DNA from: Amyloporia xantha
Lineage: Eukaryota > Basidiomycota > Agaricomycetes > Polyporales > Adustoporiaceae
Assembly (NCBI GenBank): GCA_036971615.1
Contig: JAYKKR010000004.1
Location: forward strand, 1 to 64,000
DNA length: 64,000 nucleotides
Reading direction: 5' to 3'
Positions 1 to 64,000 of this stretch are shown one piece after another. How positions within the stretch are numbered: the stretch's first letter is position 1; each line of letters opens with the position of its first letter. The translations under genes were made by a program, and so were the position numbers. The notes under the pieces were generated by a model. The model was not told where the DNA came from. It saw only the letters and a list, made by a program, of their open reading frames with translations, and did not search any database.

Positions 1-1453
1 ATGTTGCGATGCTCGCTGCGAAATGAATATCATGAGTGAGCGGATATAGAGACGAGGATGGTGAGTGAAAGACGCAATAACGCGCATCGGCCCGAGCGAA
101 CGGAAGCGCGATATGAGCGTATATTTATATGCATGACGTGGACGACGACGGACACCAGTAACGCGCTTCCGCGGAAGCGAACGGAAGCGCGATCTGGACA
201 CCTATGTGGTGTGTGCGCACGACGTGGATATGACCAACACGGGGCCGATAACGCACTTCCGCACGGCGATGCGGAAGCGCGATATATACGCTACATATAT
301 ATATATATACACGCACGTGATCTATGTGACGCTAGAAGCGTGCGGAACGCGCTTCCGCACGGCCGTGCAGAAGTGGGAACGGGGCACAGTAACATAAAGA
401 AAAGAAAAGAAAAGACTTACAAGACGTTGGTCACGTCCGAAAGGGACCACGCGTTGAGGTCCTTGTCCAGACCGTACCGATGCTGCGGATGGACAGTGAT
501 GCCTTGGAATCCCATCTCGGCCAGCTGCGTCGAAAACCAGAGGAGAAAGATCTTGACGTTGTGGGCGCTGAGGCGGGAGTCTTTGCGCGTCGGGGCGACA
601 AAGGTGACGCTCTCCTTGGAGCTGTCCAAGAAGTCGTTTGGCGCAAAGGCCACCCATAGCTCCTCGTCTCGACAGCGGCCGACGTACATCATGCGCCCGT
701 CAGGGTTGAAACCCATGTCCCCGTGCTTGGCGCGCCATTCGCGATAGGGCTGCTTGAGGTCCAACTCGAGAGTGAAATGACGATCGGAGAGTACGGTGGG
801 GAGACAGGCGTCGAGACCCATACCGGAGGGAACGCACCGCATGTAGTCGATGAAGTGGTTGTCTGCGGTCCACTTGAGAGACTTGTCGAGGGTGGGGATG
901 ATGAATTCGTCGTCGACGATGATGGCGGTGCGTTTCTTGAGGACGTTGACGGCATGCTCTGTGCTGCTCGCGGTGCGGGAGAGGGCTGCGTTGCGCAAGA
1001 CGGACAGGGAGAGCTTCTGCTGATAGGTGCGATTCCACAAGTTCTCGTTGTTGGCGTCGTGGTTGTCGTCGAGGACGTCCTCGCGCAAGACGTGCTCGAG
1101 GACCTCGCTCTGGTCTATGTGGGTGTCTGCGGTGAGGCCATCTGGGAGGTCGTCCAAAAAGAACGGCTGGCGGCGCGCGGAGAGCACGTCGTCGAGACAT
1201 GCAGAGCTGAAAGAAAACGAAGATATATTTAATAAGTTGATAGACGAGAGGATGAGGACGTACTTTGCGTATTGCTGAAGGACTTGGTGGGGCAGGAGGT
1301 CCGGGGCTCTCGAGTCTTCGTCAACCTGTGCGCTGGAGGTTGAAAACGATAAGAATACGAAAGAAATGAGAGAAAAACGAGAACATACTGGGAACTGCGA
1401 GGAGGAGGAGGAGGAGGAGGCATGCGAGCTGAGGACGAGGTTGCGACGGACAT
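1..1453 (-). CDS. Unknown multi-exon protein, 3' end outside window
   Basis: I do not recognise this protein. The start chosen is the ATG at 1453 (MSVATSSSARM, then a proline run). A short intron follows, whose acceptor just before CGCACAG keeps the frame into AQVDEDSRAPDLL. A second intron lies at about 1200-1258, then a long exon runs down to about 425. That exon is rich in acidic and aromatic residues (for example the segment WTADNHFIDYMRCVPSG) and shows no transmembrane run. It ends TNVL followed by TAA, but that TAA lies inside a consensus donor GTAAGT, and TTTCGCAG, a good acceptor with a CTCAC branch-like site upstream, occurs at 16-23 on the minus strand. The more likely model is therefore a 410-bp intron (16-425) with the coding region continuing outside the window; a simple stop at 417 is the alternative. 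The intron holds palindrome array A. The next gene upstream has the same orientation and the same kind of intron arrays, so the two may be related in origin. Confidence 0.55.
81..377. repeat. Palindrome array A (4 copies) in an intron
   Basis: Four 30-bp imperfect palindromes lie at 81-110, 162-191, 252-281 and 348-377, spaced 81, 90 and 96 bp apart. Each has the plan CGCGCWTCCG, ten loop bases, CGGAWGCGCG. This array is the most diverged in the window: the first copy has CATCGG, the third starts CGCAC, and the fourth ends AAGTGGG. A short AT microsatellite sits at 294-310 between copies 3 and 4. The array lies inside the predicted last visible intron of the leftmost gene. Confidence 0.85.
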
Positions 1454-2405
1454 GTTGGCTTAGAACAGAGTGGGAGCTGAGCTGACAGTACGAGACTCGA
1501 GAAGATGGGAGGAGGAGGAGGAGGAGGAGGAGGAGGAGGAGGGGGTCAGTGACACGTCTGAATGAACTGGTAGACGAACCGGTATGGATCGGTCCAGGCT
1601 GGGACATTAATTAGTGTGTGGCAACCAGGGTTGGATGGGAGGGAGATCGGAGAAAATTAGTGTGGAGCATCGGCTATAGTGCTGAAACAGGGGAGAAATG
1701 TTAACCATTGAATTGATTGAACGGATAGTATGGGTACCTTGGGGATACTACATGATGGTGCGTGTACGCTGTGAGTACAGTGCAGCTATAGGACGAGTAT
1801 GAAGAGCGTGAACGGAGAATGAGCGGGCGGAATCGAGGACTTACTACGAAGACGAAGATGATGATGATGATTTGATCGAGTCGGACGAATCGGAAGCGAG
1901 AAGTGGAAGCCGGAGCGGAAGACGCGCAGGAATCTTGAGATAAAGTAATAAGCGAAAAGATGGAGAGTATATTGAGAAGATGATGGGGATGAAACAGGGG
2001 CGTACGCAGATCGGGCGCAGTATGGGATCGAACGGTATCGGTCGCGATGAGATAAACATGAATGCATTGCGCGTAGATAGCGACGGTAATACATGAGTAC
2101 GAGATTACGTCCGAGTGCGATATATGGACGGGGCGTAGCGAAGACGTACATGACGAGAGAGGAGAGAACGACGATACAATTACATGAGTATGATGGGTTG
2201 AACCATCTGCGAGGGAACGTAGTTGTACAGGAAGAATCATGCATCATATGGGTTGAACCATATGATGATGCAATAAAGACGAGAAATGTACGCAGCGTGG
2301 AGACCCTCAGAGCTCGTTGATCGTGTCGTCATTCTCTTCGTGAGCAGGCAGAGAGGCTGTGGTGAAGGATAAGGGGAGTCAGATCGCGCGTGCTGGAGGG
2401 TTCGG
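1454..2405. other. Intergenic stretch with purine-rich microsatellite
   Basis: No gene is assigned here. A GGA/GAG trinucleotide run lies at about 1510-1545, directly upstream of the leftmost gene. A GAT run at about 1857-1872 gives open frames on both strands (acidic on plus, Ile/Ser-rich on minus), but none has convincing start, splice and codon signals. The sequence AACCATMTGMKRDRG recurs near 2200 and 2250, giving a small local duplication around the motif gggttgaaccat. Confidence 0.5.
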
Positions 2406-5400
2406 TTAGCTCTGAAGGGAGAGCTGCTCACCGAGGAAACTTCCAGACGGGCGAGCGGAGGTGTTGCCTCCACCGCGAACGCCACTGCCACCGCGAACGC
2501 CACCGCAAACACCAATGGCAAGTCCACCGCGACGAGGACGAGGACGAGGAGGGCCCGAGGGTTCCATGGGGCGAAGAGAGGCTGCACGGCGGGGCAGCTC
2601 TCTACGTGGAAGAGGGGAGGCGGGGGGAGGCGTGGGGGACGACCTCTGGGAGAGGGTAGGGGGGGTCAAGGGGCGGGAGGGATCCTGAGTGAAAGGATGG
2701 TGGAAGAGGTTGGTGCGGCGGGGTGGAGGAAGAGGGTTGGCGGAGGAGGGGGTGAACATGTCAGGGAGCTGGCTGCCTTGCTCAGCGATGACCGAGGCCT
2801 GCGTGTTGTCTAAGGAGCGAAGGCAACAACAGAATTGTCAGAAATGTATAGGTATATATACGAGACGGAGAAGGTGCCGATAACGCGCATCCGCCAGAGC
2901 GAACGGAAGCGCGTCAAACGGCTTAGTATGCACGAATAATATTCGATATGACGCGCTTCGGCCCGAGCGTACGGAAGCGCGTCACGCGGGGGTACATGAA
3001 AATACTACCCCGTATATCGCGCTTCCGTTCGATCGTGCGGATGCGCGTCGAACGAATATATGTGTGCACACCACGCATGTATCGCGCTTCCGTTCGCTCG
3101 GGCGGAAGCGCGTCGTACGGTCCATATTGGAGTATAGTACCCCGTATGACGCGCTTCCGTTAGCTCGTGCGGATGCGCGTTCGATGGAGTGTCCGAGCAC
3201 ACTCTCGAGGTGCGTGGATCGCGCTTCCGTTCGTCCGTGCGGATGCGCGTTCGACGCACCAATACGATACATATGTGTGTCTCGTTCGCGCTTCCGTTCG
3301 CTCTGGCCGAAGCGCGAAACGAGACACACAGAGGCGAACATGTTTACTCACCGATGAAGTTGTCGTCCATCTCTTGGTCGTCGTCATCAGGCTGACCGGG
3401 TGCGAAGAGCACGTCACCCTGGATGTCCTGCTGCTCCTGGTGCGCAGACACGCCGGGCTCAGAGGTCGTCTTGCCCTTCCCCGTGTCGTCCCCCATCTCC
3501 GCATCCTCCTCCTCCTCCTCCTCCTCCTCGTTGCGCTCAGGGGTCTCTCCACGGCGCGGACGCTTCTTATCCGGAGAGGGTGTCGTCGCCTTTTTCGAAT
3601 TCTTGGAGACGTTCGAGTTGCTGCGCTTCTTGCCCGCAGGCCCACTCTCCCCCTGTCCATCTCCGCCTCCTTCGCCTTGCTCACCCGGGGCCTCCGGTTC
3701 ATCATCCCCACCCTCCTCTGGCTCTGGCTCTTGCTCTTCCTCCTCATCGTCGTTCTGCTCCTGCGTCAGCTCCGGCTCACCACCAGCATCACCAGCACCT
3801 TCAGGTGCAGCAGCAATCTCTGCCATGGCCTTCTTCTTGGCAGCCCGCCTCGCCCGTTTCTTCTCCTCCTCCTCCTGTTGCAGCGCCTGGATGTGGGACT
3901 CCTCGAGGTCCATCAGCTCCTTCAGGTCGGTCTCAGTAGGTACGTCCTGTGAACACATATAAAAATAATAGGTCAGATGTCGGTATCCGTCTCTCTCGCA
4001 CGCTCAAACGCACCCAAGGATATTCAAAGCGATCCGAGTATTGCGCATTGGGCAGCTGCAGCGAATTCGCGTCGTACGTCTTGAGCAGAACGGAGGCATC
4101 GAGCCGCTCCGTCCAGTTCTCGGTAACTTGACGCTCGCGATTGTGCGCCACGGTACTGACGATCGCCTGCGAACACATTATAATGAGAAGTACGTCAAAG
4201 TACGCGCGCGCGAGAGAGAGACACGATCGCTCACCTTGTGCATCTGGCGCATCGTGAACGCGACCAGTCCGTCCAGCGGACGCGTCGTTGGATCCTCGTC
4301 CACGTTATCCTGCGTGACCAGCCGAACCGACGGGAGGTTCGCGATCAGCGTGATGAGACGCTTCGCCTCCTCCAAGTCGTGGTCCGCCTGATCCGAGATC
4401 TCCAACGCCGAAAGGTCCTTGACGGTCTCAGCGGCCTTGCCCTTGCCCCGGCTCTTCCTGACTGGCTTCGCTGCTTTCGACGCCGACCCAGAAGCCTCCG
4501 CCTTCCGCTCATCTTTCGCTTTGGCCCCGGCCTTCGCCTGAGTCGTTCCACCGGACGCACGACTCGTGCTCTCCGCCATCGCCGTCCCTGCCGCCTTCTC
4601 CAACCTCTTCTTCTTCTCCTGATCCACCACGTCCATCTGTTTCTTGCGCTGCGGGTTTGCCTCCCGCGTTTCGGACTCGACCCACGTCGGATTCGACACC
4701 TCCTTCGTCTGCTTCGTGAGATCGCACTCATCCCACCACTCGAACTTGACCTCCGCAGACGAGTCCATACCCTCCGACATGATCTTGGCGATATCGTCCC
4801 GCAGATCCAGGACGACCGGAGGCGTCGAGTCGAACATGAACGCACGGAAGTGGCTCATCTCCAGAGCCGTCACCACCGCCATCGACGAGATGTCCCGCCG
4901 GAGGTTCTTGAGGCACGTCCAGCCCTTCCTGCCCGTCTTCGGGTCCTCCGCCAGCTCGCCCTCCACGGCATGCCCGAGAACCACAACGCTCGCCACCCGA
5001 ACAGACGCTCGACCGTCTTGTGGTCCTCCCGAGCGACGAACTCGTTCCGCGCATCTATCAACGCCGCCACGGTCTGCACGAGCGACCTCGGCGCCATCAC
5101 CTTGTCGAAGTCGATGTACTTGAGGTACTCCTTCGCACTCTCCACTTCTTCCGCCGACGGCTCCTTGACGCGCGTCTTCTTCCACCCACTCGACCAGAAC
5201 ATCGCGAACATGCCGGTCCCGAGCTCTTTCTTCGTGTTCAAACGGCTCCAAGTCGCCGACTCCGGCATCAGTCTCCAGTGCACGTCCAGGAACGACGCCG
5301 CTTCGTCTCGCGTGCTCCACACCAGCCTGGCCAGCCTGGCGCACGTCTTCTCCACCTGCCCCGGCATGATCCCCGGCCATTGCTCGATCGTGTTGAACAC

Positions 5401-8199
5401 CGTCAGCCAGTGGTCGGCGATGAACTCGGTCGAGTTCGTCATCGACGTGCACAACACGAACGGTTCGATGAACCACGCGATCTGTAAAAAAGAACACCCG
5501 TCAGCATACCCATAGCGTCGTCAGATCGCGCTTCCGTTCGCGCTGGCCGATGCGCGAAAACGGAGGCCCCCAGGTACGTCGTCCGATAGACGTCGATATC
5601 GCGCATCCGCTCACGCGGGCGGATGCGCGTCATTCGACGTTCATACACACGCACGTGTGTCGTCACGCACTCGTATGACGCGCATCCGCCCGAGCGAGCG
5701 GATGCGCGATATACGCACCTTGTGCGCATTCAATCGAGGTGCGTTTGACGCGCTTCCGTTCGACCGTGCTGAAGCGCGTCAGACGCACCTCTCGTCACGC
5801 ATACACAAAAATATGTCCCGATATCGCGCATCCGTTCGCTCGGGCGGATGCGCGTTATCGGACATATTGGAACAGTATAGAAAAATGTTCACTCACCACA
5901 GACCATCCCGACGAGTACAGCTGCAGCTCGCTATCCAGCGACGCCAGATACGCACGGGACAGGGGCGGAGGAGGTATGAACAGGTCGTACTCGTACATCT
6001 CCGCAGGCAGCGGCGTGTACAGCATCTTGATCCGCGCTAGCACCACCTGCCGGAACGCCTTCTCCTCCTCGTTCGCCGCCGGGTTCCGCTGCCAATGCCT
6101 CCAGACTGTCCATCAGCTGCACGCTGATGTCCTCCAGCTGCTTCTGCGACGCCTCCGTCGTCTTCCCCAGCTTCCAGTCCTCTGTCCGCACAGCAGCACG
6201 GAACGCACCGTCAGCAAGAACCATCACCGCGTCGTCCTGCCAAACCTCCCAATCAGGCGTACCACGCATCATCAGCATACGCTCCTCGTGGTACCCTATC
6301 CACGACAGTCGCTTGCTCAGTCGCGTCATCCTCGCATGCAGGTCCTCGTCCCGGTACTGCTTCTCCAGGTCCTCGAAGTCCTCCATCAACTTCCGCTGGA
6401 GCTTCGAGACATCCGCAACAGTCTTCATCTCAGAGTGCACCTCCTTCGACCCCAGCAACCCCATGATGTCCGACGACTGCTGCCCCAGGAACACGAACAG
6501 CTGCAATATATATATTTTTCAGCACATGTCTCTCCATCGTAAGCACGCATACTCACCCCGAAGTGCGTCTTGAACATCGTCGTCACCTTCTCGATCCGCA
6601 GGTACGGCGATTGCAGGAAATCCCGCCCGTATCTCGTAAGAGACATCAGGAACTTCACCGCCCGCGGGTGCGCCCACAGCCGCGAAGTGATTCGCGTGCT
6701 TCCGACGCGATTCCCCGTGCGCGACCGCACATCGTTCAGCTCCTTCGCGAGCCTCGCATCGAACTTCCCCGGGACGCGGTCCAGCTCCCGCAACGCACGC
6801 AGCGTCATCAGGAAATACTCGTCCTCCGTCTCGTAGAACCGATGCATCTCTCGGTTCCGAGACAGATGCAACCCCATCTCCGTACTCAACTTCTCTGTAA
6901 TGCGTATTAATAAAAACATCCAATAATAATAATTCAATCGCACACTCACCGTAGACGTACACCTCCGCCGACCACATCGCCTTCTCCTCCAGACGTGCCC
7001 GAGCCTTCTCGTACATCTCCACCAACTTCGTCAGCATATCGTTCTCCACCTCCGTCCGCGCCGTCTTCGCTCTCAGCAACTCCATCTCCGCCTCCGCCTT
7101 CACGTACGAGTCCAGCAAACGCTTGCAGTACATCGCGTTCGCCTCCCTCCGGTGGTGCCCACCGATGATGTACACCTCCGCCGGCGCCAACGTACCGTCC
7201 TCCAGCTCCGCCCGCGCACTGGGATCGATCTTCAGCTCCGGTAGAAGGTGTCCGGCCCGGCGCTGCAGCTCCCGAGGCGTCAGTGTATCGTCCAGGAACT
7301 TCTCCGAGATCGCGATCTGGATCATGTTCCCCGCTAGCAGCCCACCGTGCTCGACGTTCAACTCCGCCAGCAGCCGAGTCGCCTCCATCTTGTTGATCGG
7401 CCGATCGTTCCACTGGTGCGGAACGAACACCATCCCCAACTCCTTCGCGAGGAAGTCCAGCAACGGCACCCGCACATGCCCGTACAGCGCCTCCGAAATC
7501 TTCGCCTCCAGCTTCGCCACCTCCTCCCCGCGTTCCTTCGAATCGTCCGTCAGCCCGATCGCAGTCGTCATCTTCCGCAACGCATTCTAGATCCCCGTAC
7601 GATCGAACGTCAATATCACATCCAGCCCGATCATGTTAATCTTACGTACCTCCGATCTCTCCGCTTCCCTTTCCGCCTTCGTCTGCTCGTCTTCCTCCTC
7701 CGCGGCCTCCTCCCCGTCCTCATCCTCACTCTCCCCGTCCCCGTCGCTCACCTCCTGCGCCTTCTCCTTCCCCTTCCCCTTCCCCTTCGCCTTACCTTTC
7801 GCCTTCGCCTTACCTTTCTTCTTCCCCTTCGCCACAGGAACAACCTCCTCCACCTCCACCACATCGTCCTCGTCCTCGTCGATGACTGCGCCAACTTTCG
7901 ACGGCCCAGCAATCGTCGCCTGCTTCACAGGCGGCGCAGCAGGCTTCGACTGCCGACGTGGCGGCGCATACCCCTGCGGCACCCCAGCACGCTGACCGCG
8001 CAGCGTGATCGGCCGACTCAGCTGCGTCACAGCCGGCACTGTCCACAGCGTTATCCATGCACACTCTCATAGGTATATGCTACTCACCTTCTCCTCCTCC
8101 TTCTCCTTCTCCAGAGCTGCTATCAATCTCCTCCACCTCAGGAGGATCTGGTTGCTTTCGGCGGCGGCCTCCAGTTGTCGTCGCTTTCTTCGGAGGCAT
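2406..8199 (-). CDS. Large unknown protein with ParB-like segment and charged linkers
   Basis: This long multi-exon gene starts at the ATG at 8199 (MPPKKATTTGGRRRK). Its order is: a Lys/Glu-rich tail (8042-7653); then 7588-6955, containing MVFVPHQWNDRPINKMEA, a helix ELNVEHGGLLAG and VYIIGGHHRREANA, which follow the layout of ParB-type domains (entry strand, HG helix, GxxRxxA motif); then helical exons at 6900-5900 and 5481-4230; an exon at about 4170-4000; an acidic, Lys-rich exon at 3958-3352; and a Pro/Arg/Gly-rich last exon at 2809-2406 ending FLGEQLSLQS. Nuclear-type low complexity suggests DNA or chromatin contact, but this is inference. Two introns are unusually long, 5482-5896 (415 bp) and 2810-3351 (542 bp), and both are filled by palindrome arrays. 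Two apparent +1/-1 frame changes occur near 6,090 and 4,975 with no usable splice sites, so the copy is either decaying or carries assembly indels. The exons are clearly GC-rich relative to genes further right. Confidence 0.5.
2884..3316. repeat. Palindrome array B (7 copies) in a 542-bp intron
   Basis: Seven 30-bp palindromes lie at 2884-2913, 2952-2981, 3018-3047, 3083-3112, 3150-3179, 3220-3249 and 3287-3316. Start-to-start distances are 68, 66, 65, 67, 70 and 67 bp, a nearly constant period. Flanks are self-complementary around several copies. The best is the last, where TGTGTGTCTCGTT precedes the palindrome and its reverse complement follows it with one extra A. Copy 6 is flanked by GGTGCGT and ACGCACC. 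The donor at 3351 reads GTGAGTAAACA and the acceptor at 2810 reads CTCCTTAG, so the array fills most of one intron. Confidence 0.9.
5527..5854. repeat. Palindrome array C (5 copies) in a 415-bp intron
   Basis: Five 30-bp palindromes lie at 5527-5556, 5600-5629, 5679-5708, 5749-5778 and 5825-5854, spaced 73, 79, 70 and 76 bp apart. Copy 4 is flanked by GAGGTGCGTTTGA and, in reverse complement, GAGGTGCGTCTGA (12 of 13 matching). Copy 5 is flanked by ATATGTCCCGATAT and ATATGTCCGATAA in reverse complement. Copies 2, 3 and 5 use the CATCCG/CGGATG version of the arm. The host intron runs from the donor GTGAGTGAACA at 5896 to the acceptor TTTTTTACAG at 5482. Confidence 0.9.
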
Positions 8200-8329
8200 G
8201 CTAAAGGTACGTCTCAGTCTCAGTGTGGAAGTCGAGGCGTATCGAACGACCAACGCATCCCAGCGCCCAGTCGATCGATACGATCACTCAACTCTCACAG
8301 TCACATGCATCGCCCGCACGTGCCTTCTT

Positions 8330-8718
8330 CGCGCATCCGCATGTCCGAACGGATGCGCGATATCGAGGGTATATTTGTGGTCTACACAAGTGCGCAGATC
8401 GCGCTTCCGTTCGCTCGAACGGAAGCGCGATCGACGGGGTAAATATATCCCCAAATGTATAGCCCCAAAGGGCAAAACGCGCTTCCGCCCACTCGTGCGG
8501 ATGCGCGTTGTTTGCACTTTGACACTACACACATTTACCCCGTCGATCGCGCTTCCGTTCGATCGTGCGGATGCGCGTTCGACGGGGTATATGTGTATAG
8601 TACTCGAGTGCCTCGAACGCGCATCCGCACGAGCAAACGGATGCGCGTTCGTGCATATACTTCACTTCTGTACATTCAGTACTACGTTCGCGCTTCAGCA
8701 CGCTCTATCCGAAGCGCG
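8330..8718. repeat. Palindrome array D (6 copies) in the 5' flank of the ParB-like gene
   Basis: Six 30-bp palindromes lie at 8330-8359, 8400-8429, 8478-8507, 8548-8577, 8618-8647 and 8689-8718, spaced 70, 78, 70, 70 and 71 bp apart. Copy 4 gives the best hairpin: 8530-8595 folds as an 18-position outer arm (two T/T mismatches), then the 10-bp core arm, with a 10-nt loop. The right flank of copy 2 (CGACGGGGTAAA) is also the reverse complement of the left flank of copy 4, so longer-range pairing is possible. TTTAG lies one base upstream of the ATG at 8199, so this array could also sit in an intron of the 5' leader; I could not fix a donor. Confidence 0.85.
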
Positions 8719-8920
8719 TTCTTTTCTCTCAACTCGTATATTTACGGTATAGTACCCTACTGTACAGGGTTTCGCTACGTAAATGTACCTCCCCACTCCT
8801 AATCGGACCTACCCAAACCCAGAAGGGAGGTAAGTGTACCCCAACCCAGTTACGAAAACCCTATATAATCAGTGGTTTGATCCTGAGTACGAGGTAAAAT
8901 CTGAGCATAAAGCAAAGAGA

Positions 8921-10867
8921 ATGCCCGCACTACCGCACTACATCGAACAAGGCCTTCTCAAAGGCAGGCTGTTCGTTAACAAAACGCTAGCCAATATGCC
9001 AGAGTCGCTGGAGTCGGAAGACCACCTTAAGCCGCTCGGTCCGAATCTCCGCCAAGTTCGAGATTTCTTGAAGGCTCACGACTACATTGTGACGCCTACA
9101 GACAAGAATCTGGGAATTGCGGTGTCAGAGCGCACCTGGATCATCTCTCAAACCTTGGAGGTGCTGTCAAATGCTAAGGATTATCGACGCCTTAACAGAT
9201 TAACAGCCAACGAAATCCTTCGAGAAAAATGTGCAGAAATGAATGCGTTGGCAGACTTAACTGAGGTCTACCTTACGCTTGAGGAGCCGTTTAACCTGTC
9301 AGACTTTTTGCGGTCTAAGATAACACCGGCAGGTTCGAGTAACCATCATATACCTGTATTCTACGGTATACCTAAAATTCACAAATATCCTGTGAAATTT
9401 AGGCCGATAATTCCATGTCACTCGGCCATTCAAAATCCTGCGGCTAAATTCGTTTCTAAAAAACTCAAACCGATTGTCGAGTCGGCGCCAACCATTTTAC
9501 ATGGTACCAAACACTTGGCGATAAAATTGAGTCAACTGAAGTTGCGTCGAGATCGCCGCTGGTACATTGTTACTGGCGACGTCGTCGCGTTCTACCCAAA
9601 CATTCCTTTAGACAAATGTCTGAATATTGTTAACGAGCTTTATCTCGAGCATTATTGGAGTGCGGATCCGGAACGCGGCGGAGCAAATCATGCTAAGAAG
9701 GTCCAAGAAATCTTCAAACGCTGTCTCGAGGTTGGCAACACTAGGTTGCTTACACAGTTTCAAGGTGTTTTATATGAGCAATTGCGCGGCCTAGCAATGG
9801 GCGTTGCGGACTCACCGGATCTAGCTAACCTGTATGGTTGGTGGTTCGAGCGCAAATGCGATATAATGAATAACGATCTAGTCCCTTTCTACGGTCGTTA
9901 CATCGATGATTGTTTAGCGATTGTCTACGCCTCTAGTGAACAAGAGGCGTTGGACATTATCTCTTACAATATTCACTTCGATGGCTGTGTTATTGAGTGG
10001 AATGTATCGCATCGGTCTCAGGTGTTCCTGGACATGACGCTCTACAAAGATGAATTTGATAGACTGCAGCACATGCCATACCGCAAAGCGGCATCCCACC
10101 AAGAAAGGATTCCATGGATATCTCATCACCCTCTCGACGTAAAGAGGGGTACCTTCATAGGGGAGATGTCACGGCTTGCCACCCTGAGTAGTACTAAGCA
10201 TACTTACTTACAGGCCATGCAGGGCTTGGTCGCCCTGTACATGTGCAGGGGGTATCCCGAACAACTCGTGACTCATTGGCTGAAGAATAACATCTCAGAA
10301 CGATGGGAAAAACGGCTCAGTGTACCGCGTGACGGCGGTGAGCCTAAGGCGTCGCAAGGCGTTCTTGTACTGAAGTCTGAGTTTAACGAGGCATGGAACT
10401 ACTTTCAAGCGAAAGAGCTTGGAGACGTCATCACAGGATATTGGCGTGAGTGGTGCACACGCGCCGCCACAGGGGACTGGTCACCAGAATACCCGTACGA
10501 GGACCTTCAGTCTGGTCGAGCCTCATTCGACGCCGCGGCGAAATTCGGCAGTTGGCATGTAGGCGAGGAAACTAGATTTGTTGATATTCGTAAGACTGAT
10601 ATCCTAGACCGTCGCTGGTTAGTGTCTCGTAAAAGAACACGAAACTTAGCCGACATCGCAAGTGTCTGGAAAAAGATGATTCTCGAAAAGCTGGACGAGC
10701 GCGTCGTCAACGAACAATCTGCGGAAAGTTCGTCAATGACGGCGCACCATGTTCAAGGCGGTTCGCAGTTACCGTTTAGTCAGCCGGGGGAAGTCCCTGG
10801 GGTTTCTGACGACGATACAATTTATCTGCACCGTCACTCGCCGGACCCATTTGGGTGGGCACATTAG
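8921..10867 (+). CDS. Reverse transcriptase, Penelope-like, no endonuclease domain
   Basis: Predicted RNA-dependent DNA polymerase of a retroelement. The first ATG in the open frame is at 8921 (MPALPHYIEQGLLKGRL); the frame is open back to 8834. Motifs in order are: TPTDKNLGIAVSERTW in the N-terminal part, as in PLE RTs; IPKIHKYPVKFRPII (RT motif 2 region); GDVVAFYPNIPLD (first catalytic Asp); GLAMGVADSPDLANLYG; FYGRYIDDCLAIVY with the catalytic YIDD; VFLDMTLYKD; and WISHHPLDVKRGTFIGEMSRLA in the thumb, a region typical of PLEs. About 150 residues follow the thumb, but I see no GIY-YIG motif, zinc finger or catalytic pattern there, so it looks like an endonuclease-minus type. The reading frame is intact over 648 codons, so the copy may be young. 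Codon use is more AT-rich than in the flanking GC-rich gene. Confidence 0.85.
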   Translation: MPALPHYIEQGLLKGRLFVNKTLANMPESLESEDHLKPLGPNLRQVRDFLKAHDYIVTPTDKNLGIAVSERTWIISQTLEVLSNAKDYRRLNRLTANEILREKCAEMNALADLTEVYLTLEEPFNLSDFLRSKITPAGSSNHHIPVFYGIPKIHKYPVKFRPIIPCHSAIQNPAAKFVSKKLKPIVESAPTILHGTKHLAIKLSQLKLRRDRRWYIVTGDVVAFYPNIPLDKCLNIVNELYLEHYWSADPERGGANHAKKVQEIFKRCLEVGNTRLLTQFQGVLYEQLRGLAMGVADSPDLANLYGWWFERKCDIMNNDLVPFYGRYIDDCLAIVYASSEQEALDIISYNIHFDGCVIEWNVSHRSQVFLDMTLYKDEFDRLQHMPYRKAASHQERIPWISHHPLDVKRGTFIGEMSRLATLSSTKHTYLQAMQGLVALYMCRGYPEQLVTHWLKNNISERWEKRLSVPRDGGEPKASQGVLVLKSEFNEAWNYFQAKELGDVITGYWREWCTRAATGDWSPEYPYEDLQSGRASFDAAAKFGSWHVGEETRFVDIRKTDILDRRWLVSRKRTRNLADIASVWKKMILEKLDERVVNEQSAESSSMTAHHVQGGSQLPFSQPGEVPGVSDDDTIYLHRHSPDPFGWAH

Positions 10868-11848
10868 TACCTGCGTTGGTGAAAACTGTAGCCAGCGTGT
10901 GGGAGGGTGTGTCTGCTAGCGAGTCAGCCAGCATGTGGCTTTTATTTGTTATACTCTGGAGACTATTCTGTTCGCCCGTTGGCGGTCTCCTTTACATTCT
11001 CAGAAGTGTGGAAGGCGCATAACTGGGCCTGAGCCTCTCTTTGGCGGTGCCGCTTGCGGATGCCTCTGATGCTCGGGGGGAGGGTACCACGACTACTCTT
11101 ATGGATGAACTGACCCTGTGCGGCAGTCCTGCGACCGTTGTATAACTGATAATTTCATGTGCTGTAGTTGGCAGCCCGCGATTCGAATGGTAGTTCCTCA
11201 CGAGCTCTGATTCAGTGTCTTTCAGCTGTTTCGGAAGGGGGGAGATCAGCAACTCTTTCGCTACCTCACTTGCAATATCTTGTAAGTACCACGGTTTCTG
11301 TGTACATAACAGACGGTATTAACCGAGGCGTTTTACCTAATTTAACCTAACCAGAACCTAACCTAACCGTGCGTATATTCCTTAATCGGAAATACAATAC
11401 TGTCGACTTATTGATGTCGTAATAGTAACCTAATCTAACCGAACCTAACCTAACGGACCTAACGGTCCGGGCCAGGTGCGTAGTCCTTAATGCAATTAGC
11501 GCCGGGGTAACGTGACTTCGTCACGTGACATGGGGCGTCTAATATACGCGCTCGATGACGTCATGTTCTAGGCCAGCCTGGGCCATGACGTCAGGGGTGG
11601 CACATGTGATTGTATGAATCACATGCACCGGCTCGGCTACTTCGGTGTTTTCTCGGAGCGGCGGAACGCCGACGGAAGGAAGACTTGCCTTAACGGGCAA
11701 CAGATCTAGGCAATGACATCATAGTCCGATGCCACCCGATAGCGGGATTATGCTATTGGCTCGGACTTCTCGGCATGTATTAATAAGATATTATGCCGTC
11801 GTACCACTTTTCAAAGTCGTACGATGCGAGGAAATTCTCGCTTGACTA

Positions 11849-11920
11849 AGCAAGGGCCTGATGAGTCTATAAAAGACGAAATGGGTCGGTGTTGGATCCC
11901 CAGCACCTCATTGCCCAGCT
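11849..11920 (+). ncRNA. Type I hammerhead ribozyme, copy 1
   Basis: The core CUGAUGA is at 11858-11864 and GAAA at 11878-11881. Stem II is GUCU/AGAC with loop AUAAA. Stem III has A81-U911, U82-A910, G83-C909 and G84-U908, a three-base bulge, then an 8-bp helix GGUGUUGG/CCAGCACC closed by AUCC (numbers are the last three digits of the coordinates). The cleavage triplet is AUU at 11910-11912, so cleavage is predicted between 11912 and 11913. Stem I is GGGC/GCCC, then an internal loop, then AGC/GCU. The AUU triplet satisfies the NUH rule but is rarer than GUC, so activity may be slower. It is most likely used to process the element's transcripts. Confidence 0.85.
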
Positions 11921-12118
11921 CTGTCCCCCGCTCCTCAGCAACTTCCTTCGATAAGGTCGCCTTCGGCTCCCATATCTCAGTCGTCGCTTCGTCGCTCCAC
12001 CACCTAACCCCTAAGCACCTCATTGCCTAGCTCTGTCTCCCGCTCCTCAGCAACTTCCTCCGCTAAGGTCGCCTTCGGCTCCCATAGCTCCGTCGTCGCT
12101 TCGTCGCTCCACCACCTA
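11903..12118 (+). repeat. Internal tandem duplication of about 108 bp
   Basis: The block from GCACCTCATTGCCCAGCTC to CCACCTAACC is followed at once by a diverged copy starting GCACCTCATTGCCTAGCTC at about 12015. The second copy carries only the 3' strand of the hammerhead (stem III end, cleavage site and stem I), so it cannot form a ribozyme. The break lies within the ribozyme's stem III, very near the cleavage site. Confidence 0.8.
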
Positions 12119-12617
12119 ACCAGAACCTAACCTAACCGTGTGTATATTCCTTAATCGGAAATACGATACTGTCGACTTATTGTTGTCATTACAGTAACCT
12201 AATCTAACCGAACCTAACCTAACGGACCTAACGGTCCGGGCCAGGTGCGTAGTCCTTAATGCAATTAGCGCCGGGATTGCGTGACTCAGTCACGTGACAT
12301 GGGGCGTCTAATATACGCGCTCGATGACGTCATGTTCTAGGCTCGCCTGGGCCATGACGTCAGGGGTGGCACATGTGATTGCATGAATCACATGCACCGG
12401 CTCGGCTACTTCAGTGTTTTCTCGGAGCGGCGGAACGCCGACGGAAGGAAGACTTGCCTTACCGGGCAACAGATCTAGGCAATGACATCATAGTCCGATG
12501 CCACCCGATAGCGGGATTATGCTATTGGCTCGGACTTCTCGGCAACTATTAATAAGATATTATGCCGTCGTACCACTTTTCAAAGTCGTACGATGCGAGG
12601 TAATTCTCGCTTGACTA

Positions 12618-12689
12618 AGCAAGGGCCTGATGAGTCTATAAAAGACGAAATGGGTCGGTGTTGGATCCCCAGCACCTCATTGCCCAGCT
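12618..12689 (+). ncRNA. Type I hammerhead ribozyme, copy 2
   Basis: All bases of the fold match copy 1 at an offset of 769: CUGAUGA at 12627-12633, GAAA at 12647-12650, AUU at 12679-12681, with predicted cleavage between 12681 and 12682. The element copy ends only about 30 bases past the cleavage point, after CCCCGCTCC. This suggests the ribozyme marks the functional 3' boundary of the unit. Confidence 0.85.
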
Positions 12690-12711
12690 CTGTCCCCCGC
12701 TCCCTAAGCTT

Positions 12712-13069
12712 CACAAACAGGAGATATTCATAATCAGGATAAGGAGACACATCAGCAAAACCCCACTTTTTCTTAGCCCACTTAATTTCTTAATTTCCTT
12801 AGACAAGAACAATAAGACACAAATTGTGAAAATTAAGATGCATTAAGACAAAATTAAGAGTGAGGATCATTCTTGGCTGTCTTAGATTTGTCTTGATAAG
12901 AAGGTAAGACCTGATAAGGTCAGTAAGGAAAATGTTGAGTTTTCCTGATGCAGAGAGACTGATACAAGAGCTCATGACACGGCGATGACATTCATACAAC
13001 AACTTTTGTACAATTACGAGACTAGAGAATACTCACAAACTGGCCGTTGCCAAAGGCTGAAAACAACGA
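12712..13069. other. AT-rich intergenic spacer
   Basis: This spacer separates the retroelement from the 3' end of the next minus-strand gene. It is AT-rich with several AATTAAG/CTTAATT words in inverted arrangement (12778-12860). I see no gene or RNA. Confidence 0.5.
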
Positions 13070-15157
13070 TCACGGAGATGATACGTAGTCGGGATCCTGC
13101 GACGCCTCTTGTGACTCGGACTCCTGTCCTTGAGATAAGTCGTTGTCACTGGTGATGACATGGTCGACGTGTGCAGCGTAGTTGTCGCGGTTGTCATATC
13201 GCAGACGCTTGTAGGCCGAACGAATTTGGGCACGATCCTCGTCATCGAGTCCACGCTTGAGCGCCTGAAGCTCCGCGACTCTTTGGGCAGAGAGACCATT
13301 TTTCCTACCCATGCCGGCGGGGGCAGAGTAGGATTGTATAGCTTTGGCCCAACGATCTTCAGCCGTGTGCTTGGCACCATCGATCAAATGTTTCATGAAA
13401 ATGGTGGTGGGGTCATTGGACTCGAATGGAGGGTCGTCCAAGTCGATTTGGTCGTCCAAATGACGCTGGAGTTCAGCTGAGTCGAATAGGCCCTGTAGAA
13501 AGGACACCTCTACTGTCTGTTGATATATACTTGCTCTCACCTCACGCATGGTGGCAAACCAGTACTGCAGAAAGCGTTGGTGCATGACGAGCTCAGGTGG
13601 ACTTGAGGTCGACCAATCTCGCAGTGGCTGCAAAAGCATTCAACAAAATCTTTTGAGTGAAATACCGCACAACGAGCGACTCACCGTAGCTCTTCCGAGA
13701 GTGATCCACGTGTCGATAGACTTCTGCAAGTTCTCTCCCAACAATTTGTAGTCCTTCTCGCCGTGGAAAATCATCAGGTACGCCGTTACCGCCCCCACCA
13801 GTTGAATTCCGTCACGTATCCAACCGCGGGTAATGCATTCTGGTGAGGGGTCGAGCTCCCAAAACCCTTCGTGACTCTTGGCCTTCAATTTTGCCAGTTC
13901 TTCTTTCCGGATGTTCTGCTCTTTGATGTAAACGACAACAAAGACGGAATCGGAGATTGGCTCGTTCTTCAGGCTGGTGACTGCCCCAGTCCCAGTCGCT
14001 TCCTCGGGGGTGCTCTGATAGGATGAACCCGATAGCGAGGTCATGGACGACTCGCCGCTGAGCACGCCGGCCTCCGGCGACTGTTCATCCTCTTCCTCCT
14101 CCTCCTCTCCCTCTTCCTCCTCCTCCTCCTCTTCCTCTCCTTCCTCTTCATCCTCCAGTCGGGCATGAATATTGGTTTCCAGATCCTTTGGCAACGTCAT
14201 GTTGTGGAACGTCTAAGCCATGTGAGCGTCGCATCACAAATTCAACACAGACCATACGTACCTTGAACAAAACGTGAAACAGACTCTCACACACAGCCGT
14301 CTCCAGATATAAGAGGGATTCGTCGCAAGCCACTCGGTTCCTGGTGCCGACATGGCACTCTCGAGTCACGAAGAGGTCGGGCACCTCAGTGTGCGTGGGC
14401 TTCAGGATTCTCTTGCCATGGTCAGCATGAATCTCGGACCCCTGCAGAGGGTGTCTAGCGTCGAATGCTCGAATGACATCGTTGACGATCACCTCGTTTG
14501 CTGCGCTGATGGCATGCTGATGTAAAGATGTCGGCGCGCCGGCAGTAGCCTTATTTGCTTCTACATTGTAGACAAACCTATGGGGAGGGGTAGAGGATTT
14601 ATCATTTAGGTCTCCAATGGGGATGTATGGTGAACTCACCAGAATCTGTAACGCTCTACGAGTTCAGAACAGGAGTCCAAAAGTTCCGTCCTGAGTTCCT
14701 TCCAGTCGTCGCGCGAGACGTCGGACGTAGTCTGTCAGGGTCGCAATCAGTAGCATAACCACTTCGAACAACGCTCTCACTAACATGTACTTTGTCGTAT
14801 ATGTAGGGAAAGTCCGGATCATCCAGCAGATCTCCCAAGACCTTTGCGATGTGTGGCAAGGATTGCACAATCTCTTTGAGGGAGGGTTCCTCGTCTTTAC
14901 TGGGATGATCAGAAGGGGCTTCTGGGATGTGTTGTAAGCAAACATCTAGTCGTGCAACAAGTATGGTAGCACTTACTGATGGATCCGAAGCTCAAATCCA
15001 GGCGATGTAGGGGCGATGAGTCCTCCGAGAACTCAGACTCGTCGTATGGAGAAGAGTGTATAAGACAATACTGGGTACTGAGCCCGTCAATGGGCTCAGT
15101 GTCCGGAGGCCACTGAGGATGTACGTGAGGGAGATCCATGAGGGAGGAAACAGCCAC
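13070..15157 (-). CDS. Unknown acidic protein, about six exons
   Basis: I do not recognise this protein family. The start is at ATG 15157 (MAVSSLMDLPHVHP; the second Met six codons on is also possible). Reading through: SFGSI, intron GTAAGTGC...CCCAG, KAPSDHPSKDEEPSLKEIVQ, FPYIYDK, intron, TTSDVSRDDWKELRTELL, intron, FVYNVEANKATAG, VPDLFVTRECHVGTRN, ESLLYLETAVCESLFHVLFK, intron, TFHNMTLPKDLE. An almost pure Glu tract follows (14160-14070), then a Ser/Thr-rich linker, then FVVVYIKEQNIRKEE and a final exon ending DPDYVSSP. All junctions keep frame, so the gene looks intact. The Glu tract and charged C-terminus suggest a soluble, possibly nuclear protein. No enzyme motif or transmembrane segment was seen. 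Confidence 0.6.
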
Positions 15158-16102
15158 GCCAAGTTAAACATTCCTCAAGGCCGTACGGGTTGGCAAGTGA
15201 CGCAATGTCTCTAGCCTGGCTGACATAGCAGCTCGTCCAACTCATCTCTCGAAAATCACCTCACACCCATTGCCAGGCAACATACTTGAGAAAATGAAGA
15301 AAACGAGACTGTTAGACTCCGAGGGATTAGGGCTGCGAAACTCTGCTCACTCGGTGATAACCTACTGTTTCCACTCGGGTTGGATCCTGGTATGGGTGAT
15401 GACTGCAGGCTTGAGCAAAAAATTGAAAAAAGTCATGAGCGTTTCTGTACATGTATCCATAGCCTGTACGAAATGTTTGGGCACGAGAATGGCTCGCACA
15501 TGCCAGGAAATAATACACTTACTTACACCCTGTGCAGCGCGGGTGGGCGCCATGGCTTCGATGCAGCACGGTCGGATTTAGCCGTGTCCGAATGCCTTCA
15601 AACAAACGACTTGGACAGCTCACAGCCCCGTATCTCCAATATCTCTTGCCAGTGAAAACCTTTGTCCTCTCTTCCTCGCTATGTCTACTTCAACCCAGGC
15701 TGTGGCACGCCCCATCCAACAGCGGGTTAGGAAGAGCATCCGGACTTTGGCGGAAACGTTTCGCGTCAAAAGGTGAGCAGCTCCATATCCATGATCCGTA
15801 CGCGAACAAGGATTCGCTTGGCTTGTGCGGATGGCGAGTCTTGTACGACTCTCCGATGCTGGCTTATGAGGGGCTTAGGGTACCCAATGGCCGGTCATCA
15901 AAGAACTCAGAGGCGTGGCGTCCGACGCTATAGGACTAAGCCGTCCTCTGTCGTTCTTCACGATATCCTGTCCTAGACAGCTTCATGAGCCAGTTTAATC
16001 CTTATTATAGGCCCATCTGTACGAACATGATGATGCATTGTTTCCTTTGGTCGTGGATCGTCATTACTTCGTGGTATCGGACATCGCTTGCTTTATTCTC
16101 AA
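15158..16102. other. Intergenic, no gene recognised
   Basis: This stretch has only short open frames. I see no start, splice and codon pattern that holds together, no repeat, and no RNA gene. It may contain the promoter of the minus-strand gene on its left and the 5' leader or a small upstream exon of the F-box-like gene on its right (CCATAG near 16132-16137 could be an acceptor). Confidence 0.4.
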
Positions 16103-17557
16103 ATGTACGCGACAGCTCATATTACTCTTTTCCATAGACATCGTCGCTTTCGCCGTTCTTCGCAGGGAGCTTCTAATATACCCTATGTTCCCCCCGAAGT
16201 TTGGGGAATTATTATCCAGCACGCGTGCTTGTTTGACCACGATCCGCTGGATACATCTCAGGAGCTTTCCTTCCTCGAATCTGCATATACCCAACGAACG
16301 ACATATCGATCTTCGATGCATATCAAACTCTCTCTTTCGCTCGTCTCGAAGAATTGGAATGAACTCACCCGACCATATCTCTATGAGTTTGTCTGGATCG
16401 GACGGGCGGTGCAGGCGAAGCTTCTCGCGCGCACATTGGACACAGAGCATGTGCAAACTTCACAGACGAGCGGAAGATATCTTCGGCGCCTGCATATCGA
16501 GACGCCGGCTCTAGAGCGTTGTTCACCCTCGGACCTACGCACAATCCTCGACTATGCAACACAACTTTCCATCTTCTCCGATCACCGCTCTGTCCAGCGT
16601 AATCTCATTGAGCACATTCACGACCCGAGGTGCAGTCCTGAGGAAATCCTCAGGCTTGTAGCACACCAAGAAATCCGCCGTCTCAGTTGGACAAGCTATG
16701 ACGACACACCATTTCACTTCCGTATGCATCCTCTCGAGAGCAATCTCGCGACGAGACTCGAATACCTCGAACTGTCATCATGCTCTCCGAATTTCTCGCC
16801 TGTGTCCTCCCATAGCGAGAAGATTAGCATGGATGTCTCTCTACCGTCATTGCGCGCCCTCAAGGTATCGTTGGACAACAATACCTTTGCCGCATTGGCG
16901 TCATGGGACATGCCTCGCCTTACGAACCTCTCTGTCGTGTCTTCGGATTTCAGCTATACAGGAGCCGGGTTCTCGCAATTTTTCAAGGCGCATGGCAGCA
17001 AGCTGCGGCAGCTGGAACTCGGACACTCTTCCTCCCTTATCGAAGAGTACTATCTCACCGTTCCGCAACACGTTCGTCAGATGCAGCAGAATCAGCAGAC
17101 TCAACGTCCGATACCCCTGGCAGACTGGTGCCCCAACCTGCGCGAGTTCATTTGCTCTGCAGATGCAGAATGGCACTGGCAATCTCCGGACTGGATAGCG
17201 CCTCACGTTCTACTACCCTCCCATCCGTGCCTCGAGCTCATCGGTATCCGCGACATCGACAAACGGCTCAGAGACGATCCTCACTTCTTCGCGAGTGACT
17301 TTGCCACACCATACTTCCCTCTGTATGAGCAGATATCGTCGCTCCTACGCGTTGATGCGTTCCCAAATTTACGCTTCGTGCGTGACCTCAGTTGCGAAAG
17401 TCATCGGATGCGCGCTGTGCGGCCTGCGCCTCGCGTTACCCAGTTCTGGACAAAGGTCGTAAGGCGGTGTCAAGACCGAGGGGTCTGGTTGGAGGATTGT
17501 TCGGGCGTTAACATTACGCTACGAAATCTACGACAGGCGAGCTCAGCTCAGGGATAG
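16103..17557 (+). CDS. F-box-like protein
   Basis: A single large exon encodes about 484 residues from the ATG at 16103. The N-terminal segment IPYVPPEVWGIIIQHACL, followed by LSLSVLVSKNWNELTRPYLYE-like spacing (LSLSLVSKNWNELTRP), has the Pro-x-Glu-x-W/hydrophobic-helix and VSKxW pattern of basidiomycete F-box-like proteins. The rest has leucine-rich stretches such as LEYLELSSC, LPSLRALKVSL and LRQLELGHSS, as in the LRR-like substrate-binding half. The expected role is substrate recognition in an SCF-type ubiquitin ligase, but no partner is visible in the window. Such proteins are strongly amplified in mushroom genomes. The true start could lie in an upstream exon joined at about 16138. It faces the glutathione transferase gene tail-to-tail. 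Confidence 0.7.
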   Translation: MYATAHITLFHRHRRFRRSSQGASNIPYVPPEVWGIIIQHACLFDHDPLDTSQELSFLESAYTQRTTYRSSMHIKLSLSLVSKNWNELTRPYLYEFVWIGRAVQAKLLARTLDTEHVQTSQTSGRYLRRLHIETPALERCSPSDLRTILDYATQLSIFSDHRSVQRNLIEHIHDPRCSPEEILRLVAHQEIRRLSWTSYDDTPFHFRMHPLESNLATRLEYLELSSCSPNFSPVSSHSEKISMDVSLPSLRALKVSLDNNTFAALASWDMPRLTNLSVVSSDFSYTGAGFSQFFKAHGSKLRQLELGHSSSLIEEYYLTVPQHVRQMQQNQQTQRPIPLADWCPNLREFICSADAEWHWQSPDWIAPHVLLPSHPCLELIGIRDIDKRLRDDPHFFASDFATPYFPLYEQISSLLRVDAFPNLRFVRDLSCESHRMRAVRPAPRVTQFWTKVVRRCQDRGVWLEDCSGVNITLRNLRQASSAQG

Positions 17558-17881
17558 AGACGATGGTAACGACGACGAAGATATGTCAGCTTCAACGATT
17601 TGATTCCTAGATGAAATTTTTACATGACCATGTATTGTTCAAATCCAGCATGCACGCTGCATGGCCGAAGTGTATCCGTAAGCATCTATACCTGCTGCAT
17701 ACTACTGAAATTGTATCCTTTCGGATAATATATCGGTGTGCCTTCACGTGGCGTTTATGCTACCGCCTTCTCGCACGAAGACATAACGCAGTTCAGGTCT
17801 GTATTTTCTTATGCCGGCCTCCAAACGTAAGCATGATAGTTATTACACGTGCAAGAGTTCTATCGACATCTCTATAATACA
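17558..17881. other. Short 3'-to-3' spacer
   Basis: This spacer lies between the stop codons of the F-box-like gene (plus strand) and the glutathione transferase gene (minus strand). It is AT-richer than both and presumably carries the two 3' ends. No distinct terminator or repeat was seen. Confidence 0.5.
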
Positions 17882-18823
17882 CTACAAAGACGAGCGTACG
17901 TCCCACACATTCTTGATCGCCTCCCTGGACATAAGCTTTTGGTGCCAGCTGCAACGCCTCATCAGCCGCGATGGCAGCAGATGACGAAGAATGGCCAACT
18001 TACGCATGGACGGAGGGAAAGTCCTTCTCGAAGTTGACGCTCTCAAAGTCGGGCAAGATCATGCCCAAGGCAGCGTTGTTCCACCTTTTAAGGAACGTCG
18101 ATGGTGAGGTGGACAGGTCGACGACTCGAAAGTGCAATCCACTCACGATATGAAAGATATGTCGGCGACGCTACACTTGCCGCCAACCAGCCACTCTTGC
18201 TTGGAAAGAACACTCTCGAGGACACCGAGAACACGAGCCGTCTCCTTTTGGTATCGTTCAAGAGCGCTGGGAACCTTCTCCGGGTGGTACACCTTGAACC
18301 AGATGGCCTGCCCGAAGTAAGGGCTATTATGACAGTGAGTTACGAGTCATCTATGTAGGAACGAAAGACCGACCCTTGGCCTGAAGCTTGGAAGAACAAC
18401 CACTGCAACTGAAGAATCTTATCTTCGGGCGTGGCTGCCGAGATCTTGTGAGCGGTATCGTACTTCTCAACAAGATAGACGATGATCGCGTTGGATTCCC
18501 TATATGACGTACATCAATTACGAATACGCAGCTAGCAGCATCACCGACTGACCAGACCGTGAAATCCTTGTTGTGGTGATCGATCAAAGCAGGAATCCGC
18601 CCGTTGGGATTGTACTTGGTGTATTCGGGGGCCTTGTGCTCACCGTTGTTGAAGTCGAGGTAGATGCTCTCGTACGTCAATCCGAGCTCGGCCAAAACGA
18701 ATGCAACTTTCCTGCGGCAGAGAATGAAGTCAGTATCTCTTCAACCATCCACAGTCGGTCTACGCACCAGCCGTTGGGACCACCCTTGTGGGTGTAAAGC
18801 GTGAATTGCTTGCCGTGCGACAT
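17882..18823 (-). CDS. Glutathione S-transferase, Ure2p-like
   Basis: Predicted cytosolic enzyme conjugating glutathione to electrophiles, or reducing peroxides with glutathione. The ATG at 18823 gives MSHGKQFTLYTHKGGPNGW, the thioredoxin-fold N-terminus of the Ure2p-like group. Six exons join in frame: W-KVAFVLAELGLTYES, YNPNGRIPALIDHHNKDF (with the cis-Pro of the G-site), ESNAIIVYLVEKYD (the Glu-Ser glutathione-binding pair), LQWLFFQASGQG-PYFGQA, a helical C-terminal domain with the WLVGGKCSVADIS N-capping motif, then NNAALGMILPDFES and a last exon ending DVRSSL at 17882. Introns are 47-65 bp. Length and motif order are normal and no break was seen. A TATA-like box lies about 70 bp upstream. 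Confidence 0.9.
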
Positions 18824-18891
18824 GTTGCTAGTACGAAGTGATTTAGTGGTGTTGGGACGAGTCTGAATTGACAATACCTGCTTGGATCCTC

Positions 18892-18900
18892 CCTTATATA
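18892..18900 (-). promoter_or_regulatory. TATA-like box upstream of glutathione transferase
   Basis: TATATAAGG reads on the minus strand 69-77 bp upstream of the start codon, a plausible core promoter position for a stress-inducible fungal gene. Confidence 0.5.
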
Positions 18901-19722
18901 CCCCCTCATCGAAACCATACGCGCCCTCATCTGCAATCACTCATCACTGCCGCGCGCATGGCGAATAGTGGTGAAAGTTCCATTCATCAGTAAGCAGACC
19001 GCATAGCTGAGGCCGCCGTGCTGATCTCCAGCAAGCAGCCATGTCGAGCTCTTAGCAACTGCGCTTCTCCTGAGAGTTTTGCGATGGAGATCTGTAAGCA
19101 GCTGAGCGATGGCAGCGCTGACGAAGCTAAGTTTGATAAATGATATCGTGCGCTTGCAGTGCGCGGACTTGTCGTCGTCCAATCGATCTCTATCTATCAG
19201 TAAGGAGGTGACGAAGCATAATTGTCATTGTCAGCGCACTCAGAGCAGCGTCGAGACAAGTTGCCACTGGCAACCGCAACGCCTTCGCGGATCGGTGCAG
19301 TACAGCGTTCCATTCCTAGCGGAGAAACGCCGGCGGCACGGTATGTTCAATGAATCAAGGACACTGGACATCTCAGGTTAGCATCTCGCCCGATGCGAAC
19401 ATTTAGCTTAAGCACTCTGCGGGCAGAATGAGGCCATAATGCCACCGATTATGGCACAATTGCGAGTTAAATTTGGGCGATCAGCGCTTCCACTCTGCGC
19501 AAGGTCTAAATCTGCAACCGCACAAACTATTGTGTCGAGCGGTTAGACGATGACTTTCAAGAGAACACACGCCCAGAGTCTGCTGACAATCAAACATACG
19601 CATGGAGCATTCCCGAACACATAAGGTGAATTATATGCGACACGCGTCTGAACAACACGCAGCATCATGTCAATGCTATGCATTCGTGACGGTGCATTAC
19701 AAAGAATACTCACGCGCTACAT
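18901..19722. other. Intergenic, no gene recognised
   Basis: No coding region is supported on either strand; short open frames lack matching splice signals. It holds the upstream region of the glutathione transferase gene and the 3' flank of the phosducin-like gene. Confidence 0.4.
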
Positions 19723-20951
19723 CTAGAAATCGTCGTCGCTACCACCAAACACGAGTTCACCATCGTCCAAATCCTCATCGTCAGACGACAAAGCATAATT
19801 TCCGGCCGTGCTCTTCTTGGAATCAGAGTCCCGGAGGATGTCGTGTCTAATGGTTCCGATGGGATAAGCTGTGCGTTCCGTTCATGGAATCGGAAGACGC
19901 ACCTTCTCAGCAGTTCTTCTATGCCCATCTTCGCTTCCCAGTCAACCCTGACCCATGTGTGCTCGAGTGCTCCGCCGCGATACACCAGCACGGTAGGAAG
20001 GACGTCGGTATCGACTCCATCGTCTCCCCAGCCGCCATCCCCTCCTCCCTCGTCTGAATCCTCGTCCGAATCGACCTCCCCATAAGGATCGTCGTCGTCA
20101 TCCGCATCAGGGTAGCGTCCGGGGACGAGGATCTGCCTTGAACGCGTCCGTGTGAGAGGGAACGGCTTCAGGCGACTTGAACCTGAACCGCCTGACCGGG
20201 CGGTCGACGCAAAGCCGAGCGCACCTGCGCGTGCTCGGATAAACTTTGTTGAGGGATACGAACGCGCGAGATGCGAAAGCGTGTCGTCTAGAGTTGCACA
20301 GCGGTCTAGAGACTGAGCGAGGGGTATTATGGGCATATAGCATAGAACCACTTGCGACTATACGTACGGGGTCGTATATGTGGACAACCACCCAGACATT
20401 CCGATCCTCTTCCACCGCTTGCACGAAACTCCTGACACCGACCTCCATAAGATGGCCGAATCTTCCTTTGCGGACGCTCTTGCCGTCTATGAGAGACGAC
20501 GCCTTGCCTTCTAGTCTTGCGTTCTCCGCTACCTTCTCCCGTTCCTCCTCAGCCCAAGTTTTGCCTCCTAGGCTTGCTTTCTCCATTGCCTTGTTAAGAG
20601 CAATGATTTCCTGTGTGCGCCTCGAGCGGGCGAGGGCCGCGGCTTCGGCATGGTCACGAATAACGCCCTTTACGCCTGTGCGCCCGGGGCCCATGCCGAT
20701 GGAGTCTGACTGCTCTTGGGATGAAGTGCGCTCGTCGATGGCACGCCGCCTCTCGGCATCTGAATCGTAGTCGTAGTCGGCTCCATCGTTGGGCCAAGGA
20801 ACAGGTGAAGGAGAGCGTGAGCGAGCGGGAGATGTGGATCGCGAGGGGGGATTGAATAGCTTTCCAGACAGGACGAGTTCTTCGATATCGCCATTCTGTA
20901 AAGTAGGTTGTTCGTCGCTTTAAGACGCAGAATGATCTCTCCACGTACCAT
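19723..20951 (-). CDS. Phosducin-like protein (thioredoxin fold)
   Basis: Phosducin-like proteins act as co-chaperones with the CCT chaperonin for G-protein beta subunits, actin or tubulin. The first exon is tiny: the ATG at 20951 is followed at once by donor GTACGTGG, then the next exon continues NGDIEELVLSGKLFNPPS. Next come a Ser/Pro-rich stretch, GVIRDHAEAAALARSRR, a long basic helix (AEEEREKVAENARLEG), GRFGHLMEVGVRSFVQAVEE and VWVVVHIYDP (the start of the thioredoxin-like fold). After an intron come LDRCATLDDTLSHLARSY, STKFIRARAGALGFA, an acidic insert (DADDDDDPYGEVDSDEDSD) inside the fold, LPTVLVYRGGALEHTWVRVD, and an acidic tail ending GGSDDDF. No CxxC redox pair is present, as is usual for this family. 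An alternative start at about 21020 would add 23 residues. It is divergently arranged with the IMPACT-like gene only 69 bp away. Confidence 0.85.
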
Positions 20952-21020
20952 GTTATCCAAGTCTAACCCCACGCAGCTAATCGTTGCCCCGGAGTCCACA
21001 AAGCACGCGTCTACGATCAC

Positions 21021-21671
21021 ATGTCTGAACCTGCTAAATGGACGAATTCAGCTAACTCTGCTTTGTATGTTGTCGATATGAAGCTTAGGCCACTCTTATA
21101 TACCCGACTACCCAGCTTTCGTCTGTCTTCAACGGCCAGCCCGACACAGGCTCCCTGGAAAGTCGATATCGCATCGTCCTCCGTCCTTACCCATACCAAA
21201 TCCCGTTTCCAAGCTTATGCCTCCCGCATTCCTGAACCCGATCACTGCCCCGACATTTCGACCTACGGTGCTGATCATATTCATGACTTTCTTGCTCATC
21301 TCGCCGTCGTTTCTCCACGTGTTAAACGTGCGACGCATGCTATCTGGGCATGGCGCGCCGGCGGTACTCTCAGTGATATTTCATCCGTATCTTCTGGGTG
21401 CTCAGACGGTGGCGAATCTGGTGCCGGAGAACGTCTCGCACGACTTCTTGAACTCTCCCAGTCCAACAACGTCGCGCTCGTGGTATACCGCTGGTACGGC
21501 GGCGTCCAGTTGGGCTCCCAGCGATGGAAATGTATATCGACAGTCGCGAAAGAGGCCTTGGAACACGGCAGGCTCACGGGGAGATCTCGAGGTAAAGATG
21601 AGGGGGATGAATCGACCGCGGGTGGCGCTACTGTGACTAAGGCGAAGACAAGCAGAACGGCGAGGCGATGA
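21021..21671 (+). CDS. IMPACT/YIH1-type UPF0029 domain protein
   Basis: This intronless ORF of 216 residues belongs to the UPF0029 (Impact N-terminal domain) family. The diagnostic parts are: SSVLTHTKSRFQAYAS near residues 52-67; a middle helix with FLAHLAVVSPRVKRATHAIWAWR; the acidic/glycine stretch DGGESGAGERLARLLEL; and LVVYRWYGGVQLGSQRWKCI, the RWYGGxxLG signature. Yeast Yih1 and mammalian IMPACT regulate the eIF2-alpha kinase Gcn2 through an additional RWD domain, which is absent here, so this shorter form is closer to the stand-alone UPF0029 proteins. The start is the ATG at 21021; a second in-frame ATG at 21078 would give an N-terminus (MKLRPLLYTRLPSFRLSSTA) that looks like a mitochondrial presequence. 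The C-terminus is basic and Ser/Thr-rich. Confidence 0.85.
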   Translation: MSEPAKWTNSANSALYVVDMKLRPLLYTRLPSFRLSSTASPTQAPWKVDIASSSVLTHTKSRFQAYASRIPEPDHCPDISTYGADHIHDFLAHLAVVSPRVKRATHAIWAWRAGGTLSDISSVSSGCSDGGESGAGERLARLLELSQSNNVALVVYRWYGGVQLGSQRWKCISTVAKEALEHGRLTGRSRGKDEGDESTAGGATVTKAKTSRTARR

Positions 21672-22789
21672 AGCTAGAATAGCTCTGAGAGTGGTGTGTC
21701 ATATTTCACGGCATTTCTGCATAGCGTGCGGGCTCATTAAATTCATATTAGACAGGAAGACTAAGGCTCCAGCTCTGCCAGCGACCTACAGGCTGGACTG
21801 CACATGGTTCATTCTGGTGAGGCGCAATATCTGGTTAGTGAAATACTCCATCCAAATCGCGCTACCCTTCACCACGCTATCAACCATCCCAACGTAATGA
21901 TAATCGTACCTCACGCAGTGCGAGGAGTCCAGTTTAGCTTTTCCTCGCTAGCCCTCTGTTACAGCGATATTGTGATGCTAACGCACGTGGATGGATTGCA
22001 TTGAATGATCACCGTACACCGGGCCGCGGGCGATAACTTCGCTCACCATATTGGCGGAGAGAAGTCTACACGCAGCGTGTATGTCTCTTCTTCGAATCAA
22101 GCAGCTCGCCGGTTGATTGACGAATTGCTAGCGCTTGCGATACGTGAATGGATGCCTGACCAGTGGATCTTGAGCCATTTCTCCGTTGCTTCTCCCCTTC
22201 CATGGACTGTGAGGCACGACTGTGATAAATCTTTTAGCATTCGTAAGGCCTCGGGATGTTGCCTGGCATTTCTCGCACTCTGCCACGTCGGCGTTTCATC
22301 CGCCCTCGGAGCTGTGAGAGCTCTATCGATGGACGAGAATGTCTGAATCCCCTCCATTGTCTCGTATGTGTACACAGTCTACTCTGAGTCTGGTGTGCGC
22401 AATATATAGCAATGCATAGTCTGGTGCGCGCAAGGCACTTCGGAAGCGTCCGCTCACACGAAGGAAACAAAAATACATGTGAATGACAGTTGACTTGCAT
22501 ATATTTCGGTAACCGGAGAGTAAGCCGGGTACTTGTTCGAACAACGTTGTCTCCATTGCGACGACAGAGTGCAATCAACTGTACATGAGAATTGTTGGGA
22601 GACTCGAGACCGTGCCAACATGGGCTGAATATAACCCCCACAACCAAAGAAAACAGTGTACCACGGAAACTAAAAGCCTTGCAGCTACCAAAATCAGGCT
22701 GCAAATAGCCCTACCCTTCAAGGACCCATTTTGCGCTTTGCTGGGTGAAAAACATCGCTCAATGGACGAGAAAAAAGGCCAAAAACAGC
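21672..22789. other. Intergenic, no gene recognised
   Basis: About 1.1 kb lies between the IMPACT-like gene and the tRNA. The short frames show no family and no clean splice pattern. The words ATCGCGCTACCCTTCA (near 21857) and ATAGCCCTACCCTTCA (near 22707) are similar and may be remnants of a dispersed repeat. Confidence 0.4.
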
Positions 22790-22888
22790 GGGCCCAACCG
22801 GGAATTGAACCCGGGACCTCGCCCAGTCGATGGTCACGTGACCACGGGAAAACCCGAAGGGCGAATCATACTACTAGACCATTGGGCC
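22790..22888 (-). tRNA. tRNA-Pro(CGG) with intron
   Basis: The minus strand folds as a complete tRNA. The acceptor stem is GGCCCAA/TTGGGCC with discriminator C. The D arm is GTC-TAGTAGTAT-GAT. The anticodon stem is CGCCC/GGGCG with loop TT-CGG-G...T, and the T arm is CCGGG-TTCAATT-CCCGG. The anticodon is CGG (proline). A 27-nt intron starting TTTTCCCG and ending ATCGAC lies one base 3' of the anticodon, at the canonical site, and its CCCG can pair with the anticodon. Total length with the intron is 99 nt. Confidence 0.95.
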
Positions 22889-23292
22889 GCTGGTAACGTA
22901 ACAAAATAGTCAATCAGTACAGCATCACGGGGAGTCCAGATCGCAGACTAACCTCCGACAGAACTCTGCCCACCCAAAACGATCCTGGACGGGCGAGAAT
23001 CGTGCGAGCTTGTATTTCTTTATCAGAAAGGCTATATGCTGTGATATAAATCAGCCGCATATCGTTATTTTTGCAAGCATATATGCGTGCACAGGCGCAT
23101 ATATGCACGTGTGTAGTGCATATGCGGGCATGTATGCGCATATATTCATGGACATGTCAATTTACCTGATACAGCCGGGCGTATAGCCCACGTGCAAGCA
23201 ACCTGCGCCCTTCTGGATGGTATTTGCGTACCTAAGCTCCATGCCGAGCATGGGATTGTCAGTGCAGTCTTGTTGGTTCATGTAGGTTGAGA
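22889..23292. other. Spacer with alternating purine-pyrimidine tract
   Basis: A low-complexity stretch at about 23040-23150 repeats GCATATATGCAC-like words (alternating purine and pyrimidine, partly palindromic), suited to Z-DNA or cruciforms. No gene is seen. Confidence 0.5.
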
Positions 23293-23703
23293 CGTACGAG
23301 ATGGACCATTGTGTCTTTCCAGCCGCGGACAGTGGAATAGGTCACCTTCTGGTATCCTTGTCGCTCACTTTTGCTTGAGGGGTATCGTAGCGCCGTGCGT
23401 GCTGTCAAGTACTCGAGGAGATGATCTAGAATCGGTGTTTGCAAGTTTAGATGGTGAGCAGGGATAAAGAAGCACACCTCCGATGTTCTCGTCGACCCAA
23501 ATTCTGCTTGGATCTGTAAAACCGCCTACTTTTGCAACGTAGTCTTCAATATTGGCTTTCATGAGTCTGCGCCTTTTAATCACTGCGACGGAGATCTCTT
23601 CATAGTCCGCCGAGCGCCTGACTAGATCGGCGATAAAAGCGTTATGAGCTTCCAAGTCTTTAGGTATGCGTGCCTGCCAGTCGAAGCGCGAGCTGGTGGG
23701 CAT
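23293..23703 (-). pseudogene. N-terminal fragment of an unidentified gene, recombinase-like in style
   Basis: Two exons join cleanly. The first, from the ATG at 23703, gives MPTSSRFDWQARIPKDLEA and AKVGGFTDPSRIWVDENIG. The second begins DHLLEYLTARTALRYPSS and reaches GWKDTMVHL before a donor GTACGT at about 23300. No continuation is found downstream within 1 kb. I cannot place the family firmly. The arrangement (N-terminal helices, then a region with repeated R/K before a WKDTM helix) resembles the SAM-like core-binding part of fungal tyrosine-recombinase-type proteins, but the catalytic half is absent. It is therefore called a truncated relic of a probably dispersed gene. Confidence 0.4.
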
Positions 23704-24263
23704 GGCGGGTCGGTGTGTGGATAGAAAGAAGGATGTACGCGCGACGGCGCGACAGGCCTTGGCGCGTCGCGGCCACGTGAGTCCGGGGCGTCGAAGCCAC
23801 GTGATCGCGGTCTGCGTAGTTTGCGAATGCGAGCGAATACATGTGTGAGCAGAGTAGATATGTAAGTACTTCCTTCAACCTGAGTGTGACATTAAGCGAC
23901 TATGCCAGTGTCGATTCATGTTTTGTGGCTGGGTTTGATCTCTATTTATCCAGAATTCTTTTCACTCCGTGAGACGCACAATCACTCGATGCCGATTACT
24001 ACGCCCTTGTTCGAACGGACGCCGTCTCCCTTCCCGTCTCCCGTAGGGCGGGGGGAACTCCTCGTTACGGGGCGCGATGACCCGGTGAAACCAGTACTCG
24101 GGGATAGCTTCGCCGTGCAGCAGCTCACAATACTAACGGGCCACTGAGGGCGCGGAGCCTATAGATCGACTAGTTCGACTCTCTGCATGTACTCAAGAGT
24201 ATGGAGTATAAATTCGTATGATTTAGAAAAGAAAAGATCCTTATACAGATTCTCTGGAGTTTG
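23704..24263. other. Intergenic, no gene recognised
   Basis: Contains the presumed upstream region of the truncated gene and the 3' flank of the DUF6533-type gene. GCCACGTGA occurs twice within 30 bp (23772 and 23798), an E-box-like or Cbf1-type CACGTG core. Nothing else is supported. Confidence 0.4.
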
Positions 24264-25900
24264 CTAGCATGCCCACTCAAGAGTGCCTTCAAGACTGAAT
24301 ACCGCATCGTCTATAAATTCCATTTCTAATGATCCTGAGGCGGGGAACATGCCGTGATGGCCTGCATCTCGCAGATTGAGCATCAACCGTGAAATAAGTG
24401 TGTTTGACAATCTGTGAGATGATCCTATCAACCATCCCGGATCCGTCAAGTGATGGACGGACTCACGCATTTACTAATGTTGCGGCAATACCTCTAGCAG
24501 GGGGCTATCAATGGTCAAACCGTCAAATAATTTATGACATTCGATGCAGGCTATAGTCCATGAGTCAAAATTACCTACCTCGGCACACTTGATACAGAAA
24601 GAACGTCAATCTCATGTAGCAGCAGCATCAACGTATATTCACTCACCACGAATGTCAGCATATTTGAGAGATTGGCCACGGCCAGAACACCAAAATATAT
24701 CGCGCCTGGCGGACATTGGGGTCACAGAAGTGGTTAGGGGTTGATTGTAATTGAACTGACCATCTCGTAACATGATATGCGATAAGCTGCCTGCCATGCC
24801 TTGCACGGCTCGCGCAGATTTCAACACAGTCAAAACGAAAATGACGGAATCAAACAGTAGCATGCCGCTCCAGGCACCCGTCAGACCTGTAAGTGAACAG
24901 TGGTATACTGTCAGGACTCAGCATGCGAAATGCGGCAACACTCACGATCAGCTCTGTGAGACTTGTCAGAATTCTCGGAAACATATTGGAAATATGGTGC
25001 TTACTGTTCTAAAGTTATCAATAAATTGCACGTCGACGGGTAGGTCGTCTGTAGTCTCGACACTTCCACAGACTTGCCGTTTGAGAGGACAGCCCACTGA
25101 CGAGAGCGGTGCTGGACATGAGTTGGCAAAAATGCGAAGATGGAGAAACTCACCACGCCCACCACAATCACTACGGCGGAGATCGTCAACAAGAAGCCGA
25201 GGATGCGCTTGCTACACCCGTACAGGGCATATGTACGTATCAGCATCAGGGCTGTTCCAAAATAGTTCGCCGCATCAGAATTGTCATGCTTTGTGAACGA
25301 GGTGCAGAGACTCTGACTTACCTCCGACGATCCACTGTGTCACAAGAATGAAGATTACATGATAGATCTGTAAGCTCAGGCATCTGAACGGAAGTGATAT
25401 TCTTTACTAAGGCTCAGGAGGACACCGAAAAAACCGACCTCTGAAAGTTAATGAGAAACTGCACTCTCGAGTCTGGACACACGAGATGAGAGACGAACCT
25501 CTTGTTGAAAGCTCCCAAACATCTCAAAAACAATGGGAATTTGACCGATCAAAGGAATGTATCTATTCAATACAAATAAGATTGAGGTAGCAGAGAGCCT
25601 TCTATGTCTCCAGAACTGTTCAAGTTCTGCAGGGAGTGTAAGAACGTAATCATAGTACAGTACGCCTATTGGAGTGGAAACAGGTCAAAATGTCTGAACT
25701 CGAAGTATATAGCTGGTGACCATGGTGAGTGCGTACCGATGGAAACAAGGGTGATATAGCGGTTGGCTTCTGCTCTGTTGAACCTATGGAGAGAAAGTGG
25801 ATATGAACTTCTTGCAAACGAGTTTCTCAAATGATACGTACAGCATATACTGGACAGATTGGAAAGAAGTGAGGTTGATTCTGGGGATCTATACAAGGCC
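24264..25900 (-). CDS. DUF6533-type multi-pass membrane protein
   Basis: Member of a large basidiomycete-specific family of about seven-helix membrane proteins of unknown role. Exons in order are: NLTSFQSVQYML; FNRAEANRYITLVSI; YYDYVLTLPAELEQFWRHRR followed by LNRYIPLIGQIPIVFEM (the family signature, 25660-25510); CLSLQIYHVIFILVTQW; LMLIRTYALYGCSKRILGFL and ISAVVIVVGVVSFSIFAFLP (25250-25120); GMLLFDSVIFVLTVLKSARA; and a last exon with SNTLISRLMLNLRDAG ending LEWAC at 24264. At least five hydrophobic segments are visible. The extreme N-terminus is uncertain: the visible first exon seems to begin after an acceptor at about 25878, so the start codon may be in a small exon above 25900. The retained LIRTYALYG and SRLMLNLRD motifs argue for a functional gene. 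Confidence 0.7.
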
Positions 25901-25979
25901 AAAAGACGATAGACGTGCCTATATAAAACTTTCAAGGAAGGTTTGACAGGCTGGAGGAATACACACCATTTCAATTTGA

Positions 25980-28026
25980 CCGGCGGTTACCGACCGAGGT
26001 CGGCGAGAGCTAATAGCTGGAGCGGCGATCAAGTTCGGTAGTAATCTGTGTGAATGGAGCGATATAGGACCACCTTATATGGGCGGGGTGGACCTTGCAG
26101 GGACGCCTCATGTCAAGTATGGAGAGTTTTTCCCGTTTGGGGGGCTGCGGCTTAATTTTCCCGGACAAACAGGAAGTCCGAGGACCCAAACCTAGGTACG
26201 TCTCCAGACATTTCGGCGGCACAGATTGCATTACCTGATCCTGTGCAGACAGTTGCCGGTCGTCCTCTCAATGCCAGTGGTATCACGGAAGAGGCTGTTC
26301 TAGTACGGTGTGAGGGCTGTCAGTGAATATTTGTAGATGTCAATGTTGTCAAATCAGTACTTCCATATGATCATAGGCAGCATCGCCTTGAGTAATCAGC
26401 CATGGAACAGTGATCTTCCCTACGAATCACATTTGAGGGTTGGAAGGTGGGCGTTCAGAAGACCAACAGCAGTCTCACAGTCACGCTGTCTGTTCTCAAA
26501 CCAGCAAACTGATTGGGAAACGCAGTTGCGATACGCGGGAATCATAGTCTGAACTCTGTTGAGGGCAATTTGACCTGATTTGATCAAGAAGCAGTGCAGA
26601 GCAGGGCACGTCGCCAGAGGATGTAAGTTTTCACGGGCTTTAGCATAGAATGGTCTGCACAGCTGTCCGAATCTGGGAAGGAATGAGAAGGAAAGGCTTG
26701 CATGGCTCAACTGCTGAGGGAACTCTGTACGTTCGCGTGACACGTTTTCGATCGTAATCATAATCTTGAATGTACACACCAACCGACGTCCCTTTCGCAA
26801 ACTCATGACTCCCAGCGGCGAGTGACTTGAAACATTCTCAGTGAGTCTGAACATGTCACATAAGAACGAGCAATTGAAGACGAAAATCCGCATTTTCTGC
26901 ATGGGATTATTGCCGTCAAATCGAGCATATTAATCAGGTAACATGGCGACTTGACTGTCAAGGTCAATCGAGATGCTACAGTGTGATCCCTTGTTATCAA
27001 AAGCCCCACCGAGATACAAGAATTTACGAATACGCACTTGATAGGTCTATTTTAACATTTCGACCGACTATCACTAACGTCCCCTCTTCAGTGGGGTATA
27101 TCAAGCGTTCATGGAGAATAAACCCGGTGGCCTCGGGGGAACCTCGGGGCCCAATTATGATATGAGTTTACCGTCGCACCTGTGCAACCTGGTCTAGAGT
27201 ATCAGCCACATGGTATTGAGATGCACATGCAATGAATGTGAGTATGTTCGAAGTATAGAGCATGGCCAGGCATTATAATAGCTGGCTCCTGAATAAAACC
27301 AGATTAGTGGGAAAGGAGACGGTCGCCACCACGTCCACCCATTTTACTACTAGGACGCATGGTAGAGGCGAATAGCATTTCGGGAGGATGTCATTTTGAC
27401 CATCAGACGGTATTCATGGGTCAGTGAGGAGTCGAGGCAGGTTGTGAAAGACGATGAAGAGAAAAGGGGGGCAAATGCTCTAGCGAACGGACTAGGTAGT
27501 GCTGTCCGCATTGGAGGACGGCAGCAAGAGAGTTGTGTGACCGAAAATTGCGCCTAGGGCACGGAACCCAAACGTAGCACAAGACATGAATTAAGCATGT
27601 AGCATAGTCGAAGAATACAGAAAACTTGGCAGTCTGAGAGTACGAAGTTCGTCACCGGTGGCCCGGGTACGAGACACTCGTTTGAAGTTGTCGGCGTTGG
27701 GAAATGCGCATCATCTGAAGTTGCCGCACAAATAGAACAAGAGCCTACGAGAGCCTCTGAGTGTCGAGGCTCGATCGCAGTAGATGTGCTTGCAGCGCGA
27801 ACATGAATTTTGCAGATGTATATTCTATGTTGGTCACTATGAAGGGAAGCTGAGACTCGAACTACACTTCGCTTGCAAGTCGTTCAAGACATACTACATT
27901 GTATCCAAGCGTACATTACTATCGTACACGTAGCAATTATCTTCTGTGGTTACAATAACTGCGATACAAAGCATCCTAACGAAGAGTAATAAACATAGAC
28001 ACAAAGTCCGAAAAATAAGAGACCAG
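25980..28026. other. 2-kb stretch with no gene recognised
   Basis: One 160-codon minus-strand frame (26420-26902) is open but has no family resemblance, biased composition or fitting splice sites, and I do not call it. No repeat pairs, terminal inverted repeats or tRNA-like folds were noticed. The 27000-28000 half is likely the 3' flank of the PHD/SET gene plus unassigned DNA. Confidence 0.4.
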
Positions 28027-31000
28027 TCAGCGCATCCAGCTAGCACCGTTGCCGCGTCCTCTGCCTCTCGACGAGCTCCCCCAATTTCTTTCCCTCTCCC
28101 AATCAACTCGGTCTCGGTCCGCAGACGGTCCACGAGGCGGTGGCAACCCAGAAGGTGGTCGGATTGCAGGAGCAGGAGGATACGATGCTAAATTGAGAGT
28201 CCGAAGAGCGCGCGGGCCGCTAGGCAGAGGTCGCGCTGTCGAGAAATGGTTTTGAAAAGTTCGATGAGATGCAGGGTGCAAAGGCCGCCGAGCAGAAGGG
28301 GTATGTGATGGAGACTGGCCTCCTGAGAGAAACGATCGTGGATGCGTCGGAGGTGAGCGTGAACGAGGGGGATATTGGACCATCTTCGATGGAGGTGAAT
28401 TCAGGATCTCGCCATCTTCCTGCGAGACCTGACGAGAAAAGTCGTGCGAGGGGCTTGGACTATGGGACAGCACGGCTTTCTTGGTATTTGGGACAGGTGT
28501 TGGATCACGTCGAGTGTCTAAGTTCTCCTGAAGCTTTGGAGGAGGTTCTGGAGGCAGAGGCGTGGCAGACCGTGCTCGACTATCAGAAATGGGAAGTCCA
28601 CTTGGAACGAAGTCCTCCACCATCTCGACTTTGGCCTGCAACGAGTCGTTCGCCGAAAGGCGATCGTCAAGCTCAGCCCTCTGCTCGCTTATTTTCTCTG
28701 CAGGATTTGTAGCCGTTGGTAATCGTCCATTGGCATCAGCTTGATGTTGGTCTGCATCGTTGAATACTTCGGGAGCAACAGGGTCTGCTGACTGAGTAGA
28801 CTCTACCTCCTTCGAGCCATCTTCGCTTGATGTTCCATCTGTTTGAAGAGTCTCCGGCACGACTGCGATAGATGGAAGCGGCTGTGTTTTGACCATTTCC
28901 TCTTCCCGTTGCTTCTTCTTGCGTAAGGCAAAATCCCTTAAAGTCAACTTGACTTTCGGGGGAGAAGAGGGCGGCGGTGGCGGGAGGGTTGGTGAAGGGT
29001 CGCGATGTACTGGGGTAGATACCGCGGGGCTGGTCGGTTCTTCTAATGTTTCTTCGTTTGGAACAACTTGGTGACTACCATCACCGAGGGCCGATTGAAT
29101 TTCATAGGCTGCAACTTGTTCGCCACCTAAGTCGGAATCATCGGTTGTATGGGCAGGTACGTCGTCGTGTGCACTTGAAGAGTCTGGCATTGGAGTGGAC
29201 GATTGTACAGGAGACATACGACCCATGGCGGATGTATCGGAAAATGACAAATCCGCTCCGCCATGATTGTCAATCGGAGGAGGAACCGTTGTCGGGGAGG
29301 AAAAGCCTGTCGTGCAATTGGACTGCGCAGGAACCCTTTGCGGATGGGACTCGGTATGCTCTCGAGGTGAACCCGGAGTATCAAGATGAGTAGCTAAGGG
29401 GGAGGAGGGACGTCGAATATGAAGAGAATACGGAGATCGGCCTGACGAAATGGGTGAAAGCAATGATAAGTTAGCGAAAGGGATAGAAGGCGATATCGGT
29501 CCGTCGTTCGTCGAGCCATTGGACGACAGAGTGATCAATGGGGAAGACATCCTCGGGGGAGTACTCCGGCTCCATGATGGACTACGCGTCTGAGGTAGCG
29601 GGGGCGGGGGCATTTCCTTTAGGATCTACGATCGGAGTTCATTTCATGTCACGAGCCATTTGCAAGAAAACTCACCAAACGTGGTCTCATCAACATCCAT
29701 TTGGCTCTCTTTTTGTTCGGCTTCGACTGTAGGTTGCGGGACGTAGTCAGTCGTTGAACCATCTACCGTGAGAGCGTCACCCGCATCACGTCGGTAGATG
29801 TCTCGAAGCGTCTCAAAACTCTTCCGTATCCACGCTTTCCGAAGTTTTGGTGGCAGCTTGTCTTCTGCATCATCTTCAACGTCCATAGCCACATCCAGCG
29901 CTGAGGACTGATCAGGTGAGCTCATCGACGCCGAATGTGACGCTGGAAAGGACAACATTGAATGAATGGACATTGTTGACAGAGAGAGATTCCCTACCTT
30001 CCGGCTTGGTGTTACCTAGGACGTTATCCCTATCATGTATTGAAGAAGATTCATCCGAATCTACAGTGGTTACCTTTCCCTTGTGGCCAAGAGAACGTTC
30101 CAAAGGCCGGTTCGCGGATAAAGGAGATATGGGGAATGGTCTGTCTTCTCTGGATGCTTCATCGCATTGGCGGGCCGCTCGGGCATTCGGATGCACCTGC
30201 TGGGAGGTATGCACAGATGACTCAGTGTCTCCAGACCCTTCACGGCCCTGACTAGGAGACTGATGCGATTCGCGGTTCGGCGCAATCATCTCGACGCCCG
30301 TCATACCTCCCGACGACGGAACCCGCTCTCTCGTCCGGAAGCCCCGCTCAACGCCAATCAGCGGACCAACATCCGTCTTGCTCCTCACAGCCCGCTCTCG
30401 ATCGTCATTATCCGCGCGCCCTTACGCCTCCCACGTCCCAACCGCCCATCTCCGAGACGAACGAGCTCGGCGGTGATGGCGATGGCGTGGGGGGCGTATG
30501 ACCATCGACAAACTCGGCAAGACGGGTCAACGCACAGTCACGCGCCTTCGAACCACATGCGCAAGTCGCGAATGTCGAGGACAGAGCATGCAGCATGGAC
30601 ATCAGCTGCTGTCGATACTGCTGAATCTGCTGTGGGCTACACCCAAATGAGAAACTTTGGTCCACACAGAACATGGTAAACGGCCACTCACGGGAAGATA
30701 TGCGGACTGTCGACGAGCGCAGGTAGATGATGTATCACGCTTCCATCGTCCCACTCCCAACCTAGCACCACCTCCTCGTTCGCCTTCAGATCACGCAGCG
30801 CGAAGATACCAAACGTAAGCGTGTCTTCGTCAAAGTCGCCGTCGAGGGTGGAATGCTGCATCGGTTTAGAAACCTTCCGCCGTGGACAAAGAACCGGTCG
30901 CAGAATGGCGTTCGGGCGGCATCCGCTGCGTACGAACCGACTCTGGTTCCCAGTAAGGCGCGCGTCCAGAGCGACATCAAGAGGAGGGCCGATAAGATGA

Positions 31001-31926
31001 ACGAAAGGCTTTGGCATACTGAGATGCGCATAAGCGTTCAGGGGATCGGAGAGATAAGTAGCGGAGGGGGTGATGGTGGATGAGTATGGTGTAATGAAAG
31101 ATGCGGACGGTATCGGCCGTGCGGCATGCACCGCGTATGAAGGGGGACGGAGAGAAGGATCAACGCTTGTCGAGAGGGAGGGATGAAAAGAGGATTTAGA
31201 AAGAGGATGGAGAAGAATCTGCGTTGATGCGGGATAAGAATCGGGTGTCAGCAGCGCCGGCGTGGTACTGGGGGAGGACGGAGACGACGAGTCTGAATCG
31301 AGAGCTGTAACGCCCCTCCACTGAGCCGCTACACGGCGGAGCTTGTCGCGAGTGTCCCCCTGAAGGATGTCCCGGTCGATAGGCACGTAGCTGTGAGTCC
31401 AGGGCTCGTCGATGTCGACATGCTCGTCCTCGGCTGTCTGCTGGACGTTGACCGAGGGCCTGCGCTTGCGCTTCGTCTGGCCACCACCACCGTCAATGGC
31501 AGCGACACTCGTCCGCCGGCCCTTCCTGTCAACGCCCGGACTAACCCTCCGCTTCTGCTTGTCGAGGTCGAGCGCTGCTTTCTGTCGCGCCTTCTGCAGG
31601 CGCACGGCGCGGTCCTTATCGACAGGCCTTGGACTGCACACCCAGCACTGCCACTCTTCAGGCACCTCTGTCTCGACGATCCCAAAGCAGGCCGCATGAC
31701 ACCAGCGAGAGCAGGAATCACAGCCGATAGAGAAGCCATCGTCGTAGGTGAAGCCGCAGATACAAGCGATGGAATCCGAGCTTGCTGAGTGGTCGTCCTC
31801 GTCGAGAAGGTTGATAGAAGAGCTGGCACTAGCTTTGCGTTTGAGGGGGACTGTCGAGACACTGTCCAGGGAGGGGTTCAAGCCCAGTAGGCCCAGTGCT
31901 GCTGCCTCAGTCGCATCGTGTCGCAT
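28027..31926 (-). CDS. PHD finger and SET domain protein, SET3-like
   Basis: Predicted chromatin protein of the Set3/Set4-MLL5 group, in which the PHD finger reads histone H3 K4 methylation and the SET domain is usually catalytically weak; the yeast homologue is part of a histone deacetylase complex. The start is ATG 31926 (MRHDATEAAALGLLG). The PHD finger (31780-31630) shows CICGFTYDDGFSIGCDSC, WCHAACFGI and WQCWVC. A basic linker follows, then the SET region: HSYVPIDRDILQGDTRDKL, SRFVRSGCRPNAILRPV (the NHxCxPN element, here RSGCRPN), TFGIFALRDLKANEEVVLGW. Later exons carry CSPQQIQQYRQQL with a CACGSKARDC cysteine pair, Ser-rich segments, SPPKVKLTLRDFALRKKKQR (a conserved motif of this fungal family), and an Arg/Gly-rich end. 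The NH of the SET NHxCxPN motif is replaced by RS, which supports a non-catalytic SET. Confidence 0.85.
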
Positions 31927-34026
31927 CACACAGGCAGTGCACAAGAGCGCTCAGACGGCGAGAAGGATGGCGTCGACAAGAAAGCTCGCGACGCCAGAGA
32001 GACCGAAAGGTTGCAAGACGGGCTGCTGGTAGATGGTCGTCGTTACTGTCAGACTCGGACACAGGCCGCAATGACTGGTCCGACCTGACCAACCCAGAAC
32101 AAACAGCTGCAAACACCCTCCTCGACGCCGAAAACTGTGCACTCGACCCCTAACTCAATGCTTGCTCATCGTTGACGACAACGTCTGCTCCTAACAAGTG
32201 ACTCTAAAATTAATCATTGTTCTTTTTCATGTTGCTATCGCTGATCATACCACTCGAGTTGGAAGATCGTCGCGGCGGCAGTTGACCATCCCAAGCCTTG
32301 GCCGAAATTCAGGGGTTACACAGCTGGTGTATGCGCACGTTGGCACGCATGTAGTGCTGAAGTATCTCTGCGATTCGATTGATTCCAGCGGCATGTCCAT
32401 CGACATATAATATACTGGTGCCAATTTGATATATCGTCAACAGCCCAAGCTTTTCACCGATCATTTTCCTGCTGGCGAAGTATGCCCTCATGGGATATTG
32501 ATAGACTTGAAGACTGCCAAGTCAGAAGTTTCTCAAGGATGGGAGCAAATTCACCGTCCTCGCTGTAAGAGACGCAGCACTTTATCGACCTTGACGTTGG
32601 TCTTCTGAACTCTGAAAAGCCGATCACGGGTTAGGGCAATAGATGCGGCAAACGTTACTGTGTTGCGTTTACACGACACTCTCGCTTCACTGCACGACAA
32701 GGTTTCCTAACGTGACATTTCAGAGCATCGTATCCGAAATGATGCTTGATTTTAGCAGCCCGTAGCAGCCCATATCACGCTCTACTGCCAAAGAAAGTAA
32801 ACCATTTCAGCAATACTGTAAGCACCGCCAGCTGATATCCCGACCTTTGATTGAAGCCGATGGGGGATAGACCTATCAGTCATTTACACACTTACGACCC
32901 AAAGTGAGTGACCATACTCGTAATTCCATGGCATGCTTGCAGACAGGACGGAACATGTGTCATGCCATCGACACCTTTCAGCAAGCAAGGTGTCGAGATA
33001 AGCCCGAGCGGCTGACCTCAGGTGCTACACAACAGTCTTCTCTTGTGAGAATGCCGTTGTCTTTCTGGTCAAGTCGTTCACAATATCGAGTGTATCTCAC
33101 CTAGCACGATTCAGGTTATAGTTGTCCGGCTTTAGTCAAGCAAGCTTTCGACATGCAGCGAGACTCGGGCCAACGGATTGCTACGATCCTAGAATGACCA
33201 GTTCTTGTAAGGACACAGTTCGAGAGTGATGTCGAACCTTTGGGCTCGATGTACGTGAGCAGGTGCGGAAGAGAGCCACTACACCGAGTCTGGAAGATGA
33301 CCAAGGCCCAGATAAAGGATATAGCTTTCATACTGATGGTTCTGTGGCATGCCGCAAGCCCTAGGTCTTCTCATAAATGCCACGATGAGCGACAACACGA
33401 AGCACAGACTTGCACGCCAAGCGCGAGCGAGCCACTACGAGTTACGCGACGGTCACGTGCGCGACGCGAAAACGGTATGTGGGCGCTTCCCGAAATACTC
33501 GAATCCTGGCATTTGCAAGTGGATCACTTGAACCTGAGCTTGGAATGTACCTGCAATACGCGCATATGTTCCTTCAATACGTATACGCATATCACTCGTT
33601 TCTCAACGCCTTCACCGATCTTTATGGCGGATCCGTATGAAGCTCGGACTCGGATTCATTTCCCTCTTATCATGCATGCAGTCGCGCTCTGTCCAGTGCA
33701 AACTTTGATAACCCTTCCTATGTGCGAGATCGGCCAATCTGGGACAGAATATCAGGAAGAACGCTTCCTGCTCTTCCTTACACCTTGCTTCCGTGCCGCC
33801 TGACCAGCCTTGACCGTGCTTCCAGTATCCTGGTCAGTCAATAGGACATTCACGCTTGCCCGCACGGGGCTCGTGACGATAGGTCGAAACCATTTTGGAA
33901 GAAGTGCCTCACGGACGAGCCAAGAAAGGACTCACAGGAAGGAATGAATATAGTTGCAGGGTAGGAACGCTTTCGACTGGTCCTCTTCTCCTTCTCGTCC
34001 TTGTAGTCGCTCTGTATCCGTTCGCC
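31927..34026. other. Intergenic, no gene recognised
   Basis: About 2.1 kb lies between the PHD/SET gene start and the sugar transporter start, which face away from each other. It presumably contains both promoters. No repeat, RNA or convincing ORF was seen; frames at 33240-33803 are open but lack coding character. Confidence 0.4.
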
Positions 34027-37000
34027 ATGACTAGAAGAGTATGCTCGCCTTATTTTCCCCTCGTTGTGCACCGTTGGCTCATAACTACCTTCCATCCGCT
34101 GCTCTCAGCAGTACAGCCGAGCTATCGCGTCAAACCCGGTATGTACGCCATGAGCTTCTCATGTGTGCTATATATCTCATGGCATAGAATTTTAATAGTA
34201 CATTGTCGGTGCGCTTTCTGCTTTTCATCCTCACACGTACTACAACCAACAATGGTGGCTCTAATTCTTCCTCAAAGGCTCTTTCGCATGTATTGGTGGC
34301 CTTCTCTTCGGACTGGACCTTGCGTCCATGTCTGGAGTGCTCAATGTATGTATAATTCTCGCTCAGCACTGCCCCTGCTCTCATTTTTACTGCGCTCATT
34401 TCTCATTCTTCCCCGGATTCATCTACCTAAACCTAACAGAACCCGGCCTATCAAACGACGTACGGGAATCCCACATCGAACGCGCAGGGCGCGATCGTTG
34501 CTGCAATGCCCGCAGGCTCGTTCTTCGGCGCTTTACTCGTCACTAAGCTCGCAGACTGGCTCGGTAGGAAGCATACGATCATTTTGAGCGGGTATATTTG
34601 GGTCGTCGGTAGTCTGTTGCAATGCGCATCTGTGGTAAGTGTGGAAAATACAATGCGTTCGAGGAGCCTCTCCGCAAGGAAGCTTCAGTCTACATTACTG
34701 TTTTGCGTATGGCAATAACCCTCTGGACTCAAGACTGCAGTGGATAAGGCTTCAAGTGTGGCGATGTTCTGATTGCATTGGTCATTTTCGCTTAGATCCA
34801 CTTTTCATGTTTGGCCCCCTCATCCCCGTAACGCGTTCGTGGAGTCCCTTCGCTGACAACTCGTTTACATTTTACAGGATCGCGCCATGCTAATTGTTGG
34901 TCGTGTCATCTCAGGTCTTGCCATCGGTATTGTCTCCGCCATCGTCCCTATTTACCAGTCAGAGGTCACCGCGCCGGCCATCCGTGGACGAATTGTCTCG
35001 ATGCAGCAATGGTGAGTGCGGTCTTTGGTACCTGGATGATATCATATTTTAGCCTTTCTCTCATCCTAATATTCACGACATTCACGGTATTATGTATGCG
35101 CTTGCCTCCCCTGCATTCACGTTCCGTACCTAAAATACCCTGCATGCATAATTTTAAACCTTCGAGTTGTCACGAGTCTGCCTGAACTGACACCACACAC
35201 AGGGCGACGAGCTGGGGTAATCTACTCCAGTACTTCGTCGAGTTTGGATGCTCGTACATCAACGGTGTTGCGTCCTTCCGAATCCCTTGGGGGCTCCAGA
35301 TGATTCCAGCTATCGTCCTCTCGTTTGGCATGATGTTCTTCCCAGAGGTAATTGTCTCGTTCTTCGCGTACCAATTTACCCCGCTGAAAGTATCGCAGAG
35401 TCCTCGCTGGCTGATGGATCACGACAGGTGTGTATACCTTTCTCATCATCACTCACTGCTGCATACCGACCCGGTCCAGATCTGCCGAAGCGTTGACAGT
35501 CCTCGCCGACTTGCACGGCAAGGGAGATCCAGAGAACGCCCTGGTGCAACTGGAATACACTGAGATCCGGGAGCAGGTAGCGCTCGAACGGACAGAAGGC
35601 GCGAAGAGCTACATGGATCTGCTCAAGCCGGGTGTCTTCAGACGTGTGGGGCTCGGGTGTGCCTTGCAGATGTGGAGCCAGCTCTGCGGGATAGATCTCA
35701 TGATGTCCGTAACTCGGCACTTTCTAGCGTGTTAGGCTGATAGATTGACATCCTGCGAGATAGGTACTATGTCGTGTATGTCTTCGAGGGCGCCGGCATT
35801 ACGGGTCGTCGGGCGAACTTGATAGCGGACGGAGTGCAGTATGTCCTCATGGTTGCATTCACTGGTGGGTGCTACTTGTTCAATCTCACAATAGGCTACT
35901 TATGCGATCTTTCGTTTACTCCCTATCGGATATGGACACATCTCCATTCGCCGATTCTGAATCCATCACTTATTCACATATATTTCTGCAGTCCCTGCAG
36001 TTATATACATCGACAGATGGGGTCGTCGCCCTATGCTTCTAGCGGGTACGTTATTCATGGGGTTCTGGTTGATGCTTGTCGGTGGGTTGCAAGGTCGATT
36101 CGGACACTGGGGGATAATAGAGGGCGCCTCTTCACGTGCGTACACTGTGAAATATCTTTCATTTGCGCTGAGACAATGGTCAAATTACAGGTATATGGAT
36201 AGCCAGTGAGAACGATGTCGCGTCAAAAGCGATTATTGTATGCTCGTACCTTTTTCTGTGCAGGTGTGCCTCAAATCGACCGTTCTGCCAAATACACGTA
36301 CTCACAATCAGCGATTTATCTCCTTAGCTTCGCTATCACTATGGGTCCTGTGAGATATTTGGAATACCATTTGTTTATCGACACTACTGACAGTATGCGT
36401 GCGCAGGTGTCGTGGACCTACCCCGCCGAAATATTCCCTATGCGTGTGCGAGCAAAAGCTGTGTCCGTGGCCACATGTACGTTACCTCTATCACATTGAA
36501 TCTCTCTCGACTTCTCTGTATTAATATCATTTTTCATCCGTGATTACACTCCTGTTTTCGTCTACGCCCTTCCTGGTCTGCAATCCGCCACTTAGCCAGC
36601 AACTGGTTGTTCAACTTTGCGCTCGCGTGGGCAATTCCGTCTGGGCTTTCGACGATCGCATACAAAACGTACTTTATCTTCGGTACCTTCAACTTTGCGG
36701 TACGTCCAGGGTTATGTATCTTCCTGCCTGAGCAGGTTTCCTAGCATTCTCTTCTCAGATTCTGCACACGATCGTATTGACAATCAGAGCTGACTCATGA
36801 TTACTGCACACTGCAGGCTTTCGTTCATATCTTCTTCTGCTTTCCCGAAACAGCACAACGTACCCTGGAGGAGATCGAGGCAGTCTTCGCAGAGGGACAT
36901 ACATTCACGGCATGGCGCATCAGCAGGGACGTTGGCAAGAAGTATCTAGCTGAGGATCTCCACGCGAAGGACACCGAGGTGTGTACTGCAGCACTGCTCA

Positions 37001-37087
37001 TGATGCTCTACTCTATTCTGACATCACACGTGTCCTTTAGCATCAACTTGAGGAACATGAATCATCTGCGAAGGAAGAGACGTAGAA
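34027..37087 (+). CDS. MFS sugar transporter
   Basis: Twelve-helix plasma-membrane permease of the hexose/sugar-porter family, split into many small exons. Landmarks in order are: FACIGGLLFGLDLASMSGVL (helix 1), NPAYQTTYGNPTSNAQG, DWLGRKHTIILSGYIW (the D/N-RxGRR/K loop), MLIVGRVISGLAIGIVSAIV, VPIYQSEVTAPAIRGRIVSM (PxYxxExxPxxxRG signature), SPRWLMDHDR (PESPRWL-type), LQMWSQLCGIDLMM (the helix-7 sugar-binding region, QQLCGIN in most relatives), IDRWGRRPMLLAG, FAITMGP, VSWTYPAEIFPMRVRAKAVS (PAE signature), FCFPETAQRTLEEI (PETKG-type) and a short hydrophilic tail ending at 37087. The start is uncertain: ATG 34027 stays in frame with the first conserved exon, but a small upstream exon is possible. 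No frame break was seen. Substrate cannot be stated. Confidence 0.85.
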
Positions 37088-38406
37088 GTGGATGCGAGGC
37101 ACATCTACTTCTCTGAGGTCATATTTCAGCCCTGTTGAAATTCAGATGCCATGTAATTCCGCAGGATCGCGGTTTGCTTGGAGATGTGATCGGAATGTAC
37201 TTCTGTTTCTCGGAGACCCTCTTCGCTCATAGTGTCGTGTCGTAATATATCATGTATCGGATATTCTCCTTTGAGCACCTGAAGGGAACGCCCTTCGCCT
37301 GAGCCTCTTGGCCTCACGACTGAGGACGCACGGCGCACATTGCCCAACCGTTTGGCCGCGACCACGTGACCTAACTAACGACTCAGACCTGTCATCGCGT
37401 GTTCAGTCTTCACCATAAGCTTGCACCGTGCCATTGATATCTATCATTTCTGAGGCGCACTCAGGAGTACTTCCCGCAAAAACCGGCCGCATTGTTCACT
37501 GGTTCTCGAAACACATCGACACAAATGGCCCTTTGTCACACAGTATACAATCTGCACATGCAGGAGGTCATCGAGGTAAATCCTTCGTTGTGACTATATA
37601 TCTGAGATATGTCTTCACTAACTGGAACAGACATGACGCTGAACGCAGGCGCCTGATTCGAGATTGGCTACTGACCTATAAAGGACACGTCGTATCATGA
37701 ATCGCATTGCGCGAGTGCTCTTATTCGGTAGGGTGTCTACAAGTTGCAGTTTTAGACAACACAGGACTCCGCTTCTCAGGGTCTCGCGCATCACCTATTT
37801 CATCTAAGCATGGGATGGGCTCCCAGTAGCAGCCTCTAACTGTACTGCCCGCAGCCGTTAACCGTTTTGGTGCGCTGGTGTGACCCAGAACGGCCTATGG
37901 AGGAAACGTTTATACCAATTGTGCGTCTCAGAGACGTAGTCCATGTGGCTCGGCGTCCACTAATTCGACTTTCTTTTGATTTTCTGGGAGTCGCACAGTC
38001 CTCGCCACTTCCAAAACGGGGCATCAAACCTTGTTGAAATTTGTGGGTCCCCCCATTTCCGGAACGCCACGCTCCCGTCGTTCGGTTCGAATGATCAGCC
38101 ACGCTCGCTGCGTCCACTCTCTGGATCAAATTTTCTGTTGTGAACTAATGGCCTCAATAATAGGCTGGAAGCATGAATAAAGGATATACCTTCACCGGAG
38201 GCTGGCTCATCTTGCGAAAAGCCCTGTCTGCATGCGGTAACCCGTCTTCAGCCAACCCTATCATGGAATTGCCATCTCGGTGGTAGTGACTCTTCTAGAA
38301 GTCTAATGTATCAACATGAGGCCGCTGCAGCTGGGCGTCTTGACGCTATGGGCATATTAGTCTTGTGGAGTCGAACGGCTTTCACCCCAACCACGACCTG
38401 CCTCTC
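37088..38406. other. Intergenic, no gene recognised
   Basis: About 1.3 kb between the sugar transporter and the helicase gene. The segment 37840-38130 has scattered short words such as CCGTTTTGG and CCAAAACGG in inverted orientation, suggesting an old small inverted-repeat element, but no target duplication could be defined. Confidence 0.35.
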
Positions 38407-41400
38407 ATGGATAGTGGGCGCGACTTGAATCCCCGAGTCCAGCGGCTCACTAAACTCTTAGATTCTATCCTGTATGGACGTTCGACCATCTCTCCGCAGA
38501 ACGGAAATCTTTTTCTCGAGGCCATCTGCGCCCAGCCTGATGCCGCTGCTTGCATCAGCAAGCTAATCGGCAGCAAGGCTGGTCTCTCCTCTGTCCAAGC
38601 TGCCATGCGCCACGATCTAAGCGTAGGGTTTCTCAATGGTTCCGCGGCCGCTTTCATCGGTTACCTCCAAGCGCCAGATCTCCCTGCAATTGGTGGCGGC
38701 TCCTTGTTACAGCGTGTCATCGACGCTGTAGTAGAGCCGCCTATCTTCTGGACGGCTTTCAGTCAGGCGTTTCAGGCTGGAAGCCTGCAGGAGAAAGCTC
38801 AGCTCTCCTTCGGATGGCTGCTTATGCAGCTTATACTGTTACCCGCAGAGAAGGCCGGTCCGTACCGCGAGATCGCGCAGGATCCAGCGGTATTAGACCG
38901 CCTCCTCTCCTCGTCGCATCCTGAGACGAGCACGATTGGACGGAAGATCAAAGACATCCTCTCCACGCTCCATGCATCCGTCTCTCTCGACGATAATTAT
39001 GTGCCAGGAGGCCGTCACGATAACGATTTCGCCGATTTCCGTTCCATATCCATTATTCCAACTGCCGAAGAAATCGTGTCCAATGATCGACCCTTTTCTC
39101 AGACCCGCGTCTTTCCTAGATGATGCAGACCCCGATGATGGTCTCGTGGCGACATACCTCGACAACCAGTTTCGACTGTTGAGGGAGGACATGATATACG
39201 AGATGCGCGAGGAATTGCCGATTGCGCTTGGAAAGAAGAAGGGAAAGCATAGGGGTTTGCACATCGATGGGCTTGAACTCATTGGCGTACAATGTGGTAC
39301 GGAGAGCAGGAGGTCGAAGTGGGCAATCTGCCTTCAATGCAAGCAGGATTTACCGCAGATGAGGGGGAAGGGCCCAGTTCCGGGGCGGAAAGCATACCTC
39401 ACGGGCGAGGGGCGGAATATCCTGAGGAATGAGTCTTTGACCTGCCTTATTGTCGACGGCGAAGTAGTCGCCTTCCCCACCGTCAGGCGAGACGAAGATC
39501 TGATAGCGCAAGTACCCCCAATCATACCGCTGTGTTTGACCGGGAAGGCAAGCACACAGAAGGCGCTTTTGAAATTGAAACACGCGAAACACATTCGGCT
39601 GATTCAGATCGACACAGCACTATTTTCCTATGAGCCTGTCCTGAACGCTCTCCAAGAAATGACGAGTGTGCCCCTTTCGACAGAATTACTATCATGGAAA
39701 AGCAGCAGTAATATGCAGCCTCCATTGTCGCTGCCAATTACTGTCGTGGAGGCACTGCGAAGACAACCCGATGTCGATCTCAGAACGCTCTTGAACATTG
39801 CAAAAGCCACACCTATCAAGCTCGACGAGTCGCAATCAGCGTCACTCCTGGCTGCTCTTACGCAGAGAGTTTCCTTGATTCAAGGCCCACCAGGTATGAT
39901 CTTTGCGGTCGTCTCATGTGTTGTGACTTAAGCAGCTTCTACTAGGAACTGGAAAATCATTCATTGGCGCCCTTCTTGGGAAGATACTCCATGACTCTAC
40001 CAGTCATGTTATACTTGTGGTTTGTTATACAAATCACGCGCTTGATCAATTCCTCGAGGACCTGTTAGGCATTGGTATACCTGAGTCCAGCATGGTCCGC
40101 TTGGGAAGCAAGTCTACCTCCAGAACTGCGGCCATGGCGCTGCAGACTCTCCAGAGATCCCCAAGACTGTTCAAAATGGGCAAACCGGACTGGGACGCCG
40201 TGAATCTCCTCAAGTCAACATCCGAAAAGCTCGTCAAGCACATCGACGACACGTTCACGAAATACTCATCTCCTTCACCGCATTATCACGACCTACTAGA
40301 CTATCTCGAATTCGAACATCCTGAATATCGTGAAGCCTTCCGAGTCCCCACCAGCGATGATGGTATGACACGGATAGGCAGAAACGGACGTGCCGTAAAC
40401 CCATATTATCTTGTTAATCAGTGGACGCAAGGTCGTAATGCTGGCATGTTCTCGAGTGCTCCCCATGTTCAAAATGCAGCGGACATCTGGAAAATGCCGG
40501 AAAACTTACGCCGAGCTCAGTACACGTCTTGGAAGAAGGATATACTAGGCGAGCAAGTCTTGGATATTTACGAAGCGGCTCTGCGGTATAACAATGGGCT
40601 AGATATGCTCGAACGGAGTTTCAACAGGAACGTCGCTGCGATTCTCGCGAGCAAAAGGATTATAGGATGCACCACGACAGCTGCAGCAAAATACAGGGAA
40701 GACATACAGGCGGCTTCCCCTGGCGTTCTCCTCGTGGAAGAGGCTGGTGAGATCCTAGAAGCACATACCCTCACGGCTCTCGGGGCAAGTACGAAGCAGC
40801 TCATTCTCATTGGAGACCATCAGTATGTCAAATGTCGGTTTACTTTTTTGCGTCGCAACTTACAATCGCTTGTTATAGACAATTACGACCTAAAGTGAAT
40901 AATTACTCACTTACAGTTGAGAAAGGCAATGGCTTCGACCTGAATAGGTCACTCTTTGAGCGGCTTGTCCTCAAAGATTACCCGCATACTACGCTAAGTC
41001 AGCAACATCGCATGCGACCAGAGATATCTGCTCTCGTCCGGAATCTCACGTATCCTGCCCTCGTCGATGCTCCGGAGACTGCGACACGTACGAACGTTCG
41101 AGGCTTGCAGGACAATGTAATCTTCCTCAATCATGACCATCCTGAAGATGAAGGACCGGAGTCGAAAGACAGCAGAGAATTGTACACTTCTTCATCAAAG
41201 CGAAACACATACGAAGCGGAGATGGTTTTGAAGACTGTCCGTTACATCGCACAGCAGGGCTATGGAACGGACAAGGTCGTTATTCTGACGCCATACCTAG
41301 GGCAGTTGCAGCTCCTGCAATCCACATTAAAGAGCGAGAATGACCCAGTCTTGAATGATCTCGACTCGTATGATCTAGTACGCGCTGGTTTACTTCCGGA

Positions 41401-44400
41401 AGCATCAGCGAAGCTATTGAAGAAGCCTATACGCCTTGCCACTATTGGTTGGTACTTTTTCTTTGATTATTGCACGATTTTGAACATTGATCATTACGTC
41501 AATTAGACAATTACCAAGGAGAGGAAAGCGACATAGTTATTTGTTCTTTAACCAGAAGTAACGCCAATCATGACATCGGCTTCATGTCATCGCCCGAGCG
41601 TTTGAACGTGCTCCTCTCACGTGCTCGTAACGCACTCATAATGATTGGAAATGCCGACACTTTCTTGAACGCACGGAAAGGTAGCGAAATTTGGACGCAG
41701 TTGTTTGACCTGCTCAAGGGCGGGAAACATGTATTTGATGGTCTTCCGGTCAGATGTCAGCGGCACCCCGATCGCGTAGCGTGTCTGGCAAAACCAGTCG
41801 ATTTTGACAACCTCGTACCTGATGGAGGATGTCAAGAACCTTGGTGAGCCAAATATCCCTGTTGGCAAGTCAATCATGTTACCTCAACTCTTACTTCTAG
41901 TGGAAGCAAGCTTAGCTGCAACGTCCATTTATGCCCATCTAAATGCCATCAGCTTCATGACCATTCGAAGATGCCGTGCGAGAAGGTTCTCACAGATTTA
42001 TGTGCCAATGGTCATGCTTTGTCATGGATGTGCCATCAAGGCCGTCCTGCGGTGTGTCGGAAGTGTGAGAAAGAGGCAAAGCTTGCAGATGAAAAATTGC
42101 AGCGGGACTTTGCGGAGAAGCAGAAGCGGGAGGCAGACGAACTGGATCATGCGCGAACTCTCGCAAAATTGAATGAAGAAATCGAGAAGCACAATCAGGC
42201 TCGCCGTGACACCCAGCTCGCGGAAGAGAGAGCCGCTGCGATTCGACAGAAAGAACAAGACTTGAAAGACGCTGCTTCTGCGAAGGGCCAGCCTAAGAGT
42301 CCAACTACCGCACCGATAACTTCTGCATCGGGGAACCCTGCCCCTGGTCCTTCAGCGTCATCTTCAGCGTCTTTCTCGCCACCATCGAACACTGGGTCGC
42401 CAGGTCTTCCCCAAAAGACAGAGCGAAAGGAGGCGCAGGCTGCTCCTACCACAGCTACTAGTACTTGTATTCCACCCGTCACATCTGCATCAGAGCAGGA
42501 GTGGGAACGTCAGAAGGTCATGGAGGGCGCCTCGAGTGCCGCTATTGACGCCATCATGGGTATGACAGGGCTAGAGGATGTCAAGGAGAAGGTGCTGAAC
42601 ATCAAAGCAAGGATTGATGTAGCGAACCGTCAAAGCACATCCTCAAAAGGGCAACGATACAACACTGTCCTTCTGGGAAATCCTGGAACAGGTATGGTCG
42701 TCGGTACTCTCTGTTGGAAGTCGTACTGAGTGACATTCTTTACTTCTACAGGAAAGACGACAGTTGCAAGGCATTACGCCAAATTTTTGACTTCTGTAAA
42801 CGTTATTCCCGGATCTGAATTTGTTGAGACGTCGGGCTCCAGCATAGCCAACGATGGCGTTAACGGTGCGAAAAAACTCATCGAGCAAATCGTCAAGGCT
42901 GGCGGAGGTGCCCTGTTTGTCGACGAAGCCTACCAACTCACGGGAGCGCACAACTTTCAAGGTACCCAGGTTCTCGACTTTCTTCTTGCAGAAATGGAGA
43001 ACAGAGTGGAACACGTCGTGTTCATCTTGGCCGGATACAGCAAGCAGATGGAAAAATTCTTCGAACATAACCCGGGTTTGCCTAGTCGGGTACCGTACGA
43101 GCTCCGTTTCGCAGACTACACAGATACCGAATTAGGAGTAATGTTGGAACGAATTGTTCGAAAGAAGTACAACGGCAGGATGAAGTTTGAGGATGGTCCC
43201 TACGGCCTGTACAGTCGAATCGCGATACGACGCCTGGGGCGGGGTCGTGGGAGAGAAGGCTTCGGGAACGCAAGGGCACTAGAAAACCTACTCGCCCAAA
43301 TTATGGAGCGTCAGGCGGTCAGGTTGACGCAGCAGCGCAAGGAAGGGTTACGTCCGGACGACTTTCTTCTCTCAAAAGAGGATCTTATCGGATCGGAACC
43401 ATCGCAAGTGCTGGTAGAGAACGCAGCCTGGAAGAAGTTGCAATCCCTCATTGGCCTCACGGCTGTCAAGGAGTCCATTCGCAATTTGTTAGACCTCATA
43501 GATGTGAATTATCAGCGGGAATTGAAGGAGAAAGATCCTGTGCAGATGTCACTAAATCGCGTTTTCCTTGGCTCCCCAGGCACGGGAAAGACTACAGTCG
43601 CAAACCTATACGGCCAAATTCTGGCGAGTCTTGGTTTGCTGAGCAACGGTGAAGGTTTGTAACCTTCTCCGCGTGACTACCGCTGAGGCCAAATTGACAC
43701 CATATATTCTAGTGGTCATGAAGAACCCGGCGGACTTCATAGGTGCCGCCCTCGGAGAGTCCGAGACTAAGACAAAGGCAATTCTGGCGGCCACCATCGG
43801 AAAGGTATTGATCATCGATGAGGCGAGTGCTTTTGCTTCATGATACATTGTTTGGTCCATTGATCGTTCAGGTAGGCATATATGCTCTACGGGGGGGCGA
43901 CCGGCATGGGAAAGCAGGGTGATCCTTACAAGACGGCTGTCATCGACACAATCGTCGCAGAAGTTCAAAGTGTACCTGGCGAGGACCGCTGTGTTTTATT
44001 GCTCGGCTACAAGGAGCAGATCGTTGATATGTTTCAGGTGAGTTATATTATCTCATTGAACAAATAAGCAAACTGACTTGATGCTTTCGTACTTCGTGTC
44101 CACCATTGTGGAACAAAGAATGTCAACCCTGGCTTGTCCCGCCGTTTTGCTATCGAGAATGCATTCCATTTCGAGGATTTCTCCGACTCGGAACTGTTAC
44201 AAATTTTGGACTGGAAGCTGAAGGATCAGGATTTGGGAGCGACTGATGCTGCGAAAGCGGTTGCAATTGAGGTACTCAGCCGCGCTCGCAACCGCCCGAA
44301 CTTCGGAAACGCTGGTGAAGTGGAAAATATTCTTGGACAGGCAAAGACTCGCTATCAGACACGCCAAGCCTCATTGCCTCCAAAGGAGCGATCATTCGAC

Positions 44401-45987
44401 ATCATCTTTGAACCCCAAGACTTTGATCCTAATTACGACCGGAGTGTCAAGGCGTCCGCTAACTTGGACCTGCTGTTCCAGGATGTCATAGGGTGCGAAG
44501 AGATAGTCGAGAAGCTGCGAGGCTACCAACAGACTGCGCGTAAAATGAAGGCTCGAGGAATGATAATCCAGGATCTGATACCAACGAACTTTGTGATGAA
44601 AGGTCCTCCAGGTATGTCATTTATCATGAACTGGTCAACGAGCCATTATTTGTGCACAGTCTAAATATCTAGCTCTTTCTTAGGCACCGGGAAAACTACT
44701 ACCGCGCGCAAAATGGGACAAGTCTATTATGACATGGGATTTCTATCGACTGCAGAGGTAGTTGAATGCTCTGCGTCGGACCTTGTGGGTCAATATGTTG
44801 GTCAGACTGGCCCGAAGACGAAGGCTCTCCTAGAGAAAGCTCTCGGACGCGTCCTCTTCGTTGATGAAGCATACCGATTAGGCGATGATGGACCCTTCGC
44901 AAAAGAAGCTATTGACGAGCTGGTCAGCATACTCACGCAGCCACGTTTCCTTCACAAGGTTGTAGTCATTCTTGCCGGCTACGATCAGGACATGAACCAG
45001 CTGATGGCCATCAACTCGGGACTATCGAGTCGGTTCTCGGAGGAATTGATATTCAAGAATATGAGTCCCAGCCATTGTCTTGCAGTATTGAAGAGCGGAC
45101 TCTCTAAAAAGAAAGTTCGGTTGCTTGCCTTGGACGACCATTTGTGCAAAGAGTATCGCATCTTCGTCGCGTTGTTAGAACAACTCTCTGCCCTTCCATC
45201 CTGGGGAAACGCGAGAGATATTGGCACACTAGCTAAGCACATGATCAGTCACGTTTATACGAAGCTGCCCGACGATGGAGGCGGATCAGGAGAGTTGATC
45301 CTGGCCTCGGAAGATGCGGCAAATTGTATGAAGTTGATGCTCAGCGAAAGACAGGAGCGCAATATGAATCTGCCTTCGACACTTCGTGGACACCTACAGC
45401 AGAATTTGCAGCAGATGCCGAATGCTCCTCCTCATGCCGTTACGACTCGGACTACGCAGAATGCCAGGCCTGCGTCACCTGTAAGGAAGTCAAAACTTAT
45501 TTCTCAGTCACCTGTAGACGAGCAAGATGCTGAGCGGGATGCTGGAGTAACCGATAGCGTCTGGGAACAGCTTCAGAAAGACAAGCTCGCCGCACAACTC
45601 GCAGAGCAGAATGCCAAAGATATAGAAAGAAAACTAGAGCGGGAGACCCAAGAGGCCAGGAAGCGCGAAGAAGCTGAGCGAGCGATGGTGAAGAGGTTAG
45701 AGGAAGAGCGGGCTCGAGATGCGGCTGCAGAAAACGAGCGCAAGCGCAAGCTTGAGGCCGCACGTTTACGGGAATGTGAAGCTAGAGCGAAGCGCGAAAG
45801 GGAGGAGGCAGCTTTCAGGGCAGCAAGAGAAGAAGAAGCGCGCCGGGCCCAGCAAGAAGCTAAGGCACAAGCTGCTCTTCGCCAGATGGGCGTGTGCGTT
45901 GCCGGCTATCGTTGGATCAAGCAGTCTTCAGGGTATAGATGTTCCGCTGGAGGCCATTTTGTGGGGAATGAAGCTCTTGGTATCTGA
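38407..45987 (+). CDS. NFX1-type SF1 helicase fused to three CbxX-type AAA ATPase modules
   Basis: Very large protein (about 2,300 residues). It starts at ATG 38407 (MDSGRDLNPRVQRL). A helical N-terminal region comes first. The SF1 helicase follows: SLIQGPPG/TGKSFIGALL across an intron at about 39895-39946 (motif I), VVCYTNHALDQF, LLVEEAGEI (motif II), LIGDHQ/QLRP across an intron, LSQQHRMRPE, and DNYQGEESDIVI with LNVLLSRARNALI. A Cys/His-rich NF-X1-like segment (GGCQEP-CGSKL, CHQLHDH, CRKC; 41700-42070) and a coiled coil follow. Then come three AAA modules: GNPGTG/KTT with LFVDEAYQL (42670-42960), GSPGTGKTT with VLIIDEA (43565-43830), and GPPG/TGKTT with VLFVDEAYRL (44600-44880). A long Glu/Arg coiled coil leads to GYRWIKQSSGYRC near the end. 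The helicase type relates to UPF1/ZNFX1 RNA helicases. One extra T in a T-run at 39094-39097 breaks the frame between exon 1 and the rest; this is an assembly indel or a mutation. Confidence 0.85.
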
Positions 45988-46441
45988 ACGGGTCTGAGCT
46001 ATGATGTTGGCTAATTCTGTTGCCCATGTTCCTTCTTATACAGCATTCAGAGACGATAGAGCGTTGAGCGAGATATGTCTTCAGTTGAGTAGTAGTCGAA
46101 GCGACCTACTTTGTGCTTATGAGTGCTCTTCCACAATGATGACATCAATGTCATTAGTTTGGTGAGAAATAATCGGGTACGACGATTCAAAACAGGCACC
46201 ATCAAGTCATGCCGTGTTCACTGTTCAACAAATATTGACCTGTAGCCTTTCAAATGGCCATGTCTATGCGGTATTGAATTGCAGGCCATTCTCACTGTTT
46301 GAGACAATGACATTAATTACAACCGCTAAATCTACGCGCAGCCTACAGCACCCGGACAGTCTAGTACGCCTGGTGCCTCAGTAGCATGACGCTCCATCAG
46401 CAGAAAGGACCCCCATCCGGAAGTGTCAACCATGATTACCT
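45988..46441. other. 3'-to-3' spacer
   Basis: Spacer between the stops of the helicase gene (plus) and the MFS gene (minus). It is AT-rich with no repeat or RNA seen. Confidence 0.5.
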
Positions 46442-48801
46442 CTATACAGCGTCCGCTACACTCATCCGCGGACTCTGGCTCTGCATGTCTGACGCCGTGT
46501 CTTTCTCCCAGAATCGCTTGCTATCGCGGTCCACAACAGTTTCCGCTCCGTCTATCTGCGAATCACGGTTCTGGGGCTGCACGGTACTGGCATCGTTGAC
46601 AGCATTGGTGTCCTTGGCTTCCCCCTTCACGCGTTTGGAGAATGGTACCTTGGCGGTAAACAGTGATGCAAAGAAACCGACAGCAACGAGAGCTGTCGTT
46701 GCGATCATCATGCGCGAGAATGCAGTCCCATACGCCTGTCGTATGATGTATTGCACCTCAGGAGGCGTTTCCTGCATCAGCGACACGGACGACACCGCGT
46801 AGAGATACTAAATCGAGTCAAAGTCAACAACATCAAGATCGTTATCGCTATTTGAGCCCACTCACTGGTGCGGAGACAGGGTTAGACAAGACACGCTTGG
46901 TGAGCACGTTCTGTATGATGCTTCCCTGCGCCGAGATCCCCACAATCCCACCCAGACTCTTGCTCCACATTGTCATTGTGGTCACACTCGCCAGTTCCCC
47001 GCGCGCGACCTGGCTCTGTGCGGAGATGGTGTTCGTCTGGTACACGAAACCCATACCGACACCTGCAAGAATGAGGAAGACGAACTCGGGACCGCGGGGT
47101 GTGGTACCGTTGATGAGGATACAGAGCCCAACACCGATCAGGTTCACAAACCCTCCGACCATGAGCCAGGGCCGTACCAAGCCGGTCTTCGAGACAAGAA
47201 GGCCCACGACGACGGAGGAGCCTGAGAGCGGCAGAATGCTAATCGAAACAAACGTCAATTGACCCGTCTGCTCGTTAAAGATCGACACGTACTATGGGAG
47301 TAGTTCGAGGCCAGAAATCAGCTGCGTGTCACCTTTCACCAATTGGAAGTACGTCGGGATGTACAATGCCAGACCGTATACGGCAATATTCGTGAAGAAA
47401 TAGTTCATGGTAGAGGTCACCACGTTTCTGTGGCGGAACATCTTCAGCGGGATCACGGGCGACGGCGGCACCAGATTCTCATAGAGGATGAACACTGGGA
47501 TGAGCGCTCCCCCGACAGCAAGTAACACAATGACCAATTTGTCGCTCCATGGATATACTGTGCCACCCCACGAGAGGGCAAGAAGGAGGCAGACGCAGCA
47601 TGCAGTGAGCAGCGCCATTCCACCAAAGTCTATATCCCGGAGGGTCACCGTATCTTTCTTCTTGTCAGGAATCTTGTGCAAAAGGAAGAATATGGCGGCG
47701 ATAGCGATGCCCCCGATCGGAAGGTTGATGTAGAAGCACCAGCGCCAGGTGACATTGCGAGTGAATACACCTACAGAGAATATGAGTCAAGAGACGGTAA
47801 GAATACGAGTGTGCCGACCTCCGAGAACCTTCGACAGATGTCAGCATGCAGCTGATTGGAAAGGACGCATTGCGCTTACAGGTCCAAGCACATTGGCCAA
47901 TGCCAGACGTGCGTACATCACACCCATGTAGCGTCCACGATCTCTGAGTGGTACCATCCTGGAAAGTGGATTTCGCATGAAATTCTGAATGGTGCCATAG
48001 GAAAAAGGGCACTGACTGGCTTATCATGATGATTATGATAACCTATGCACCAGCAACCACGAGGATCAGTAATCGAGTAGCACGAGAAAAAGTGAGTAGA
48101 ATCACCATCAGTCCAGCTGCTCCAATTCCTGCGATAGCCCCAAACTCGAATCAGTAATTCAGCGTGCACCAGGTCCTCACGCACCGGCCACCGCTCTCGC
48201 ACAGCACAACCAAATGAAGTTCTGCGCCGTGGCAGTCATGAGGGACCCAAATTCGAACAGGAAAATGGAAGTGAACAGCATGGCCTAAGAATTGGACCCG
48301 TCTGAGCATGTGGTACAACGGCGGAAAAAAGGAATTTCTGACTTTACATCCCCAGAGTTCCGACGCGCGTCCAAAAAAGGCTGGAATACGGTGGATGTGA
48401 GGAGATAAGAGGTAGCAATCCCTACGCAACAGACGAAATGAGGTTCGAACGCGCTACTAAACCGAATTGACTTACAACTCTGTTCATTGAGATGGTCAAA
48501 TTGAGACGCAATGGTAGGCATCGAAGTCGAAACAATCGTCTGGTCGAGCGCAGCCAGGAACCCGCCCACAGCAAGACTAATTCATCGTAAGTGACAGAAC
48601 TGAAATCGACTGAAATTGACGGAAGCATCTCGCGTACCTAAAGAAGGCGAGATGAATCTCCCATTGCTTCATGTTATGCGTGAGTCCATTGATCTCCTCC
48701 GAGTTGTCCTGGACGGACGAGTCTGGTTGGGACTCGGAGTCTACCTTGGACTCGCGAAGGGTAGGCGAGGGGCTGGTAGCGGGAGGGGGACTTTCACTCA
48801 T
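46442..48801 (-). CDS. MFS exporter, DHA2 (14-helix) type
   Basis: Predicted proton-coupled efflux pump of the drug:H+ antiporter-2 family. The start at 48801 gives a hydrophilic tail (MSESPPPATSPSPTLRES). Membrane parts in order are: SLAVGGFLAALDQTIVSTSM (the LDxTIV motif C-like signature of DHA2 helix 1), IATSYLLTSTVFQPF, CCARAVAG, MVPLRDRGRYMGVMYA (the loop G-x-R-G), LANVLGP, WRWCFYINLPIGGIAIA (the WRWxFxINxP signature), DFGGMALLTACCVCLLLALS, GLALYIPTYFQLVKGDT, GLELLPYILPLSGSS, GVGMGFVYQTNTISAQ and a Ser-rich tail ending at 46442. An apparent stop at 47286-47288 falls in a 60-bp intron (GTACGT to TTAG), which joins LLPY to ILPLSG, the family pattern. Substrate unknown; location beside a prenyltransferase suggests export of a metabolite. 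Confidence 0.85.
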
Positions 48802-49261
48802 GGTGGTTCGAGTAAAGGAAAGGAGGGAGTGTGTGCTGCTGATAATATGGAAACTGGAGCTGTGTCACGCAGTCGAGTGCAACTCCGAGCGCACAGGACC
48901 GGGATGGCGTCTGCGGTGAAACGTTGTTTGACGGATCTGGGAAAGATCAATCAGGGGCGTAGCGCGGTTGGTTATCTCATCCTCACCCATTCCGGTGATC
49001 CCGCATCCCGTTATTCTCGGCCTCCTTTTAGTCCCAGACTAGCTCCCAGGTCTTGACTAAATGGATTTTATGCATACTTGACGCGGACCTCGTTGCTGTC
49101 ACTCACACTCGAGCACTATCCCTTATTTGTCAACCCGCATCGATGCCCTAGCACCGCCAAGCGCCGGCTCTCAGAGGCGCCCTACTCTTGACCTGCCTCA
49201 GAGTCCATATTTTAACGGCCCAACATGTTTGAGTCGAAATACTACAACCCACATCTCAGCC
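48802..49261. promoter_or_regulatory. Shared upstream region of MFS and UbiA genes
   Basis: The two genes are divergent and their start codons are 460 bp apart, so this stretch must hold both promoters. GGACGGACG-like words were noted, but no confident operator or TATA box. A short CTTGACCTGCCTCAG stretch near 49190 may lie in the UbiA leader. Confidence 0.4.
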
Positions 49262-50381
49262 ATGGCATCCCCTACTCTCCTCACCCTTCCCAAGCTCCAG
49301 GATGAGCTCCTGGGACATCCTATCATGACTTCTCTCGGCAGTCTTGCCCTGTCCACCTTCATTTCGCGCTCGATATACGGCATCATCGACTGGAGGCCTG
49401 TACGTCCCCCGCTGATTCACTTCCCATGACAAACGGGGACCGCACTCACTCGGCTTCTGCAGATCCTCATTTGCGTCTCTTCTGACGTGATCACCATCGG
49501 CCTCGACCACTACAACGACCAAGCAAACGTCCTGGCCGATGCGGAGAAGACCTCCAATCGTGCCGTCGTTTCGGTCTTCACCCGCGCGAGGACGCTGCTC
49601 CTCGTCAATGCCGCCATGCTCATTGTAGCACTCCTGCAGTGCCCACCTTCTACTTGGCTTATTACGGCATGCTTCGTCACACCGGCGCTCCTCTGGGACA
49701 CGACGCTCTTTCATTGGAAGACGAACGCGCCTCCGAAGGTGAAAAAGACCAAAGCAGAGAAGGCGCAGGAGGCCAAGACCGGCTTCGTGATCAAACGCAT
49801 TCCCGGCATGAAGGCGATCTTCATCGGCATCATCCGTGGGTAAGCAACGTGATGGCTAGCAGACGTTACGGCCTCAACTCACCTTACGCGCAATCTGCAG
49901 ATGCGGAACGTTCGCCGTAGTACACTCGATTCTGTCAGGCTCGTTCCCACCCAGCAGCATCGCTTCGGGGCCCTGGACACCGACCCAAATCATTGTGTGG
50001 TCGACTATCAATCGTACTTGCCATGCGGTATGATAACCGTTAGGTCTTCTGTATGTAAACGCCTTATGCCTTCCCCAGGTCATGGCCGATGTGCGGGACT
50101 TTACTGAAGACTGGGAGCTCCAAGTGCCCACGATCCCCGTGTTGCTCAAGTCCGTGTACAAGACGAAGGTGCTCTTGACGGTCGTGCACATGCTGACGCT
50201 TATCGCCTTCGTCCAAAACTTGTACATCGTGTTCGGCTCGTTGTACGCTATTGCGCTGGTGTGGGCGTTGGATGAGAACAGCCCTAGGAAGATGTATCGA
50301 TTGAGCTTCCATTCGCAGACTCTGGTGGCGATCGTATACGGTGTGATTCAAGGTTATGCTCAGTTCGTACAGAACAAGTGA
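49262..50381 (+). CDS. UbiA-type membrane prenyltransferase
   Basis: Integral membrane protein related to the UbiA superfamily, which attaches isoprenyl diphosphates to aromatic or other acceptors. ATG 49262 (MASPTLLTLPKLQ) opens exon 1, which ends at SIYGIIDWRP. Exon 2 has ISSDVITIGLDHYNDQANVL-like sequence (CVSSDVITIGLDHYNDQANV) with a first Asp-rich site (DHYNDQ...D, then SNRAVV), followed by helices TLLLVNAAMLIVALLQCP and a Lys-rich loop. Exon 3 carries VHSILSGSFPPSS and TQIIVWSTINRTCHA. Exon 4 carries the second Asp-rich motif DVRDFTEDWE, then VLLTVVHMLTLIAF, YAIALVWALDEN and ends VQNK. Two Asp-rich motifs on cytosolic loops are the catalytic hallmark. Members of this fungal branch occur in meroterpenoid and related clusters, but the substrate is not predictable here. 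It is divergent from the MFS exporter, with a GGPP synthase 5 kb downstream. Confidence 0.7.
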
Positions 50382-53300
50382 TGGATCTGGTGGCATACGA
50401 TGTTTTAGATATTTAGTTGATAGAGTTGGATATGTTGTAGCTTGCGGGTATTATGAGATCTTTCTGAAGCTTTCTTGGAGACAAACGAACGGAGAATGAA
50501 GATGTGGGAGAGCTCGGACCCAAATCTGGGGTTTGCCCTGCAGGGTTCACGGCATTCGCCGAAACGTCAACCTGGGCGATCATGATCGGGATCTGGCCAG
50601 ATGTGGCGCTGGGCGTTTAAGACCCAAATTCAGAGGCTCAGCGTCAGCGACTCAGCGTTCAGCATTCTTTCCGTCCGTTAGGCTTTCTGGCTCGCTCTAT
50701 TTTCAGGACCGTTCACCTATTATGACGATTGAATCATGTGCGGCTCTGTCAAACAGGATCAATACCTTCCTCATGCCTCGCGTATTTTTCAACTCCGACC
50801 GCTTAGGCTCCTTCCTCTGCGTACATGTTCAGACAAGCTCTAATTAGTTGACGTCAAGGAGTAAAGCATTATGTTGACGAAGCTTCATCCGTATGGCTCG
50901 CAATGCACAAATGACGTCTACCCTATAGGCTCCGAGGCCCTAGACAGCCTCATCGAACACGATCCTCCCACACTGGGCCTAAAGTCTTCTTTCATTTGGT
51001 CGAGAAGCCAAACGTACATGTGTTACATGCGCTTGTTGAGGAGCTTGGCGTTACATGCAGGTACTTCTTTGGCCCTTCATTGTACTCGTACAACCAATCG
51101 TGAGCATCGACAGTTATGGACAGTGCTAGTGTCTCAGCCACAGCGCTTCACCGGTATGATAGAAGGACGAAGGCACATGAAACTGCAAGATATGTCTATG
51201 GAGGAACGCTCTGTATGGAAGTAGGAGATACCGATATCATGGTATACGGTGCCGAAAGGACGACGGAGGAAGTGGTACAGCGCGAGTGGTACAGCGGGGC
51301 CCAGAGCTAACTTCCACTAAGGCGCGTTTATGAGGCAGGGGGGAGAAGCTAATTCATTTATGGAGCTGTAGATCCTCTGACCGAAGTGGCTCTGGAGTAC
51401 ACCGGTCAAATGAGCTTGCTTGAATGTCGCCCCGATCAAATGGGGCACATCTTGGGCACTCGTAGCAGCGTTCGGTACGTCATACCTCCACGCCAATGCT
51501 GGCGGATCAGCGAGATGACCGAGAGGACGCCGGAAAATGATAGGACATAGGACACGTATTTGTCACTCCTTTCCAGTGAGTGATAGGAGAGGCTGGACTA
51601 CGTCTCGACCTTCGATATGCGGCGGGAGATAGAAGTCAAATTGAGCGGCACGAATGAAGACAAAGTAAGTTAGGTTGTCCTCGCACTCTGTAATAACGGC
51701 TCTAAGGACACCCGATCAGAACAGCTCGCATTCTGAGCTTATGCTGGTCTTACCGTCTAATGGGAACCAAATCTAGCTAATTTGCCGCCATTATGCCAGA
51801 TTTTCCTCGATACCCTGCCTTACCCTGCTTCATGCTATGCGCCTCTATTTGATGAGGTACATTTTTGTGGAGCAATACTACTTAACCCTGGAAGTTGTCA
51901 TTTCTTTACTGGTTGTTACCAGCGTCACAGGGGCGTCAGAATCACAGTATGTGCTTGCGCAAAAATGCAGGATTGAAATGTAATTGAATTGTAATGAACC
52001 ATCGGTATCGACACCGTGCACCATCTGTTTCTCTAGAAGATTTACACATGGTTGTCCACCCAGACAGCGACAATGGCCTGTAACAGACAATTGAGTGTGC
52101 GCTCCGTGGCGCGCTCGCACCCTCGGTGAAGCTAAGCCCGCCCGATGCGCTAGTGAATTATCAATCTTTATCACTGAGGCAGCAATATGTAGATAACAGG
52201 CGCCAGACTGATACGCTCTCAGGCTCTCATCAAGCCGCTTCAGCGCGGAGCACTCAGCTAGAATCTGTTGGTCTTTTCGCAATTCCATGTAGCATCACAT
52301 ATTCCCGCTTTCAGCGGCCAACGGGACGCTCCGATTAGCTCACAGGGGCGCTTCCGGACTTGCGAAAAGTGTCTACTAGTATGAACTAGTATAAAGTTGG
52401 TAGTCGAGTGGTACGACGGTGATTTTCGGGAATTTCCTCCTGTGATCGCAGGAGGGCGAGATGGATGCGCCTTGAAACAGTCGTCGACTCGTCGTCCATC
52501 ACACTAACGACGACCGTGCCAGATACAATCTTGTAGCGCGGCCATGCGATGGCCGCCATCAATAATGAGCGCATCATGGATGGCGCGGACGCACAGCCGA
52601 TGTCAATGCACATTACCGGCTCACCTCCCCATCTCCATCTATCAAATCAAAACGGTCTCCAAATCAGTACTCAAGGCACAGAGTCATTTCCGTGGGCGCA
52701 GGATGCAGCGCCAAGTCGGACTCATCATGGGCGTCGGTTAGATTATGAAATGCTTCTTCCGCTTTATCGGGAGGGGCCCCTATCACTCATCTTTCCTTCT
52801 AGATCTCATATGCATAGCCATCGGGCAAGAAGCGCTATCTTCACGCTGATCACGACGCATCCGGCTCGACCTGTCTTTTATGGCAACTCACTCCACGTCT
52901 CACTGGCAGTGGCCACAGACTTCCAATGTGAGCTCGCATGCGACTCTGGCACATCAATCCGCATCGAATCGGACAATGCGTGAGCTGCACCATTTTCCAT
53001 GCCAATTTATGTCATCATTTTCTCAGCGCAGTAGATGTCCATCAGTTAGAAAGTCGGCTCTAAAGCAGCGAGCGGTATAGGAAATCGAGATAAGTCCTCG
53101 ACCGTGCGGGTCTGAAAGCCCATCACTCAATCTGGATTTGGATCTAGCGCCTGTGCAACGCGTACGCGCGATAAGTATTTACCTGCATTAGTGCCGAACG
53201 AGCGCCAAACATTCTATCCAAGCTTCCAACACACCGAGAACGCACCTCATCGGCGAGGATAACGATATCTCAACACACTTCCCCGCGGCACATGGGCCTG

Positions 53301-55558
53301 ACTGGAGAACGACGAACGGAACTTACCCGGAACTCAAATGCTGCCATGCAACGGCGTTGTATTATTGCGACACAATGTGTGGCGGGAGGCGATCACTCTG
53401 CAGCAGCGCGTTTGCTGCGCCGCTTACGACTCAGCGGCGCAATGATTGACACGAAACGCGTACCTACTACGACTAGGGAGCTATCTGAATATCCCCCGAC
53501 TCGAGATGGGTCCGCTGTCGTGGGACTGCCTTGCTTGTCATGTACCGCCGGACAGGTTGTCAACGTTGATGCTGTCGGCGGAAGTGCATTGACATGTGTT
53601 ATCAGTTGTGATTAGTACGTCTGCATTTGGAGATGACAAATGAGTTGCGAGAGTACTTGACGATTGCGATAATAGCACAAGGATGCCATCGAGCTCAACC
53701 AGCTGGTTGGGTTATTTGGAAAGCCTAGATGATGAAGCATTTGCCAATTGAACACGAGGGTACGCTATGAGATAGAAACCACTTCGGGAGAGGAGGAAGT
53801 TGTGAGCGCCGTCATGATGTATATGAAATTGCGCAATAATAATACAAGACAGTCAGTTAAAGAATGCACTTGTCAGAAAGCGCATGAGCTACGCGCCGTA
53901 CTCAGTTCGAGGCCTCCTGAGTGACCTCGGAAATTACAGACGCGCACGGAACAATTCCGATCCTCGCGCCAGAAAAAGACCACTGCCGCCCGCAGCATCT
54001 GAACAATCACTTGGAGATAAGTGCAAACTCGACGAGGCAAGGCCATAAGGAGCCGCTCCTGATAGCTTGGAGCTTCGATCGAACGCTCTGCGGACAGTCG
54101 AAAGGAAGAACATGTAGGGGAGAGTATGGAGAGCGTCTTCTTTCGAGATACTGTGGGAGAATAAGAGAGATAGTGGCGCTCTGGTGGATCGTCCACCGAC
54201 GCGCCCGACTTCCGCGAGCTGATGCTGATTTTCAAAGAAGCATTAAAGGGGCCGTATACCATTACTGTGGTAGTCTACATGGTATCGACGCACATACCAC
54301 ATGGAAAGACCAACTCGCTCTCGCATGGAGATTAACATGCCGCCATGATGGGAGCGGGTGGATAGTCTCGTTATTGTTCATCTCGGAAATTCGAGACATT
54401 TCTGCAGGACGTTGTCCGCCTATGGTTGAATTGCACGCGCATGCAATCAAAAGGCGTACCTTGTGGTATAAGATTGCGTGGGAGGCGTATGCCAACAAAC
54501 ACAGTCTGGAACAGATGGTGCAGAGACTCTTTCGTCCGATTGTGACCTGGCGCGCTGCGGACGTTCCCGAACGCCGCAAGATACCATAATTACGTTTTCT
54601 GACGAAGTAGAGAGGTAGAACATCGTCAATCAGCCTAGTCCTCAATTGAGCTGAGAGTAAATGACAGAAATTGGCCAAAGTGGGACTGCGTCTTACCTGC
54701 CACGTAACTCCGATCCTGGACAGGTTCTCGGTGTACACGAACGAGAGCGTTCCAGAGCTTGCGCGCTCTAGCAGTACTCTGCCCTGTTGGTAAATGCTAT
54801 GGGAGGCATCATATTAGTTGATTTTTGATCAAGTGTCCGGCAGATTGCAAAGGCCCGTTCGGTTACTATGAAAGCAAACGTACGCGACAGTCCTGGACAT
54901 TTATGCAATATGGTCGACATTTCTGACATTTCTGCAATTTAAATACAGTAAGTTGTTCGGAGCACGCATGATACCGGAAACCGAGACAAGTACCTTTGCG
55001 CGCGTCCAAACCTGACGTGAACAAGATGGTAAACAATGTAAGTGATATGGCGAGGCCTGTTCTACCCGACCCTTTTGCTTGGCCATCAGGTACGCGATAT
55101 ACAGGGAGCGCTCGATGGAGAGAGGCGAGTAACCGTCGACATAGCCTGTCTACGGGATAGATTGATATCAAATAGTTGCAGTCCAAACGCGGATTGACTG
55201 CAGTTTCATGTTCGGCGGTGCCGGGTCGCTGGTGCGGGCACGTGTTCCAGATTCCGATCGGAGAGTGATGGGTGATCGAGGGTGGGCTGTAAGGGTACTG
55301 AGTCAAGTTGAAGGCTGCGCGCAGGACGCAGTAGGTAGATTGGCACTCAGGTGGATCCGTAACTTCCTTCACCATCATTGCGGCTAGTCCTTTTCTTGAT
55401 CAGCTCCCGAGTCTAACGTCATCTTCCAGTCCCCATGGTTCACAGCAACTCATAAACACGCTCGCAACACCCCGTCCTCCATCCTCACCCCCCGCTTCCT
55501 TACCCACTTTTGACATCTACCGTTTCACATCTCCGCCATACCATCTCTACTGCTCGAA
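50382..55558. other. 5-kb stretch with fragments but no assignable gene
   Basis: Short coding-like exons occur but do not join into a recognisable protein. On the plus strand near 50990-51690 I see VEKPNVHVLHALVEELGVT, then ARYVYGGTLCMEVGDTDI, then VDPLTEVALEYTGQMSLL, then YVSTFDMRREIEVKLSGT before a GTAAG donor; the frames and junctions are broken, so it reads as a decayed gene. At 52549-52983 there is an open frame of 144 codons (MAAINNERIMDG) of unknown nature. On the minus strand near 54700-55380 are exon-like pieces (ASSGTLSFVYTENLSRIG; MMVKEVTDPPECQ upstream). None matches a family known to me. No transposon boundaries were found. Confidence 0.4.
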
Positions 55559-56999
55559 ATGGGTTCCATCGATGCGCTCCAAGTCGACCCTGCCAGCTTC
55601 GACTACGACACCCTGAGATACACCCTTGCTCGCCATTCAGAATGGCGTCAGGCAGACGAAAAGGTGCACCCAGTCTGCCGTGTCACACTCGTTCAACATG
55701 TGCTGACCAACATCTAGCGCGTGCTGGAACCCTACACGTATCTGACGTCCCATTCCGGCAAGGACGTCCGTGGCCAGATGATCAACGCCTTCAACTCCTG
55801 GCTTCAGGTGCCCGAGGACAGACTAATCATAATCGGCCGTATCGTCGGCATGCTGCATAATGCGAGTCTACTGTGAGTCCAGCCCTGAAACGTCATATTT
55901 GAACTACTTGCTGATGATCTTTTTGATTGACAGCGTAGACGACGTGGAAGACGACTCGCAGCTCCGGCGGGGAACCCAGGTATGTGCCCATGTCGAGAAT
56001 TTCATCATACACAGCTAACGGGAGTCCGTTATCACCTCGGAAGTCGCACACAAGATCTATGGCATACCTCAAGTGATCAACACCGCGAACTACGTCTACT
56101 TCCAAGCCTTCCAGGAGCTTTCCTCTCTTCAGGCTTCGTGCCCCAAGCACGACCTCCACTCTATCGTCGTCGGTGAGTCCCTTGCAGTTACAGCCTATTT
56201 TCCATGCGGTCTGATGTCACGCTACAGATGAGCTTCTCAATCTTCACCGCGGACAGGGTCTTGACCTGCTATGGAGAGACACCCTCACCTGTCCATCGGA
56301 GCAAGAATACATCGCCATGGTGAACAACAGTGCGTCATCATTCATGCTTGCCGTTGTCTCCGCCCGCTCATCACATAACACGTCCAGAGACCGGCGGTCT
56401 CTTCCGGTTAGCCGTCAGGCTGATGATGGCGTGTGCGACGACGAACATCGGGGTGTACGTTGCAATTTTCCAGAATCAAAACAAGGTGGACGCTGATTTC
56501 TCTGACGCAGTGACTACATCACCCTGGTCAATCTTATCGGAATCTACTTCCAAATCCGAGATGATTACTGCAATCTCCGGTCGAAGAATGTGGGTGCTCA
56601 CCACGCTGCATTTGTGTACTCGCGTCCGACTGATAGCACTTTCCACAGTACGCCGCAAACAAGGGCTATGCAGAGGATCTCACCGAGGGGAAATTCTCCT
56701 TCCCTATTGTCCACGGCGTCAACGCCAACCCCAGCGATCGCTCACTGCTGAGTAAGTCGGCCTTGTTTGAAACGAGTGCACTTTCTGATGACTTTATCAC
56801 AGGCATCCTGCAGAAACGCCCGTCTACGCCAACGCTCAAGGACCACGCTGTATCATACCTCGAGCACAACACCGGCTCATTCGATTACACGCGGGACGTT
56901 ATGTACAAGCTTGAGCGCCAGGTACGGGATGAGTTGGCCCGGCTCGGAGGGAATGCGGGGTTGGAGCTCATCGTGAATGTATTGGCAAAGAGCGACTAA
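55559..56999 (+). CDS. Geranylgeranyl diphosphate synthase
   Basis: Head-to-tail trans-prenyltransferase that condenses IPP with allylic diphosphates to make GGPP (C20), the precursor of prenylated proteins and terpenoids. The ATG at 55559 gives [19 protein letters not shown]. Then come [20 protein letters not shown] (substrate-binding GKDxR), [23 protein letters not shown] across an intron (first Asp-rich motif DDxxD), [68 protein letters not shown] (second Asp-rich motif, DDYxN as in fungal GGPPS), [36 protein letters not shown] and the end AKSD. Nine or so short introns lie at usual positions. The junction before VAHKIYG is ambiguous: a 45-bp intron ending GGGAG keeps frame and inserts a few residues. 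It may be the housekeeping enzyme or serve the nearby UbiA gene. Confidence 0.9.
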
Positions 57000-59157
57000 G
57001 TCGTCCGTAGAGTCAGCAGCTGTGTCATCCGTGTTCTTCCTACTGTTCTTCCTATGTTATTCGTCCTCGTCGCATGTATATTTATGGGTTGTCGGTTTTT
57101 CTCAGGTGTCGCAATAGAATTTTCTGGTGTAGATCAATTCTCGTGAAAAACAAAGCGACTTATTGTAATATGAAAAGTACCTGTGAATACGTGGCGTGTC
57201 ACAGCATACACCATGAATTCAAACTGGACGGGTGGACGTACCGTGCTGTTTCCTTGCAGGGCATAGCCTCAGCGTTCGCGTATATAAGTAAGGCACTCGC
57301 TAGAAGACTGTCTGGAAGCGAACCCCCCACCCCAAACCCCCTTCCCTCTCGTGAGTGCTGCGCCCGGCGTGTATCCACCCGCGATTGAGCAGCAGCCACA
57401 TGCTAACGTTCCGTTCACGCTTCTAGAGATCCAACAACAGGGAAAGATGGAGATATTGCCTGCATTTCTGGTCGCACCTCTTCTGCGGATTCGTCAAGTC
57501 CGCAGTGCATTCCACGTCCACCTGCGCGCATTGCCACGGTTCATGGCGACCATTCTTCTTCACGAGGACGATTATCGAGAATTGTCTCTCCGTCCTCTTC
57601 CTAGACAGATCCGTCCTCTCCCTGCACCCATCCTGTTCTCCGGTCCCGCGCGTCCGTCGAAGCACCTCGTTGACCGCATCAGAGCAGTCAGGAAGGACCC
57701 CACGCTAGCCCACCGTCAAATGTCGATCGGGAAGAGTATCACTCCACCGATGCCTGCAGCCCTTCCCGATCCAGAGATCTTCGACGGAAGGTCGAGACGG
57801 CGAGGCTTGCTTCGTCGTGCCTAGTTCCTATCGGGTTGATATGAAGTGAGTACCTCGAGGTTCCATTCTGTGTGAAAATTAGTGTTGCTGATCCGAACAT
57901 GTCTGGACTTCAGGCACAGCAGTAGGAAGGTCACTGTGCGCCAATATAGAATCCGCGGGGTGTAAATTATGGCAGAAATTGCAGCGATGTAGAGTGTGAT
58001 AATCCTAGGTATAAATTATATTCAGCGCCGGGAAATGGACAGATTAGATAGAGGTCTATATTCCACGATGTGATAAATTGTATATCATTGACATTACTAT
58101 TATCAAGAGCGCAGGCCGTTCGTCCTGGATTTGTTCTTGCAATCTGGTGAATAACCGCAACTACTAGTAGCACGCTTTTGTTTGGACCGGAGAAAGGACG
58201 AGCGCTCCATCTTGACAGAATATGTGCCGTAAACTTCGACTATTGCATGCTCATACTACGCACAGGCCATGCGTCTTTGAAGCCGAATGATTGAAGCCGA
58301 ATGGTTCAAAGAACAGAGAGTGATTCAGTGACCGAACAAGTGGCGTTGAGACAACAACTCGGGCAATCATGTGGCAGACATCAAAGCCCCTAACCCTAAA
58401 ACCCTTCTTACGGGCTCCTAACCCTCCTCACCAGCTCCTAACCGAACCGTCCTTGTTCTCTTCCTTGTTCTCTAGAGAGTCGACGCCTGGATATTGTAGC
58501 TTATTGTTATCCAGCTATGATCACAACCTGTTACAGACAGCAAGTTCGATAAAGCCCATTTCCTTATCGTTGACGTTCAAGAAAAAGCACCCTCACGGCA
58601 GTCGCGTGGAATCACCCAACTCGCGATGGGAACTGATGACTGGATACAGTCATATAGCATGCAGCTACTAGTCATTCTTGCCATAGATCCTTGGCTTCCC
58701 ACTTCGGAGCCAGTTGCCCTGACCTCATTACATTGGTGACCATTGTCCACATATTGGCGCCTACAAACGTTCCGACGGCTTCATGTTAGCGCATGAACTG
58801 ATTGCGCCGACATGTATTGCAAATAAACTTCTGCTTCAATGCTACGCTAAATACGCTTTGTGGCTATAGGAGGAACGTCAGATGGGGGCGGTTTTAGGGT
58901 GAGTATGTAGTCATGAGTGCCGAATTAACTTTCTCTAGTACAGATGATGCTGGTTACATCAGCAAATCGTCGAGTCGTCTGAACGATCTGAGACGTCTGG
59001 TTCAGGCCGTTTCAGACACAAAGGCATAAGTAGAGCAGGTCTTACCTAGATGGGACCTGCTGAATTAAGATTTCGGATACTTATTTCAGATGCCCTAAGG
59101 CTGTATAAAGGCGTAATAAGACGGTGGACAGACCCACACAGGCACAATTCAGTTTGT
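57000..59157. other. Intergenic, degenerate and AT-rich
   Basis: No recognised gene. A plus-strand open frame at 57351-57824 (157 codons, Arg/Pro-rich) has no family resemblance. A short CCTAACCC/CCTAACC cluster (58387-58450) resembles degenerate telomere-type repeats. The right edge carries a flank identical to the target duplication of the hAT element. Confidence 0.45.
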
Positions 59158-60438
59158 TAGCGTCTCCTAAGTTCGGTCCTGAACCTAGGTCCGAACCCCG
59201 AACCGGTGAACCGGACCTGCGGTTCAGGTCCGGTCCACGTTCGGTCCGGCCCCTAGCTCCCAGGTTCGGTCCGCGGTTCTCGGTTGCAGCGCGCGGGCCG
59301 AACGCGGCGCGAACGCGTTCGAACCGCGAACCTAATTGGGAACGCTGATCGATCAGATCACGATCCATTTTCGCCGCCAGCACCAATTTTCGCTCGCGCA
59401 AGTCTGCGCTCTTGCTCTCCCTGTACTTACGAGATGTCTCAGCTCGATCCCAGTGACAACTGTGCCTGCCGCCAACATCGATTGATTCAAATCCGAAGGC
59501 GAGGACCTGCTGCTGAATGCAGCACCTGAATTGGTAAGTGCACATGCTCCTCAATGTTTCTTCTCGTGCTCCTAACACCCTCTCTGCCAGCACCGCCACT
59601 CTCGAAAAAACCCCGCGTTGCGCGTCGCCCGCACACGCGTTCGCAAGCCCACATGGAAGGCCGCGCGGTCTTCGCGCAGCCAACACCAGGCAAGCAGAAC
59701 GACGCAACGCGAGCGGCGCCGTCAAGCTCGGGCGCCAGTAGTAGCAGCAGGGCCCCTCAGGTACGAGACGCCATTGCTGCTACCGCTGACAACCTAACCT
59801 CGCGCCGCCGCAGACGCGCTGCCTGCGGGCGTCCATCTGACAGGGGCCTCTGAGTCCGCGTTCAGTGCAAACTCAACAGGTGCGGGACTGAATGCGGGAA
59901 CTTCGCCGGCGCGCGAGAATTCACTACCAGCCACAAGCACGATGGATGGCACGCCCTTCCACGCTGTCTGCTCGACGTTCGGCTCGCCGTCTCGCGCTTC
60001 GATGTGTTTGCCTGCACCTCTCTCTCACGACGGGTGATCTGTGTCTGCTCACAATGCATGTTCAGCTCGCCCTCTCAGGCTGGTTTTCCATGTATTCATG
60101 TAAACTTAATCCCCAATGGCTGCTTCCAGGGCCATCTGTGAATGGTATCTGCCATTATGTTAGGTTTGTACATATGATCACCCCTACTATGTGAGAAAGC
60201 AAAGAAACCATCATGGTCCATAGAATTGACTAGTACAAATTGAACAGAATTTATTAATTTGGGATATCAGAGGTTCAGATGGTTCGAACCAGTTCTGAAC
60301 CTGAACCGAACCTGCCGAACCGGTTCAGCAGGTTCAGTTCAGGTTCAGGTTCAGGTTCGGGCAGATGCATGCAGGTTCGGTTCAGGGTTCGGCCAAAATA
60401 CCTGCTGAACCGAACCGAACCGAACTTAGGAGACGCTA
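59158..60438. mobile_element. Non-autonomous hAT-type DNA transposon
   Basis: The terminal inverted repeat is TAGCGTCTCCTAAGTTCGG at 59158-59176 and its reverse complement at 60420-60438. Both ends are flanked by CAGTTTGT (59150-59157 and 60439-60446), an 8-bp target duplication. An 8-bp duplication with a terminal TAGNG is the standard hAT signature. Both subterminal regions are packed with GAACCTGAACCG-type words (59177-59340 and about 60270-60419), as expected for transposase-binding subterminal repeats. The 1,281-bp element has no transposase core. Its middle (59430-59860) has splice-like signals (GTAAGTGC, CAG) and a Ser/Ala-rich open frame that may be the 5' end of a transposase gene left after an internal deletion. 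Confidence 0.9.
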
Positions 60439-61152
60439 CAGTTTGTTCTTAGGCACGCCACCAGACACAGATAGGGATATAAAAGAACGATATTATTTTC
60501 CAGCCCGTAAGAACATTATATACATTAAAGTAAGATTAAGCCTCTATTGAAGGTACTTATAGTGTGCGTGACAATGCCTACTCAAACCGGATAACTGAAG
60601 GAAAAACTGGTGGTGACATTGCAGACTGCGAATGCTGGTGGTGTGCAAACGATTGTAAGCGGGGAGAGTATGACGGAAAGAAAAGTCACTCACCGCAGCT
60701 GCAGCTGCTCTATCCAACGGCTGATCGCCTCGTCTGCAGTGCGCAGAACGGCCGTCAGCATGCACTCCATCACCGCGCGCACATACATCACCATGACGTC
60801 CACACCTGCGAACAGCTCCGGGCCGACCGCGCGCTGGCTGTCCGACAGATCCTCCGCTCGAGATTTGAACTTTCGCTGGATGGCGAAACAGACCGGGGCC
60901 AGGCTTCAGACGGCGTGCCTGTGGGGGCCGCACCTGTCGTGTTCGCACTCGAGGCCCCCTGTCAGTCTCGCACTCACGGCGGGTAATGAGCACGGTCAGC
61001 GGCGTCATACCTTCAGATGTGCTGCTACTCATATCCACACCCGAGTTGACGGTGGTCGTGTTGTGTCCGACTGCTTGCTTGACGTTGAGTTGCGCGAAGA
61101 ACGCTCAGATCCTAAGTGGATCCGAGTTGCTCTGCGCTCCCTTCCATGTAGG
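60439..61152. other. Flank with one helical exon-like segment
   Basis: On the minus strand 60692-60905 reads PVCFAIQRKFKSRAEDLSD through VMVMYVRAVMECMLTAVL to WIEQLQLR, then a GTGAGTGAC donor. This is a coding-like, strongly helical exon from an unidentified gene. The upstream exons cannot be joined without a non-consensus acceptor, and the LTR insertion at 61153 lies just beyond. It is likely a host or element gene interrupted or broken by the retrotransposon. Confidence 0.4.
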
Positions 61153-61429
61153 TGTAATACCTCGCTCTTACTTCGGACGTCGTACGTTGCACCAACTTCT
61201 ATTCAGAAGAGTGCGAAGTACAAGTGTAAGTAAGAAAGGTTGCTTTTTCCCTACGCGCGTGTCCTTAAGAGGGCACGCGCGCGCGAGACACGTGCATACG
61301 GTATTGTACTGTACAGTTGTCCGTCATCGCGATCTCGAGGATCGTATTAGGTAAGTAATGGGAATAGACGGTAACGGATATGTACAGTATAGATAAGATA
61401 TGGTAAGGCACCCGTAGGGGTACCTTACA
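61153..61429 (-). repeat. Long terminal repeat, 277 bp (3' LTR of a minus-strand element)
   Basis: Bounded by TGTAATACC at 61153 and GGTACCTTACA ending at 61429, that is 5'-TG...CA-3' with short inverted ends TGTAA/TTACA. The unit is immediately preceded, in element orientation, by a purine-rich tract. The base block GTAGG at 61148-61152 is the expected host-side 5-bp target duplication, but the other LTR is outside the window so this cannot be checked. Confidence 0.75.
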
Positions 61430-61441
61430 TCCTCCCCCACT
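61430..61441 (-). other. Polypurine tract of the LTR retrotransposon
   Basis: Reads AGTGGGGGAGGA on the minus strand and abuts the LTR start TGTAAGG, the position of the plus-strand primer in LTR elements. Confidence 0.75.
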
Positions 61442-61629
61442 GGACTCGTCTCACGGGTCCACAGAAGTATGATTGATGATAACGGACGCCTAGCGTCCGT
61501 GAGTAGGTTGACGAGAGTGTGTCACTCTGCGGGATCCCACGGGGATCTCCTCGTCAAAGGTTTTGCAAGCCCCGGCCGCACGGCGTTCCTTGGCGCGGAG
61601 CCAAACGCAGGATGGTCGGCCCCCAGAGG

Positions 61630-63981
61630 TCAATCCATCTGCATTTGATCTCCCGGCCCAGGAGCAGAGGGGTCTCCCTGAACCTGGCCGGCCTGATCAG
61701 GAGGTGGTGGCGGCGCGGCAGCGCCAGGCGCAGGTGGCGGTGCGGCTGTGGCAGGCGGAGGCACGGCCAGGCCGGGCGTGGGTGGAAGCGTAGTGACCGC
61801 GGCGGCGGGCAACATTGGTAGTTGGTCCGCGGCCGGGACAACAGTGCTGATCGCGTCGTTATACGACGCCGGCGCCGAGGCGAACGGCTCAGGCGCGTCC
61901 AGGGGACGTCCTTCGGTCCGGTTGCGCTCGCCCCGCGCATAGTCCTCGAATACACGTACCGTCTGGGCCGTGTACCCTCGAGCGGCCACCCAGCGCGCTA
62001 CGTCGTAGATCGTAGCGTTCTCGCCGGGCAGCGGGTAGGGAGCAGCTCGGACAACCGCCCCTATGGGGTAGTTGCTGACCTGCAGGATGAACATGTACAG
62101 GTCTCGGATCGAGAACAGCCGAATGGCTGTCGCGAGCCACGCATTGCGTGACGTCGCGCCTGACGATACCGGCGGTGCCAGGTTCCTCAGCTCGACGAAC
62201 GCGATAACGTCCTGCAACCTGGGGTTGCCGGTAGCCTCGCGCCGGATGCTGGGGGGCACTTGCGTCGGGTTTTGCATGTACCACGCGTACCATTCCTGAT
62301 TGGTAGAATGGCGCGTGGGTTGCGGCAACCTCCGCGTGCGCTTTGCGCTCGAGGAGGTGCCGTGGGGGGGTTGGATGTCGTCATACGACACCAACTTGCG
62401 CTTGTTCCCTCCACCAGTACTGGTGGAAGGACCCGAGTTCCCTGTGGAACCAACGGGAGGACCGGCCGGTCGTACTCCCTTGTCGGGATTACGCCATTGG
62501 TCGAGCAATGACTGCATCCCTTCGACTCCTCGAAGGGCTGAGTTCCGGTTCATCTGTGTGATGAGGTCCAGTACTCGCGTACGGGCCGCACCGGCGGCGG
62601 CCGTAGCCTCTTCGAGGATACGGTCTGCCTCACGCCGTTCGCGTGGGATGAACGTGGACCAACTACCAGCCAGGTAGTAGTTGGTATTGGCCGGCACCGG
62701 CACACCTTTCGGCCAGTCCGTCGGGGGGACCGGCACTCCAAACGACCTGTCGGATGCCCGGGGCATCCCCGACGGAGGTGGTGCGGTTGGTTCCCCAGCA
62801 GCTGCTGGGTGGGCCGACTGCCGACGCCATCCACGCGCGACTTGGCGGTTGCGGGCGAGGTGGGCCTTACGGGCCTCCTGAGCCGCGCGGGCCTCCCTGT
62901 CCTCTTGATCCAAAGAGGATGAAGAGGACATTTCGTCCCAGTCCATGTCGCCGCGAAGTCCCTTGGGGGCCCCGGTCGACGATGCTTTCGCCTTGCCCTT
63001 GCCCTTACGGGCCGGGCTCTGTGGACCCGGTGCTCTTGCGACCTCGTCAATGAACGATGCCGTGGGGTCACCGGTGGTGGGGTCCACCCTGGAGGACGAC
63101 GCTACTGGCGTCGTCGCGGGCGCCGGGGCAGCGGCGGCGGCGGCGTACGTCCTTTCGGGGACGACGCTCTGGGCAGTACTCCGGCGCAGCTCCTCCTCTA
63201 GGAGTTGCGCGCGCCCTTGTGCCGCATCGCGCTGTGTGCGCGCCAGTCCCAACTCTCGTTGCAGCTGACCGATGGTGGCTGCCGCGGACGCTGGGGCGTC
63301 CGGGTACGAGGTGACACGTTCTAAGAGGAGTTGGTTCTCTCGAGCCAAGTCCTCTCGTTCCTGCCGCAGCCGCGCGTTCTCCTCGAGGAGCTCATCGCGG
63401 TCGCTAGAGAACGCTTCGCGTTCCCGGCAGGCATCATCGTAGGCATGCTGGATCTCGCGCATGCGGCGATCCAGGTCCTTCCCCTTCAGGAAACCTCCGT
63501 CGCTCCAGTACTGGAACAGGATGTCCTGCATGGCAGCTTGCGCGCCGTCGTTCGCCTGCTGACACTGATCGTCGTTCATGAGCGCACCATAAAAGTGCGC
63601 CCGGAACGCGTCGCATACGTCGCACGGGCCTCCGTGCAACAAGAGAAGATGTTGTCCCTGTCCCACCCACGGGTTGGTCGGTGGCGGCAACAGGAACGGG
63701 GCGGCTGGGTCGGGGCGCGGACGCGGAGTCAGCGCGAATCGCCGCGCTGCCGCCTCCAGCTCGATGTTGGACATCGGAGCCGCATCCGCAGGCTCGGGAG
63801 ACGGTGGCAGGGGCACGGCGGCGGCGGGGAGAATGGCGGGCTGGGGTTCGGTGGGCGGGTTGGCGGTTGCGGCTGGTTGTGGCGACGGCGGGTAGGATCG
63901 CAGCGGCGAGTACGGAGCCATCAGCTCGTCCTCGTCCAAGGTCGGGCCACCAGGTGGTGGGCCGCCCTTGTTCGCGTCCAT
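61630..63981 (-). CDS. Gag-like protein of a non-autonomous LTR element
   Basis: A single uninterrupted frame of 783 codons starts at ATG 63981 (MDANKGGPPPGGPTLDEDE). It has a Pro-rich N-terminus, a small cysteine patch (GGPCDVCDAFRAHFYG), a long coiled coil of about 110 residues (RRMREIQHAYDDACREREA onward), Ala/Ser/Lys-rich linkers, and a globular C-terminal part with NTNYYLAGSWSTFIPRERRE, EWYAWYMQNPTQVPP, FVELRNLAPPVSS and IYDVARWVAARGYTAQ. A Pro-rich end closes it (QMQMD). No CCHC zinc knuckle, protease or RT motif is present. I call it gag-like mainly from position (leader, this ORF, PPT, LTR) and layout; the fold itself is not recognised. Very GC-rich coding, unlike the neighbouring single-copy genes. 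Confidence 0.6.
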   Translation of the reverse strand: MDANKGGPPPGGPTLDEDELMAPYSPLRSYPPSPQPAATANPPTEPQPAILPAAAVPLPPSPEPADAAPMSNIELEAAARRFALTPRPRPDPAAPFLLPPPTNPWVGQGQHLLLLHGGPCDVCDAFRAHFYGALMNDDQCQQANDGAQAAMQDILFQYWSDGGFLKGKDLDRRMREIQHAYDDACREREAFSSDRDELLEENARLRQEREDLARENQLLLERVTSYPDAPASAAATIGQLQRELGLARTQRDAAQGRAQLLEEELRRSTAQSVVPERTYAAAAAAPAPATTPVASSSRVDPTTGDPTASFIDEVARAPGPQSPARKGKGKAKASSTGAPKGLRGDMDWDEMSSSSSLDQEDREARAAQEARKAHLARNRQVARGWRRQSAHPAAAGEPTAPPPSGMPRASDRSFGVPVPPTDWPKGVPVPANTNYYLAGSWSTFIPRERREADRILEEATAAAGAARTRVLDLITQMNRNSALRGVEGMQSLLDQWRNPDKGVRPAGPPVGSTGNSGPSTSTGGGNKRKLVSYDDIQPPHGTSSSAKRTRRLPQPTRHSTNQEWYAWYMQNPTQVPPSIRREATGNPRLQDVIAFVELRNLAPPVSSGATSRNAWLATAIRLFSIRDLYMFILQVSNYPIGAVVRAAPYPLPGENATIYDVARWVAARGYTAQTVRVFEDYARGERNRTEGRPLDAPEPFASAPASYNDAISTVVPAADQLPMLPAAAVTTLPPTPGLAVPPPATAAPPPAPGAAAPPPPPDQAGQVQGDPSAPGPGDQMQMD

Positions 63982-64000
63982 TTTTGTCTTCAGTTGTTTT

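Follow-up and report, generated by a model that had tools for sequence, protein, structure and literature searches.

What could long, regularly spaced palindromes be doing within the introns of fungal genes? The question is raised by one end of contig JAYKKR010000004.1 of Amyloporia xantha, of which positions 1 to 64,000 (the window) were analysed. A preliminary description made from the letters of this stretch had counted 22 copies of an inverted repeat, each with two 10-bp arms around a 10-nt centre, grouped in four arrays, and had placed these arrays in or next to two adjacent genes.

Palindromic dyads in the window

The number and the position of these repeats were confirmed. A search with the pattern CGCGCWTCCG-N10-CGGAWGCGCG, allowing up to three mismatches, returned exactly 22 matches in 64 kb (four in array A, seven in B, five in C and six in D; Table 1) and none in the other 55 kb of the window, as had been reported; in 100 dinucleotide shuffles of the 64 kb there were 0 matches. 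Successive dyads are 81-96 bp apart in array A, 65-70 bp in B, 70-79 bp in C and 70-78 bp in D. When the first 8,870 bases of the window were scanned for inverted half-site pairs within 40 bp, with two mismatches allowed per half-site, the gap was exactly 10 in 21 of the 22 pairs found. The genome-wide search that had been proposed as a check found the exact pattern 195 times per strand in 46.8 Mb, the reversed control having 0 matches, and the sites are neither random nor aperiodic. Single sites of the motif were also found in 23 bacterial or archaeal contigs and in two viral contigs, and look like chance occurrences.

The gene models bear out the claim that introns of two neighbouring minus-strand genes in a fungus contain such arrays, since arrays A, B and C lie within GT-AG introns. 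Those of B and C come from a 10-exon model of gene 1 whose GT-AG junctions keep the frame; intron C joins, on both sides, the shifted frame of the window copy, which is out of frame between about 6112 and 5000. Intron A was read from the window together with the same intron in a longer copy on contig C34, and its exon ends have homologous counterparts in the related families X2 and X3 described below. Array D is, as previously stated, upstream of a start codon, 131-519 bp 5' of the gene-1 ATG at 8199. An Rfam scan of positions 1-16000 gave nine matches, all to microRNA models and under the gathering score, eight of them on the palindrome arrays.

Table 1. Features at the left end of the window (positions in the window)
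Feature	Position	Strand	Remarks
Element X1	1..8869	+	left side cut by contig start; fixed right end ...GTACCCCAACCCAGTTACGAAAACCCTATATAAT
Gene 2, 5' part	1..1453	-	probable start 1453; other copies continue left past the window
Array A, 4 dyads	81..377	.	gene-2 intron about 16-420, GTAAGT...CGCAG
Gene 1	2307..8199	-	10 exons
Array B, 7 dyads	2884..3316	.	gene-1 intron 2810-3351 (542 bp)
Array C, 5 dyads	5527..5854	.	gene-1 intron 5482-5896 (415 bp)
Array D, 6 dyads	8330..8718	.	between gene-1 start and the fixed right end of X
Element Y, neighbouring and separate	8870..12010	+	reverse transcriptase frame 8834-10867

A repeated subtelomeric element and its genes

The two genes are indeed present, but the preliminary description missed that the genes hosting the arrays are those of a repeated, mainly subtelomeric mobile element, here called X, and that the adjacent reverse transcriptase belongs to a separate element, Y. 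X is about 16.3 kb long; its right end (...CCCTATATAAT) is fixed, and its left side is truncated to varying extents. A unit of 16,275 bp was found at C34:1998550-2014824, and the full unit carries five arrays, four of them internal, whose starts are 2.6-2.8 kb apart. A query with the right end gave 41 matches, of which 40 reach the last base and differ in left truncation; 36 are no more than 100 kb from a contig end, 37 face inward, and the last dyad of array D is present in 33. All 36 listed right-end junctions continue into non-telomeric DNA, and at the 16 junctions with a comparable X-free site the base just before the junction is T in 14 cases, preceded by A (AT) in 11. At the left end, the start CATCCAG is common to three copies, i.e., two in tandem in C34 and one at C23; upstream of it the C23 copy differs from the C34 copies, apart from ...AAT, and three further predicted left ends failed to match. 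The reverse transcriptase of Y is, by its motif, probably Penelope-like, and most of the right ends of Y and of a further element, Z, that were read continue into CCTAA repeats.

Both genes of X run antisense to its fixed right end. Gene 1 is under purifying selection (dN/dS of 0.06 and 0.09 for the window copy against two other X1 copies), and its exon 3 holds an N-RP...GG[QH]HRxxA block, GGHHRxxA in the window, together with a probable coiled coil; the GG[QH]HRxxA part is common to X1, X2 and X3. Gene 2 is conserved in four families. In the exon frames scanned, neither gene has a Pfam match at cut-off, and neither gave a DNA-binding domain by Pfam, NCBIfam or PDB match. Among 5.8 billion proteins, no homologue of region 160-640 of gene 1 was found in the 7,993 most-word-sharing candidates scored, and the C-terminal exon of gene 2 gave a single homologue (P0121, 56% over 66%) in the 7,997 candidates scored; no gene-2 relatives were found in viral contigs. 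AlphaFold models had low confidence for gene-1 exon 3 (pLDDT 45) and for the gene-2 exon (pLDDT 32), and the PHROGs search gave weak matches alone, mostly across the coiled-coil stretch.

Four families and their dyads

Besides X1, the genome holds three diverged families, X2, X3 and X4, whose gene-2 blocks are 28-52% identical. Family-specific dyads of fixed geometry, located in noncoding DNA, are established for all four. The X2 dyad is GGAATAGCGTCC-N2-GGACGCTATTCC, and that of X3 differs from it symmetrically, a G-to-T change in one arm being mirrored by C to A in the other; the X4 dyad is GCGGCATTG-N12-CAATGCCGC. Exact sites per strand number 55 for X2, 17 for X3 (counted with the pattern GGAATATCGT-N6-ACGATATTCC) and 10 for X4 in the genome, and reversed controls gave 0 in each case. 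Scanned at 4-5 mismatches, X1 holds no X2, X3 or X4 dyad; conversely, the X1 dyad matches X2 at four places, each with 5-6 mismatches, and X4 at none. The preliminary description recognised the regularity of the arrays and missed that related families have other dyads; it is therefore the arrangement that is conserved, not the sequence.

Each family has one sharply preferred spacing of inverted half-sites among gaps from -5 to 40: 10 in X1 (23/27 pairs), 6 in X2 (26/31), 6 at the X3 locus, which includes an X2 end (28/29), and 12 in X4 with a 9-bp half-site (15/34, the next commonest class being 5 self-overlaps). A search-limit artefact was considered for the 30-bp length of the X4 dyad and rejected after a scan with wider gaps. 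The same gene-2 intron position, between the same two exon blocks, bears dyads in the four families. Dyads follow each other at 52-53 bp, i.e., five helical turns, in 12 of 18 X2 and 12 of 12 X3 cases; the X2 test left out two gaps of more than 120 bp, and its p-values overstate independence because some X2 units arose recently by tandem duplication (96% over 52 bp). The X1 spacings show no helical phasing (p about 0.11).

Within arrays, the half-sites are better conserved than their surroundings. When the arrays of one copy are compared, identity over the 20 half-site bases is 90% in X1, 98% in X2 and 90% in X3, against 26-35% for the 16-bp flanks, and large-block copying therefore fails as an explanation. 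Across X1 copies, variation is 0.020 in half-site cores, 0.062-0.082 in the centres and 0.041-0.078 in the spacers; the 151 bases after array D (0.026) are about as invariant as the cores and the 16 bases before it (0.005) more so. In 19 collinear X1 copies cores and spacers differ only by a factor of about two, and among 80 shifted masks one was equally low. Six of 30 D arrays align to that of the window at less than 0.8 identity and are thus rearranged or diverged. The X1 cores are the least variable of the three classes although they are CpG-rich.

Possible roles of the arrays and known systems

The arrays may serve a telomere-associated mobile element as DNA recognition sites that mark its copies as its own, a reading to which we would give about an even chance. 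The presence of a different palindrome in each family suggests that each marks its own DNA for a protein that it encodes. A dimeric DNA-binding protein encoded by X would then take one half-site per subunit and load along the arrays, so that the promoter and gene bodies of X would be kept active against host silencing and the rest of the genome spared; in each family, protein and sites would have changed together. Anti-silencing is a putative role, the likeliest among several that sites of this kind could have. From the sequences we infer both that an X-encoded protein may bind the dyads and which gene would encode it: gene 1 is the favoured candidate, because the divergence between X1 and the other families is far greater for it than for gene 2. 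Between X2 and X3, dN/dS is similar for the two genes (0.22-0.26 for gene 1, 0.16-0.21 for gene 2), so that for this pair it is not clear that gene 1 is the partner that adapts.

Instead of controlling chromatin, the dyads could serve mobilisation, by loading a replication or integration complex or by packaging. Array D occupies part of the last 540 bp before the fixed right end, its last dyad is widely retained there, and X inserts with a T or AT preference; nevertheless, four of the five arrays in the full unit are internal, in introns or probable introns, whereas an end-recognising enzyme would need subterminal sites alone, and Pfam recognised neither a transposase nor a reverse transcriptase among the scanned X frames, which makes this use unlikely. 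Somewhat less probable still is that X exploits sites for an insulator, telomere or transcription protein of the host. The mainly subtelomeric location of X and the promoter position of array D would agree with it; however, the dyads of four families in one genome are unrelated or altered, and different host factors would therefore be needed.

We give the least weight, in equal measure, to RNA hairpins and to amplification without function. Hairpins, e.g., in unspliced plus-strand RNA or in long introns, would be in line with arms that are 92% complementary over 10 pairs in the X1 sites of the window, with a symmetric change in one X1 site (GCGCTTTTG/CAAAAGCGC) and between the X2 and X3 dyads, and with outer arms slightly more complementary than re-paired arms in X1, X2 and X3. 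This excess is not significant, however (293, 162 and 756 of 2000 shuffles at least as high, respectively); complementarity over 14 pairs is 72.5% for 78 distinct X1 sites, a figure equalled or exceeded in 998 of 1000 shuffles and lower than the 75.5% of re-paired arms, and inner pairs 11-14 are anti-paired in the 22 window sites (1994 of 2000 shuffles at least as high). Mismatches of the A-C type number 86 and of the G-T type 68, so neither RNA strand is clearly favoured. The inverted repeat of the preliminary description is real; since significant covariation is lacking between the arms, however, its centre does not have to form the "10-nt loop" named there. The dyads could also have multiplied neutrally, through gene conversion, slippage or recombination driven by hairpins, as the tandem 52-bp units of X2 and the rearranged or diverged D arrays would allow; against this, half-sites are nearly identical between arrays with unrelated flanks, the copies differ less in cores than in spacers, and one intron position keeps dyads in four families despite the changed motif.

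If self-recognition is the right reading, mobile elements at the chromosome ends of fungi acquired the sequence-specific marking of own copies independently, with long dyads that change their sequence between families while a strict geometry persists in each; X would also be a new type of element, one that builds subtelomeres together with reverse-transcriptase elements. Four families in one genome form a natural series for following the joint change of protein and site, and bear on the recruitment of intron sequence as regulatory space. It is possible, with rather less confidence, that X represents a hitherto undescribed superfamily, giant elements associated with telomeres that move with no recognisable polymerase or transposase and have genes antisense to the fixed end, a fast-changing dyad code in introns and, in each family, a protein that recognises its own copies only. 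The preliminary description knew of no such fungal element, and the portions of the literature that were searched likewise contain no description of an element like X.

The likeness to an interspersed palindromic array holds for the regular spacing of palindromic repeats, as in CRISPR arrays. X arrays differ in lying in eukaryotic introns and in having the variable centre inside the repeat; moreover, the neighbouring frames, going by the gene models, are genes of X, and the D-array spacers align among 19 collinear copies, i.e., they are common to copies and not acquired. ParB-parS partition systems also have palindromic sites in clusters, and the likeness of gene 1 to ParB is confined to a motif: a search of the genome with the ParB_N profile (PF02195), accepting E values up to 10, gave 0 matches (the control was positive in 11 of 14 genomes), and an hhalign profile comparison with E. 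coli YbdM aligned 30 columns with a probability of 2.1%. Membership of gene 1 in the ParB family is therefore not supported by profile.

Penelope-like elements such as Coprina/Athena and Terminons form telomere-proximal chains with a fixed end and truncation on the telomere side, and attach through telomeric repeats at the RNA 3' end. X shares the telomere-proximal chains and the fixed end with variable truncation on the telomere side, and adjoins an element with a Penelope-like reverse transcriptase. In contrast, the genes of X run antisense to that end, which at every listed junction is without telomeric repeats, unlike most of the Y ends read. No reverse transcriptase was seen in X frames by Pfam or by eye, the one present belonging to Y; the profile test is weak, because Pfam also missed the enzyme of Y.

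The proposed self-recognition would operate much as in the VANDAL transposons (MULEs) of Arabidopsis. According to two reports, their VANC proteins bind motif arrays in intron, intergenic and terminal noncoding DNA and act in sequence-specific anti-silencing, with different motifs in related families (PMC5735166, PMC10398659). X differs in its fungal host, its telomere association and fixed right end, and its lack of a recognisable transposase or Pfam match, and its putative binding sites are long dyads with a fixed geometry; a comparison of the scanned exon frames with Pfam profiles gave no match at cut-off that would point to VANC or a MULE transposase. What both have in common are family-specific motif arrays in the noncoding DNA of the element itself, in X the introns and the upstream region, and motifs that differ among related families, in X as four types of dyad.

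Dyad arrays and the repeated element that carries them

The carrier of the dyad arrays is a repeated element, X1 (or X). The preliminary description of 22 palindromes in four arrays was borne out, since the pattern CGCGCWTCCG-N10-CGGAWGCGCG gives 22 matches in the window at up to three mismatches, at 81-377 (array A), 2884-3316 (B), 5527-5854 (C) and 8330-8718 (D), and none in 100 shuffles of the window. The genome-wide search that it suggested detected 195 exact sites per strand (46.8 Mb, 60 contigs), versus none in the whole genome for the reversed pattern. An asymmetric subset of the dyad is found at 107 genome sites (42 forward and 65 reverse); among the sites listed, every contig that has it also has a match to the X right end.

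In the regions examined, the sequence to the left of window position 8869 recurs in copies that share one right end but are truncated to different extents on the left. A query of the 190 right-end bases has 41 matches in the genome, of which 40 reach the last base and 33 span from query base 1 or 3. In the stretches examined, 36 right-end junctions were read (terminal 21 bases, one mismatch allowed), each with a flank of its own, apart from one tandem pair and one repeated target. Taking contig ends as reference, which are not always chromosome ends, 36/41 matches lie within 100 kb of an end and 37/41 point away from the nearer one; of the four oppositely oriented matches, three lie 411-444 kb inside C34, the contig whose base 1 begins the window, and one on C42. 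Telomere-type TTAGG/CCTAA repeats terminate contigs C1, C5, C9 and C11, and on C9 a truncated X copy runs directly into them. The repeats at these four contigs are mainly of this five-base unit, which is unusual for a fungus.

The left end of X is read from a tandem pair and one further copy. The tandem pair, on C34, has a repeat unit of 16,275 bp that contains five arrays, and its start, CATCCAG, is also found on C23, there beside a different upstream sequence. The left part of a long copy contains a 17-bp minisatellite (CGCGAAGGCGATCGTTG and variants, L018:1451-2955), and diverged relatives of the left part were seen at C12:2324194-2324913, far from both contig ends (79%), and at C59:1229716-1229883 (83%).

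For 16 junctions, a comparable copy of the flank free of X exists; T immediately precedes the junction in 14 of them and AT in 11, the two exceptions to T coming from one diverged alignment (87%) and one short alignment (up to 82 bp). The fixed right end, the left truncation and the short terminal identity resemble the outcome of target-primed reverse transcription. X itself yielded no reverse transcriptase, and it may be mobilised in trans by Y or another element. The reverse transcriptase that adjoins X belongs to this separate element, Y (window 8870-12010), which has 53 matches, some on contigs without a listed X right end, e.g., C22 and C27. Its frame, which Pfam did not recognise, shows 44-60% identity to the best 120 of 397 relatives, a few of which are named from Armillaria, Psilocybe and Mycena; a motif and the ends of Y suggest that it is Penelope-like. 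Most Y right ends that were read continue into CCTAA repeats, unlike the right ends of X, from which these repeats are absent. Y carries a duplication in its right part, at window 11345-12703 (590 bp at 97%). Another repeated element, Z, alternates with X at C5:8204-11931 and C5:28113-31629 (L005-L008), and its right ends continue into short CCTAA-type sequence; near the C5 telomere, the minus-strand frames of L005:2800-5600 appear helicase-like by eye.

Genes of X1 and position of the arrays

Support for the gene models (see table) comes from splice signals and from conservation between copies and between families of one genome.

Gene features of X1
Feature	Position	Strand	Remarks
Gene 1	8199 to 2307	minus	Ten exons; GT-AG introns, two long and the others 49-75 bp
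Gene-1 long introns	415 bp (array C), 542 bp (array B)	minus	GT-AG gene model
Gene 2	Probable start 1453, extends left past the window	minus	Intron ~16-420 contains array A
Array E	X 4895-5100		Apparent further gene-2 intron

Three of the arrays had been assigned to introns, and splice signals sustain this for A (gene 2) and for B and C (gene 1). Array E, outside the window, also looks intronic, but the reading frame of the C34 copy is open throughout it, so that it could be exonic.

Gene 1 is out of frame in the window from about 6112 to 5000, between two indels, and the C34 copy has a frameshift at a different place; either decay or assembly error could account for these. Excluding the out-of-frame segment, with no frame repaired, the window copy differs from the C5 copy by 30 synonymous versus 6 nonsynonymous changes (dN/dS 0.06) and from the C34 copy by 16 versus 5 (dN/dS 0.09). 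Judging from these ratios, gene 1 was probably functional until recently. The pieces of gene 2 show 0 to 3 synonymous changes between X1 copies, too few for dN/dS.

No Pfam match at cut-off was obtained for the scanned frames of either gene. In three families, exon 3 of gene 1 retains a block, N..RP..GG[QH]HRxxA, together with a probable coiled coil. This is reminiscent of ParB, but the ParB_N model had no match and the similarity in profile comparison was weak.

Related families and conservation within the dyads

With the C-terminal exon of gene 2 as query, four diverged loci were found in the genome (40%, 36%, 31% and 31%). Three were compared, X2 (C17), X3 (C10) and X4 (C57); the fourth, on C15, scores the same as C57. 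X2 has 26 sites of GGAATAGCGTCC-N2-GGACGCTATTCC at up to five mismatches, in six arrays. X3, whose locus adjoins a truncated X2 end, has 16 sites of its own dyad, which matches that of X2 except for a single symmetric change in each arm. In X4 the dyad is GCGGCATTG-N12-CAATGCCGC, sparsely distributed with 13 sites at up to three mismatches, and half-site hits number 47 versus a mean of 10.5 and a maximum of 20 in mononucleotide shuffles. Exact sites per strand in the genome number 55, 17 and 10 for X2, X3 and X4. Each family shows a sharp preference in the gap between half-sites, which is 10 in 23/27 X1 pairs, 6 in 26/31 X2 pairs and 28/29 X3-locus pairs, and 12 in 15/34 X4 pairs; with half-sites of 9 or 10 bases, the dyad measures 30 bp in X1 and X4 and 26 bp in X2 and X3. 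One and the same pair of gene-2 exon blocks encloses dyads in all four families (judged for X2-X4 from the blocks). The array-bearing introns of gene 1 show no simple correspondence between X1 and X2/X3, as far as one weak exon match shows. The right end of X2, read by eye at its join to X3, is ...TACCCCAACCCATTTAGAAAAACTCCCTATAAT, close to that of X1.

When arrays of a single copy are compared, identity over the 20 half-site bases is 90% in X1, 98% in X2 and 90% in X3, versus 26-35% for the 16-base flanks. Array D was aligned from 30 of the 36 junctions (three were too short and three were removed by name), leaving out those below the identity limit. Across 24 X1 copies, non-major bases have a mean share of 0.020 at half-sites, against 0.082 at the centre and 0.078 at spacers; the 19 collinear copies give 0.020, 0.062 and 0.041 in that order, and of 80 shifted masks one reaches a value as low as the half-sites. 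Low variation alone does not mark the half-sites, as the 151 bases that follow the array (0.026) and the 16 that precede it (0.005) vary about as little or less. At CpG positions variation is 0.018 in half-sites versus 0.088 in spacers. As for a hairpin, no significant covariation between the arms was detected; complementarity of the outer arms slightly exceeds that of re-paired arms, and for the inner pairs of X1 it is lower. On this pattern, a protein dimer that would read two half-sites is a better fit than a hairpin. Spacings of 52-53 bp, five DNA turns, make up 12/18 in X2 and 12/12 in X3, and no helical phasing was found in X1 spacings.

Comparison with known systems

No element of this kind was found in the open-licence literature, as searched by titles and the beginnings of abstracts, a scope that makes its absence weak evidence. 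The telomere-to-telomere paper on Agaricus bisporus notes Penelope-like elements close to telomeres as well as RecQ helicases in subtelomeres, and the word palindrome is absent from its main text.

The closest likeness is with VANC21/VANDAL21, studied by Hosaka and colleagues. VANC21 is reported to bind introns as well as intergenic and terminal noncoding DNA, and the motif arrays evolve together with the protein (PMC5735166, PMC10398659). By analogy, a protein encoded by X would do VANC-like work at the dyads. Gene 1 would probably supply it, and is favoured because between X1 and the other families its single frame match is weak (24%, E 7e-4), as against many matches for gene 2 (28-52%). The two genes differ little in this respect between X2 and X3, with blocks at 45-75% in gene 1 and 46-91% in gene 2. 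What both systems have in common is a changing site that is repeated in the noncoding DNA of the element and is different in each related family.
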